A stretch of DNA of 45,737 nucleotides. It comes from an uncultured SAR116 cluster alpha proteobacterium. GTDB taxonomy: Bacteria > Pseudomonadota > Alphaproteobacteria > Puniceispirillales > Puniceispirillaceae. Below are positions 1-45,737 of the stretch, one piece after another. How positions within the stretch are numbered: the stretch's first letter is position 1; each line of letters opens with the position of its first letter. Both the position numbers and the translations under genes were made by a program. The notes below the pieces were generated by a model. It did no database searches. It saw nothing but the letters and a program-made list of their open reading frames with translations, and was not told the DNA's origin. The DNA is taken from assembly GCA_902559985.1 (NCBI GenBank), contig CACEJY010000012.1, forward strand, positions 1 to 45,737, in the 5' to 3' direction.

Positions 1-354
1 GTAATGGGGTGCCTGGGTAATGCTGATCACGCCATCGGCAAGTTCAGATAGGTAGGATTCTGAGTTTTCCTCCTGAAATTCCCTACTATCGGCAAAAAAG
101 CTTTTCAGCGTTACTGGATTAGCAAGCTGGCCACGCTCGATCAGGCGATGAATGGTCGAAAATATCCGGCCGTGAAGAGGGTCATAGAAATGATCAGCTA
201 GTAGCCGGTCATCAATTCGCTCAAAAACGCTATTATCTAGAAGAATAGCACCAAGTAGATTTTGCTCTGCTGGCAAATTATGAGGCATTATACGTGCGGG
301 CGGAGCGCTGGCAGCACTGGGGAATGATTTAATGTTAGATTGTTCTTCAGCCAT
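1..354 (-). CDS. dnaB: Replicative DNA helicase DnaB, N-terminal part (cut by window edge)
   Basis: The minus-strand frame starts with ATG at 354 and stays open to base 1, giving 118 residues. The segment LPAEQNLLGAILLDN (about residues 27-41) and the following helical region are typical of the DnaB N-terminal domain, which mediates hexamer packing and DnaG primase contact. The RecA-like helicase domain lies outside the window, so Walker motifs cannot be checked. DnaB unwinds DNA at the replication fork. It sits downstream of rpsF-rpsR-rplI on the same strand, as in many Proteobacteria, but 222 bp separate it from rplI, so it may have its own promoter. Identification rests on sequence and conserved neighbourhood. 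Confidence 0.92.
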   Translation of the reverse strand, partial: MAEEQSNIKSFPSAASAPPARIMPHNLPAEQNLLGAILLDNSVFERIDDRLLADHFYDPLHGRIFSTIHRLIERGQLANPVTLKSFFADSREFQEENSESYLSELADGVISITQAPHY

Positions 355-576
355 TCCTTAACGTAACAAACCTATAGTCGTTTGGCATTATGTTAAGTTT
401 GGGGATGATGGGGATAAGTTAAATAATTTTTTCTTCACGCATGTAACGACCGTGATATTGATAAGAGGTGGGGCTTGACCTTTTACCGCCCCATTATGAC
501 AAGAATAAGCCGAAGATAATACCTCGGCTTCATTTGATATTTGTGAAGGCAAACCCTAATTAACAGCTTGGTTGCT
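355..576. other. Intergenic region rplI-dnaB with two hairpins
   Basis: No gene is seen. Two inverted repeats are present. TGGGGC at 469-474 pairs with GCCCCA at 488-493. AAGCCGA at 507-513 pairs with TCGGCTT at 524-530. The rest is AT-rich and probably carries the dnaB promoter and leader. Confidence 0.4.
507..530 (-). terminator. Possible terminator downstream of rplI
   Basis: A 7-bp perfect stem (AAGCCGA/TCGGCTT) with a 10-base loop lies about 47 bp past the rplI stop codon. On the minus strand it is followed by ATTCTTGT, a weak T-rich tail. It could end the rpsF-rpsR-rplI transcript. The poor U-tract makes this uncertain. Confidence 0.35.
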
Positions 577-1212
577 TTAAGGGTTTATTGTCTCCGCCGA
601 CACGGACTCTATTTCAGCCACGGGGGTTGCATCCGCTGAAACGGCGTCTAAACCATCTTTTGGGGCTGCTTCTGCTGATGCGGCTTCCGCCTCAGTTGGC
701 GTCACATCATCACTCGCAATTTCACCGGTGACCGCGACGCCTGTTTTCAACTGGGTTTCAGCTTCAGCAAGTGAGCGAGCAATATTCACGATAACTGTAA
801 CTGATACTTCGGGGTGAAGGCGTATACGCGTTTCTGTCAAGCCCAGCGTTTTGATTGATCGATCCATGATAACCTGGTTGCGTGTGATGGTAAAACCAGC
901 CTCCGTTACCGCCTCAGCAATATCACGTGATGTGACTGACCCAAATAGTTGTCCCATTTCCGATGCCGCCCGGACCATACTCACGGCGAGGTCTTGCATT
1001 TTTGCGGCCTCTGTTTCGGCGTCTTTCCGAAGCTCAAGGTTGCTGGCTTCACGCTGGGCGCGTTCGGCTTCGAACCGTTCCATATTAGCTTTGTTTGCGC
1101 GGAGAGCCTTTCCTTGCGGGATAAGGAAGTTTCGCGCATAACCAGTCTTCACATTTACAAGGTCACCCATTTGACCCAATTTTTCGATGCGTTCAAGAAG
1201 AATGATTTGCAT
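577..1212 (-). CDS. rplI: 50S ribosomal protein bL9
   Basis: This 211-residue protein opens with MQIILLERIEKLGQMGDLV and carries the bL9 signature GYARNFLIPQGKA in the first 40 residues. bL9 binds 23S rRNA near the L1 stalk base and helps restrict frameshifting. Classical bL9 is about 150 residues. Here the last 55-60 residues form an acidic, Ala/Glu/Val-rich, low-complexity tail, as often seen in alphaproteobacterial L9. It is the third gene of the rpsF-rpsR-rplI operon, 28 bp after rpsR. The start is the only ATG giving the canonical N-terminus, preceded by a purine-rich AAGGAGA site. Confidence 0.96.
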   Translation of the reverse strand: MQIILLERIEKLGQMGDLVNVKTGYARNFLIPQGKALRANKANMERFEAERAQREASNLELRKDAETEAAKMQDLAVSMVRAASEMGQLFGSVTSRDIAEAVTEAGFTITRNQVIMDRSIKTLGLTETRIRLHPEVSVTVIVNIARSLAEAETQLKTGVAVTGEIASDDVTPTEAEAASAEAAPKDGLDAVSADATPVAEIESVSAETINP

Positions 1213-1240
1213 GTTTATGTCTCCTTAATTCTGGCGGTGC

Positions 1241-1495
1241 CTATGAGGTTACATAGGGCATCAACGCCAAAAAGCGTGACCGCTTGATGGCAGTAGCAAG
1301 TTCACGCTGTTTTTTTGCAGATACGGCAGAAATACGTGACGGGACAATTTTTCCACGCTCTGATGTGTAGCGGGCGAGGAGCTTGGTATCCTTGTAATCG
1401 ATCTTTGGCGCACTTGGGCCAGAAAACGGACAGGCCTTACGGCGACGGTTAAATGGCTTGCGAACAGCTTCACGCTTGATTTCCAACTGTGTCAT
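1241..1495 (-). CDS. rpsR: 30S ribosomal protein bS18
   Basis: This 84-residue basic protein contains KACPFSG and the conserved core [19 protein letters not shown], which identify bS18. bS18 forms a heterodimer with bS6 on the platform of the small subunit and contacts 16S rRNA. Its gene lies only 3 bp after rpsF on the minus strand, so the partners are translated together. The length matches the family. Nothing unusual is seen. Confidence 0.97.
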
Positions 1496-1498
1496 TGA

Positions 1499-1936
1499 TT
1501 AGCCCTCACTTTTTTCGTCAGAGGTTTGGTCAGGATAGGCCTCGATCTTCGTGCTATCGTATTCGCCATCATGATCATCACGATCATCACGTGCGCCGCG
1601 CTGTGGCCTTTCGGTTTTGGCCTGCATCATGATTGACGGGCCCTCTATAACTTCGTCAATTCGTATATTCAAAAAGCGCAGTACATCTTCGTTTAGCCCC
1701 ATGATGCGCTCATATTCTCTGAGCGCTTCTGATCCAGTTTCTATATTGAACATCGTGTAATGGCCCTTCCGGTTTTTTTTAATACGGTAGGCAAGAGCGC
1801 GCAGCCCCCAATATTCACGTTTTTTGATTGACCCACCCGCAGATGTAATAATTTCGGCGAATTCGTCAGCCATGGTCTCAACTTGAGCTGTCGTAATGTC
1901 TTGGCGTGCGATAAACACGCTTTCATACAAGCGCAT
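1499..1936 (-). CDS. rpsF: 30S ribosomal protein bS6
   Basis: This 145-residue protein starts MRLYESVFIARQDITTAQ and contains the bS6 segments REYWGLRALAYRIKKNRKGHY and LRFLNIRIDE in order. bS6 binds 16S rRNA together with bS18. The C-terminal 30 residues are charged and low in complexity (rich in R, D and E), a variable tail typical of the family. A good AAGGAG ribosome binding site precedes the ATG. It is the first gene of the rpsF-rpsR-rplI operon and is divergent from fabD across a 323-bp control region. Confidence 0.96.
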   Translation of the reverse strand: MRLYESVFIARQDITTAQVETMADEFAEIITSAGGSIKKREYWGLRALAYRIKKNRKGHYTMFNIETGSEALREYERIMGLNEDVLRFLNIRIDEVIEGPSIMMQAKTERPQRGARDDRDDHDGEYDSTKIEAYPDQTSDEKSEG

Positions 1937-2259
1937 GATAACTCCTTTTGGATTATTGTCGTTATCAAGCGTGACAACGACTAACCGGATCTTCCGGCAA
2001 GGGTTTTGTCAATGATGTAACAATCTGGCTCATAATGACAGAGCGTGGGAGCGCAGGTTACACTTTTTCTAGTGAAGTGCAAGCCCCATTAACAGCTTTT
2101 TGAGGCACTCCGGCCGGTTTTTCACAGGTCAATTGGTTGTTGCAAGGCTAGAGGTTGCCTTAACAATAACTTATGGAATAAGTTCAGCGCTTGATGTTAC
2201 TAGTTTTGAGTGGAATGTAACGTTTGGACACAAGTTAATGATCACGCGTCGGTGAACGG
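1937..2259. other. Divergent intergenic region rpsF / fabD
   Basis: No gene is seen in these 323 bp. The region must hold promoters for the minus-strand ribosomal operon and the plus-strand fatty-acid operon. The clearest structure is the perfect 7-bp palindrome at 2168-2184. I could not assign -35/-10 boxes confidently. Confidence 0.4.
2168..2184. promoter_or_regulatory. Operator-like palindrome upstream of fabD
   Basis: AACTTAT, a 3-bp spacer GGA, then ATAAGTT form a perfect inverted repeat 76 bp before the fabD start. The size and symmetry suit a dimeric repressor or activator. No regulator gene is adjacent and the motif is not one I can name, so the role is inference. Confidence 0.3.
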
Positions 2260-3219
2260 ATGGATTTGATGACAAATAGTTCGATTGCTTTTTTGTTTCC
2301 GGGTCAGGGATCGCAGGCGGTCGGGATGGGTGGTGCCTTGGCAGCGTCCCACCCCTCTGCCAAACAGGTCTATGAAGAGGTTAATGATGCGCTTGGCGAA
2401 AATCTGTTTGCACTTATGCAGAACGGGCCTGACGATATGGTTAGGATGACTCGCAACGCACAACCAGCGTTATTTGCTACCTCAATGGCGGCTGTTCGTG
2501 TTCTTGAAGCCGAACTTGGCACTTCGTTGACTGAGCGCGGTGGCATGGCAGCGGGGCATTCGCTTGGTGAATACGCAGCTTTGACGGCTGTTGGCAGTCT
2601 TAGCATCGTTGATGCCGCGAGGTTGCTTCGGCAACGTGGCGATGCGATGCAATCTGCTGTGCCGGTTAGCGAGGGTGCGATGGCGGCAGTTCTTGGAGCG
2701 GATGAGTCGCAGATAAAAAGTATTTTAAAAGAAGCAAAATCATCAGGACTCGTGCAGATTGCCAACGATAATGCGCCTGGTCAAATTGTTATTAGTGGTG
2801 CCTCAACCGCGGTTGATGCCGCGATTGAAATTGCTAAGGCAGCAGGATTACGTCGCGTTATTAAACTTCCCGTATCTGCGCCATTTCATTGTGATTTAAT
2901 GGCGCCTGCGGCCATCGTCATGGAAGAAGTGCTGGCCGCCACCGACTTTAGCGATGCGGCTATTCCAGTTTATTGTAATGTCACAGCCGCCGCAGAGACA
3001 AATGCTGAAAAATTGCGAGAAAATCTCGTGGCACAGATCACTGCCCGTGTGCGTTGGCGCGAATCATTGATCGCGATGAGTGCTGCCGGAGCTATGAAAT
3101 TCGTCGAGCTTGGCACCGGCAAGGTTTTGTCTGGTTTAGTGAAGCGGGGTATTGAGGCCAAAACAATTGTCAATCTTGATGGCCCGGATGATCTGGACAG
3201 CGTCTTAGCCCAGATGTAG
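2260..3219 (+). CDS. fabD: Malonyl-CoA:ACP transacylase FabD
   Basis: FabD moves the malonyl group from CoA to acyl carrier protein, giving the extender unit for type II fatty-acid synthesis. The protein has the N-terminal FPGQGSQ motif, the nucleophile elbow GHSLGE (Ser near residue 100), and SAPFHCDLM with the catalytic His near residue 208. Its length of 319 residues is close to the usual 310. ATG at 2260 or ATG at 2269 are both possible; the latter gives MTNSSIAFLFPGQGSQ, close to E. coli FabD. It heads the fabD-fabG-acpP-fabF cluster. Confidence 0.95.
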   Translation: MDLMTNSSIAFLFPGQGSQAVGMGGALAASHPSAKQVYEEVNDALGENLFALMQNGPDDMVRMTRNAQPALFATSMAAVRVLEAELGTSLTERGGMAAGHSLGEYAALTAVGSLSIVDAARLLRQRGDAMQSAVPVSEGAMAAVLGADESQIKSILKEAKSSGLVQIANDNAPGQIVISGASTAVDAAIEIAKAAGLRRVIKLPVSAPFHCDLMAPAAIVMEEVLAATDFSDAAIPVYCNVTAAAETNAEKLRENLVAQITARVRWRESLIAMSAAGAMKFVELGTGKVLSGLVKRGIEAKTIVNLDGPDDLDSVLAQM

Positions 3220-3279
3220 TCTTGACAATTATTCTGGTTTTAATGCGGCCTGTTGGCGGATTCCAAGAAAAGGTGGGTT

Positions 3280-4020
3280 ATGTTTGATCTTCAAAACAAA
3301 ATTGCTCTTGTGACTGGTGCCAGTGGTGGTATTGGTGCGCAAATTGCCACAGCGTTACATGCACAGGGCGCAACGGTTGTGTTGCATGGGACACGCGCTT
3401 CGAAGTTGGAAGCCCTGCAGGCACAGCTTGGAGAGCGCACCGCGACGGTTACGGCTAATCTGGCAAGCCGCGATGCCGTTGCTGGCCTTGTTGATTCCGC
3501 AAGTGAGGCCGCAGGTGGACCTATAAATGTTTTGGTGAATAATGCGGGCATAACCCGTGATGGGTTGCTGATGCGTATGAAAAATGACGATTGGGATGAT
3601 GTTTTAGAGGTCAATTTATCGGCAAGCATGATGTTGTGCCGATCAGCGATGCGAGCAATGATGAAAGCGCGCTCGGGCAGGATAATCTCCATTTCATCTG
3701 TTGTCGGCGTGACTGGCAATCCGGGCCAAACAAATTACGCGGCATCAAAGGCTGGAATGATCGGATTTAGCAAATCATTGGCGGCTGAGGTGGCGAGTCG
3801 CGGAATCACCGTTAATGTTGTTGCGCCCGGCTTTATCGCAACACCGATGACTGATGTTTTAGATGATGGCCAAAAATTAGCGCTTTTGACAAGAGTTCCG
3901 GCAGGACGGCTTGGAACGCCTGCCGAAATTGCTGCTTCAGTTGTTTTTCTTGCAAGTGATGAGGCGGCTTACATCACTGGTACAACGATGCATGTGAATG
4001 GCGGAATGGCTATGCTATAA
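3280..4020 (+). CDS. fabG: 3-oxoacyl-[ACP] reductase FabG
   Basis: This 246-residue short-chain dehydrogenase reduces 3-oxoacyl-ACP with NADPH. The cofactor motif TGASGGIG lies at residues 12-19, NNAG follows, and the catalytic Tyr and Lys sit in NYAASKAG (Tyr153, Lys157), with the Ser in SISSVVG upstream. The frame extends back to a TTG at 3253, but ATG at 3280 with AAAAGGTGG upstream gives the standard N-terminus MFDLQNKIALVTG, so I use it. Its place between fabD and acpP supports FabG over other SDR enzymes. Confidence 0.95.
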   Translation: MFDLQNKIALVTGASGGIGAQIATALHAQGATVVLHGTRASKLEALQAQLGERTATVTANLASRDAVAGLVDSASEAAGGPINVLVNNAGITRDGLLMRMKNDDWDDVLEVNLSASMMLCRSAMRAMMKARSGRIISISSVVGVTGNPGQTNYAASKAGMIGFSKSLAAEVASRGITVNVVAPGFIATPMTDVLDDGQKLALLTRVPAGRLGTPAEIAASVVFLASDEAAYITGTTMHVNGGMAML

Positions 4021-4150
4021 AAAACCTTTCAGGCGCTTTATGTTCAAAACGGGGGTGGTGTAAGATGAAAATCTGTGCTATCTGCCGCCCACTTTCAAAT
4101 TCTCCGGCCGATTTTTTGGTCAAAATCTAAGCTTCTAAGAGGGGGCAATA

Positions 4151-4387
4151 ATGAGCGATATCGCAGATCGTGTTAAAAATATTGTAGTTGAACATTTGGG
4201 TGTAGACGCTGACAAGGTTGTGGACGGCGCAAGCTTTATCGATGATCTTGGCGCTGATAGCCTTGATACAGTTGAACTAGTTATGGCATTTGAAGAGGAA
4301 TTTGCAGTTGAGATACCTGATGATGCCGCCGAGCGCATCCTAACGGTCAAGGATGCTGTATCCTTTCTTGAAGAAGAGGCTGCCTAA
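4151..4387 (+). CDS. acpP: Acyl carrier protein
   Basis: This 78-residue acidic protein has the phosphopantetheine attachment motif GADSLD, with Ser37 the modified residue. ACP carries growing acyl chains between the Fab enzymes and also serves lipid A and phospholipid synthesis. The size and sequence are typical. A strong GAGGGGG ribosome binding site precedes the ATG, fitting high expression. The 130-bp gap after fabG leaves room for a separate promoter, as is common for acpP, but no clear boxes were recognised. Confidence 0.97.
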
Positions 4388-4475
4388 CCCCAGCACTTCG
4401 AACAAATTGTGTTGTGTGTTGCCGTTGCAGTAATACACAACCACTGTCTTCCACCTGTTTTTCTGGAGGTTTGCC

Positions 4476-5738
4476 ATGCGCCGCGTTGTAGTCACCGGAA
4501 TGGGAATGGTCACACCGCTTGGATCCGGTGTTGATCACAACTGGTCACAGATAATTGCAGGAAAAAGTGGGATATCCCGCATCGAACATTTCGATGTTTC
4601 AGATATTTCCTGCCAGATTGCCGGTCAAGTGCCGGGTCCAGATGCTGATGGTGGGCTTAATCTCGATGACTGGATTGACCCGCGCGATCAACGCAAGCAA
4701 GACCGATTTATTCAGCTTGGTCTCGTGGCCGCATGCCAGGCGGTTGAAGATTCCGGTTGGCAACCCAGCGCCCGTGAGCAACAAAACCGCACTGGTGTAA
4801 TGATTGGTTCTGGTATTGGCGGTTTAGAATCAATTGTAAAAACAGATCAACTTGTGAATGAAAAAGGACCACGGCGTGTCAGCCCATTCTTCATACCCTC
4901 AGCACTAATTAATCTTATTTCTGGACACGTCTCTATCCGTTACGGGTTCCGTGGCCCAAATCATGCTGTTGTGACCGCGTGCTCGACCGGTGCGCATGCC
5001 ATTGGCGATGCGGCCCGCATGGTCGCGCTTGATGATGCTGATGTAATGGTTGCTGGCGGTGCCGAAGCTGCTGTTTGTCGTATTGGCATGACTGGTTTTG
5101 CTGCGGCGCGAGCCCTTTCAACAATGTATAATGATACGCCCAAAGTTGCATCGCGCCCATGGGACAAGGGGCGTGATGGCTTCGTTATGGGAGAAGGTGC
5201 AGGAATTGTTGTGCTTGAAGAGCTTGAGCATGCAAAAGCTCGTGGTGCTAGAATATATGGTGAAATTAAAGGCTATGGTATGTCGGGTGATGCCCATCAT
5301 ATCACCGCACCTGCTGATGATGGTGATGGAGGTTTTCGCGCCATGCAAGCTGCTTTAAAACGTGCTGGGTTGACTGCCAAGGATATTGATTATGTGAACG
5401 CTCATGGCACATCAACCCCGCTCGGTGATATAATTGAAGCAAAGGCTGTTGCACGGCTATTAGGGGACTCGTCAGCGACGGTATCAATTTCATCAACAAA
5501 AAGCGCCACCGGGCATCTTTTGGGAGCTGCGGGAGCGATCGAAGCAATTTATGCAATTAAAACAGTTCAAACTGGTGATTTACCGCCAACACTTAATCTA
5601 AACAAGCCGGAAGAGGCGGTGAGCGATATGGATCTCGTGCCATTGAAATCCCGTAATAAAAAAGTGAGGAATGCAATGTCAAATTCGTTTGGATTCGGTG
5701 GCACTAATGCATCTCTGATCATGGGTGAGGTTGCCTGA
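4476..5738 (+). CDS. fabF: 3-oxoacyl-[ACP] synthase II FabF (KAS II)
   Basis: FabF condenses malonyl-ACP with acyl-ACP. The 420-residue protein shows the KAS triad: Cys169 in TACSTGAHAIG, His310 in NAHGTSTPLGD and His347 in SATGHLLGAAGA. The glycine-rich end NSFGFGGTNASL is also present. The length fits KAS II (about 412). GGAGG lies 8 bp before the ATG. It follows acpP by 88 bp and its stop overlaps the next start (TGATG), coupling it to mltG. Confidence 0.96.
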   Translation: MRRVVVTGMGMVTPLGSGVDHNWSQIIAGKSGISRIEHFDVSDISCQIAGQVPGPDADGGLNLDDWIDPRDQRKQDRFIQLGLVAACQAVEDSGWQPSAREQQNRTGVMIGSGIGGLESIVKTDQLVNEKGPRRVSPFFIPSALINLISGHVSIRYGFRGPNHAVVTACSTGAHAIGDAARMVALDDADVMVAGGAEAAVCRIGMTGFAAARALSTMYNDTPKVASRPWDKGRDGFVMGEGAGIVVLEELEHAKARGARIYGEIKGYGMSGDAHHITAPADDGDGGFRAMQAALKRAGLTAKDIDYVNAHGTSTPLGDIIEAKAVARLLGDSSATVSISSTKSATGHLLGAAGAIEAIYAIKTVQTGDLPPTLNLNKPEEAVSDMDLVPLKSRNKKVRNAMSNSFGFGGTNASLIMGEVA

Positions 5739-6745
5739 TGATGACAAAAGCCGCTCGGTTTATAGTCCGGTCGGCGTTTATTTCATTGCTGCTATGTCTT
5801 ATTTTATCCGCTAGTGTCTTTGTTTGGCATGACAATATGATGAATGTAGCTGGTCCACATCAGGATGATGTTCTGGTTGTTATTCCGCCTGGTAGCGGTC
5901 ACAATACCCTTCGCCACGTTTTGAATCGTGCCGGTGTAGTTCACCAGATTTATCACTATGATGCTGCGCGCATTCTTGCGGGCGAGAGCTTTTCGCCAAA
6001 GGCTGGCGAGTTTTTGCTGCCGGCGAAAACCAATCTCAATGGAATTCTTTCTATTATCCACAAAGGCGATAACCATCAACGTAGGCTGACGATCGTTGAG
6101 GGGGTGCGGAGTGCCGATGTGCTGAAGTTGATTACCGCGATGCCTAATCTTTCCGGCTCGGTCAAATCCATGCCTGATGAGGGCAGCTTGCGGCCAGAAA
6201 CCTATTTCTACATTCACGCGACACCTCGGCAAGCTCTGATAAACCGCATGCAGGAAAGCCAAGAGCTTGCCCTAGCCGAAGCATGGAGCAAGCGTGCAAA
6301 AGACCTACCCTACGACGACCCATATGACGCGCTGATTGTGGCGTCCATCATTGAAAAAGAAGCGTCGACAAGTGAAGATCGGCGGTTGGTGGCAGCTGTT
6401 TTCGTGAATCGGCTAAAAAAAGGCATGCGTCTGCAGTCAGACCCAACGGTGCTGTATGAGGCGTCTGAAAGTCCAACAAAGCCGCCTCAGATTACAAAAA
6501 CAGATTTGAAAACAAAAACGCCCTGGAACACTTATGTCATAAATGGGTTGCCTAGAACCCCGATTTGCAATCCAGGGCAAGAATCGATTATGGCTGCTTT
6601 GCGACCAGCAAAAAGTGATTACATGTATTTTGTTTCCGATGGCAAGGGTGGGCTTCGATTTGCGGAAACACTGGTCGCACACAACCGCAATGTAAGACTA
6701 TTCAGGCAATACAAAGCAGCGGCCGAGAAGGGCAGGGGCAAATGA
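5738..6745 (+). CDS. mltG: Endolytic murein transglycosylase MltG
   Basis: MltG (YceG) cleaves nascent glycan strands at the inner membrane and is thought to end their polymerisation. One N-terminal membrane segment (about residues 11-28, SAFISLLLCLILSASVFVW) anchors a periplasmic domain. The hallmark IIEKEAS carries the catalytic Glu near residue 206, followed by VFVNRLKKGMRLQSDPTVLYE-type sequence. Its 335 residues match the family. It overlaps fabF by 1 bp and gmk by 4 bp (ATGA), so the three are translationally coupled. Confidence 0.94.
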   Translation: MMTKAARFIVRSAFISLLLCLILSASVFVWHDNMMNVAGPHQDDVLVVIPPGSGHNTLRHVLNRAGVVHQIYHYDAARILAGESFSPKAGEFLLPAKTNLNGILSIIHKGDNHQRRLTIVEGVRSADVLKLITAMPNLSGSVKSMPDEGSLRPETYFYIHATPRQALINRMQESQELALAEAWSKRAKDLPYDDPYDALIVASIIEKEASTSEDRRLVAAVFVNRLKKGMRLQSDPTVLYEASESPTKPPQITKTDLKTKTPWNTYVINGLPRTPICNPGQESIMAALRPAKSDYMYFVSDGKGGLRFAETLVAHNRNVRLFRQYKAAAEKGRGK

Positions 6746-7410
6746 CCAAAAACGAATCATTGGCTTTAGGCAAAGAAACTGGTTTTGGTGGCCGCAGGGG
6801 CTTGATGCTAGTCCTGTCATCTCCATCTGGGGCAGGAAAGACGTCAATATCACGGCGCTTATTAGCCGGGGAAAATGAGCTAGAGTTGTCAGTATCGGCA
6901 ACCACGCGCAAACGGCGCCCAGGTGAAGTTGAAGGAAAAGACTATCACTATGTTTCAAATGATGATTTTCATGTGATGATCAACAATCGAGAAATGTTAG
7001 AATATGCCAAGGTGTTTGGTCATTATTATGGTACACCCTCAGCCCCTGTGATGGCCGCATTAGCTGAAGGGCGCGATGTACTATTTGATATCGATTGGCA
7101 AGGAACCCAGCAGTTGGCCGATGCAAATAGCGACGATTTGGTATCTGTTTTTATCCTCCCGCCATCGACGCGTGATCTTGAGAAGCGGTTATTAAACAGG
7201 GCACAAGACAGTGCTGATATTGTTGCTGCCCGTATGTCCAAAGCGTCTGATGAAATTAGCCACTACCGTGAATATGACTACATTCTCGTAAATGTTGATC
7301 TAGATCAGTCGGTTAGAGAGGTAAAAGCTATCTTGCATGCGGAACGACTACGCCGAGACAGGCAGATTGGACTCGCCGATTTTGTAAAACGGCTTCGTTC
7401 TGGTTATTAA
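6742..7410 (+). CDS. gmk: Guanylate kinase
   Basis: This enzyme phosphorylates GMP to GDP using ATP. The 222-residue protein has the P-loop SSPSGAGKTS at residues 26-35, the GMP-binding segment TTRKRRPGEVEGKDYHYV and the lid region LNRAQDS. The core matches the usual 205 residues; about 20 extra residues precede the P-loop. It overlaps mltG by 4 bp. In many alphaproteobacteria yicC separates mltG and gmk, and here it does not. It converges on rsmA with a 31-bp gap and no clear terminator. Confidence 0.95.
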   Translation: MTKNESLALGKETGFGGRRGLMLVLSSPSGAGKTSISRRLLAGENELELSVSATTRKRRPGEVEGKDYHYVSNDDFHVMINNREMLEYAKVFGHYYGTPSAPVMAALAEGRDVLFDIDWQGTQQLADANSDDLVSVFILPPSTRDLEKRLLNRAQDSADIVAARMSKASDEISHYREYDYILVNVDLDQSVREVKAILHAERLRRDRQIGLADFVKRLRSGY

Positions 7411-7441
7411 TTATGGAGTTGGTTATTAATCTGATATGTTG

Positions 7442-8305
7442 CTATCGAGACGGATTATTTCCTTGCTCTTCATAAAGGGATGCCAACCGACAGAATTCTT
7501 CAATATTAATCTCCTGAGGCCGTTTTTTAGGGTCTATTTTGGCAGCATTTAAAAGGCGTTCACCACCAATATTTTTCAATGAACTGCGCAGCATTTTCCG
7601 ACGTTGGCCAAAGGCAACGCGTGTTACCTCTTCTAATGCTGTTTGACTGCAAGGAAAACGCGGGGCTGGGAGTGGCACAATTTGAACAACGGATGAGGTG
7701 ATTTTTGGCGCGGGTACAAAGGCCGATGCCGGAACGTCAAACAGAATTTCACTATCCGCAAGCCAGCGTGTCAGAACGCTCAATCTGCTATAGGCCTTAT
7801 CGCGTGGCCGTGCGGTGATGCGCTCGGCCACTTCGCGTTGAAACATCAATGTCATCGATTCAAATGCATGAGCGTGGGTGAGCCAGCGAGTGAATAATGT
7901 TGTAGCGATATTATACGGTAAATTAGCGATGATGCGGCGTGGGGTGCTCCCCATCTCCCAGATAGCGCTTTGCATCGCATCAGCTTCAATCAAGCGCAGC
8001 CGGTCACCTGCAGCATTGGTTAATCCAGCGAGGACATTTGCGGCACGCCGGTCCTTTTCAATGGCAATCACATGAGTTGCTCCTTCCAGAAGAAGGGCCC
8101 GCGTTAAACCACCCGGTCCGGGGCCAACTTCTATTGTTGTGCCACATAAAGTGCCAGAAGAACGAGCTATTTGTCTTGTTAAGGAGAGGTCAAAAAGAAA
8201 ATTTTGTCCCAATGATTTGCGTGCCCGCATATCCATCGACTCAACGAGCTGGCGCAGAGGGGGCAGGGCTTGAATAAGGTCTTTTAAATTTTGTTGTTCA
8301 GCCAT
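7442..8305 (-). CDS. rsmA: 16S rRNA (adenine1518-N6/adenine1519-N6)-dimethyltransferase RsmA (KsgA)
   Basis: RsmA dimethylates two adjacent adenines in helix 45 of 16S rRNA late in 30S assembly. The 287-residue protein carries KSLGQNFLFD, the SAM-binding motif EVGPGPGGLTRAL and the catalytic NLPYNIAT motif, all in the expected order. The C-terminal helical domain includes FGQRRKMLRSSL. The length is typical. It is the last gene of the minus-strand lptF-lptG-surA-pdxA-rsmA series, 48 bp after pdxA. Confidence 0.95.
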   Translation of the reverse strand: MAEQQNLKDLIQALPPLRQLVESMDMRARKSLGQNFLFDLSLTRQIARSSGTLCGTTIEVGPGPGGLTRALLLEGATHVIAIEKDRRAANVLAGLTNAAGDRLRLIEADAMQSAIWEMGSTPRRIIANLPYNIATTLFTRWLTHAHAFESMTLMFQREVAERITARPRDKAYSRLSVLTRWLADSEILFDVPASAFVPAPKITSSVVQIVPLPAPRFPCSQTALEEVTRVAFGQRRKMLRSSLKNIGGERLLNAAKIDPKKRPQEINIEEFCRLASLYEEQGNNPSR

Positions 8306-8353
8306 CGGGTATATGGTTTCTTTTGCCTTGACATTCGTTGTGTGAAAGTAGGG

Positions 8354-9352
8354 TCAAGCGCTGGTGCCGTCGGCTAGTCTTCTGGCCATTTTGATGGCAG
8401 CTATGAGGCTATCCGCACGGGCAAGGCCGCTACCTGCAATATCCAGCCCAGTGCCATGGTCAGGTGATGTGCGTATAAAATCTAAACCCAAAGTGATATT
8501 AACGCCACCAAAAAAATCTATTGTTTTTAGTGGGATAAGGACTTGGTCATGATACATTCCCAAAACGGCATCATAGTTTGCACGGGCTTCGGTGTGGAAT
8601 AACGAATCGGCAGGATGTGGGCCAGTGGCGTTAATGCCGCAGGAAACAAGCTTGTGCACAGCTGGCAAAATAACCTTGCCATCTTCCTCGCCCATGCGTC
8701 CATCTTCGCCTGCGTGCGGGTTTAGCCCACAAATCGCAATACGCGGATGTTGAATGCCAAAACTCACCTGTAAACAATAATGCATCAAAGTGCATTTTTC
8801 GATTATCAATCCCGTGGTAATAGAGTTTGCTACTTTGTTAAGTGGAATGTGCACGGTTGCTGGAACAACCCGTAATTTATCACATGTAAGCATCATCAAT
8901 GGCCCCCCTGGCATGGTCGTGGCAAGGCTTGAGAGATACTCCGTATGTCCGGAAAAGCTGAAACCAGCCTTGTAAAGGCATGATTTTTGGATAGGGTTTG
9001 TTACAATACCGGCAGCGATACCCGATTGGCTCCACAAAACGGCTTGTCGAATAGCGTCAATAACCATAGGGGCGTTCACTGAATCTGGGTGTCCGGCAAT
9101 TGGCATTTTTTCCCAAGATACGGGAATAATAGCTAGTGCAGATGTGTCATAATCATATAAGGTTGGTTTACTAATCTCGTAAAAATTGGCCACAATGCCA
9201 AGTGATTGGGCAGTTTGAGCAATATGGTCTGGGTTACCCATCAGGCAGATGTTTTTCATTCCAGCCTGCCATGCTTTGAGGGAAATTTCAGTTCCAATAC
9301 CAGCAGGCTCACCTGGTGTGATGATAATTGGTAGCGCAGGCATTAGACTCAT
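8354..9352 (-). CDS. pdxA: 4-hydroxythreonine-4-phosphate dehydrogenase PdxA
   Basis: PdxA oxidises 4-phosphohydroxy-L-threonine in the DXP-dependent pyridoxal phosphate pathway. Visible motifs are ITPGEPAGIGTE at the N-terminus and the three metal-ligand histidines in ATVHIPLNK, GLNPHAGEDG and GMYHDQVLIPLK. The 332 residues match the family. Its start overlaps the surA stop by 4 bp (ATGA), and the surA-pdxA-rsmA order is widely conserved. Start alternatives are ATG 9352 and the ATG three codons later. Confidence 0.95.
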   Translation of the reverse strand: MSLMPALPIIITPGEPAGIGTEISLKAWQAGMKNICLMGNPDHIAQTAQSLGIVANFYEISKPTLYDYDTSALAIIPVSWEKMPIAGHPDSVNAPMVIDAIRQAVLWSQSGIAAGIVTNPIQKSCLYKAGFSFSGHTEYLSSLATTMPGGPLMMLTCDKLRVVPATVHIPLNKVANSITTGLIIEKCTLMHYCLQVSFGIQHPRIAICGLNPHAGEDGRMGEEDGKVILPAVHKLVSCGINATGPHPADSLFHTEARANYDAVLGMYHDQVLIPLKTIDFFGGVNITLGLDFIRTSPDHGTGLDIAGSGLARADSLIAAIKMARRLADGTSA

Positions 9353-10626
9353 AAATCTGTTTCGATGATCGCAGAACGGCGTAAACGAAATAGATAGCGC
9401 TCAGACAACGACCCAAAAATTTTATTAAATTCAGCACTGAAAACATCTTCGCGTGATGGCAACGTCATTTTTAACGCCTTTCGCTCACAAAGCATAAAAA
9501 CGCTCACACCCTCGACGAACGACAGTGGCTTGCTCGGCACCAGAATTTTAAGATCCTTAATAAGGTTTTGTAGGGGGGCACTAAATGATCCAAGTTTAAC
9601 ATTCTCGATCAGCCCATTAATCTTTGAGCCATAATTTTGGTTCAACGCAATCAGATCATTACAGTTTCTTGTTTTTGCTGTGTCGCGCTCAATTTTGGCT
9701 GCTGCTTCCAGCTTACTGGCATTTGACGCAGTTTTTTTGAGCGGGTAAACGGCCCGGGCAATTGTGATTACATCCTGACTTGGATCGGCAACACCATTTT
9801 GCAGGATTCCTTCTTTGCGGATCAAAATGACCAATCCGTCTTGTTGGAGCGGAGTGCTAACTGCTCCAATTTCAATTTTCTGGATCTCTTTCTGTACTTC
9901 CGGTGACAGCTGGTCAATCAATACCCAGCCAAGTGATCCACCGCTTCGCGCCGTTCCAGCTGCAGAGTACTGCCTTGCGATGGCATTGAAGTTCGCACCG
10001 CGATTGACTGATTTGATAATTTCATTCGCAAGTTCAAGCGTTTTGTTCATTGGCCGTTTCGGTCCGGGTAGCAAAATTATTTCGCTAAGTCTGACCTGTG
10101 ATTTTTTGGAGTTCTTTTTAATTTGCAGAAGCGCTTTATCAACAATAGAGTCTAGTTCTTTGAATTTACCTTTAAATTTGTACTTGATAAATTCTCCCCA
10201 AACGATATCGCTTACAAATTTCGCCTGAACGTTACGTGCATCAATACCCTTATCGCGTAAGTAATTTGAACCGGTTTTTCCCTTGTTGGCAAAGTTTTCA
10301 TCTACAAGGTTTTTGGCTACGTCGCGGTTTCTTCGCACGATGTCTGGATCGACTGCTTCAGCCGCTTCAAGTTTCAAAATTTCGTCTATCAAAGTTTGGG
10401 TTGCATCCTTTCTGATCTGCTGACGATTAGCTTTCGTATCGTCTAGATTTGTTACCATGCGTAAAAAAGCAGCCCGCTGATCAACATCATAATTTGTGAT
10501 TGCTTTGCCGTTCACCTTCGCTACGATTTCCAGTGCTGCTTGCCCATGCGGGACGCTTGTGACCACAAAAACCACTATGCAAAGAGCAAAAAAAGCAAAT
10601 AATTTATGTCTACGTGTCATCATCAT
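9349..10626 (-). CDS. surA: Periplasmic chaperone / peptidyl-prolyl isomerase SurA
   Basis: SurA escorts unfolded outer-membrane proteins across the periplasm. A signal peptide (hydrophobic run LFAFFALCIVVFVVTS ending HGQA) precedes a SurA N-terminal domain starting KVNGKAITNYDVDQRAAFL. A parvulin-type PPIase domain follows, with SGGSLGWVLIDQLSPEVQ. Only one clear PPIase domain is seen; the second part is diverged. The frame extends back to a GTG at 10659, but I take the ATG cluster at 10626-10620, close to the signal peptide. It overlaps pdxA by 4 bp and follows lptG directly, with no lptD between them. Confidence 0.88.
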   Translation of the reverse strand: MMMTRRHKLFAFFALCIVVFVVTSVPHGQAALEIVAKVNGKAITNYDVDQRAAFLRMVTNLDDTKANRQQIRKDATQTLIDEILKLEAAEAVDPDIVRRNRDVAKNLVDENFANKGKTGSNYLRDKGIDARNVQAKFVSDIVWGEFIKYKFKGKFKELDSIVDKALLQIKKNSKKSQVRLSEIILLPGPKRPMNKTLELANEIIKSVNRGANFNAIARQYSAAGTARSGGSLGWVLIDQLSPEVQKEIQKIEIGAVSTPLQQDGLVILIRKEGILQNGVADPSQDVITIARAVYPLKKTASNASKLEAAAKIERDTAKTRNCNDLIALNQNYGSKINGLIENVKLGSFSAPLQNLIKDLKILVPSKPLSFVEGVSVFMLCERKALKMTLPSREDVFSAEFNKIFGSLSERYLFRLRRSAIIETDL

Positions 10627-10703
10627 TGTGTTCGTTTTCAGTTGGGATTTGGTCCTCACCGATCGTAAGGGCTTACATGCCTCAAAATTGTTCCTTCTAT
10701 AAA

Positions 10704-11810
10704 TCAGCTTTCGTCAGTTCGAGCAAGAATAATGGCGCCCAGAAGTGATACCACAATGGCTGGTGTCCAAGCGGCAACAGACATCGGGATTCTCAGAGAA
10801 GATCCTAAAACCTGCATAAAATAGCTGAAGATAAAGATGACGATGGAAAGCAAGGCGCCACGCAGGAATAAACGTGATCTATGGCCCCGTGATGTGTTCG
10901 TTAAGGTTATCCGGGCGGCTAGCATGGCTATTCCCACCATCAATAGAGGTACGGACAACATTTTATAAAGGTGAAACCGGTATTGGGCTGCTGGAATACC
11001 AGCTCGCTCGAGCGAGGAAATGAAGCTCGGTAACAAATAGATCGAAATTGATTGCGGAAGCAGACCTGATTGACGTAAATCCAACGCTTCAAGTCCTGTT
11101 GGCAAAATAATGTTGCCCAAATCTGCTTGCTGACCATCAGAGTTCCAGCGTGTTGCATGATCGAGCATCCACCCTTTGTCGGTGAGTTGCATTACATTTG
11201 CTCGGTAAACAGCTTTTAATTGAACATCATTTTCATACAAATAAATTATTGGGTGAATAATGCTTGCCATTTCGGTATTCAAGGCATCACCACGAATGAT
11301 TAACTTGCCACCTTTGATTTTATCACGAAGCCAAATTCCGTCAGCGGAAACAGAAAAGCTCTTATCTGTTTCACCAAAAATCTTAGCCATTTGCGCTTCA
11401 TGGCGTGTTGATGTAACGGCACCAATCGGGTTTATAACAGTGACGAACAGCATGCCAAAAAGAAAAGCAGAAAATAAAGCAGGTCCCAGCGCGGCCCAGA
11501 TTGATTGACCGAATCCACGTGCTGCGACAAATTCATTGCTGCGGTTCCAAGAAGAGAAACAAAGCATCGCGCCAGTCAGCATAGCAAAGGGCAAAATCAT
11601 TTCAATTACTGCTGGTAAATTTAGTATGGCCATGTTTAAAAAATTTACGTTTGGTTTTGTGTTGCTTAGCAAGCTCACACGACGAATGAGCTCGACGGTT
11701 TGAATAAGACTGATAATGGCCGCAAGACCAAAAAGACACAGTGTGATCCAGGCAACAAACCTCATAGCAAAATAGCGGAATAATGTACCAAAAGGCGCAA
11801 ATTGGCTCAT
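10704..11810 (-). CDS. lptG: LPS export ABC transporter permease LptG
   Basis: This 368-residue YjgP/YjgQ-family membrane protein has three hydrophobic segments near the N-terminus, a large periplasmic beta-rich middle, and three segments at the C-terminus. With LptF and the LptB ATPase it extracts LPS from the inner membrane. The start overlaps the lptF stop by 4 bp (ATGA). LptF and LptG are paralogues; the second gene of such a pair is normally LptG. The C-terminus near residues 330-360 (VLGSSLRIPMSVAAWTPAIV) fits LptG. Confidence 0.9.
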   Translation of the reverse strand: MSQFAPFGTLFRYFAMRFVAWITLCLFGLAAIISLIQTVELIRRVSLLSNTKPNVNFLNMAILNLPAVIEMILPFAMLTGAMLCFSSWNRSNEFVAARGFGQSIWAALGPALFSAFLFGMLFVTVINPIGAVTSTRHEAQMAKIFGETDKSFSVSADGIWLRDKIKGGKLIIRGDALNTEMASIIHPIIYLYENDVQLKAVYRANVMQLTDKGWMLDHATRWNSDGQQADLGNIILPTGLEALDLRQSGLLPQSISIYLLPSFISSLERAGIPAAQYRFHLYKMLSVPLLMVGIAMLAARITLTNTSRGHRSRLFLRGALLSIVIFIFSYFMQVLGSSLRIPMSVAAWTPAIVVSLLGAIILARTDES

Positions 11811-12922
11811 GCTATCCCCTTACTTGGAAGTGGTGGCTTTTTTGCTATATTACCAGGGCGAAGAAACCAAATGCTAAGTATAATTGGAATAAGAACACTA
11901 AGATGAAGCAATGGCCATAGGTTTGCATTATTGGTCACTAGGCCGCGTGAAATAACCACTGTGATGATCACCAAAACGCAGGCTAAAATATTTGTGCTAG
12001 CCCTACGTCCCCATAAATCGCGACGAATTTGCCCTCTTAAAATAATGGCCGCTGACAATAATACCAATCCAAGCCCAAGAAATGGTGAGGCGATTCGATA
12101 ATGCCCTTCGGCATTTCGTTGTAAATAATATTGAGGTGAGAGTGCGGTTTCTGGTGATAATAAATTGCCGATAGTATCTTCGTTGATATCAATTGAGGAG
12201 CGCTTAGTTGGTTGATTTGTGGCGCGAGTGATGGTTACAGAATGGGACTCAAACAACAAAACTGCGCCGCTTTGGCCCTCGGCATTTCTCTCAGATCGCT
12301 CCCCATTTTGCAGAACAAGTGTAGGGGTACCATTCCGGTCTATAAATTCTCCAGCCTCGGCTGTTATGGTGATGATACGATCCTGCATGCGGGCGTCATG
12401 AATGAAAATATCTTTCATAACATCATTATTGTCACGGGCACCAATGAACATGGTCATGTCATCAACGACCTCGATGAAAACACTTTCTCGTAGCAGAATT
12501 GTTGGAATGCCGTTGCGTAATTTGAATTGTAAGTCTTTATATGCGCTAAAGGATGTTGGCAGCAAATAGACAGAATTGAATAGAAGAAACGCGGTTAGCA
12601 AGACGCCAAGCGCAATTGGCGCCTTAGCCATTTGGAGTGGACTGAGGCCAATGGATTGCATAACAAGTAACTCACGATCTGCCAAAATGCGATTGAACAC
12701 CCAATTAACTGCGATAAATCCAGAAATCGGAATTGTAATCATAAGCCATAGTGGTATTGAAGCAATGGACATCAGCAGAAAGTCACCAACGGCGGCGCCT
12801 CGATTAACCAAAAGCTCAAGAATGCCGATTGTTTGGAATAACCAGATGATCCCAACGAGCACTGAGGTCAACGCAAGGGTAGTCCGTAAAAGCTGGTTGA
12901 AGATATACAGGTTGAACTGCAT
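11807..12922 (-). CDS. lptF: LPS export ABC transporter permease LptF
   Basis: This YjgP/YjgQ-family permease is the partner of LptG. Its N-terminus MQFNLYIFNQLLRTTLALT leads into membrane segments, and the conserved ADRELLVMQSIGLSPLQMAKAP-type coupling region is present. A periplasmic domain and three C-terminal membrane segments follow. The frame extends to a TTG at 12979, but ATG at 12922 with CGAGG upstream gives the usual N-terminus and 371 residues. It is the first gene of the minus-strand series and is divergent from pepA. Confidence 0.9.
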   Translation of the reverse strand: MQFNLYIFNQLLRTTLALTSVLVGIIWLFQTIGILELLVNRGAAVGDFLLMSIASIPLWLMITIPISGFIAVNWVFNRILADRELLVMQSIGLSPLQMAKAPIALGVLLTAFLLFNSVYLLPTSFSAYKDLQFKLRNGIPTILLRESVFIEVVDDMTMFIGARDNNDVMKDIFIHDARMQDRIITITAEAGEFIDRNGTPTLVLQNGERSERNAEGQSGAVLLFESHSVTITRATNQPTKRSSIDINEDTIGNLLSPETALSPQYYLQRNAEGHYRIASPFLGLGLVLLSAAIILRGQIRRDLWGRRASTNILACVLVIITVVISRGLVTNNANLWPLLHLSVLIPIILSIWFLRPGNIAKKPPLPSKGIA

Positions 12923-13070
12923 ATTGAACCTCGATTGTGTTAGGAAATCTGGATAGCACAAACGCATATGCAATGGCAAAACCTATAGCACAACAAATTG
13001 GTTGGATTGACAGTCATAGGCTGGTTTTGTTTTAACTAGGGATCCTTCATATTAAAAAAATGAGACAAAC

Positions 13071-14555
13071 ATGCCCGCGAAATTAAAGCTTAGCTTTTCC
13101 AAAACTAGCCCAAAAGGCGACGTGACAACCATCTGTTTGATTGGAAAGAATGGCGAAATCATTCCTCGTCTCGAAAAGAATGTTGCGGCCCATTTAATTA
13201 GAATCATGGCGCGAGCTCAATTTACTGGAAAGTTTGGTGAGAACCTTATGATCTACACCGATACCAACAGCTATTTGTTGATCGGAACTGGTGACGTTCT
13301 AGCAGCAGACAATAAAGCTGAAACACTCGGTGGCAAACTCTTTTCAGCGTTGAATGGAACCGCATCCAAATTGGGTTGGATGCCTGATCATAAATTGGCT
13401 CCAACGGTTTTAGCTGATGTTTTATTTGGAGCAAGTTTGGCTTCATATCATTTTGATAGTTATTTTACTGGAAAGGAAAGTGATGATGTCACTGTTCGCC
13501 TTAGTGTTGGTGGCGAAGCGCTCAATGAAGAAGTAAGTGTTCATCAGGATCGTCAGGCCCTAGCAAATGGGGTGTTTTTTGCGCGAGACCTTGTTTTTGA
13601 GCCGGCTAACAAATTATACCCGGTGGAATTTGCCAACCGTTGTGAAGCTTTGACCTCTCTTGGGCTTGAAGTTGAAGTTTTGGATGAAGACGCCATGGAG
13701 AAGCTGGGCATGGGAGCCCTTCTCGGTGTTGGTCAAGGTAGCCGGCGCGAGTCTCGTATGGTGGTGATGAATTGGAAGGGCGGTGGCAAAGAACCACCAT
13801 TTGCTATTGTCGGAAAGGGTGTCACATTTGATACTGGTGGTATTTCGTTGAAGCCTTCGAAGGGCATGGAGGATATGAAATGGGATATGGGTGGCGCTGC
13901 AGCGGTAACTGGTGCGATGTGTGCGATTGCGGGACGCAAACTGAATAAGAATATTGTCGGCGTGATAGGTCTTGTGGAAAATATGCCAGATGGTAATGCC
14001 CAAAGACCGGGTGACGTTGTAACCGCAATGTCCGGAAAAACAATTGAGGTAATAAATACAGATGCTGAGGGTCGCCTTGTTCTTGCTGATGCCTTGCATT
14101 ATGCTGAAACTCGATTCAAGCCGCACGCTATGGTTAATTTGGCCACGTTAACAGGGGCAATCATTGCCTCTCTCGGCAAGGAATATGGTGGGCTTTTTAC
14201 TAACAGTGATGATCTGGCAAGCCAGCTTGAAGTTGCAGGCAGGCAAACTGAGGAAGGTGTTTGGCGCATGCCAATGGGGCCAACTTATGACCGGATGCTT
14301 AAATCACACATTGCGGATATGAAAAATATTGGGGGGGCATATGGTGGCGCAATTACTGCAGCCTGTTTTCTAGCCCGGTTCGTTGAAAGCACTCCATGGG
14401 CGCATCTTGATATTGCAGGCAAAGCATGGTCTGACAAAGCAACTGCTACCGTACCAAAGGGAGGAACAGGCTATGGTGTGCGCTTATTAAACCGATTGAT
14501 TGATAATTGGCAAGGGGCGAGCGTTTCACATAAGTGGGAGCAGTCCGATGACTAA
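13071..14555 (+). CDS. pepA: Leucyl aminopeptidase PepA (M17 family)
   Basis: This cytosolic di-zinc/manganese exopeptidase releases N-terminal residues; some PepA proteins also bind DNA. The M17 signature NTDAEGRLVLADAL lies near residues 327-340, and VGKGVTFDTGGISLKPS near residue 246 supplies metal ligands and the catalytic Lys. The 494 residues match the family. It is divergent from lptF and 12 bp upstream of holC, a common pairing in Proteobacteria. Confidence 0.95.
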   Translation: MPAKLKLSFSKTSPKGDVTTICLIGKNGEIIPRLEKNVAAHLIRIMARAQFTGKFGENLMIYTDTNSYLLIGTGDVLAADNKAETLGGKLFSALNGTASKLGWMPDHKLAPTVLADVLFGASLASYHFDSYFTGKESDDVTVRLSVGGEALNEEVSVHQDRQALANGVFFARDLVFEPANKLYPVEFANRCEALTSLGLEVEVLDEDAMEKLGMGALLGVGQGSRRESRMVVMNWKGGGKEPPFAIVGKGVTFDTGGISLKPSKGMEDMKWDMGGAAAVTGAMCAIAGRKLNKNIVGVIGLVENMPDGNAQRPGDVVTAMSGKTIEVINTDAEGRLVLADALHYAETRFKPHAMVNLATLTGAIIASLGKEYGGLFTNSDDLASQLEVAGRQTEEGVWRMPMGPTYDRMLKSHIADMKNIGGAYGGAITAACFLARFVESTPWAHLDIAGKAWSDKATATVPKGGTGYGVRLLNRLIDNWQGASVSHKWEQSDD

Positions 14556-14567
14556 ACCAAGTGATCA

Positions 14568-15020
14568 GTGTTGCAGATAGATTTTTATCAGATCGGCCAG
14601 GCGGGTCTTGAGCAGGTCATGCTGATGCTTTTGAAAAAGACGCTTGCAGCAAATCGAAAGGCACTTGTTTTATGCCCAATGCCAGCGGCGGACACGATTG
14701 ATACCGCATTATGGAGACATGATCCAGAGTCGTGGATTCCGCACGGGCTTGACGATGCAAATGGCGCTGCCTACTGCGATGTCTGGGTGTCAAGCGATAT
14801 GGCGGCTAACCCGATTAATGCCGACTATCTATTTCTTTTGCATGGTAGCGCACCCGCTCAATGGGCCGGGTTTACGCGGTGTTTCTGCTTGTTTGATGGA
14901 AAGTCTGATGCACAGTTGCATCAAGCACGTAATCATTGGAAAGCTTGGCAAGAGCTTGATGATACCACTTTTGGGTATTACGCTCAAAATGCGGAAGGGG
15001 GCTGGGATAAAAAAAACTAG
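14568..15020 (+). CDS. holC: DNA polymerase III chi subunit HolC
   Basis: Chi links the clamp loader to single-strand binding protein. The 150-residue protein has the family pattern: FYQIGQAGLEQVMLMLLKK at the start, ALVLCPMPAADTIDTALW, then HGLDDANGA, and a central PINADYLFLLHG strand. No ATG is available. An in-frame TGA at 14562 forces the start to GTG 14568 or TTG 14571. It sits 12 bp after pepA, the usual pepA-holC arrangement. Confidence 0.87.
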   Translation: MLQIDFYQIGQAGLEQVMLMLLKKTLAANRKALVLCPMPAADTIDTALWRHDPESWIPHGLDDANGAAYCDVWVSSDMAANPINADYLFLLHGSAPAQWAGFTRCFCLFDGKSDAQLHQARNHWKAWQELDDTTFGYYAQNAEGGWDKKN

Positions 15021-15234
15021 GTTGAGTTGCCAAATGTGGCCGACTCACGAAGGCATAATGCATATGCTTATTCTTGGGAGTTCGTTGATCCGATCCTAAA
15101 AATGTTGAAGGGGCCTTTTTGCGGTGAGGCTTATTTTTAACTTGTGCCATGGCTGTCGCTTGCATTAAAACGACGTCACAGCTTTTAATTCAAAAGGGCG
15201 CAGCTATGGTCCGTGTTCTGATAAATAAGGATAA

Positions 15235-15660
15235 ATGATGACACTCGAAAGAACATTTTCAATAATAAAACCCGATGCAACACGCCGCAACCTAACGGGT
15301 CAGATCAATGCCCGGCTTGAGTCTGCCGGTCTTCGTATCGTTGCGCAAAAGCGTAAATACCTTAGTGAAAAGGAAGCCAAGGCATTTTACGCAGTTCACC
15401 AGGAACGCCCTTTTTTTGATGACCTTGTGGCCTTTATGACGTCGGGGCCGGTTGTTCTTCAGGTCCTTGAGGGCACAAATGCCGTCCTTGTCAACCGTGA
15501 AGTCATGGGGGCAACAAACCCAGCTGATGCTGCTAAAGGCACCATTCGACAGGAGTTTGCGGAGTCGATCGAAGCCAATTCGGTGCATGGGTCGGACAGC
15601 CCAGAAAATGCGGCTATTGAAATTTCCTATTTTTTTGCTGGATGTGAAATCACAGAATAG
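15235..15660 (+). CDS. ndk: Nucleoside diphosphate kinase
   Basis: Ndk balances nucleoside triphosphate pools by phosphate transfer through a phosphohistidine. The active-site motif [12 protein letters not shown] contains the catalytic His (residue 118 from ATG 15235). [15 protein letters not shown] and [17 protein letters not shown] are typical. The 141 residues match the family. Two consecutive ATGs (15235 and 15238) are possible starts after an AAGGATAA site. A 214-bp gap after holC suggests its own promoter. Confidence 0.96.
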
Positions 15661-15754
15661 ATGGTCTTCGGTTAAATCTAAGTGCTTGGGGTAATAAAAC
15701 GGCGAAAAAAGCCTGCCGCTCTCAAACAAACCTGCTAAAATCAGTGTTTACCAT

Positions 15755-15886
15755 TTAGACCAATGTAGCTGCCATAATAACAAGGGTCGCCACGATAACA
15801 GCGATACAAATTTTGGTGGCGAACATAAAGTTATTATAAAACTGAAAATGCTCCTTGCCTTGTTTATCTAATAATTTTATGTCCAT
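15755..15886 (-). CDS. aa3-type cytochrome c oxidase subunit IV (43 residues)
   Basis: This short gene lies in the ndk-purN gap. The frame encodes 43 residues starting MDIKLLDKQGKEHFQFYNN, then one membrane span (about residues 22-42, ICIAVIVATLVIMAATLV). A strong AAGGAGG site lies 8 bp before the ATG. The short polar head with a Phe/Tyr/Asn motif before a single helix matches the small bacterial aa3-type oxidase subunit IV family (Pfam COX4_pro_2), common in alphaproteobacteria and often located apart from the other cox genes. It would associate with the terminal oxidase in the inner membrane. Family assignment is from memory of the pattern; coding status is well supported by the ribosome binding site. 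Confidence 0.75.
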   Translation of the reverse strand: MDIKLLDKQGKEHFQFYNNFMFATKICIAVIVATLVIMAATLV

Positions 15887-16014
15887 GATGGTTACCTCCT
15901 TGGTATAAGGGGATGCTAGGTTTGCATCGCCAGCCCTAGCTTTCCAACTCTATTCACGCCAACTTCCAATTTATGACCGAATCCGCAATACAAATCAACA
16001 TGACAATGCATTGT

Positions 16015-16704
16015 TCATTCCTTTGATGCGGACGCGGGCCAGATCAGACATCGAGCGAGTGAGTCTCGCATTGGTGCCGGTGCATCAGCTAGGATGGAAG
16101 AGGGCGTGTGCCAACGCGCGCCTTCAGGCGATAAGGATAAATTTTTTTTTGCCAACCCAAACAAAACAAAGGGGTAAATCTGATGTTCTAGCTGAAGCAC
16201 CCGTGCCGCTAAGCTGTTGGCCGTATCACTTGCCATCAGGGGTAGACTTGCTTGGGCAATCATTGGGCCTTCATCGAGTGTAGCGGTGACCATATGAACC
16301 GAAACCCCATGCGTTGCAGCCTTTTCGTCAATGGCACGTTGATGAGTGTTTAGGCCTTTGAAAGCTGGTAGCAATGAGGGATGAATATTGATAATCTGTC
16401 CGGCGAACTGATTGACGAAATCACCACTTAAAATGGCCATATATCCAGCTAGAAATACATATTCACACCGGTGGGAGTGAATGGCTGCGGCGATGGCAGC
16501 TTCATGCGCTGCTTGCGTGTCAAAATTTTTCCGCTGAATAACTCTGGTTGGAAGCCCCCGATCTTTTGCAAGGTTGATACCAGCACAACACTTGTTGCTA
16601 ATTACAACGGTAATTTTGGCTGCGATGCTATAATCTTCAATTGCATCAGCAAGGGAAGTCATATTGCTGCCACGCCCTGAAATTAGAACGGCAAAGCGGA
16701 TCAT
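16015..16704 (-). CDS. purN: Phosphoribosylglycinamide formyltransferase PurN
   Basis: PurN transfers a formyl group from 10-formyl-THF to GAR in purine synthesis. The N-terminal MIRFAVLISGRGSN is followed by NIHPSLLPAFKGLNTH, carrying the catalytic Asn/His, and MVTATLDEGPMIAQ with the catalytic Asp. ATG at 16704 overlaps the purM stop by 4 bp (ATGA) and gives 229 residues, so I prefer it to the TTG further upstream. The purM-purN pair is a standard operon. Confidence 0.95.
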   Translation of the reverse strand: MIRFAVLISGRGSNMTSLADAIEDYSIAAKITVVISNKCCAGINLAKDRGLPTRVIQRKNFDTQAAHEAAIAAAIHSHRCEYVFLAGYMAILSGDFVNQFAGQIINIHPSLLPAFKGLNTHQRAIDEKAATHGVSVHMVTATLDEGPMIAQASLPLMASDTANSLAARVLQLEHQIYPFVLFGLAKKNLSLSPEGARWHTPSSILADAPAPMRDSLARCLIWPASASKE

Positions 16705-17792
16705 GTCCGCCGGCGCCAATGATCGACTCCGTCAAGGATGACAGCAGGCTGATCATCCCTTGTAACAAGATCGCCAACAATATAAGCCTCTGGTTCTGGC
16801 CCGGTCTGGAGGGCGTGCAAAACCTCACCGGCTTTGCTCGCGTCAACATAGATGATAAGACCAATGCCACAGTTAAACGTGCGGGCAAGTTCTAAAAACT
16901 CCATGTTGCCTGTATCTCGGATCCAAGAGAAAACAGGTGGTAAAGTCGTCGTTGTACAATCTAGCCGAAAGGAAACTCCATCATTGAAAACTCTTGGTGG
17001 GTTTTCGATCAAACCGCCACCAGTGATATGTACAATTCCACTAACTCCACCGGTAGCCAGAGCAGTAGCAGCTGCTTTTTGGTAAATGCGCGTTGGGGTC
17101 ATTAATGCAGCTCCAAGATGATCAGCGTCATTCTCAAAGGGGGCTGGTGCATCAAGGGCGGCACCTGAAATTTCAATGATTTTTCGAACCAGTGAAAAAC
17201 CGTTGGAATGAATGCCAGAAGAACGGAGGGCAATGGCAATGTCACCGACCTTTGGTTGGCCTCGCGACAACAAAGTGCCGCGCTCAGCAGCTCCAATGCA
17301 GAATCCAGCAAGATCATAGGTCCCTGCGGGGTACATTCCCGGCATTTCGGCAGTCTCTCCACCAATCAACGCACAATCAGCCTCGATACAGCCATCGGCA
17401 ATGCCGGCAATGACATCGATAGCCATCGCGCGATCTAACTTACCTGTTGCAAAATAGTCTAGGAAAAACAGAGGCATGGCTCCTTGTGCTAAAATATCAT
17501 TTGCGCACATAGCCACGAGATCAATACCAACAGCATGGTGTAGGCCAGTTTTTCTCGCAAGTTCCAGTTTGGTGCCAACACCATCAGTGGCAGCAACCAG
17601 AACAGGGTCGATAAATCCGGCATCCTTTGTATCGAACAGTCCCCCAAACCCACCAAGATCGGTGCTAGCACCGGAACGCTTTGTTCGTTTGGCATGTGGA
17701 ACAATTTCTTCAACCAATGCATCCCCTTCGTCAATATCAACACCGGTGTCACTATATTTGTAGGATTTAGATTGTTTTTGTCCGCTAGACAT
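16701..17792 (-). CDS. purM: Phosphoribosylformylglycinamidine cyclo-ligase PurM
   Basis: PurM closes the imidazole ring to give AIR, using ATP. The protein has YSDTGVDIDEGDALVEEI at the N-terminus, DGVGTKLELA, GGETAEMPGMY and the C-terminal HITGGGLIENPPRV, in family order. ATG at 17792 gives 363 residues; the open frame extends to 17888, but the extra residues are not family-like. CGAGG lies upstream of this ATG. It is divergent from the DUF2066 gene. Confidence 0.95.
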   Translation of the reverse strand: MSSGQKQSKSYKYSDTGVDIDEGDALVEEIVPHAKRTKRSGASTDLGGFGGLFDTKDAGFIDPVLVAATDGVGTKLELARKTGLHHAVGIDLVAMCANDILAQGAMPLFFLDYFATGKLDRAMAIDVIAGIADGCIEADCALIGGETAEMPGMYPAGTYDLAGFCIGAAERGTLLSRGQPKVGDIAIALRSSGIHSNGFSLVRKIIEISGAALDAPAPFENDADHLGAALMTPTRIYQKAAATALATGGVSGIVHITGGGLIENPPRVFNDGVSFRLDCTTTTLPPVFSWIRDTGNMEFLELARTFNCGIGLIIYVDASKAGEVLHALQTGPEPEAYIVGDLVTRDDQPAVILDGVDHWRRRT

Positions 17793-17875
17793 GCTGGCCT
17801 CGAGGATTATGTTTGATGTAAGATATGGATAAACGATTTCGATAAAACTCAGACGTATAATAGGCATTTGACGGC

Positions 17876-19021
17876 ATGCGCGCAGCATTTATCTTTCATT
17901 TCCAATTAATATTTCACAGGCGGAGCAGACTGCTGGCCTTTTTTCTAATTAGCTTTCTGGCAGGCAAACCAGCGATGGCCATTAACAGTTGGTGTGCCGA
18001 GCCGGTTTTTGGCGTTTCAAATATTTCAATTGACCAGCGGGCCGAAACCGCATCCATCGCTCGGGATATTGGTGTGCGCAAGGCCGCGGAGCAGGCATTT
18101 TCAACCGTGCTGGACCGGATTCTTTTAACAAATGATGCGCAGCACAAGTTCATGTCATTGCATGATCTCGATGATTTTTCTGATTTTACCCATATCGTTG
18201 AAGAGAAAAATTTAGATCAACGTTATATTGCGACGTTGGACTTTTGTTTTGATGCTGCACGGCTGCGCCAAGCCATGATCACGGCTCAGTTGAGCTGGTC
18301 TGAATTACAAAGCCCGCCCGTTCTAGTTATTCCTATTTGGAGCGGGCCGGATGGAGCACGAGCGTGGCAAAAGGATAATCAGTGGATTGCTGGCTGGCGG
18401 GATGCAGTTGCCGCCTACGATGGACTGTTATCTTTTCGTCAGTTGGATCATAATCTGATTAATGAGAGACAATTCCGTGGTGAGGATCTGCTCCTTGCAA
18501 ACCCGGCCAAGCTTAAACATGCCGCTAGCCTGGTGCGTGCGGAACAGGTTATGTTGGTTGCGGCTTCACTAGATTATGAAGGTTCCAAGCCATTGGTTAC
18601 AATCACCGCACGGTTGTTTGATAAGGTGGGCCAGATGATTACCGATATTCTCTATGGTGATCAGAAGACCCTAGAAAATTTTACTGTGAATGACCTTGAT
18701 ATAATGCGCCGAAAAATTATTGAGAGGATGGATGAAAGCTGGCAGATGGCAAATCTGATTGATGACAGGGAAATTGGATATTTAACAGTATTTTTGCCAG
18801 TGACATCACTGAAAGAATGGGCCAAACGTTTAAGTGCTTTAGATGAAATTGCGGTGATACAAAGCTATGACATTATCACGCTCAATACTCGGGGTGGGCA
18901 ATTGTATTTACGCCTAGCCGGTTCCAAAGAAGCGTTACAAAATGCGCTGTCTGCGCATCGATTGCAGCTTGTTGACTATGGGGATCAGCAACTGATTAGT
19001 GCTAAACCGGAAAATGGTTGA
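17876..19021 (+). CDS. DUF2066 family exported protein
   Basis: This 381-residue protein has a hydrophobic N-terminal segment (about residues 19-36, LLAFFLISFLAGKPAMA) ending in a likely signal-peptidase site. The downstream sequence RDIGVRKAAEQAFSTVLDRIL resembles the start of DUF2066 proteins, which occur beside purM and hda genes in Proteobacteria. The function is unknown; the protein is probably periplasmic or membrane attached. It is followed 85 bp later by hdaA on the same strand, as usual for this neighbourhood. Confidence 0.75.
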   Translation: MRAAFIFHFQLIFHRRSRLLAFFLISFLAGKPAMAINSWCAEPVFGVSNISIDQRAETASIARDIGVRKAAEQAFSTVLDRILLTNDAQHKFMSLHDLDDFSDFTHIVEEKNLDQRYIATLDFCFDAARLRQAMITAQLSWSELQSPPVLVIPIWSGPDGARAWQKDNQWIAGWRDAVAAYDGLLSFRQLDHNLINERQFRGEDLLLANPAKLKHAASLVRAEQVMLVAASLDYEGSKPLVTITARLFDKVGQMITDILYGDQKTLENFTVNDLDIMRRKIIERMDESWQMANLIDDREIGYLTVFLPVTSLKEWAKRLSALDEIAVIQSYDIITLNTRGGQLYLRLAGSKEALQNALSAHRLQLVDYGDQQLISAKPENG

Positions 19022-19106
19022 GGCCCACTCCTTCCCTTGAATAAAAGGCCATGGTCAAGCGGACAAGGGTGAACGGACCAAATAAGCTGCCACGGATAGA
19101 GATGAC

Positions 19107-19769
19107 ATGAAACAATTACCGCTTGAATTACCATTTCGCCAGTTGGCAGGTCGCGATGATTTCATAATCAGTGATTGTAACGCCCTGGCTTTGGCGTCAA
19201 TAGATCAATGGCCGAATTGGCGGGGCAGCTACAGGGCCCTTAATATTGTTGGTCCATCAGGGGCAGGAAAATCACACCTTGCGGCAATCTGGCGGTCATT
19301 GGCCCAACACAGCCAAAGAGTAACAGGGTTGGCGGCAGGCCAGCGGTTGCCAAATCCTGCATTTTATGTGTTGGATGATGTGGCCAATTCCCGGGCTTGG
19401 GATGAGGAGGCGCTTTTTCATTGCTTTAACCGTTGTGCCAGCAAGAATGGTGGTATTCTGCTGCTGTCGCAAATGCCGGTTGGACAAATGGACTGGCAAT
19501 TGCCTGATTTGCGTTCGCGTATGCGCGCAGTTAATTTAGCCCGAATTGATTTGCCTGATGATAATTTGTTATTTGCGCTGTTAAATAAATATTTTGCCGA
19601 TCGTCAAGTGATGGCGCCACCAGCAACGCTATCCTATCTCGTTAAACGTATGGAGAGGTCATTCACCGCTGTTCCTAGGTTGGCTGCCGCTCTTGATCGT
19701 CGGTCGATAGCGGAAAAAAAACCATTATCAATCGCGTTGGCGCGCAATGTCCTTGATGAACTATCGTAA
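19107..19769 (+). CDS. hdaA: DnaA-related regulator HdaA (Hda family)
   Basis: This 220-residue AAA+ protein resembles the DnaA ATPase core but lacks the C-terminal DNA-binding domain IV. The Walker A motif GPSGAGKSH lies near residues 49-57, Walker B-like YVLDDVANS near 88-96, and a sensor-type SRMRAV segment follows. Hda proteins work with the DNA clamp to promote ATP hydrolysis by DnaA and so prevent re-initiation. The N-terminal QLPLELPF contains a clamp-binding-like QLxLxF motif, as expected. It follows the DUF2066 gene. Confidence 0.88.
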   Translation: MKQLPLELPFRQLAGRDDFIISDCNALALASIDQWPNWRGSYRALNIVGPSGAGKSHLAAIWRSLAQHSQRVTGLAAGQRLPNPAFYVLDDVANSRAWDEEALFHCFNRCASKNGGILLLSQMPVGQMDWQLPDLRSRMRAVNLARIDLPDDNLLFALLNKYFADRQVMAPPATLSYLVKRMERSFTAVPRLAAALDRRSIAEKKPLSIALARNVLDELS

Positions 19770-19816
19770 TCTTTTACATTGGGGCTCTGCTTATTGTTTT
19801 TATGGCATTAACAGTT

Positions 19817-21031
19817 TCAATTAGTTTTTTCATTATGTTCTATCAGCAGTATTTTTCCATTCTTAACGGCAAGAGCAATTTCCCCCCGTTTCAACCGTAA
19901 GGCCAACTCACCAAAGATTTCACGGCGCCAGCCGGTAAGTGCACGGATCGGGGCATTGTTATCACTGGCAAGGACCTCTAGTTCATCAGCCGATGCAATT
20001 AGGCGCGGGGCAATCGCATGTTTGTCAGTCACGTGTTTTAATAAGACACGCAAAAGCTCCATCACAGCGGCTGGTGGACGTTTGGTGAAGCCTTGTTTTT
20101 CAGGGACAGGTAAGGACGATGCGGGTAACGACTCAACTTTTTTGAGAATTTTTTGTATTGGGGCTACCAGTTTGCCATCCTTACCGCCAGGGAAATTACG
20201 AATATTGGCGAATCCATCGCGGTCTTGCGGATTTGAGCCAGAAAGATCAATCAACGTTTCATCACGAATCACCCGGTTGCGCGGTATATTGCGGGTCTGG
20301 GCTTCAATTTCACGCCAAGCCGCCAAATGCATTAGGCGCAGGAGGGCGGTTGGCCGCATATTGCGCACCTTCAGTTTCTGCCAGGCTAATTTGGGGTCAA
20401 CAGAATAGGTCGCTGGGTCATTTGATTTTTCGTATTCTTCATCAAGCCAGTGATCGCGGTTTTCACTTTCCAGTTTTTTCAGCATTATCGGATAAAGCTG
20501 GGCAAGATATATCACATCATCAAGTGCATACAGAATTTGTCGGTTGTTAAGTGGGCGCTTTGACCAATCAGTAAAGCGCGATGTTTTATCAATATCCTTA
20601 TCGAGTATGGATTTTACTAGCTTGTCATAGCCAACTTGATCACCAAGCCCGCACACCATCGCGGCAATTTGGGTGTCATAAATTGGCCTTGGTAGATCAC
20701 CCATCAGATGCAAAAAAATTTCCATATCCTGACTGCCAGCGTGAAATACTTTGGTAATTTTCTGGTCGCGCATCAGCTTCCACAGAGGGGTGAGGTCAAG
20801 ATCTTTTGCCAAGGGGTCAATGGCTGCAGCCCTAACACCATCGCTGATTTGAATTAGGCATAATTGCGGGTAGTAGGTGCGCTCACGAATAAATTCTGTG
20901 TCAACGGCAAGGAACTTTGCTCTCTTATAATCTTTTACGATCTTATCTAAGGCTTCATTTGTTGTGATTGGCGCCTCTGCCTCGGTTTTGTTCGTATCGT
21001 TGTCGATTGCGCCGCTTGCATGTCTTTTCAT
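19817..21031 (-). CDS. rnd: Ribonuclease D
   Basis: RNase D trims tRNA 3' ends and other structured RNAs as a 3'-5' exonuclease. The DEDD residues are visible in FLAVDTEFIRERTYYP (D and E), FHAGSQDMEIF, and YALDDVIYLAQLY, and an HRDC-like region follows (about residues 205-290). The 404 residues are slightly longer than E. coli RNase D (375); the first 20 or so residues are polar and family-atypical, so the true start may be slightly downstream. It converges on hdaA and is divergent from eipB. Confidence 0.92.
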   Translation of the reverse strand: MKRHASGAIDNDTNKTEAEAPITTNEALDKIVKDYKRAKFLAVDTEFIRERTYYPQLCLIQISDGVRAAAIDPLAKDLDLTPLWKLMRDQKITKVFHAGSQDMEIFLHLMGDLPRPIYDTQIAAMVCGLGDQVGYDKLVKSILDKDIDKTSRFTDWSKRPLNNRQILYALDDVIYLAQLYPIMLKKLESENRDHWLDEEYEKSNDPATYSVDPKLAWQKLKVRNMRPTALLRLMHLAAWREIEAQTRNIPRNRVIRDETLIDLSGSNPQDRDGFANIRNFPGGKDGKLVAPIQKILKKVESLPASSLPVPEKQGFTKRPPAAVMELLRVLLKHVTDKHAIAPRLIASADELEVLASDNNAPIRALTGWRREIFGELALRLKRGEIALAVKNGKILLIEHNEKTN

Positions 21032-21094
21032 TTTCCATCCTAATTCTATCCAGGTGATATACGGTAAAAAATGCGGCTCTGAAAGGTAAGCCTA

Positions 21095-21958
21095 TTGATT
21101 TACCACATTACAATTCCCACTTCTACCAGGATGGTTTTAAATCTTTATATCAGTGGATCAATGGCGGTCGCGGCCAGATTAGCGATATTGGTTGCTATCT
21201 CTTTCGTATCAGTCGGGTCAGCATTTTGCGCAACAGTAACTCCGCACAGAGCATTTTACGAGATGCAGCTGGGCCATGCTTACCAAAACTCAAACGTGCA
21301 GGCTGTGATTGGTCGATCCGCATTCACTCTAAGCCGCGATTGCAGCGGTTGGCAATCAAATGAAGATTATGTGATTGAGTTTCAAGGAAAAGAGGGAGAC
21401 ACAAATCGTATTATATCGCGATTTGAGTCGTGGGAGTCCAATGCAGGCGACATGTACAGCTTTGAGATCAGTGAGCAAAGCAGTTTTCAAGCAAAAAAAG
21501 ACTTTAACGGCTATGCCATCGTAACTTCTGAGGCAGGGAATGCGTATTTCTCAATAGCAGATGACTTACCGATGAAACTGCCTGCTGATACCTATTTCCC
21601 CATGCGGCATTTGAATGCCATCATTGATGGAGCGAAAAAAGGTAAAACAATAATCTCAGCGTCTGTCTTTACGGGAGCTGATCCCGATGATGCGCTGCTT
21701 GCCACTAACACGGTAATTGGCAGCTGGAAGATCGAGGCCCCAGCGGCGCGCCTGGGGAAGTTCGGTCAAAAAGGATATTGGCCGGTTCAAACCGCATACT
21801 TTAAGCCAGCGGCAAAAGCGGCAGAGCCTGAATATGAGATCAATTATTCAATGCAGTCCAATGGAGTTGTTCGCCGTTACGTCATTGATTACGGTGATTT
21901 TACTATTATTGCCGAGCTAATGAAGTTGGAAGCGCTCACCGCACCCAATTGCCCATAA
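21095..21958 (+). CDS. eipB: EipB-like cell envelope protein (DUF1849)
   Basis: The 287-residue protein begins with a signal peptide (ARLAILVAISFVSVGSAFCA) followed by TPHRAFYEMQLGHAY, the usual mature start of DUF1849/EipB proteins. EipB of Brucella is a periplasmic beta-spiral protein that supports envelope integrity and binds a TPR partner. Two conserved cysteines, one in RDCSGW and one at the extreme C-terminus (PNCP), would form the family disulfide. Start choice among upstream ATG/ATT codons is uncertain; the Met in GSMAVAARLAIL gives a compact signal peptide. Confidence 0.82.
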   Translation: MIYHITIPTSTRMVLNLYISGSMAVAARLAILVAISFVSVGSAFCATVTPHRAFYEMQLGHAYQNSNVQAVIGRSAFTLSRDCSGWQSNEDYVIEFQGKEGDTNRIISRFESWESNAGDMYSFEISEQSSFQAKKDFNGYAIVTSEAGNAYFSIADDLPMKLPADTYFPMRHLNAIIDGAKKGKTIISASVFTGADPDDALLATNTVIGSWKIEAPAARLGKFGQKGYWPVQTAYFKPAAKAAEPEYEINYSMQSNGVVRRYVIDYGDFTIIAELMKLEALTAPNCP

Positions 21959-22002
21959 CCAAAGTCGAGGAACTTGGCTTTGTTAGTTTCTTCGGTGGTA
22001 CT

Positions 22003-22896
22003 TTATGATGCTACTAGCCAGGCCGCGCCCTGTGCCAATGCAAATGGGACGTTGCTGGCTTGGACAAGTTTTGTTTCGTTGCGCTCGATCAATAAATAGC
22101 CTGGCCATTTGCGCGGCACATTTAAATACAGCCGGTTCAACTCGGCAATTCGCCCACCAAGAACAAAAACGTCAGGGTCAAACATATTGATGATTGCGGC
22201 CGTAGTACGGCCTATTCTATCATCCAGTACTTGCAAAACGCTGGAAGCGACCAGATCGCTGGTGTCGGCCGCATCGGCAATTGCCTCAATATCTAATTTC
22301 GTCTGGGTGATGTTGAAATATTCATTTTCCAGCCCACCAAGTGACAAAAACTCTTCAAGACAGCCATTACGCCCACACCAACAATCTCGCCCATCAAGTT
22401 CATGAGGGACCGGCCAAGCCAGAGGCATGTGACCCCATTCCCCGACAATATTATTCGCGCCACGCCAGAGTTTTTGGCCAAAAGTTACCCCACCATACAC
22501 ATGGTTATCCAGAAAGAGGCAGCATGTTACTTTACTCTGCTGGGCTTTGCCAAAGCAGCTTTCATATAGGGCGAGAGCTTGCCCTGGACTTGCCAAAACA
22601 ACTGGGCGGCCCAGACTGGCTTGTAGATTGGTCTTCATATCGACCGAGGCAAGGCGGCCAAGGCCGTCATGCGGTGATGTTTTGTTAATAAAGCTAGTTT
22701 GCACGCTGATGCCGACAGTCTGATTTAGACTAGGGTTATTGCGGCTTGCCATGTCAACAAGGGCTGTGCAGCTTTTTAGAAGAGAGGGTACGCCGTCTTC
22801 TTCGAGAGGGTAGCTTTTTTGCCAAATAAAATCACTGCTATTTGTGACGATGGCGGCGTCAATCAAGCTATTTTGAATCGATAGTCCTAGATGCAT
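22003..22896 (-). CDS. ROK family protein, probably lacking sugar kinase activity
   Basis: The C-terminal half is clearly ROK: GEWGHMPLAWP supplies the zinc-ligand His, CWCGRNGCLEEFL the three Cys ligands, and INMFDPDVFVLGGRI the late strand motif. The N-terminal phosphate loop, normally DxGGT, reads LGLSIQNSLID. The catalytic NDAN-type motif reads ASPGQA, and the GTGxGGG loop reads LDNHVYGGV. The fold is therefore probably retained while catalytic and ATP-binding residues are lost. It could be a regulator or a binding protein. It has no DNA-binding helix-turn-helix, so it is not a typical NagC/XylR repressor. Confidence 0.8.
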   Translation of the reverse strand: MHLGLSIQNSLIDAAIVTNSSDFIWQKSYPLEEDGVPSLLKSCTALVDMASRNNPSLNQTVGISVQTSFINKTSPHDGLGRLASVDMKTNLQASLGRPVVLASPGQALALYESCFGKAQQSKVTCCLFLDNHVYGGVTFGQKLWRGANNIVGEWGHMPLAWPVPHELDGRDCWCGRNGCLEEFLSLGGLENEYFNITQTKLDIEAIADAADTSDLVASSVLQVLDDRIGRTTAAIINMFDPDVFVLGGRIAELNRLYLNVPRKWPGYLLIERNETKLVQASNVPFALAQGAAWLVAS

Positions 22897-22923
22897 GTTT
22901 GGCCTTTGGGCCAGAAATGCTGC

Positions 22924-23091
22924 CTATTTAATCTTTGATTCGCGAAAAATGACGTGCTTGCGAGCGCGTGGGTCATACTTCTTTAGTTCTAATTTTTCTG
23001 GCTTGGTACGCGGATTTTTTTTTGTGACGTAAAAATAGCCAGTGTCAGCGGTGCTTACGAGTTTTATTTGTAGGGTCGCGGGCTTCGCCAT
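22924..23091 (-). CDS. rpmG: 50S ribosomal protein bL33
   Basis: The frame encodes 55 residues, [18 protein letters not shown] followed by [10 protein letters not shown], and ends [19 protein letters not shown]. This is bL33 of the Cys-free type, a small basic large-subunit protein near the E site. An AGGAG site lies 8-9 bp before the ATG. It stands alone between rnr and the ROK gene, as rpmG often does in alphaproteobacteria. Confidence 0.94.
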
Positions 23092-23183
23092 GACACATAC
23101 TCCTAGCTTTTAGACTGCGGGTAGCAACAGATTTTAAGTGATTTGCGGAAGTTGCGGTAAATCTTGACAAATGTCAAGCATGA

Positions 23184-25508
23184 TCAGCGTCTTTTTCGTT
23201 TGCTGCCTTTTCCCTTTGCGCAGCGCGGCTTGCTTTTGCTGCTACCTAAACCTCGTTCATCCCTTGCTGTTTTTCCAAAGCGGTTTTTCGTATGCTTTTT
23301 ACCTTTCTGCCTTTGTTGGTAATTTTGCAGCCCCCCTTCAACCCATTCAACAAGAATCCCACCAGATACTGGTGTGACCTCGGTAACTTTCACGCGGACA
23401 TGCATGCCAACGTTAAATTGCCAGCCGTTATGCCGCCCCTCTAACCTTTGGGCCTGTTCATCATAATTATAGAAATCATCAGGCAAGGCACATAGCGGCA
23501 TCAGCCCATCTGCGCCTCCATCTTCCAGCCGTACAAAGGCCCCAAAGCCAGTCAGAGAAACAATAATGCCATCAACAACATGGCCAGTCCTTGTTTGAAA
23601 CAGGGCGGCAGCAAACCGGTCAATGGTGCGCCTCTCGGCTGCCGCCGCAGTGGCTTCAGTCTCGGAAACATGGGAACAAATTTCGGCAATTTGATTCACT
23701 GACATCCCACACAATCCGTCTTTTGGATTTCTTTTACGGCTGACGGAGGCATCCACAAGGGCGCGGTGAACAAGAAGATCGGCATACCGCCGGATAGGCG
23801 ATGTGAAATGCGCATAATTATGAAGTGAGAGCCCAAAATGACCAATATTTTCAGTGCTATAAATTGCTTTTGCTTGGCTTCGCAAGACCGCTTCATTGAC
23901 CGTTAGCGAATCAGGCGTGTCATTGGCGAGGGCTAATATTTTGTTGAAGTGATGCGGTCGCAGAACTTGTCCAGTGGTAAAGCTGCTCCCCAGCGTTTCC
24001 GCAAGCTTGACAAGTGTGGCTGCTTTTTTAGGGTCGGGCGTGTCATGTACCCGGAACACGCAAGGAAGGTCACTAGCAATCAACGTATCGGCGGCGGCAA
24101 CATTCGCCGCAATCATGAAATCTTCAATTAGCCGTTGCGAGTCTGTTTGTATACGCTGGGAAATTTCAATGGCATTGCCAAAATCATCCAAAACAACCCC
24201 ACGCTCCTTAAGGTTCAACGCCAGTGGTTCACGCTTTTTCCTATCTTCATCAAGGGCACGCCATGCGCCAAAAAGTGAGTGCAGAATACCATTTGGCACA
24301 CTGCAGTCAGCCTCCTCCATGGTGCCATCAAATACGGCCTGCACCTGTTCATAAGTCAACCGTGCATGCGACCGTATTAACGCTCTTTCGATTTTGTGTG
24401 ATAGGCGTTTGCCATCCTTATCAATATTAATCTCGGCAATCATAGCCGCGCGGTCCTTATCTGGCCGCAATGAACAAAGATCGTTTGAAATGGCCTCTGG
24501 AAGCATGGGCACAACACGGTCTGGTAGATAAACAGAATTGCCACGTTTTCGTGCTTCAAGATCAAGCGCGCTGTCTGGCCGAACGTAATGCGAGACATCA
24601 GCAATTGCAATAATTAGCCGCCAGCCGCCATGATCTGCCGGTTCTGCAAATACCGCATCATCAAAATCACGCGCATCAGCTCCGTCGATGGTTACGAGTG
24701 GATGGTCACGTAGATCACGCCGACCTCTCACTGGCGGGACTTTCAAGCCTTTTGACTCGCTAATCAACGCGTCTGGAAATTGATGCCGGATAGCAAATTC
24801 GGCAAGGGTAAGCGCACTAAAGGCACCCGGCAATGCCGCATTGCCAAGATTGACTATAATGCGGGCCGCTTTACCAATATAGCCCCGCGATGGCAATAGT
24901 TCGGCCTCGACAAGATCGCCGGCTTCAACCGTAATGTTATTGGCTGCCTGAACAGCAAGGCTATTCCGCTTTCCGCGTTCAGCAGGCTGAAGGCGAAACC
25001 CTTTTCCAGCGGTCATGATTACACCAAAAATCCGCTTTTTCTGCTGGTCCAGAAGGCGGATGATCCGGGCTTCATAAAGCGTCGGCCCAACTCGAGCAAG
25101 ACGGGCCAGAATTTGCTGGCCAACTGCTGGCGCACGTCCAGCACGGCGGCTAAGAATAACGCGGATTTCTGGCTGTTTTTCATTATCATCGCCAATAAGC
25201 CGAGCCAAACCATCACCATTATCATCGAAATTGATAAGTTCCAGCACGGTGACTTCCGGCAGTGTATTAGGAGCGGCGATGGCACGTCGGTCAACAGCAA
25301 GCAGTCCGCGAGTTGCCATGTCGCGTAGCAGGCGCCGTAATGAAGCGCGCCGCTCTTGGCCTATTTTAAATACTTTGGCAATTTTGCGAAGACTGGGTGG
25401 GACGGGGCAGCTATTAATATAGTCTAGAAGTGTGTCTTCATCAGGCATCAGCGGATCGATGGCAGGGATTTGATTATCAAGGCCGTCATCAGCGGGAGTA
25501 TGTGCCAT
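23184..25508 (-). CDS. rnr: Ribonuclease R
   Basis: RNase R is a processive 3'-5' exonuclease able to degrade structured RNA. The 774-residue protein has an N-terminal winged-helix-like region, cold-shock domains, the RNB catalytic core with GADARDFDDAVF and DRVVPMLPEAISNDLCSL, and an S1 domain starting at VDGIIVSLTGFGAFVRL. The C-terminal 40 residues are highly basic, as usual. Its ATG directly follows the topA stop codon (0-bp gap), indicating a topA-rnr operon. Confidence 0.95.
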   Translation of the reverse strand: MAHTPADDGLDNQIPAIDPLMPDEDTLLDYINSCPVPPSLRKIAKVFKIGQERRASLRRLLRDMATRGLLAVDRRAIAAPNTLPEVTVLELINFDDNGDGLARLIGDDNEKQPEIRVILSRRAGRAPAVGQQILARLARVGPTLYEARIIRLLDQQKKRIFGVIMTAGKGFRLQPAERGKRNSLAVQAANNITVEAGDLVEAELLPSRGYIGKAARIIVNLGNAALPGAFSALTLAEFAIRHQFPDALISESKGLKVPPVRGRRDLRDHPLVTIDGADARDFDDAVFAEPADHGGWRLIIAIADVSHYVRPDSALDLEARKRGNSVYLPDRVVPMLPEAISNDLCSLRPDKDRAAMIAEINIDKDGKRLSHKIERALIRSHARLTYEQVQAVFDGTMEEADCSVPNGILHSLFGAWRALDEDRKKREPLALNLKERGVVLDDFGNAIEISQRIQTDSQRLIEDFMIAANVAAADTLIASDLPCVFRVHDTPDPKKAATLVKLAETLGSSFTTGQVLRPHHFNKILALANDTPDSLTVNEAVLRSQAKAIYSTENIGHFGLSLHNYAHFTSPIRRYADLLVHRALVDASVSRKRNPKDGLCGMSVNQIAEICSHVSETEATAAAAERRTIDRFAAALFQTRTGHVVDGIIVSLTGFGAFVRLEDGGADGLMPLCALPDDFYNYDEQAQRLEGRHNGWQFNVGMHVRVKVTEVTPVSGGILVEWVEGGLQNYQQRQKGKKHTKNRFGKTARDERGLGSSKSKPRCAKGKGSKRKRR

Positions 25509-28127
25509 CTAACCTGCTTTCTGTTTTGCAGCCGCTTTTTTTGCTTTTGTTTTTTTCTGGGCGGTTTTCTTTTTCGCAGGCGCCTTTTTAGGAGCAGCTT
25601 TTTTTGCAGGTGCTTTTGCCACCTTGGCAGCTAGCAGCTCTAGCGCCGTCTCAAGGGTAATATCTGCAATATCATGTGCCTTGCCCAAGGTAGCCCGCAG
25701 TTTATTGTGCTCGACATAGGGTCCAAACCTACCTTTCTTGACATGTACCTCGCCACCAGTTGGATGCTCGCCAAGAAGCCGTCCAGCCCTTTTGGCAGCT
25801 TCAGCCAGCAGGTCAACAGCACGATTTATACCAATTTCAAGAACATCATCTTCCGGAGGTAGGCTTGTAAATTTGTTCTGATACTTCAAATAAGGGCCAA
25901 ACCGGCCAATACCAGCTTGGATCATATCGCCACTCTCTGGATGCGGCTCAATGTCACGCGGCAGCGATAACAGCCCCAAAGCGGTCTCAAGATCGAGGCT
26001 TGAAGCACTTGTGCCCTTTGGTAATGATGCACGCTTTGGTTTCTTTGTTTCAGGATCGCCGATCTGAACATACGGACCATAGGGGCCGTTGCGTAGATAA
26101 ATAGGCACACCACTCACTGGATCTGAACCAAGCTCTTTATCGGTTAAAGGAGGCTCTCCATCGACATCCTCACTGCGGTTTGTCAGTTGGCGGGTAAATT
26201 TGCATTCAGGATAATTTGAGCATCCAACGAAGGCACCAAATTTTCCAAGTTTTAGCCCAAGTCGTCCATTGTCGCAATTCGGGCAAGAACGCTTTAATAT
26301 ACCACCCTCATCCGCCTCAAAGAAATGCGGCCCCAATTCCTCGTCAATTACATCAAGGACATTGGTGATGGTCAGATCTTTGGTGCTATCAATTGCAGCC
26401 TGGAAATCATCCCAGAAATGCGTCAGCAGCGCTTTCCAATTGAGTTTACCCGCTGAAACCTCGTCAAGTTGCGTTTCAAGCTGTGCGGTAAAGTCGTATT
26501 CGACATAACGCTCAAAGAAATTGCTAAGAAATGTTGATACAAGCCGACCTCTGTCTTGCGGGATAAACCGGCCCTTATCCTTCACAACATAATCACGGTT
26601 TTGCAGAACTTGAATTATCGATGCATATGTAGATGGCCGGCCGATACCCAATTCTTCCATGCGCTTTACAAGACTTGCATCAGTAAAACGCGGCGGTGGC
26701 TGCGTAAAATGTTGCTCGGGGGTAACAGTGTGCGTATCTAGTTGGTCATCTTTTATCATATTTGGCAGCAACGCGGTGGTATCATCACCGTCGCCAGGGC
26801 CCTTTGGGTTGTTGCCATTATCTTGTGCGGCGTCTTTGCTTTCGCGGTAAACCAATAGAAACCCGTCAAACACCATAATCTGTCCGCTAGCCCGTAAAGT
26901 CACGCTGCCAGCCGTATCACCAATGTCGATGCCGGTTTGGTCCAACTCGGCAGATTGCATTTGGCTGGCAATGGTGCGTTTCCAGACCAGTTCATACAAC
27001 CGCGATTGATCGTGATCTAGAAATGCACGCATATCATTTGGGTGGCGGGTAATTTCGGTGGGCCGGATGGCCTCATGAGCTTCTTGAGCATTGGCTGCCT
27101 TTGTTTTGTAGACCCGCGGCTTTTCTGGCAAATAGCGTTTCCCAAATTGTTGCTCAATATTCTGCCGGATCGAGTTAATAGCCTCTCCACTTATTTGTAC
27201 ACCGTCGGTTCGCATGTAGGTGATTAAACCTGTGGTTTCACTGCCGATATTAATACCCTCGTAGAGCTTTTGAGCAATTTGCATTGTTCGGCTTGCCGAA
27301 AATCCAAGTTTTCGTGATGCTTCTTGCTGCAGGGTTGATGTTGTGAAAGGTGGTTGGGGGTTGCGGCGCACGCGCTTTGTCTCGACTGATTGAACAGCGA
27401 GGCTTGCAGCAGAAATTACTGCAACGGCTGAATTTGCCTCTGTTTCGGTTTTAATATCCAGTTTGCCAAGCTTGTTGCAATCAAGATGGGTCAATCTGGC
27501 TTTAAACTGCTCGCCTGCTAAAAGCCCAAGAGTGGCCTCTATGCTCCAGTATTCCTCAGAAATAAAAGTTTCAATTTCAGCTTCGCGTTCACATATCAGC
27601 CGCAGGGCAACCGATTGAACTCGACCTGCCGACCTTGAGCCAGGCAGCTTGCGCCATAGTACTGGTGAGATTGAGAAGCCAACAAGATAATCAAGGGCGC
27701 GGCGTGCCCGGTATGCATCAATCAGTTCCGTATCCAACTGGCGCGGATTATCAATCGCTGCGAGGATTGCTGTTTTTGTTACTTCATTAAAAACCACGCG
27801 CTCGACATCAATACCCTCTAATAGTTTGGTGTTTTTGAACTGCTCCAAGACATGCCAGCTAATTGCCTCACCCTCGCGATCGGGGTCAGTCGCAAGGATC
27901 AGTTTCTCAGCGCCTTTGAGGGCTGAGGTGATGTCTTTTAGGTGCTTTTCTGATCCTGATGAGATTTGCCATTTCATTTCAAAGCCAGCATCTGGCAAAA
28001 CAGATCCGTCTTTGCTTGGCAGATCGCAAACATGACCATAAGAGGCTAGCACTTTATATCCATCACCGAGGTAACGGTTAATGGTTTTGGCCTTAGCTGG
28101 AGATTCGACAACGACGACTTTCATCAC
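25509..28127 (-). CDS. topA: DNA topoisomerase I
   Basis: TopA relaxes negative supercoils through a transient 5'-phosphotyrosine link. The 872-residue protein starts MMKVVVVESPAKAKTINRY and has the Toprim motif ATDPDREGEAISWH and the active-site Tyr in GLITYMRTDG. One clear zinc ribbon is formed by CPNCDNG and GCSNYPEC, and several RFGPY-type repeats follow. The last 40 residues are a Lys/Ala-rich tail typical of alphaproteobacterial TopA. It is upstream of rnr. The dprA gene that usually precedes topA in related genomes is absent here. Confidence 0.96.
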   Translation of the reverse strand: MMKVVVVESPAKAKTINRYLGDGYKVLASYGHVCDLPSKDGSVLPDAGFEMKWQISSGSEKHLKDITSALKGAEKLILATDPDREGEAISWHVLEQFKNTKLLEGIDVERVVFNEVTKTAILAAIDNPRQLDTELIDAYRARRALDYLVGFSISPVLWRKLPGSRSAGRVQSVALRLICEREAEIETFISEEYWSIEATLGLLAGEQFKARLTHLDCNKLGKLDIKTETEANSAVAVISAASLAVQSVETKRVRRNPQPPFTTSTLQQEASRKLGFSASRTMQIAQKLYEGINIGSETTGLITYMRTDGVQISGEAINSIRQNIEQQFGKRYLPEKPRVYKTKAANAQEAHEAIRPTEITRHPNDMRAFLDHDQSRLYELVWKRTIASQMQSAELDQTGIDIGDTAGSVTLRASGQIMVFDGFLLVYRESKDAAQDNGNNPKGPGDGDDTTALLPNMIKDDQLDTHTVTPEQHFTQPPPRFTDASLVKRMEELGIGRPSTYASIIQVLQNRDYVVKDKGRFIPQDRGRLVSTFLSNFFERYVEYDFTAQLETQLDEVSAGKLNWKALLTHFWDDFQAAIDSTKDLTITNVLDVIDEELGPHFFEADEGGILKRSCPNCDNGRLGLKLGKFGAFVGCSNYPECKFTRQLTNRSEDVDGEPPLTDKELGSDPVSGVPIYLRNGPYGPYVQIGDPETKKPKRASLPKGTSASSLDLETALGLLSLPRDIEPHPESGDMIQAGIGRFGPYLKYQNKFTSLPPEDDVLEIGINRAVDLLAEAAKRAGRLLGEHPTGGEVHVKKGRFGPYVEHNKLRATLGKAHDIADITLETALELLAAKVAKAPAKKAAPKKAPAKKKTAQKKTKAKKAAAKQKAG

Positions 28128-28542
28128 TTGTCCCTACTAAATTGTGAAACGCCTCCGATAAAGGCAAAAATAGCTTTTGTCAAAATTTCTAATGTTTTTT
28201 TTTTAATTAGGTTGGTTTTTATCGATTGTGGATAACCCACACCAAAAATAAATCTGGGATTTTAGATATGGAGGGTGTTGATATCAGTATCTATAGCAAC
28301 TTTGGGCATACCCTTGACAAGGTTAGAGAAGAAAAACGCACCAGCCACGTATTGACCGTTAGACCCAAATACCGATAAATCTCACAATGAGCTGTAAATA
28401 TGTGCCTACAGGATAGAGGGCGTTGGAACATAATGATGCGCATTATCATTTTACTTATCTCTGTTGGTATTTTGTTAGCATCCATCTGCCAAAGTGAAAG
28501 GTAGTATTTTTATAAAGTGCTAACTATCAAAATATGGATCTT
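28128..28542. other. Intergenic region topA-plsY
   Basis: No convincing gene is seen in 415 bp. The part next to topA is AT-rich with a run of T around 28195-28205, and carries one perfect DnaA box at 28227-28235. A 23-codon plus-strand frame at 28433 lacks a ribosome binding site, and the 64-codon minus-strand frame at 28291-28485 has no family features. The region probably holds the topA promoter. Confidence 0.4.
28227..28235 (-). promoter_or_regulatory. Perfect DnaA-box match
   Basis: TGTGGATAA on the plus strand is the exact complement of the consensus DnaA box TTATCCACA. It lies about 100 bp upstream of the topA start beside an AT-rich run. A single box suggests possible DnaA control of topA or a chance match; it is not enough for an origin. 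Confidence 0.35.
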
Positions 28543-29178
28543 TTATAAGTCTTTATTGCCTATTTTTGTTTCTTTGCCGAGTAAGAGTCTGCCAATATTT
28601 GCGTGGTGGCGGCTCCAGACCAGGACGCCCAAGGACAGGATAGCAACTTGCGTCATGATATCATCAAGCACGAGGAATCCCGCTCCAACACATGCCAACA
28701 TTGATAGCAGGGCTGACAGTGACGAGTAGCGTGAAATAAGTGCAGTGATTAGCCACACAGAAACAAAAAGACCACCTATGTGAATATTAAGCGCGGCAAG
28801 CGCGGCAAGGCTGGTGGCAACACCCTTGCCGCCATTAAACTTCAACCATACCGGGAAGCAATGGCCCAGAACCACCAGAACAGCGGCAAGCGCGGGTAAG
28901 GCAGTGCTGGTGAGATGGGTGGCTAATAGAACTGCAGTGGCGCCCTTTCCAGCGTCGAAAATGAGGGTTGCAATGGCCAATTTCTTATTGCCTGTTCGCA
29001 GCACATTAGTTGCACCAATATTTCCACTGCCAAACTGCCTAATATCTCCAGCACCAGCTAATCTTGTCAAAATTAAACCGAATGGAATGCTGCCAAGCCC
29101 ATACGCAAAACAAGTGACCAGTAAAAAGGACCCAAAATCATCAAACATAACCATTGTCGTTCCTGATGAATGATTCAA
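28543..29178 (-). CDS. plsY: Glycerol-3-phosphate acyltransferase PlsY
   Basis: PlsY acylates glycerol 3-phosphate from acyl phosphate, the first step of phospholipid synthesis. The 211-residue polytopic membrane protein has the three family motifs: GSGNIGATNVLR, GHCFPVWLKFNGGKGVAT, and a later Asn/Gly segment less clear by eye. About six hydrophobic segments are seen. The N-terminal 10 or so residues are polar, and an internal Met (MVMFDDFGSF) may be the true start. It follows pyrC on the minus strand with a 6-bp gap, the common pyrB-pyrC-plsY arrangement. Confidence 0.93.
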   Translation of the reverse strand: MNHSSGTTMVMFDDFGSFLLVTCFAYGLGSIPFGLILTRLAGAGDIRQFGSGNIGATNVLRTGNKKLAIATLIFDAGKGATAVLLATHLTSTALPALAAVLVVLGHCFPVWLKFNGGKGVATSLAALAALNIHIGGLFVSVWLITALISRYSSLSALLSMLACVGAGFLVLDDIMTQVAILSLGVLVWSRHHANIGRLLLGKETKIGNKDL

Positions 29179-29184
29179 AAAAGA

Positions 29185-30471
29185 TCAATCGCGTGTATAC
29201 ACAGCCAAGCCATTAACATAGGTTGCATCAACAAGCCCTTGAACTGGATGTGATTCAAAAGGGGTTATCCGCGAGTCCGAGATGAAATTGGCACCGGTAA
29301 TGATCCAGCTGCTATGAGGACGGAATAAAATAAAATCAGCGGCACCGCCGGGGCTTAATGTGCCACCTTCAATGTCAAGGATTGACGCCGGGGCCATGCT
29401 CAATGCTTCAATCATGCGGGTCATGCTAATTTGCCGCTGATGGACAAGTGTCAAGCAAAGTGCGAGCAATGTATCAACTGCCGATGCGCCCGGTTGCGCT
29501 GGTCCAAAGGGCTGCATTTTCGCATCACGATCAACCGGCATATGGTCTGATGAGATGGCATCAATCGTTCCATCGGCAAGCCCTTCGATTACTGCTTTAC
29601 GGTCATCTTCGCTTCGCAGCGGCGGTGATAACTTGAAGGCTGTTTTGTATGTGCTAACGGCCAGTTCATTCAACAAAAAATAGGGTGGCGATGTATCGGC
29701 TGTCACGGCCAGCCCCTCAATCTTGGCTTTTCGAACCGCATCAATGCCAGCGCGGGTCGAGATATGAGCGACATGATAGCGTGCCTTCGTTCTCCGTAAT
29801 AGGTGTAGATCACGGTCAATGATTATCACCTCGGCCTCGCTTGGGCTGCCAATGAGACCAAGGCGTGTAGATGTCTCACCTTCATTCATTTCACCTTCGC
29901 GGGTCAGCGCATGGTCTTCGCAATGCTGGATAAATGGCTTGTCCAGCATGTTGCAATAGGCAAGCAGACGACGCATTACAAGGCTGTCATGGATTGATGA
30001 TGTGCAATTGGTAAAGCCAACTGCACCTGCTTCTGCCATCAGGCCCAATTCTGCCATTTCATTGCCATTTAACGCCTTCGTGGCGGCCCCATAGGCATAG
30101 AGACGTGGCCCGCAAATGCGCGAGGCACGAAGACATAACGAGTCAATTGTGCTGGCCTCATCAATCACTGGGTTCGTGTTTGGTAAGCAGGCCAGTGCGG
30201 TGATGCCGCCTGTCGCTGCGGCGGCAAGTAATGTTGTTAGGTTCTCAAGATGTTCGGAACCCGGGTCTGCGGATTGGACACGCATATCAATAATGCCCGG
30301 GGCTAACATTGTCTTTTTACAATCAATGACCTCTTCAATTTTGTTGTCTTTAGGCGGGGTGCCAAGGTTGATCGCAGTGATCACGCCACCTGCGATATCC
30401 ATATATCCGATGCCATCGATCGATTGCGATGGGTCAAATAGATGCGCATTGAAGAAGCGGGTCGCGGTCAT
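29185..30471 (-). CDS. pyrC: Dihydroorotase-like protein PyrC' (probably non-catalytic partner of PyrB)
   Basis: This 428-residue amidohydrolase-fold protein has the dihydroorotase pattern AFLOAPG-like MLAPGIIDM near residue 57, [19 protein letters not shown] and [11 protein letters not shown]. The paired metal ligands HxH that should follow the first strand are absent: the sequence reads [12 protein letters not shown]. Such zinc-deficient homologues paired with PyrB are known in Pseudomonas and related bacteria (PyrC'), where they stabilise aspartate transcarbamoylase. An active dihydroorotase would then be encoded elsewhere. Its start overlaps the pyrB stop by 4 bp. Confidence 0.88.
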
Positions 30472-31439
30472 TGTGATCTCGCAATCAAAGCCTCAAGGCA
30501 TGCCATGCGGGCGGCAACTCCCATTTCCACTTGCGTACGTATTAGGCTCTTCTCGACATCATCAGCTGTACTGCTGTCAATCTCGACGCCACGATTCATG
30601 GGGCCAGGATGCATTACCAATGCGTCGGGTGCTGCACGCATTAATTTGCCACTATCAAGGCCAAACAGATTAAAATATTCACGTTGCGATGGAGTCTCCG
30701 TACCTGCCATGCGTTCGGTTTGAAGGCGCAGCATCATTACGATGTCGCAGCCCTCGATGCCAGCTTCAAAATCGGTAAACACGGAAACACCCATATTACC
30801 AATATCGGCAGGCAGCAGCGTTACCGGACAGACGAGCCTCAATTCCGCACCAAGCGTGCCAAGAAGGTGGATATTGGACCGTGCAACACGGCTGTTGGCA
30901 ATGTCGCCACAAATAGCAATCTTTAACCCCTCAATCCGGCCAATCCGGCGCCGAATGGTCAAAGCGTCAAGAAGAGCTTGTGTTGGATGTTCATGGCGGC
31001 CGTCGCCGGCATTAATTACGGCTGCATCAACATATTGGCTTAGCAACAATGCAGCACCTGAGCAATTATGCCGAACCACTAGAATGTCAGGGTGCATCGC
31101 ATTCAGTGTTGTAGCGGTATCAAGCAGAGTTTCCCCCTTTTTGACCGATGAGCCAGCAACAGAAATATTAAGAACTGACCCACCAAGCCGTTTTGCCGCA
31201 AGTTCAAAAGAAACGCGCGTGCGGGTCGAACTCTCATAAAACAGGTTGATGACGGTTTTGCCGTGAAGCGCATCACTAATGCTGTCATGTGGGTTATCGG
31301 CAAACATGTGCCCACGATCCAGAAGGTCACGAATCTCAATGGGGGACATGCCTTCCATGCCAAGGATATGCCGACTGGCTAGTGCAACCGGTCCGCTGCC
31401 ACCGATCAATTGATTACCTGTAAAACCGTGCCTAATCAT
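30468..31439 (-). CDS. pyrB: Aspartate carbamoyltransferase catalytic subunit
   Basis: PyrB joins carbamoyl phosphate and aspartate, the committed step of pyrimidine synthesis. The carbamoyl-phosphate loop [18 protein letters not shown] and the [13 protein letters not shown] motif are both intact, and [12 protein letters not shown] ends the aspartate domain. The 323 residues are typical for the catalytic chain. It is directly upstream of pyrC with a 4-bp overlap, consistent with a PyrB-PyrC' complex. A 6-bp stem-loop at 31498-31515 lies between ruvX and pyrB, without a U-tract. Confidence 0.95.
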
Positions 31440-31524
31440 GTGATCAGTCTATTACCGTAACTGGTGCCGCTGGTCTAGCGTTAAATAGACTGGTTTGCTG
31501 TCGCGGTCACGACAGTAATAGTTA

Positions 31525-32025
31525 TCAATCGGGTGGGTTGTCGCTTCGGGTGCTACGTGCTTGTTTATCATTCACTACATCCAGTGCCGATTGCAAAATC
31601 CAGCAGGCGGCGAGCGCATCACGGCGCGCAGCACGTTTAGCGCGTGTTAGATCTGCGGCCACCATTGCGCCTTCGACAGCTCTAGTGGACATCCTCTCAT
31701 CTTGAAAGGCAATCGGTATATCCCGGAACTTAAGAAACGCATGAGCGAAATCACGAACCGAGTCACAGCGCGGACCAGCACTACCATCCATGTTGACCGG
31801 CCAGCCAAGCACCAGCCCACCAATCGACTCGGCATCAATTATCTCCAGCAAGGTAGTTGCATCGACCGTGAATCTGGTGCGATGGAGAATTCTTAAGGGG
31901 GAGGCTATTTTCAGCCCAAGATCAGACAGGGCGAGGCCTATGGTTTTCTTGCCAATGTCAAGTCCAAGTAGCCGTTGACCACTGGAAATCATCATGATTA
32001 TATCGTTTGTCTTGCAGATAGTCAT
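31525..32025 (-). CDS. ruvX: Putative Holliday junction resolvase RuvX (YqgF)
   Basis: RuvX/YqgF is an RNase H-fold nuclease linked to 16S rRNA 5'-end maturation and Holliday junction resolution. The motifs GLDIGKKTIGLALSDLGL, GLVLGWPVNMDGSAG and FQDERMSTRAVE carry the catalytic Asp and Glu residues. The frame extends to a GTG at 32076. Several internal Met codons exist, at 32025, 31995 and 31992. I give 32025 as a compromise; the shortest gives MISSGQRLLGLDIGKK. It is divergent from gatC with a short gap. Confidence 0.88.
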   Translation of the reverse strand: MTICKTNDIIMMISSGQRLLGLDIGKKTIGLALSDLGLKIASPLRILHRTRFTVDATTLLEIIDAESIGGLVLGWPVNMDGSAGPRCDSVRDFAHAFLKFRDIPIAFQDERMSTRAVEGAMVAADLTRAKRAARRDALAACWILQSALDVVNDKQARSTRSDNPPD

Positions 32026-32082
32026 GTCGAGTGATAAGTCACCATTTGGATATTTTGTTCCAACAGCAAAAAGCACAATGAT

Positions 32083-32370
32083 ATGTCCGTTGACAAGACC
32101 ACAGTGGCAAAAATTGCCCGTTTAGCAAAAATTAATGTTCCAGATGATCGTTTGGAACCGCTTGCCAAAGAATTAAATGGTATTCTTAGCTGGATTGCCG
32201 AACTTGACGAAGTAAAAACTGATCATGTCGAGCCACTTGCAAGTGTTACGGGCCATGCCCTGCCACTGCGAGATGATGTAGTGAGTGATGGTAACCGTCT
32301 TGACGATATCCTCTCCAATGTCCCAGAAGGCGCCAGCGGTTTTTTTGTTGTGCCAAAGGTTGTTGAATAA
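32083..32370 (+). CDS. gatC: Aspartyl/glutamyl-tRNA amidotransferase subunit C
   Basis: GatC wraps around GatA and stabilises the GatCAB complex, which converts Glu-tRNA(Gln) and Asp-tRNA(Asn) to the amidated forms. The 95-residue protein has [26 protein letters not shown] at the start and [10 protein letters not shown] followed by a C-terminal FFVVPKVVE, all typical. The stop overlaps the gatA start by 1 bp (TAATG). The length matches the family. It is first in the gatC-gatA-gatB operon. Confidence 0.95.
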
Positions 32371-33854
32371 TGTCTGATTTGCTTGATTTGAATGCGGTTG
32401 AGGCACGCAGGGCGCTTGATGAAAAATCCATTTCGGCGGTTGAACTGGCCAAGACCTATTTGGCTGCAGCTGAAGAAACATCCGGTCTAAATAATTATGT
32501 CGAACTGACGGCTGATCACGCTTTGGCTATGGCCGCCGAGTCTGATAAACGAATTGCAGAAGGCACAGCCGGTTTATTGGAGGGCTTGCCCATAGGCGTG
32601 AAAGATCTGTTTTGTACTAAAGAGGTTAATAGTACTGCATGTTCGAGAATCCTGAAAGGGTTCAAGCCACCCTACGAAAGTACCGTGACGTCTAATTTGT
32701 GGGCTGCAGGCGGAGTGATGCTTGGCAAGCTCAATTGTGACGAATTTGCGATGGGTTCAGCAAACGAAACAAGTGCTTATGGCCCGGCAATAAGCCCTTG
32801 GAAGGGCATAGATAACGTTGATTTGGTACCCGGTGGGTCATCTGGTGGTTCGGCATCTGCGGTGGCAGCACGCTCTGCGCTGATGGCAACTGGAACTGAT
32901 ACTGGTGGATCAATCCGCCAGCCAGCAGCATTTTGCGGTGTGGTTGGCCTGAAGCCCACCTATGGCCGTTGTTCACGCTGGGGTATTGTTGCCTTTGCAT
33001 CGTCACTTGATCAGGCTGGGCCGTTTACGCGGACAGTAGCTGATAATGCGCTGATGATGACCGCGATGGCCAGCCATGACTTGAAGGACTCAACCTCAAC
33101 TCAAACCCCCTTGCAAGATTTAATTGGAGCAATTGGAGATGGAGTAAAGGGCATGAAAATTGGGGTGCCCCGCGAATATGTCATGGATGGTATGGATGGC
33201 GAGGTGGTCAAGTTATGGGAGCAGGGACAGGTATGGCTGCGTGATGCAGGAGCCGAGCTTGTTGACGTGTCATTGCCGCATACCAAATATGCACTACCTG
33301 CATATTACATCATTGCCCCTGCCGAAGCGTCATCCAATCTTGCCCGCTATGATGGTGTGCGTTTCGGCATGCGGGTTGAGGCGGATACCCTTGATGGAAT
33401 GTATGAAGCGACACGGGCTGCTGGATTTGGTGAGGAAGTCCAGCGTCGGATCATGATTGGTACCTATGTTCTTTCGGCTGGCTATTATGATGCCTATTAC
33501 CTGAAAGCACAAAAAGTACGTCGCCTTATTAAGGACGATTTTGACACTGCATTCCAGTCGGTTGATGCAATGTTGACGCCGGCAACACCATCGGCTGCCT
33601 TTCCAGTTGGCCGCAAGATTGACGATCCGGTAACAAATTACCTGAATGACGTTTTTACCGTACCGGCAAACCTAGCTGGATTGCCCGGTATTTCGGTGCC
33701 CGGCGGTTTGACAAGCGATGGCTTGCCGTTGGGCTTGCAGGTTGTTGGCCGTGCATTTGATGAGGCAAGCATTTACCGGGTTGCCGCCGTTCTCGAAGAT
33801 GCGGCAGGGTTTACACAGACGCCAGCCCGTATGGCATTTGGAGGCTCAGCATGA
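32370..33854 (+). CDS. gatA: Aspartyl/glutamyl-tRNA amidotransferase subunit A
   Basis: GatA is the glutaminase subunit, releasing ammonia for GatB. The amidase-signature catalytic triad is present: Lys in [10 protein letters not shown] (about residue 78), Ser in [14 protein letters not shown] (about residue 154), and the nucleophile Ser in [14 protein letters not shown] (about residue 178). The 494 residues match the family. It overlaps gatC by 1 bp and gatB by 4 bp, so the three subunits are translated in a coupled way. Confidence 0.97.
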
Positions 33855-35305
33855 ATGATCTTGTGGCAGGAAAGACAGGCGACTGGGAAGTAGTAATTGG
33901 CCTTGAGGTTCATGCGCAAGTAACAAGCAATGCAAAACTGTTTTCTGGTGCATCGGCAAGTTTTGGCGCTGCACCGAATGAAAATGTTTCACTTGTGGAT
34001 GCGGCAATGCCCGGCATGTTGCCGGTCATTAACCGTGAATGTGTGTATCAGGCAATTCGCACTGGCCTCGGCTTGAAAGCCCAAATAAATTTGAAAAGTG
34101 TTTTTGATCGCAAAAATTATTTCTACGCTGATTTGCCGCAAGGTTATCAGATCAGCCAGTTCAAAGACCCTATTGTTGGTGAAGGATCATTGCGGATTGT
34201 GATGTCGGATGGCAGTGCACGCGATATTGGCATTGAACGGCTGCACCTTGAACAGGACGCTGGTAAATCCATGCACGATCAGCATCCGAGCAAAAGTTAC
34301 ATTGACCTAAACCGTACAGGGGTTGCCCTGATGGAGATTGTCTCGCGCCCTGATATTAGGTCATCGGCTGAGGCGGCTGCTTACGTGCGAAAATTACGCT
34401 CAATTTTGCGCTATCTAGGAACTTGTGACGGAAATATGGAAGAAGGATCGCTTCGGGCTGATGTGAATGTATCTGTGCGGAGACCCGGCTCGCCGCTTGG
34501 CACCCGAACTGAGACCAAGAATCTGAATTCATTGCGTTTTATCCAGATGGCGATTGATCATGAAGTGGCGCGCCAGATCGAAATCATTGAGGATGGCGGC
34601 GAAATTGATCAGGAAACCAGATTATTCGACACTAGCACGGGTACAACACGAACTATGCGCAGCAAGGAAGATGCGCATGATTACCGATATTTTCCCGACC
34701 CTGATTTGTTGCCAATGGTTGTAACGCAGGATGAAGTTGACACGCTTGCCGCTGGTTTGCCTGAACTGCCGGACGCCATTCGTGATCGGCTTATTGGTGA
34801 TTATGGTCTATCTCCCTATGACGCGTCGGTCATTACCGAAGAACGCGAGACGGCATTGTATTACGAGGCGGCCAGTGCAGGTCGTGATCGTAAGTTGGTG
34901 GCGAATTGGATGACAGTGGAATTATTTGGCGCGTTGAATAAAGCAGGAAAATCGCTTGCCAATTGTCCAGTGTCCCCAGACATGCTTGGTGGGCTTGTTG
35001 AACTGATTAGCGATAGCACAATTTCTGGCCGTATTGCCAAGGATGTATTTGCCATCATGTTTGAAACCGGGAAAACTGCGCCAGCAATCGTCGTAGAAAA
35101 AGGCCTCAAACAAGTATCGGATAGTGATGCCATTGAAGGTCTGATCGATAAGGTGCTCGCCGCCAATTTGGACAAGGTTGAGGAGTTTCGGGGTGGTAAG
35201 GACAAGCTGTTTGGCTTTTTTGTCGGCCAGGTGATGAAGCAATCTGGCGGGCAGGCAAATCCGAGCATGGTCAACCAAATCCTGCGAAGCAAACTCGACG
35301 GCTAG
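33851..35305 (+). CDS. gatB: Aspartyl/glutamyl-tRNA amidotransferase subunit B
   Basis: GatB binds the misacylated tRNA, activates it with ATP and performs transamidation. The N-terminus shows [20 protein letters not shown], and [24 protein letters not shown] and [17 protein letters not shown] follow in family order. The C-terminal YqeY-like helical tail ends the protein. The 484 residues are typical. The last gene of the operon; the 4-bp overlap with gatA suggests equal stoichiometry. Confidence 0.97.
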
Positions 35306-35520
35306 TCAAAAGGGGCCCGGCGGGAGGCTTGGGTTGGAGGCGTATCAGGCACATCCCAATGGGGCTTGAGCTGATAAAGCGAGCACAAATATGCCAAAAA
35401 CATGTCAATTTTTCTAATGGAATCGCGGCTGGGAACGGTCATGGCATAGTTGGGATGGTTTTGGTATTTGACAGTAAGTACAATCAAAGCTAGGAAGAAG
35501 ATAGCATACGCCGTGTACAC
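35302..35520 (-). CDS. Hypothetical small protein with N-terminal membrane segment (doubtful)
   Basis: An open frame of 72 codons starts with GTG and overlaps the gatB 3' end by 4 bp tail to tail. The product starts with a hydrophobic stretch ([12 protein letters not shown], residues 6-17) followed by a polar region including [20 protein letters not shown]. No family is recognised and no good ribosome binding site precedes the GTG. The putative tRNA-Ser promoter abuts its start. It may be a real small membrane protein or a chance frame. Confidence 0.3.
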
Positions 35521-35541
35521 TAAAACATGAGCTCTTATGAT
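35514..35541 (+). promoter_or_regulatory. Possible promoter for tRNA-Ser
   Basis: TGTACA (35514-35519, 4 of 6 matches to TTGACA) is followed after 16 bp by TATGAT (35536-35541, 5 of 6 matches to TATAAT). A start near 35548 would give a short leader before the tRNA at 35571. This is a consensus match only. Confidence 0.35.
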
Positions 35542-35570
35542 AATTTTGTGCAGGATCTCATGTCCCCGGC

Positions 35571-35662
35571 GGAGGGGTGGCCGAGTGGCTGAAGGCGGCG
35601 GTTTGCTAAATCGTTAAAGGAAGAAATTCCTTTCGGGGGTTCGAATCCCTTCCCCTCCGCCA
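35571..35662 (+). tRNA. tRNA-Ser (anticodon GCU)
   Basis: The acceptor stem GGAGGGG (35571-35577) pairs with CCCCTCC (35652-35658), the discriminator is G, and CCA is encoded at 35660-35662. The anticodon loop TTGCTAA gives anticodon GCT at 35605-35607, reading AGC/AGU serine codons. The long variable arm AAAGGAA-GAAA-TTCCTTT is the class II hallmark of tRNA-Ser, and the T-loop GGTTCGAATCC is standard. The 3' end is part of a 15-bp repeat that recurs at 38393, so this tRNA appears to be the integration site of an islet. Confidence 0.97.
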
Positions 35663-35665
35663 TTT
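35651..35665 (+). repeat. Left attachment-site repeat (attL core)
   Basis: TCCCCTCCGCCATTT covers the last 12 bases of the tRNA-Ser gene including CCA, plus three T. It is identical to 38393-38407. The match ends on both sides (T versus A before, T versus C after). Confidence 0.75.
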
Positions 35666-35696
35666 TTATTAAAGGAATACAATAAGTTACAAGGCA

Positions 35697-35715
35697 TTGC
35701 ACCAGATTTGCACCA
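35697..35715 (+). repeat. Paired TTGCACCA sites at the left end of the islet
   Basis: TTGCACCA occurs at 35697-35704 and 35708-35715, start-to-start distance 11 bp, about one helical turn. The reverse complement TGGTGCAA occurs at 38292-38299 and 38345-38352 near the other end. The placement suits integrase arm-type binding sites. The role is inferred. Confidence 0.5.
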
Positions 35716-35785
35716 CACGCTGAAAAAACAGGGTCAATTGGCTTACTTTTTCACGTTCAGTATTAAAGGCTTTCACTTTTTTGTT

Positions 35786-36193
35786 TTAAGCTCTGGATTG
35801 GATGAAGGAGTAAACGGCTACACAAAACAAAATAAGTATCGAAACAGTCAGGACAGCTCTAAATAATTTGAGTAAGGCTTTGCCGAAAGAAACGGCAAAC
35901 GATTCCTTCTCAACTTTTTCGGTTTCCTCAATATTTAGTAATTGAATCGCACGCAGCTGCTCATCTTCAATAATCGAGTTCATTGCTATCTCATCTTTCA
36001 GCGCCTCGACTCTCAACTTTATATATAAAGCTTTTGCTTTTTTTTCCTCACCCTCAGTCTTAGTTAGTGCTTGACCCCAAGTGCCTTCTTTTCGTTCATC
36101 ACTGTTGATTTCGTGCATTACATATTCAAAAAGCTTTGTTTCTAGCATCCTTTTAGCAACTGCATTTTTGTCATTTCGTCTGAACAATCCCAT
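35786..36193 (-). CDS. Hypothetical protein with C-terminal membrane anchor (islet cargo)
   Basis: ATG at 36193, preceded by an AAGGAT site, gives 135 residues starting MGLFRRNDKNAVAKRMLE. The frame could extend to 36253, but those residues look non-coding. The protein is charged and helical with a segment KAKALYIKLRVEALKDE, which I recall from short helical regions in various proteobacterial membrane proteins. One C-terminal membrane span (about residues 111-130, VLTVSILILFCVAVYSFI) follows. It is probably cytoplasmic-facing and tail anchored. No catalytic motif is seen and the function is unknown. Confidence 0.7.
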   Translation of the reverse strand: MGLFRRNDKNAVAKRMLETKLFEYVMHEINSDERKEGTWGQALTKTEGEEKKAKALYIKLRVEALKDEIAMNSIIEDEQLRAIQLLNIEETEKVEKESFAVSFGKALLKLFRAVLTVSILILFCVAVYSFIQSRA

Positions 36194-36617
36194 GGGGGCA
36201 CATCCTTTGCTCGGTAAACACAAGGAATGCCTACAGAACAATGAGTTATCCAAGTGTATCTCTAAGGAGTTGGTGCGGCCGAGATGAAGTTCTACGCTTC
36301 AATACTGCACCAGTCTCACTGCTAAATAAGCAATAGCTCCACTTTAGGATACTGTGAGTCACTGTCAACAGGCACATTTGGTATACTCTGTGTACACCAA
36401 GGTTTCATGTACTCTTAAAGAACTCTCTGAGAACACTGATACTCAGCACCCCTTAAGGAACTCCTATAGGTCTCTAGAGAGTCTCTGGTGTGTCTGATGG
36501 TGGGGGTGTGGAACTCACTTGGGGTACCCTGTGGAGAGGGGTGGTTTGCACATTTGATTGGTTCATCTAACCTGATGGTCATATATTTAAATTGAACACA
36601 AAAAGATGGGATAAAAT
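36194..36617. other. Non-coding region within the islet, rich in short inverted repeats
   Basis: No gene is seen in 424 bp between two divergent islet genes. It contains an operator-like inverted repeat (36378-36400), a CTGAG/CTCAG hairpin (36427-36446), the palindrome TCTCTAGAGA (36472-36481) and a near-duplicate pair CTTAAAGAACTC / CTTAAGGAACTC around 36415 and 36454. It likely holds both divergent promoters and perhaps a replication or control site. Confidence 0.45.
36378..36400. promoter_or_regulatory. Operator-like inverted repeat in the islet
   Basis: TTGGTATAC (36378-36386), a 5-bp spacer, then GTACACCAA (36392-36400) form a 9-bp inverted repeat with one mismatch. It lies between the divergent membrane-protein and OGFr genes and would suit a dimeric repressor. 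No regulator is encoded in the islet. Confidence 0.4.
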
Positions 36618-37064
36618 ATGGCTTCGCTTTGTAGTTTTCTTACTGGACATGAAACCAACAGCAGTGGTTGGCTCCTATCTCATGTTTGGAAATTCAACGA
36701 TACGCAGATAGAAAACACCCACACATTTATTCAATGGGTGTTTCCAACGAACGAGGCGAGCAGAGCTATGCCTGGGTCGCCATTGCTCGATGAAGAGGAA
36801 ATTGCAGAAATACAAAATAGTGAGCAAGCAAAACAAAATTTAAGTAAATCTGCTGATTGGTATTTTAATTTTCTCAGAAGAAATAGCTTTTGGCGAAAAC
36901 CTCACGACCATAATCATCTCCGTATTACTCGCGTGATAAAATCATTGCGTCTTTTATGTGGAGATGATGAGGCTGATTACTTTAAAGAACAATTCTGGCA
37001 ATTGCTTGGAACTGACATTTCTCAAATTCCGTCAAAGACAATTGAATATTGGGAGGATGCCTAA
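36618..37064 (+). CDS. OGFr-domain protein (opioid growth factor receptor-related)
   Basis: This 148-residue protein matches the conserved region of the OGFr_N family (Pfam PF04664). Key segments are ENTHTFIQWVFPT (residues 32-44), the Pro/Leu-rich PGSPLLDEEEIAEI, and HNHLRITRVIKSLRLL near residue 98. The family is named after a vertebrate receptor but is widespread in bacteria, where its role is unknown; the name does not imply opioid binding. No signal peptide or membrane segment is seen, so it is probably cytosolic. The ribosome binding site is weak. The gene converges on the RpoC-like fusion with a 4-bp stop overlap, in the tRNA-Ser islet. Confidence 0.8.
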   Translation: MASLCSFLTGHETNSSGWLLSHVWKFNDTQIENTHTFIQWVFPTNEASRAMPGSPLLDEEEIAEIQNSEQAKQNLSKSADWYFNFLRRNSFWRKPHDHNHLRITRVIKSLRLLCGDDEADYFKEQFWQLLGTDISQIPSKTIEYWEDA

Positions 37065-37993
37065 TATGCATCTTGCAGAATGATATTGGCTAAAATATCA
37101 CCCGGCTGCACCTCCTCTTTCTCATCACGACTTATGTGGCATCCAATCGGCAAGCTATAGGTGGCCGGGCTACCATCAGAGAGCACTTTAACTTGACCAT
37201 CGGTTGAGAGAATTTTGATATGTGGTTTTAGTGAATTTGATTGGTTATCACTAAGAACTGTCCTCGAGGTTATGCCCGTAGCATCGCAATATTTGGTCTC
37301 TAGAGTTTGCCCCTCAATTAAGTCGAAATATGCCACAAAACCACTGGTTTCAGCGATGATTTTTTGAAAATATGGGTCGAAGCTAGCAAGTTTCTGACCT
37401 TTTGCTACACTGTCTCCATCTTGAAATAATAATTCATCCCCATACATCAACCGATGATGCTCCAGAATTTCATAGTCTGCGTCTACAATCATGATTTGTG
37501 CAACGTGGTTACTCAATATTTTTACATCATCACTTCGTTCAAAAACATCAACATTGAATGTTTCGATTTTCCCATTACTCAAAGCTTCAATATGCCTAGA
37601 TGGATTTAATCTAAGCTGCCATTTTCGGTATTTTTCTGAAATGTATCTCTGCTCACTATCTGGCACACCAGCCATTTTTGCAGTCCATCTATCAGAATCT
37701 ATTTCTACCCAGTCGCACTCACCATAGGCCAGCCAAACTTCAGGCCCCGTCATTATAATGCAGTAGTCTTTCCAGATTTGCTTTCCCTGTGGGTCTTCAT
37801 GTATTCCGACCATTCCGTATGATTTTAATTCTTCTTCTATGTCACTATCATCACCCATAGAACCGGTTCTATATAAGTGGTCATCATACCAAAATTGGTG
37901 GTTTTTCTTCCATTCCTCCCAACCACCAGGATATTTTTTTTCAATTGCGTCTCTTCTTACAATTACATTTGAAAATTCAAGCATTACACTCAT
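37061..37993 (-). CDS. Fusion protein: unnamed N-terminal domain plus RNA polymerase beta' SI3-like SBHM domain
   Basis: The 310-residue protein has two parts. Residues 1-107 (MSVMLEFSNVIVRRDAIEKK, YPGGWEEW, ECDWVEID) resemble a family of short uncharacterised bacterial proteins that normally stand alone. Residues about 137-305 read like the sandwich-barrel-hybrid-motif region of RNA polymerase beta' (SI3): GDELLFQDGDSVAKGQKLAS, FDPYFQKIIAETSGFV, DLIEGQT, DATGITSRTVL, LKPHIKILSTDGQ, YSLPIGCHI, VQPGDILANI. In E. coli RpoC the matching text includes WDPHTMPVITEVSGFVRF and LTGLSSLVVLD. The trigger-loop sequence that follows in RpoC is absent, so it cannot be a polymerase remnant. A good AAGGA site precedes the ATG. 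It may bind RNAP-associated factors; this is inference. Confidence 0.8.
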   Translation of the reverse strand: MSVMLEFSNVIVRRDAIEKKYPGGWEEWKKNHQFWYDDHLYRTGSMGDDSDIEEELKSYGMVGIHEDPQGKQIWKDYCIIMTGPEVWLAYGECDWVEIDSDRWTAKMAGVPDSEQRYISEKYRKWQLRLNPSRHIEALSNGKIETFNVDVFERSDDVKILSNHVAQIMIVDADYEILEHHRLMYGDELLFQDGDSVAKGQKLASFDPYFQKIIAETSGFVAYFDLIEGQTLETKYCDATGITSRTVLSDNQSNSLKPHIKILSTDGQVKVLSDGSPATYSLPIGCHISRDEKEEVQPGDILANIILQDAY

Positions 37994-38291
37994 GGAAAAT
38001 CCTTCTAAAAGGCAGAGGGGGTCTGTGGCTACCGCGACGTTGACCTATTGTCATTATAAAGTTTCTGCCTGAAACAAATAACAATAACAGGCCAATGAAT
38101 GTTACTAAATCTAAACTCCACTCCATCCCTTATTTCTTCACTTTTGTACCAATCTTCGGACATCTGACTCACCAAAATCATGACTTCTAAATTGTTCTTT
38201 TTATTGAAGCTATCAGGAGATGTGTCGGTTGAGTAGGGGGAGTATGTTCTATATTATTTTGAACAACGGGTTTGTGACCGTATTTTGTCCG

Positions 38292-38352
38292 TGGTGCAAA
38301 GCTGACACATCCTGACACACTGTGACACAACGTGACACAAGTTCTGGTGCAA
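38292..38352 (-). repeat. Paired TGGTGCAA sites at the right end of the islet
   Basis: TGGTGCAA at 38292-38299 and 38345-38352 are reverse complements of the TTGCACCA pair near the left end. They flank the TGACACA array. A related TTGCAACC lies just beyond at 38358. This is consistent with arm-type integrase sites. Confidence 0.5.
38303..38339 (+). repeat. Four TGACACA boxes phased at exactly 10 bp
   Basis: TGACACA begins at 38303, 38313, 38323 and 38333, with varied 3-bp spacers. A 10-bp period puts all four on one face of the helix, typical of cooperative binding by an excisionase-like or iteron-binding protein. It lies 54 bp from the right attachment repeat. Confidence 0.6.
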
Positions 38353-38392
38353 CTCTCTTGCAACCAATTGTATTAATTAATAAATTTCGGCA

Positions 38393-38407
38393 TCCCCTCC
38401 GCCATTT
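38393..38407 (+). repeat. Right attachment-site repeat (attR core)
   Basis: TCCCCTCCGCCATTT is an exact copy of the tRNA-Ser 3' end at 35651-35665. No other tRNA sequence surrounds it, so it is a stand-alone duplicate, as expected at the distal end of an integrated element. Confidence 0.75.
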
Positions 38408-38813
38408 CTTTTCATTCCCAAAAGTTGTCTATTTTCCAATGCTCTTGAAAATATTGTGGTCGCTGAGGCAGTTCCCGTGCCAAGGTTAAAACCGCTGTGC
38501 TTTGATTGGTGGCGCTTCTTCCAAATGCAAGATCACCTGCCTAACATCCAATGAATTTATTTTTTCCGTCGAATTTGGTTAGTGCATCCCTATCAGTGGT
38601 AAAATTTTTTTAAATGGTTTGTTAATCATGTTTCCTGCCGCCATCTTTTGAGGTTTTTTTGCGAAGTGTTTAGAAGTTTTAGCCAAGTATGCATCTTACG
38701 CTCATTTGGTGCATATTTGCATTTAATTATAAAAGTTATTAAAAAAACACTGGGAACCGGTCGTTATATACACTTGAATACAGCGCCTTCTTGCTGTTAG
38801 GAGATATGACTCG

Positions 38814-41800
38814 GTGCTAGCCAGGCTCGCCATTTTATGTGTGTTGCAGCTGTTTGCGCATTTGTTCAATGCAAATGCGGCAAATGCGAGCTGCTATTCT
38901 GCTGACTCGAACACTATTGGCACTGCCAGCCCTTGTTTGGGCATGCTGATCGTCGATCAGACGATGTTAAATACCGCCGTTGCAAACGGTAGTTATGCGA
39001 TAACTGGACCTGACTCAAACAGTTACACATTTGGGAATTCTGCTCGAAATATCTTCACTGGACAAATGACCAGTATGTATGGCTTGTTTCGTGACAAAGC
39101 ATCATTCAATGAAGACATTGGTTACTGGGATGTGAGCAATGTTACAGATATGACGAATATGTTTCGTGGCGCGTCATCTTTCAACAAGAACATCGGTTCT
39201 TGGGATGTGGGTAAGGTTGAGTATCTTGACTCAACGTTCCAGGGAGCAACGGCATTCAATCAAAATTTGAATTCATGGAACGTCTCAAATGTAACCAATT
39301 TGGGAAGCACTTTTAAATCAGCAACATCTTTTAATGGTGATATAAGTTCTTGGAACACAAGCAAGGTTGATTATACTTGGTATACGTTCCAAGGAGCCAC
39401 ATCCTTCAATCAAAACATTTCTTATTGGAACGTGGCTAATGTCTCAAACATGATTTACATGTTTGATGGCGCGACAGCTTTTAATCAGGACTTAACTGGC
39501 TGGGATGTCAGTCGATTTGCATCTCAACCATCCGGCTTTTCCAACAATGCAAGCGCATGGGCGCTGAACAAAAGACCATTGTGGGGCATACCGCAACTGT
39601 CCTCGACTGCACCAGCCGATGGAGCTACAGGTGTTGCCGCAGACGCGAACATAACCTTAACCTTTGGCAAAAATATTCAAGCTGGTAGCGGGTTTATCAA
39701 GCTTTACAAATCTGACAACACTCTTGTGCAGTCCTTTAATATCGCTAGCGCGGCAACCTTCTTGGGTAATGCGGTAAGGGTGAATCCATCGTCGAACCTT
39801 GACTCTCTTCAAAGTTACTATGTGAAGGTTGATGCAACTGCGATTGACGATACAGGTGGTAATTCCTTTCCGGGGATAAACGACACTACAACATTAAATT
39901 TCACTGTTGCTGACGTTGCGGCACCGACGCTCTCATCAAGCTCACCTGCAGACAATGCTACAGGCGTTGCGGTTAGCGCAAACATTGTCCTTACCTTCAA
40001 CGAGAATGTAGTTGCGGGCAGCGGTAATATAACCCTTAAAAAATCATCTGATAATAGCACTGTCCAAGCGATGCCAGTTGATGGTGGAAACGTAACTATA
40101 TCTGGAAATACTGTAACAATAAATCCAACTGCGAACCTTGATTCGTCTCTTGGATATTATCTTCAGATTGCCGCAACAGCTTTAGATGACGCAAGTGGTA
40201 ACTCATACGCGGGTATAAATGATGCTACGACGCTTAACTTCACTGCGGCCGATATAATTGCGCCAGCACTGTCATCAAGTTCTCCAGCAGACAATGCAAC
40301 GGGGATTGGTTCGGCTGCAAATATTACTCTAACTTTTGATGAAAACGTCAAAGTGGGAACAGGAAACATAACATTATTTAAAGCTGACAACTCGCAAGTT
40401 GAAGTATTTAATGTCACGAGTGACGTAAGCGTTTCCGGCGCAGTTGTAACGATAAACCCTACCATTGATTTCCTATCTAATGGTGGCTACTACCTTCATG
40501 TTGCTGCGACTGCAATAGATGATTTGAGTGACAACTCCTACGCTGGTATCTCTGACGCAACAACACTGAATTTTACCGCTGCCGCTGATAACGTTTTACC
40601 CACGCTTGTATCGAGTTCGCCGGCTGACAATGCAACCGGTGTAGCAGCTGGCGCAAACATTGTGCTCACGTTTAATGAGAACGTTGTGGCTGGCAGTGGC
40701 AATATTACGCTAAAAAAATCTTCTGATAATAGCACGGTTCAGGCGATGCCAGTTGGTGGTGGAAATGTTTCCATATCTGGAAACACAGTGACGATTAACC
40801 CAAGTGCTGACCTTCAGTCTTCGGAAGGATATTACCTAGATATAGCAGCGTCAGCGCTTGATGATGCAAGCGGCAATTCATATGGTGGCATCAACAATAG
40901 TGCTACATTAAATTTCACAGCCGCAGATGTTGCGGGACCAACGCTTTCATCAAGTTCGCCAGCTGACAATGCGACAGGTGTGGCAGCTGGTGCAAACATC
41001 GTGCTCACGTTTAATGAGAATGTTGTGGCGGGTAGTGGTAATATCACGCTCAAAAAATCTTCTGATAATAGCACCGTCCAAGCAATGCCAGTAGGTGGCG
41101 CAAACGTCTCTATTTCAGGTGCTGTCGTCACAATTAATCCAACCGCAAACCTAGACTCTTCTGAAGCATATTATGTTCAGATTGCAGCAACTGCGTTTGA
41201 TGATGCTAGTGGCAACTCTTACGCAGGCATAAGCGATACGACGTCACTCAGTTTCACGGCGGCCGATACAGTTGGGCCAACAATGGTGATTACATCAACC
41301 ACCTCTGGAGTTAGCAGTGGGGCGGCAACGAATGATTCCACTATCAACCTCACATTTACTGCAAATGAAGCGGCAACGGGATTTGTTGTAGGTGACATCA
41401 CCGTAGCCGGAGGCTCTTTGAGTAGCTTTGCGACTGTGTCATCAACAGTCTATACAGCAACGTTTACACCGTCTGGAGCAGGTGCAAAGACTATTGATGT
41501 TGCTGCAAATAAATTTACAGATGCAGCTGGCAATAACAACAGCGCTGCAACACAGTTTACATGGAACTATGATAATGTGGCGCCGACAATGGCTATTACG
41601 TCGACAACTTCTGGTGTTAGCAGCGGTTCGACAACTAATGATTCTACTATCAATCTGACATTTACCGCCAGTGAGGCAGCAACAGGATTTGCCGTAGGTG
41701 ATATCACTGTAAACGGAGGCTCTTTGAGCAGCTTTACAGCGGTTTCATCAACAGTCTATACGGCAACATTTACCCCATCCTCTGCTGGTGCCACGACGAT

Positions 41801-44800
41801 TGATGTTGCCGGCAATAAATTTACAGATGCAGCTGGTAATAATAACAGCGCTGCAACTCAATTCACCTGGACATATGATAATGTAAATCCGACGTTAGCA
41901 TCGAGTTCGCCAGCGGATAACGCCACGGGTGTCGCTGTGGACGCGAACATTGTACTTACATTTAGCGAGAATGTTGCAAAGGGCAGCGGCAACATAACGC
42001 TTTACAAAACTGACTCTACTTTAGTCCAAACGATTGACGTAAACTCCGGTTTGGTAACGGTGTCAGGCACGGGCGTTACAATTAATCCGACTGCAAACTT
42101 GGACTCTGCCCAGGGATACTACCTGCATATTGCGGCAACAGCATTCGATGATGCTGTGGGCAATTCTTATGCTGGCATTAGTAATTCCTCAACATTGAAT
42201 TTCATTTCCGTTGACACAGTTAATCCAACTTTATTGTCTACGTCACCAGCTGACAATGCGACCGGTGTGGCGGTAGGAGCAAATATTGTATTTACATTCA
42301 GTGAAGCTGTTAAGGCTGGCTCTGGTGACTTTAAGTTGTATAGGAGCGACAACACGCTCCTCGAGGATTTAGACGTTACATCAGGCGCTGTCACATTTTC
42401 AGGAGCCACAGTAACTGTAAATCCAGCGGCTGATTTAAGTTCCCTCACAGGTTATTATATGAAAGTTGAGGCGACCGCAGTTGATGATTTGACCGGAAAT
42501 TCCTACGCTGGCATCAATGACACAACGTCACTTAACTTTACTGCAGCGGATGTTGCTGCCCCTACATTATCATCAAGCTCGCCGGCTGATAATGCTACTG
42601 GAGTGGCAGTCGGTGCAAACATCACTTTGACGTTCAATGAGAATGTGGCAGCTGGTAGTGGTAATATCACACTTAAGAAATCATCCGATAACAGTACGGT
42701 ACAGACGATGGCTGTCGGTGGCGGAAATATTAGCATATCCGGTGCCGTTGTAACGATTAACCCAACGGCTAACTTGGACTCCTCGCAGGGTTACTATGTG
42801 CAGGTTGACGCAACAGCGATCGATGATACGAGTGGCAACTCTTTTGCTGGTATAAATGATACGACCACCTTGAATTTTACCGCTGCTGATGTAGTCGCAC
42901 CAATACTATCATCAACCTCCCCAACTGATAATGCGACTGGAGTTGCTGCTGGGGCAAACATTGTTCTGACATTTAATGAAAATGTTGCAGCTGGCAGTGG
43001 TAATATTACACTGAAAAAGTCATCAGATAATAGCACTGTACAAGCAATGGCAGTGGGTGGAGCAAATGTCAGCATATCTGGCGCCGTTGTAACAATTAAC
43101 CCAACAGCTAACTTAGCTTCCTCCCAGGGCTATTATGTGCAAGTTGATGCGACAGCAATCGATGATACGAGTGGCAACTCTTTTGCGGGAGTCAGTGATA
43201 CCACCACTTTGAGTTTTACTGCGGCTGACAGCGCTGGGCCGGCGATAGCATCGAGCTCGCCGGCGGATAATGCGACGGGCGTAGCTGTAGATGCAAACAT
43301 TGTTCTTACATTTGATGAGAACGTTGTGGTTGGTAGTGGTAACATCACGCTCAAGAAATCATCAGATGATAGTACTGTTCAAACGATGCCCGTGGGCGGT
43401 GGAAATGTCAGTGTATCTGGCGCGGTTGTGACGATTAATCCATCAGCAAATTTAGACTCTTCGCAAGGCTATTATATTCAGATCGCGGCAACAGCTTTTG
43501 ATGATGCGAGTGGTAATTCCTACGCCGGCATTAGTGATAAAACTTCGTTGAGCTTCACCGCGGCAGATGTTTTGGGGCCAACGCTGTCATCAAGCTCACC
43601 CGCAGATAACGCTACAGGGGTTGCTGGAGGTGCAAACATAGTCTTAACCTTTAATGAGAATGTTGTCCTTGGCTCTGGAAATGTAAGTCTCTATAAAACC
43701 AATGGGACCTTGGTTGAGGCGATGAATGTCTCTTCATCAGCGGTGACTGCTTCGACTAATACCGTTACAATTAATCCAACTGCTAATCTAGTTACTCTAG
43801 AGGGCTATTATATCCTGATTGACGCCACTGCAATCGACGATGCGAGTGGCAATTCATACGCAGGAATTGGAAATTCTTCTGCCCTGAATTTTACTGCGGC
43901 GGACTTATCGCCTCCAACACTTACCTCAACCTCGCCAGCAGATAATGCAACCGGGGTCGCTTTAGATTCAAATATAACGCTTACCTTCAATGAAGCTGTA
44001 GTGGCCGGCAGTGGCAATTTGACATTGTTTAAATCAGACAATACTCAAGTCGAAGCTATAGCGGTTGGATCAGGGCAGGTAACCATTTCAGGAAATGCTG
44101 TTACAATCAATCCAACAGCAAATTTACAGTCTCTTCAGGATTATTATCTTAAGGTAGCGGCAACAGCTTTTGATGATGCGAGTGGTAATTCTTTTGCTGG
44201 AATTAACAACGCTACAACGATAAATTTCACAGCTGCAGATGCAACGAACCCTACGCTTTCATCGAGTGTGCCAGCGGACAACGCGACCGGTGTTGCTGTG
44301 GGCGCGAACATTGTTCTGACATTCAATGAGAATGTGGCAGCTGGCAGTGGTAATATTACACTTAAGAAATCTTCAGATAATACTACTGTTCAAGCAATGC
44401 CAGTGGGCGGCGGTAATGTTTCCATTTCAGGCACAACGGTAACGATTAATCCGACTGCAGACTTGGACTCTTCCCAGGGATATTATCTGCAGGTCGCAGC
44501 TACAGCGATTGATGATGCAAGTGGTAACTCCTACGCTGGCATCAATGACGCAACCACACTTAATTTTATCGCGGTCGATAATGTTAGTCCGACGCTTGCT
44601 TCTACCACGCCGGCTGATAACGCTACGGGTGTGGTCCCGAGCGCGAATGTTGTACTGACATTTAGTGAAAATGTTCAAGTTGGCTCGGGCAACATCACCA
44701 TTTTCAAATCTGACAACACGCAAGTTGAGGCGATAGATGTGACTTCAGGGCAAGTAACAGTATCAGGTGCAGCAGTAACAGTTAACCCAAGCTCCAATCT

Positions 44801-45737
44801 AGACTCTTTTCAAGGGTATTATGTAAAAGTCGCGGCGACAGCAATTGATGATCTTAGCGGTAATAGCTATAGCGGCATCAACGATACGACAACATTCAAT
44901 TTTACAACTGGTGATGGCCAAGCGCCAACGGTATTGATAACTGGACCGAGTGGCCTGACAGCGGTTAACGGCGCGTTCACTGCGACGGCAACATTCTCTG
45001 AAAATGTCACAGGTTTTGTAATCGGTGACATAACAGTTGCTAATGGCACGGCAAGCAATTTTAGTGGTAGTGGCAGCGTGTACACGTTTATGGTTACACC
45101 ATCAGGTGGATCACCTGTTACTGTCTCTGTCGCTGGCAGTGTAGCTCAAGATGCGGCGGGTAATGCCAATGCAAGCTCCAATAATTACGCCATGGTTTAT
45201 GATGCTGCGGCGCCAACAGTTGCCATAACTGGGCCATCAACAATCGCTACATCGCCATTCAACGCCACCATTACTTTTTCTGAGAATGTTGCAACACTGA
45301 TACAAAGTGAAGTTAATGTTGCAAACGGAACAATTACAAACTTTAGCGGTAGTGGAGCAGTTTACACGGTCACCATCAATCCAACAGTCGGAGCAACCGT
45401 ATCGGTTTCAGTTGCAGGCTCGGTAGCTCAAGACGCCGCGGGAAATCTCAACACAGCATCGAATAACTTTACTGTAGTTGATACCGATAAACCCACAATG
45501 GCAATTACATCGACTACGTCTGGTGTAACTAGTGGATCAACAACCAATGATTCGACTATCAACCTTACTTTTACTGCAAGTGAGGCTGCTACGGGCTTTG
45601 CTGCAAATGACATTACGGTGTCAGGTGGTTCGATCAGTAGCTTTACCGCAGTTTCATCAACAGTTTACACTGCGACCTTCACGCCTTCTGGTGCTGGTGC
45701 GACCACTGTTGACGTTGCCGCAAACAAATTTACGGAT
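38814..45737 (+). CDS. Giant repetitive surface protein: signal peptide, DUF285 repeats, Ig-like repeat array (3' end beyond window)
   Basis: The frame starts at GTG 38814 after TTAGGAGA and is open to the last base, at least 2308 codons; frame was checked at several points. Residues 1-25 (LARLAILCVLQLFAHLF then NANAANA) look like a signal peptide. Residues about 97-246 hold six 25-residue DUF285/BspA-type units with the SFNxDIxxWDVSNVxxM pattern. From about residue 262, about 14 Ig-like repeats of about 112 residues follow, with SPADNATGVAVxANI and YYLQIAATAIDDASGNSYAG. Three repeats of a second Ig type (ITSTTSGVSSGSTTNDSTIN) and two more diverged ones are interspersed. It is probably an exported adhesin or cell-surface stalk. 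No type I secretion signal can be seen because the end is missing. Confidence 0.85.
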   Translation, partial: MLARLAILCVLQLFAHLFNANAANASCYSADSNTIGTASPCLGMLIVDQTMLNTAVANGSYAITGPDSNSYTFGNSARNIFTGQMTSMYGLFRDKASFNEDIGYWDVSNVTDMTNMFRGASSFNKNIGSWDVGKVEYLDSTFQGATAFNQNLNSWNVSNVTNLGSTFKSATSFNGDISSWNTSKVDYTWYTFQGATSFNQNISYWNVANVSNMIYMFDGATAFNQDLTGWDVSRFASQPSGFSNNASAWALNKRPLWGIPQLSSTAPADGATGVAADANITLTFGKNIQAGSGFIKLYKSDNTLVQSFNIASAATFLGNAVRVNPSSNLDSLQSYYVKVDATAIDDTGGNSFPGINDTTTLNFTVADVAAPTLSSSSPADNATGVAVSANIVLTFNENVVAGSGNITLKKSSDNSTVQAMPVDGGNVTISGNTVTINPTANLDSSLGYYLQIAATALDDASGNSYAGINDATTLNFTAADIIAPALSSSSPADNATGIGSAANITLTFDENVKVGTGNITLFKADNSQVEVFNVTSDVSVSGAVVTINPTIDFLSNGGYYLHVAATAIDDLSDNSYAGISDATTLNFTAAADNVLPTLVSSSPADNATGVAAGANIVLTFNENVVAGSGNITLKKSSDNSTVQAMPVGGGNVSISGNTVTINPSADLQSSEGYYLDIAASALDDASGNSYGGINNSATLNFTAADVAGPTLSSSSPADNATGVAAGANIVLTFNENVVAGSGNITLKKSSDNSTVQAMPVGGANVSISGAVVTINPTANLDSSEAYYVQIAATAFDDASGNSYAGISDTTSLSFTAADTVGPTMVITSTTSGVSSGAATNDSTINLTFTANEAATGFVVGDITVAGGSLSSFATVSSTVYTATFTPSGAGAKTIDVAANKFTDAAGNNNSAATQFTWNYDNVAPTMAITSTTSGVSSGSTTNDSTINLTFTASEAATGFAVGDITVNGGSLSSFTAVSSTVYTATFTPSSAGATTIDVAGNKFTDAAGNNNSAATQFTWTYDNVNPTLASSSPADNATGVAVDANIVLTFSENVAKGSGNITLYKTDSTLVQTIDVNSGLVTVSGTGVTINPTANLDSAQGYYLHIAATAFDDAVGNSYAGISNSSTLNFISVDTVNPTLLSTSPADNATGVAVGANIVFTFSEAVKAGSGDFKLYRSDNTLLEDLDVTSGAVTFSGATVTVNPAADLSSLTGYYMKVEATAVDDLTGNSYAGINDTTSLNFTAADVAAPTLSSSSPADNATGVAVGANITLTFNENVAAGSGNITLKKSSDNSTVQTMAVGGGNISISGAVVTINPTANLDSSQGYYVQVDATAIDDTSGNSFAGINDTTTLNFTAADVVAPILSSTSPTDNATGVAAGANIVLTFNENVAAGSGNITLKKSSDNSTVQAMAVGGANVSISGAVVTINPTANLASSQGYYVQVDATAIDDTSGNSFAGVSDTTTLSFTAADSAGPAIASSSPADNATGVAVDANIVLTFDENVVVGSGNITLKKSSDDSTVQTMPVGGGNVSVSGAVVTINPSANLDSSQGYYIQIAATAFDDASGNSYAGISDKTSLSFTAADVLGPTLSSSSPADNATGVAGGANIVLTFNENVVLGSGNVSLYKTNGTLVEAMNVSSSAVTASTNTVTINPTANLVTLEGYYILIDATAIDDASGNSYAGIGNSSALNFTAADLSPPTLTSTSPADNATGVALDSNITLTFNEAVVAGSGNLTLFKSDNTQVEAIAVGSGQVTISGNAVTINPTANLQSLQDYYLKVAATAFDDASGNSFAGINNATTINFTAADATNPTLSSSVPADNATGVAVGANIVLTFNENVAAGSGNITLKKSSDNTTVQAMPVGGGNVSISGTTVTINPTADLDSSQGYYLQVAATAIDDASGNSYAGINDATTLNFIAVDNVSPTLASTTPADNATGVVPSANVVLTFSENVQVGSGNITIFKSDNTQVEAIDVTSGQVTVSGAAVTVNPSSNLDSFQGYYVKVAATAIDDLSGNSYSGINDTTTFNFTTGDGQAPTVLITGPSGLTAVNGAFTATATFSENVTGFVIGDITVANGTASNFSGSGSVYTFMVTPSGGSPVTVSVAGSVAQDAAGNANASSNNYAMVYDAAAPTVAITGPSTIATSPFNATITFSENVATLIQSEVNVANGTITNFSGSGAVYTVTINPTVGATVSVSVAGSVAQDAAGNLNTASNNFTVVDTDKPTMAITSTTSGVTSGSTTNDSTINLTFTASEAATGFAANDITVSGGSISSFTAVSSTVYTATFTPSGAGATTVDVAANKFTD
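39102..39551 (+). repeat. Six 75-bp DUF285/BspA-like units
   Basis: Six consecutive 25-residue units start with SFNEDIGYW, SFNKNIGSW, AFNQNLNSW, SFNGDISSW, SFNQNISYW and AFNQDLTGW. Each contains a WDVSNV-like strand and a MF/TF turn. This is the pattern of BspA-family leucine-rich surface repeats. Confidence 0.8.
39597..44918 (+). repeat. Array of about 336-bp Ig-like (Big_5-type) repeats
   Basis: Fourteen units beginning SxxPADNATGV start near 39597, 39922, 40261, 40597, 40933, 41886, 42222, 42555, 42894, 43231, 43570, 43905, 44242 and 44579. Spacing is about 325-340 bp. Each ends with a DDASGNSYAG-like loop and an LNFTAAD linker. Confidence 0.75.
41269..41885 (+). repeat. Two tandem units of a second Ig-like repeat (Big_12-type) inside the array
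   Basis: Two near-identical units of about 310 bp each carry ITSTTSGVSSG, NDSTINLTF, TGFxVGDITV, VSSTVYTATFTPS and KFTDAAGNNNSAA. They interrupt the Big_5-type series. A third copy begins near 45487 at the window end. Confidence 0.7.
44919..45737 (+). repeat. Diverged Ig-like units and a third Big_12-type copy
   Basis: Two units of about 290 and 270 bp (PTVLITGPSGLTAVNG and PTVAITGPSTIATSPF) share TFSENV, VANGT, NFSGSG, VSVAGSVAQDAAGN. They are followed from about 45487 by a copy of the TSTTSGVTSGSTTNDSTIN type, cut by the window edge. Confidence 0.65.

Follow-up and report, generated by a model that had tools for sequence, protein, structure and literature searches.

ROK proteins have been described as sugar kinases or as repressors with a helix-turn-helix (HTH), MecR2 is a ROK-fold anti-repressor that regulates by binding protein, and pseudoenzymes are already known as a kind. 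For the kinases, the sections on the active site assign DxGxT as the ATP motif of GNE kinase, HC3 as its zinc motif and N516, D517, E566, H569 and E588 as its sugar contacts (PMC2742894), and D103 of the ROK fructokinase 3LM9 as the residue that deprotonates the sugar hydroxyl, with E150 roughly corresponding to a residue in the site of another fructokinase (PMC6240065). The protein analysed here is a ROK family member that, by its motifs and domain limits, appears to fail both functional classes, kinase and repressor. It is encoded in a stretch of 45,737 nucleotides (the window, contig CACEJY010000012.1) from a SAR116 cluster alphaproteobacterium whose genome is 73% complete:

22003..22896, minus strand: putative pseudokinase of ROK fold, 297 aa, without HTH (open reading frame; PF00480 at 1.6e-39; AlphaFold2 model)

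The frame starts with ATG and has zero internal stops, and the PF00480 match covers residues 12-296, nearly the full length, at 136.6 bits versus a curated cut-off of 22.9. The best NCBIfam model was the fructokinase PRK09557, whose cut-off of 443 bits was missed (143.8 bits); three active orthologues of the order also scored below it (359-377 bits), and hence this cut-off alone cannot decide kinase status. In phmmer, the closest solved structure was the GlcNAc kinase 4db3 (1.1e-18). A search of the protein for an N-terminal HTH found none: ROK homology begins at residue 3, which leaves no room for an HTH in 297 aa, and the Mlc and NagC models (~400 aa) match only from model positions 88 and 166 onward, respectively. 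A first-pass annotation of the window had already called this a ROK protein in a long undamaged frame, lacking an HTH and so not a classic ROK repressor, and on each of these points the present results agree with it. Frameshift or assembly damage could be ruled out, as relatives share the same frame and dN/dS is low (see below).

Residues were assigned by aligning the protein with 26 active-type orthologues of the order, and three loops are replaced:

22867..22881, minus strand: former DxGGT phosphate-binding loop, residues 6-10, now SIQNS (alignment)
22579..22590, minus strand: former NDAN catalytic loop, residues 103-106, now SPGQ, with Pro for the catalytic Asp (alignment)
22489..22509, minus strand: former GTGxGGG loop, residues 130-136, now DNHVYGG (alignment)

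The D, G, G and T found at positions 6, 8, 9 and 10 in 26 of 26 active sequences are S6, Q8, N9 and S10 in the window protein, which has no DxGxT ATP loop; S103, P104 and Q106 occupy the N-D-N positions, leaving no catalytic Asp; D130, H132 and Y134 replace three Gly of the GTGxGGG loop; R249 stands where the active sequences have the Gly of the GGG turn; and only G290-A292 is left of the C-terminal GDSSGVRGAA. Since the alignments are collinear, displacement of the motifs to elsewhere in the protein was ruled out. By motif, the five GNE sugar contacts would correspond to N103, D104, E153, H156 and E181, and with the published labels the ATP loop and the catalytic Asp are thus missing from the window protein, while three of the five putative sugar contacts (E153, H156 and E181) remain, besides C172, C174 and C179. 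Among nine scored residues that we chose from the motifs (D6, G8, G9, T/S10, N103, D104, G130, G132 and E153), it keeps two, S10 and E153. The 33 degenerate sequences of the order, as we call those that have lost the active site, keep 0-4 of the nine and the 26 active ones 9, with no sequence in between, so that within the order the loss is all-or-none. A further 41 sequences from the class keep 8-9; these remained from 50 loci, the 30 best of a search with the active alignment as query plus 20 of our own choosing, and so give no measure of how frequent degenerate ROK is elsewhere in the class. The residues argue well for a protein that would not carry out ATP-dependent sugar phosphorylation.

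The first-pass annotation had remarked that the DxGGT, NDAN and GTGxGGG motifs were all replaced, as the 26 active-type orthologues bear out, and had proposed aligning homologues to see if the loss is shared; it is common to six genera at one syntenic locus. Its description of GEWGH as perfect holds for the window protein but not for the group: position 153 is Glu in 1 of the 33 degenerate sequences, Ala in 11 (including the window's closest relative), Asn in 14, Asp in 5 and Gln in 2, and with the Glu lost in 32 of 33, GEWGH is not a maintained feature of the group.

The locus itself is well conserved, with two neighbours that recur across the order:

22924..23091, minus strand: rpmG (ribosomal protein L33), the upstream neighbour (sequence and translation)
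21095..21958, plus strand: EipB-like gene (PF08904), the convergent downstream neighbour (Pfam match)

In the window, the rpmG stop and the ROK start lie 27 bases apart on the same strand, with no terminator-like site found on the minus strand between the two genes, and a terminator-like stem lies at 21960-21982, between the EipB-like and ROK genes. We searched 136 genomes of the order, 71 of which had a match of some ROK kind, and collected 74 loci with flanks, some genomes being present twice, from two collections. rpmG is directly upstream in 69 of the 70 loci with a ROK hit, the remaining one (L039) starting inside the gene at a contig end; topA lies further upstream of rpmG where the contig reaches, as does rnr in families f1 and f2, no rnr hit being found in the four f3 loci. 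The EipB-like gene follows ROK on the opposite strand, at a distance of ~2 kb in most f2 loci. Of the 20 loci that we chose outside the order, 8 combine rpmG and an EipB-like gene with an active-type ROK gene in the vicinity, separated by intervening genes, and hence the rpmG–ROK–EipB-like arrangement seems old, its original occupant seemingly an active-type kinase. Elsewhere in the window, a 381-aa protein with no Pfam hit (17876-19021, plus strand) is encoded beside a Hda/DnaA-like one that scores just below the Hda_lid and Bac_DnaA cut-offs (19107-19769, plus strand), and relatives of both occur near the ROK locus in families f1 and f3. A low-GC stretch (0.40-0.41) at 36001-39000, with a 310-aa ORF without Pfam match (37061-37993, minus strand), is possibly acquired DNA.

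Active, dead, broken and deleted states are all found at this locus. Degenerate sequences come from genera g1 (that of the window), g2, g4, g6, g8 and g10, and active ones from genera g3, g7 and g11 and families f2 and f3. One lineage is losing the degenerate gene, which in G030 (contig C7; L124/L066) is broken by two in-frame stops. G009, G043 and the f4 genomes G042, G055 and G059 have no ROK gene at the locus: in G009, from the window's own genus, 493 bases without ROK similarity at E 0.01 separate the EipB and rpmG hits, and in the three f4 genomes rpmG and the EipB-like gene nearly abut. In G043, an open frame (L188) lies between rpmG and the EipB-like gene in place of ROK, and we take it to be DNA polymerase IV-like. 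In 8 of 15 degenerate genomes tested (G002, G008, G010, G031, G036, G024, G028 and G018) the degenerate ROK is the only PF00480 match, and there it therefore serves no other ROK enzyme. Patterns requiring the PRKWPGY or QVLEDRLGR stretch, used to look for degenerate ROK outside the order, returned 37 loci with titles naming SAR116, Puniceispirillum, Alphaproteobacteria, Proteobacteria, Rhodobiaceae or Rhodospirillaceae. The reverse pattern was seen once, in a genome of ~1.2 Mb (L172; G309:C1:858000-869000), whose ROK protein has DLGAS, NDAN, GSGVGGG and GEWGH but no zinc cysteines at the aligned places.

Three parts of the degenerate protein are conserved by comparison with the rest:

22342..22431, minus strand: zinc loop, residues 156-185, with predicted ligands H156, C172, C174 and C179 (alignment; zinc motif as in GNE)
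22603..22638, minus strand: segment 87-98 (LQASLGR), with higher conservation among degenerate than among active proteins (alignment; helix 87-95 in the model)
22093..22134, minus strand: helix 255-268 with PRKWPGY, near-invariant in degenerate and variable in active proteins (alignment; helix 255-267 in the model)

The HC3 motif GH...CxCGxxGCxE is complete in the window (H156, C172, C174, C179 and E181), in line with the intact zinc site that the first-pass annotation had reported, and none of the 33 degenerate and 26 active sequences of the order lacks any of the four ligands of this predicted site. Between the two degenerate clades, identity is 35% overall versus 61% in the zinc loop, 57% in helix 214-241, 64% in segment 255-268 and 51% in segment 87-98; between f1 active sequences and f2, at 56% overall, segments 255-268 and 87-98 are 58% and 32% identical. 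K263, W264, P265 and Q92 are present in all 33 degenerate sequences and in 22, 24, 11 and 12, respectively, of the 26 active ones. In an AlphaFold2 model from a 16-row degenerate alignment (pLDDT 87.4, pTM 0.88), Foldseek and VIA-align placed the protein with ROK kinases, the best VIA-align row being the GlcNAc kinase 7p7w (Z 33.0, rmsd 2.7, 293 aligned residues), and the ROK regulators Lmo0178 (5f7r), MecR2 (4ija) and Mlc (3bp8_B and 1z6r) scored Z 28.2, 26.1, 25.0 and 23.9, respectively. Given the confidence of the model and its alignment to ROK kinases, the fold is predicted to be whole. GNE dimerises through its C-lobe, the zinc motif contributing some of the contact, in the portion of its description that concerns the dimer (PMC2742894), and by analogy a dimer is likely here too.

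Selection on the gene was assessed from Nei-Gojobori dN/dS, which for ROK had a median of 0.133 (range 0.05-0.19) over 12 degenerate pairs and of 0.107 (range 0.03-0.15) over 11 active pairs, with 0.162 for the window versus L031 and medians of 0.06-0.13 for neighbouring genes in degenerate genomes. Relative to the dN of rnd and rnr, that of ROK was 1- to 3-fold in most degenerate pairs, and no higher than theirs in most active pairs. Low dN/dS together with raised dN relative to rnd and rnr indicates that the degenerate ROK is under purifying selection and is kept as a protein, with somewhat relaxed constraint. Recent decay, true for G030, was ruled out for the group, and the earlier proposal of a maintained pseudokinase rather than a decaying gene gains support from the low median dN/dS, the spread over six genera and the intact predicted fold. 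Judged from sequence, the protein is a pseudoenzyme: a homologue of enzymes without the essential catalytic residues that is maintained by selection.

The explanation that we favour, and consider reasonably probable, is that an orthologue of an alphaproteobacterial ROK sugar kinase (Mak/NagK-like) lost its ATP loop, catalytic base and part of its sugar contacts and was retained as a non-catalytic, zinc-stabilised and probably protein-binding pseudoenzyme. ROK catalysis would have been lost where another kinase, Glk, covered the reaction, and the gene would have been retained because of a non-catalytic role, either pre-existing or newly acquired. That role might be carried by the zinc loop, helix 214-241 and segments 87-98 and 255-268, and would most likely consist in binding another protein, with the zinc-stabilised dimer acting as a scaffold or regulator and not as an enzyme. 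Against this explanation counts that the gene is dispensable, given the five genomes without it and the broken copy in G030.

The 136 genomes were also searched for Glk (PF02685). Among species-tree genomes at least 90% complete it is present in 15 of 16 degenerate versus 2 of 15 active genomes, and across all 60 species-tree loci in 26 of 34 degenerate versus 6 of 26 active ones (a table that leaves out G016, which is degenerate, and G007, whose gene is cut by a contig end, both with Glk), though on the tree this association amounts to two independent contrasts and cannot reach significance. All five genomes without ROK at the locus have Glk. These data hint weakly that ROK catalysis was lost after redundancy with Glk. 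Against this, no Glk was found in the window's own genome, its closest relative G013 (80% complete) or G008 (99%), all of them degenerate. Glk is also a possible partner of the degenerate ROK, but other partners would be needed as well, given the degenerate genomes in which no Glk was found. In the Glk tree, which has some very long branches, g4 and g10 (with g5) group separately from most g1 rows, and also from a g2/g6/g8 group that contains in addition two f2 rows and one g1 row; the Glk of L204 (G054), L205 (G043) and L211 (G014) fall within this g2/g6/g8 group, which suggests transfer of Glk within the order. PfkB sugar kinases as a replacement were uninformative, with matches in 32 of 32 genomes tested. 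In the part of the report on its carbon sources, gluconate but not glucose supports growth of SAR116 strain IMCC1322, whose metabolism favours gluconeogenesis (PMC11813361).

An alternative that concerns history only, and is compatible with the pseudoenzyme explanation, is that there was one loss event, or one gene passed between clades. In the ROK tree (59 of 63 unique rows, after exclusion of L131, another ROK, L123 and L128, at contig ends, and the broken L066), all degenerate rows form one clade (100/99), which persists (98/97) without 64 columns fixed in active and free in degenerate sequences, and D130, Q106 and L108 are common to both degenerate clades (Asp at 130 in 26 of 33 sequences, Gln at 106 in 20 of 33). 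Forcing the species grouping on the ROK data is 22 lnL units worse (p 0.005), or 13.5 on the reduced columns (p 0.048), in topology tests that, like their counterparts below, used hand-thinned sets of 42 and 32 rows. However, in a quick LG+G4 tree of seven neighbouring genes, g4 and g10 group with the active g3, g7 and g11, and a single clade of all degenerate genera is rejected by these linked genes (lnL 149 lower), and by topA (p 0.0005) and rnr (p 0.0015) alone, but not by four smaller genes (p 0.11); freed columns can pull degenerate rows together. We give a single loss a substantial chance, somewhat below even, but consider two losses more likely, the grouping in the ROK tree then being an effect of freed columns. 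A bolder version, possible but doubtful, is that the sugar kinase of this locus was inactivated independently in two SAR116 lineages, both of which went on using the protein in regulation or as a scaffold, stabilised by zinc and with new constraint on its surface (the LQASLGR and PRKWPGY helices). If true, this would point to a hidden non-catalytic function of alphaproteobacterial ROK kinases, possibly also in the active orthologues; its target might be Glk or a partner linked to the rpmG operon.

Two other explanations leave the old cleft in use. The protein could be a sugar sensor without HTH, binding sugar in the old site and relaying the signal to a protein, comparable to Mlc stripped of DNA binding and reduced to its ROK domain, as would fit the retention of E153, H156 and E181 in the window and the structural match to Mlc and to the ROK repressor Lmo0178. 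Yet the degenerate sequences lose E153 in 32, N103 in 27, D104 in 27 and often E181 (14) of 33 cases, which makes a group-wide sugar site unlikely, and we regard this explanation as improbable. Still less do we expect an active enzyme with a remodelled site, using another phosphate donor or catalysing some other reaction in the ROK cleft. The predicted fold is complete, the window has the same three sugar contacts, and D130 and Q106 recur across both degenerate clades, but Glu is kept at 153 in a single degenerate sequence, cleft loops 99-112 and 123-140 have no new residue conserved in both clades by alignment, and in no degenerate group are the former active-site positions less variable than the rest. 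Across the 34 positions that are fixed in active sequences but lost from both degenerate clades, mean entropy is 0.07-0.08 for active groups and 0.66-1.12 for degenerate ones, the latter values slightly exceeding those of the other positions in these groups, and at 18 positions kept everywhere, zinc ligands among them, it is 0-0.11. That the gene is a relic drifting before deletion, with catalysis gone, is very unlikely despite the two stops in G030, the five genomes lacking it and its faster evolution relative to rnr and rnd than active ROK in most pairs, given that dN/dS is low in all 12 degenerate pairs, that none of the 33 degenerate rows lacks the zinc ligands, K263, W264 or P265, and that open frames occur throughout six genera.

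In its favoured form, as a zinc-stabilised pseudoenzyme, an HTH-less, active-site-dead ROK protein under selection over six genera would fit neither described ROK class, and among open-access papers, by titles or abstract openings, nothing was found on an HTH-less dead ROK protein. Because a single locus of one order presents the gene as active-type, dead, broken or deleted, the group offers a natural experiment for non-catalytic functions of sugar kinases. Automatic annotation by ROK profile could label the degenerate proteins as fructokinases and thus place a false reaction in metabolic models of marine bacteria.

Compared with known systems, the protein is nearest to the kinases Mak and NagK (PRK09557 and PRK13310), with which it shares its best NCBIfam model, a collinear fold and the zinc loop, but unlike them it has no ATP loop, catalytic Asp, GTGxGGG loop or C-terminal GDSSG. 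The repressors NagC and Mlc have the same fold and already put it to regulatory use, whereas the window protein lacks their N-terminal HTH and has 297 aa against models of ~400. MecR2 (4ija; Z 26.1) also has the same fold, but a longer chain (363 aa in the entry) with 18% identity to the window protein. Glk (PF02685), finally, is a distant structural relative (1sz2, Z 23.4) and a possible functional replacement, but belongs to a non-ROK family and is encoded elsewhere in the genome.

Follow-up and report, generated by a model that had tools for sequence, protein, structure and literature searches.

A probable excisionase-site array within phage-type attachment arms of an integrase-less tRNA-Ser islet in a SAR116 alpha-proteobacterium

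The recombination directionality factors (RDFs; excisionases, Xis) are reported to bind head-to-tail on direct repeats spaced one helical turn apart and to bend att DNA; for Apl of phage 186, five repeats at 10-11 bp are described (PMC7498355). Two such proteins, RdfS and Pukovnik Xis, belong to the HTH-17 winged-helix (wHTH) type (PMC11963761). Elements that lack integration genes of their own are also on record. CIMEs (cis-mobilizable elements) are decayed ICEs or IMEs that keep attL and attR, and their accretion by tandem integration has been described (PMC5704250). The microcin H47 island of E. coli is small and has no recombinase genes, its excision and integration being attributed in the abstract of the report to trans-acting functions of the genetic context (PMC3191183). 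In known phage satellites, on the other hand, the integrase and the excision factors are said to be encoded by the satellite itself (PMC10803314).

The locus compared here with these systems lies in a 45,737-nucleotide contig of an uncultured SAR116 cluster alpha-proteobacterium (hereafter the window). A tRNA-Ser(GCT) gene, the integration target, is predicted by ARAGORN at 35571-35662 on the + strand, and a 15-bp copy of its 3' end recurs downstream, enclosing an islet of 2,742 bp. The two copies of this direct repeat, TCCCCTCCGCCATTT, form the attL core at 35651-35665 and the attR core at 38393-38407, both on the + strand. Close to the right end, 54 bp from attR, the heptamer TGACACA occurs four times on the + strand, at 38303-38309, 38313-38319, 38323-38329 and 38333-38339. 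A preliminary description of this DNA had reported four identical boxes on an exact 10-bp period, separated by variable spacers and lying beside a right attachment site, and each of these points was borne out; the three spacers (TCC, CTG and ACG) are all different. The array is flanked on either side by the heptamer GGTGCAA (38293-38299, outer, and 38346-38352, inner; both +), and the inverse motif TTGCACC occurs twice at the opposite end of the islet (35697-35703 and, 11 bp from the first, 35708-35714; both +). These four heptamers are putative integrase arm-type sites and are kept in the phages described below. The islet contains three ORFs. No integrase is among them, and neither a rep gene nor transfer genes were found in the islet, while attL and attR are both present.

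When the whole window was shuffled 100 times with dinucleotides preserved, the longest run of any identical 7-mer on a fixed period of 8-12 bp had two units, whereas the window itself contains one of four. A scan of the host genome (1.7 Mb, about 73% complete), which the preliminary description had proposed, found no other pair of boxes at the array spacing, and a three-box pattern allowing up to two mismatches was absent from all other genomes in a set of 61 from the family. The TGACACA motif has no diagnostic value by itself: when about 85,000 genomes were scanned, three phased boxes turned up in 41 stretches, mostly intergenic DNA of Flavobacteriaceae in different contexts. Flavobacteriaceae genomes (L034, L039, L043, L049, L054, L055, L057, L063, L073 and others) carry several intergenic 10-bp TGACACA arrays followed by phased TTGTTCGAG-like repeats, on several contigs per genome; these are apparently unrelated to the array of the islet. 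One further contig (L107) matched the combined box and arm pattern by chance and has neither an array nor an integrase.

A scan of IMG/VR for three phased boxes identified the same array in three marine phage contigs (L077, L085 and L084), two of which are near-identical. In all three, the two ends of the islet are joined as one continuous attP, in the order GGTGCA, four TGACACA boxes at 10 bp, GGTGCAA, an AT-rich stretch, the core, and two copies of TTGCACC; the first box of L084 reads TGAAACA. By blastn against L077/L085 and whole records, the left att arm of the islet (35659-35733, +) is 88% identical to the phage attP over 75 bp, and the right arm (38284-38392, +), which was also aligned, is 89% identical over 109 bp. 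Identity to both islet ends is thus 88-89% for L077 and L085, and about 82-88% for L084. The phages encode a tyrosine integrase of 351 amino acids (Pfam Phage_integrase, E=2e-20) whose gene ends at the array; in L085 the TGA stop codon of int is formed by the first letters of box 1. Directly upstream of int, and overlapping it, is an ORF with an HTH_17 domain (E=5e-8), for which the best PHROG match is 'excisionase and transcriptional regulator' (phrog_66). On the strength of these weak-to-moderate profile matches and its position, we regard this ORF as a putative Xis. Sequence searches matched it to no solved structure, and its AlphaFold model was too poor to use (pLDDT 56).

The core of L084, GTCTCTCCGCCAGCA, matches the tRNA-Thr(TGT) 3' end found in the host's own clade exactly over 15 bp, a link between this phage group and these hosts. 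Both its attP and the islet, with the 15-bp repeat in tRNA-Ser, have the arrangement of a tyrosine-recombinase site, with a core equal to the 3' end of a host tRNA and arm sites in inverse orientation. For the core of L085 no consistent host site was found. The tRNA-Ser(GCT) core occurs in none of the three phage contigs, so the actual partner phage of the islet is unsampled. In searches run without a positive control genome, the phage integrase was found neither in 136 genomes of the order nor in a class sample of 385, and the right arm, sought in the same 136 genomes, was recovered only from the window itself.

Conservation separates the boxes from their surroundings. In an alignment of the islet with L085 and L084, 1 of 28 box columns is variable, compared with 5 of 9 spacer columns and 30 of 68 columns outside the boxes and arm sites, spacers included (Fisher p=4e-5 for boxes against the other columns, p=0.0016 against the spacers only). 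The earlier suggestion that selection on protein contacts, not simple tandem duplication, maintains the boxes is upheld by these counts. TGACACA is confined to one att arm, and GGTGCAA/TTGCACC is found on both in inverse orientation, which is the division expected of Xis sites and Int arm sites. We conclude that the boxes are most probably a head-to-tail array of RDF (excisionase, Xis) sites in one attP arm of a temperate marine phage, and that a 2.7-kb islet without an integrase carries them here at its right end. Like the arrays of phage 186 Apl, lambda Xis (X1-X1.5-X2) and Pukovnik Xis, it consists of short direct repeats (6-7 bp in those systems, at 10-11 bp), here four copies one helix turn apart at exactly 10 bp; it occupies a single att arm, between putative integrase arm sites; and in the phage contigs a small HTH protein is encoded together with int, although that gene is absent from the islet. 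It differs from the known arrays in its sequence and its exact 10-bp period, in the overlap of the first box with the int stop in L085, and in its presence on an element with neither int nor xis. The array itself is an ordinary kind of site that is newly mapped here, and the unusual part is its carrier, an islet without an integrase that holds the complete att arms of a phage.

If the boxes are excisionase sites, monomers of Xis, the small phage HTH_17 protein, would bind one per box, 10 bp apart on the same helix face. The bound Xis would then polymerise and bend the att arm. The phage tyrosine integrase, presumably bound to GGTGCAA in the right arm and to its inverse TTGCACC in the left, could then connect these arm-type sites with the 15-bp core and release the element from tRNA-Ser. 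As the islet would contribute DNA sites only, both Int and Xis would have to be provided in trans or, by a phage integrated in tandem, in cis. The excised circle is predicted to carry the junction right arm - TTTCGGCATCCCCTCCGCCATTTTTATT - left arm.

The division of roles might also be reversed, with TGACACA serving as the arm-type site of the integrase and GGTGCAA/TTGCACC as the site of another factor, Xis or a host protein. Both motifs are conserved, and known attP sites include tandem arm-type sites; yet TGACACA is restricted to one arm while GGTGCAA is on both, and four tandem copies at exactly 10 bp match the reported RDF pattern (PMC7498355), making the reversed assignment improbable. 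The preliminary description had likened the boxes to excisionase sites or iterons. The first half of that comparison is favoured, as the array forms part of a phage attP, has int and a putative xis as neighbours and follows the published RDF pattern. The second half, or more broadly a role in replication or as operators of a repressor or promoter instead of in recombination, appears very improbable: phased repeats are indeed typical of iterons and operators too, and some RDFs also act as repressors (PMC7498355), but in the phage contigs the array is placed where int ends, between the att arm sites and in no promoter position; the 52-kb phage record has it at attP only; and the islet has no detectable rep gene, whereas iterons adjoin the gene of a replication initiator. 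Functionless tandem duplication of a 10-bp unit is hardly credible. It would account for the regular period, but the spacers are unlike one another and vary across the three sequences, in contrast to the boxes, and none of the 100 shuffles reached three units.

The homology between islet and phage has sharp limits: on the right it extends 9 bp beyond the outer GGTGCAA, and on the left 19 bp beyond the outer TTGCACC. The right-arm homology stops where int begins, and over the next 200 bp the islet matches L085 at 52 of 200 positions, compared with 170 of 200 between the two distinct phages. None of the three islet ORFs has a match in the phage contigs, and comparison with the available whole phage records found only the att arms in common and no packaging similarity, the true helper being unsampled. 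The islet thus holds the functional att DNA of a phage and nothing else from it, and Int and Xis would have to come from outside. The best interpretation is that it is either a mobilisable passenger of a phage not yet sampled or the remnant of such a phage. We infer that it may still be able to move, and put the chance that it is dead somewhat short of even, its att arms left behind when the interior of a prophage was deleted and replaced. Such decay produces CIMEs (PMC5704250), the locus is a mosaic in which the islet contains a module of another islet type, and other islets of the clade have broken integrase genes. Set against this are the close limits of the homology, an int that has left no trace, and spacers that have drifted between intact boxes and arm sites, which favours kept function without proving it. 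Overall, decayed remnant and live passenger are about equally likely, and the sharp limits and intact sites tilt us towards function. At 73% completeness of the host genome, a resident helper prophage may have escaped detection.

Among described elements, CIMEs share with the islet att sites without integration genes and a tRNA site as the locus of accretion, but the arms of the islet come from a phage and not from an ICE or IME, and only functional arm sequence has been kept. The microcin H47 island sets a precedent, being small and lacking recombinases, although it is 13 kb in length with long imperfect repeats, and an RDF-site array in a complete phage attP is not mentioned in the abstract (PMC3191183). 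Phage satellites (PICMI, PICI and P4-like) are likewise small phage-linked islands at tRNA or gene sites, and PICMI encodes an AlpA-type regulator, but the islet has neither an integrase nor a regulator of its own. The array offers a precise candidate set of excisionase sites for an uncultured marine phage lineage, and the islet indicates that a bacterial element can hold the whole integration-site grammar of a phage without its integrase, comparable to the relation of MITEs to transposons. If mobile, such elements would escape surveys based on integrase genes, and searching for a short att-arm pattern would offer a means of detecting them.

The three ORFs of the islet encode proteins of 155 amino acids (35786-36253, - strand), 148 amino acids (36618-37064, +) and 310 amino acids (37061-37993, -). 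The first has a homologue in a tRNA-Arg islet of a relative (G010). The second contains an OGFr_N domain (Pfam PF04664, E=6e-12); its relatives are scattered over 8 other genomes of the order and two phage records, including that of the large phage XacN1. In the third, an unrecognised N-terminal half is fused to a C-terminal half (residues 134-305) that resembles the SI3 insertion of the RNA polymerase beta' subunit (PDB 2auk, E=1e-19; best match 7ye1, E=6e-21) and shares 30-38% identity with the RpoC of the host clade. The SI3-like region occurs once more in the host genome, within an open frame of 1396 amino acids. The OGFr_N and 310-residue proteins yielded no relatives in IMG/VR, and PADLOC returned no match. 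Judging from these similarities, the 310-residue protein could possibly be an RNA polymerase decoy or regulator. The islet could be a minimal phage passenger that is still live, with a full attP in tRNA-Ser around its cargo and moved entirely by phage Int and Xis in trans or in tandem, and could also carry an SI3 decoy which hinders or helps phage takeover of transcription; this combination we advance tentatively and consider doubtful. A repeat module at 36196-36548 (+) is common to other tRNA islets of the clade and seems to contain the att core of another integrase family, apparently a core of the tRNA-Leu 3'-end type. Elsewhere in the clade the module is repeated next to tRNA-Leu, tRNA-Arg and other islets, in many cases as two inverted copies separated by about 1.6-11 kb.

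Two relatives (G013 and G014) have quite different islets ahead of the same right flank, with an arm motif of their own, TTTGTACC, which marks the tRNA-Ser site as an integration hotspot. No clean attB junction or empty site was obtained, as neighbouring genomes carry other islands there. Different islets with TTTGTACC arm motifs were seen at or near this tRNA-Ser site in relatives (L012, 7495-9015; L029, 2327-5067); their cargo comprises beta-barrel or lipoprotein genes, and the integrase is broken in L029 and absent from L012. In a further contig (L024, 2566-8171), a tRNA-Thr gene is followed by two tandem integrase genes, between which lies a cargo segment bounded by inverted repeats.
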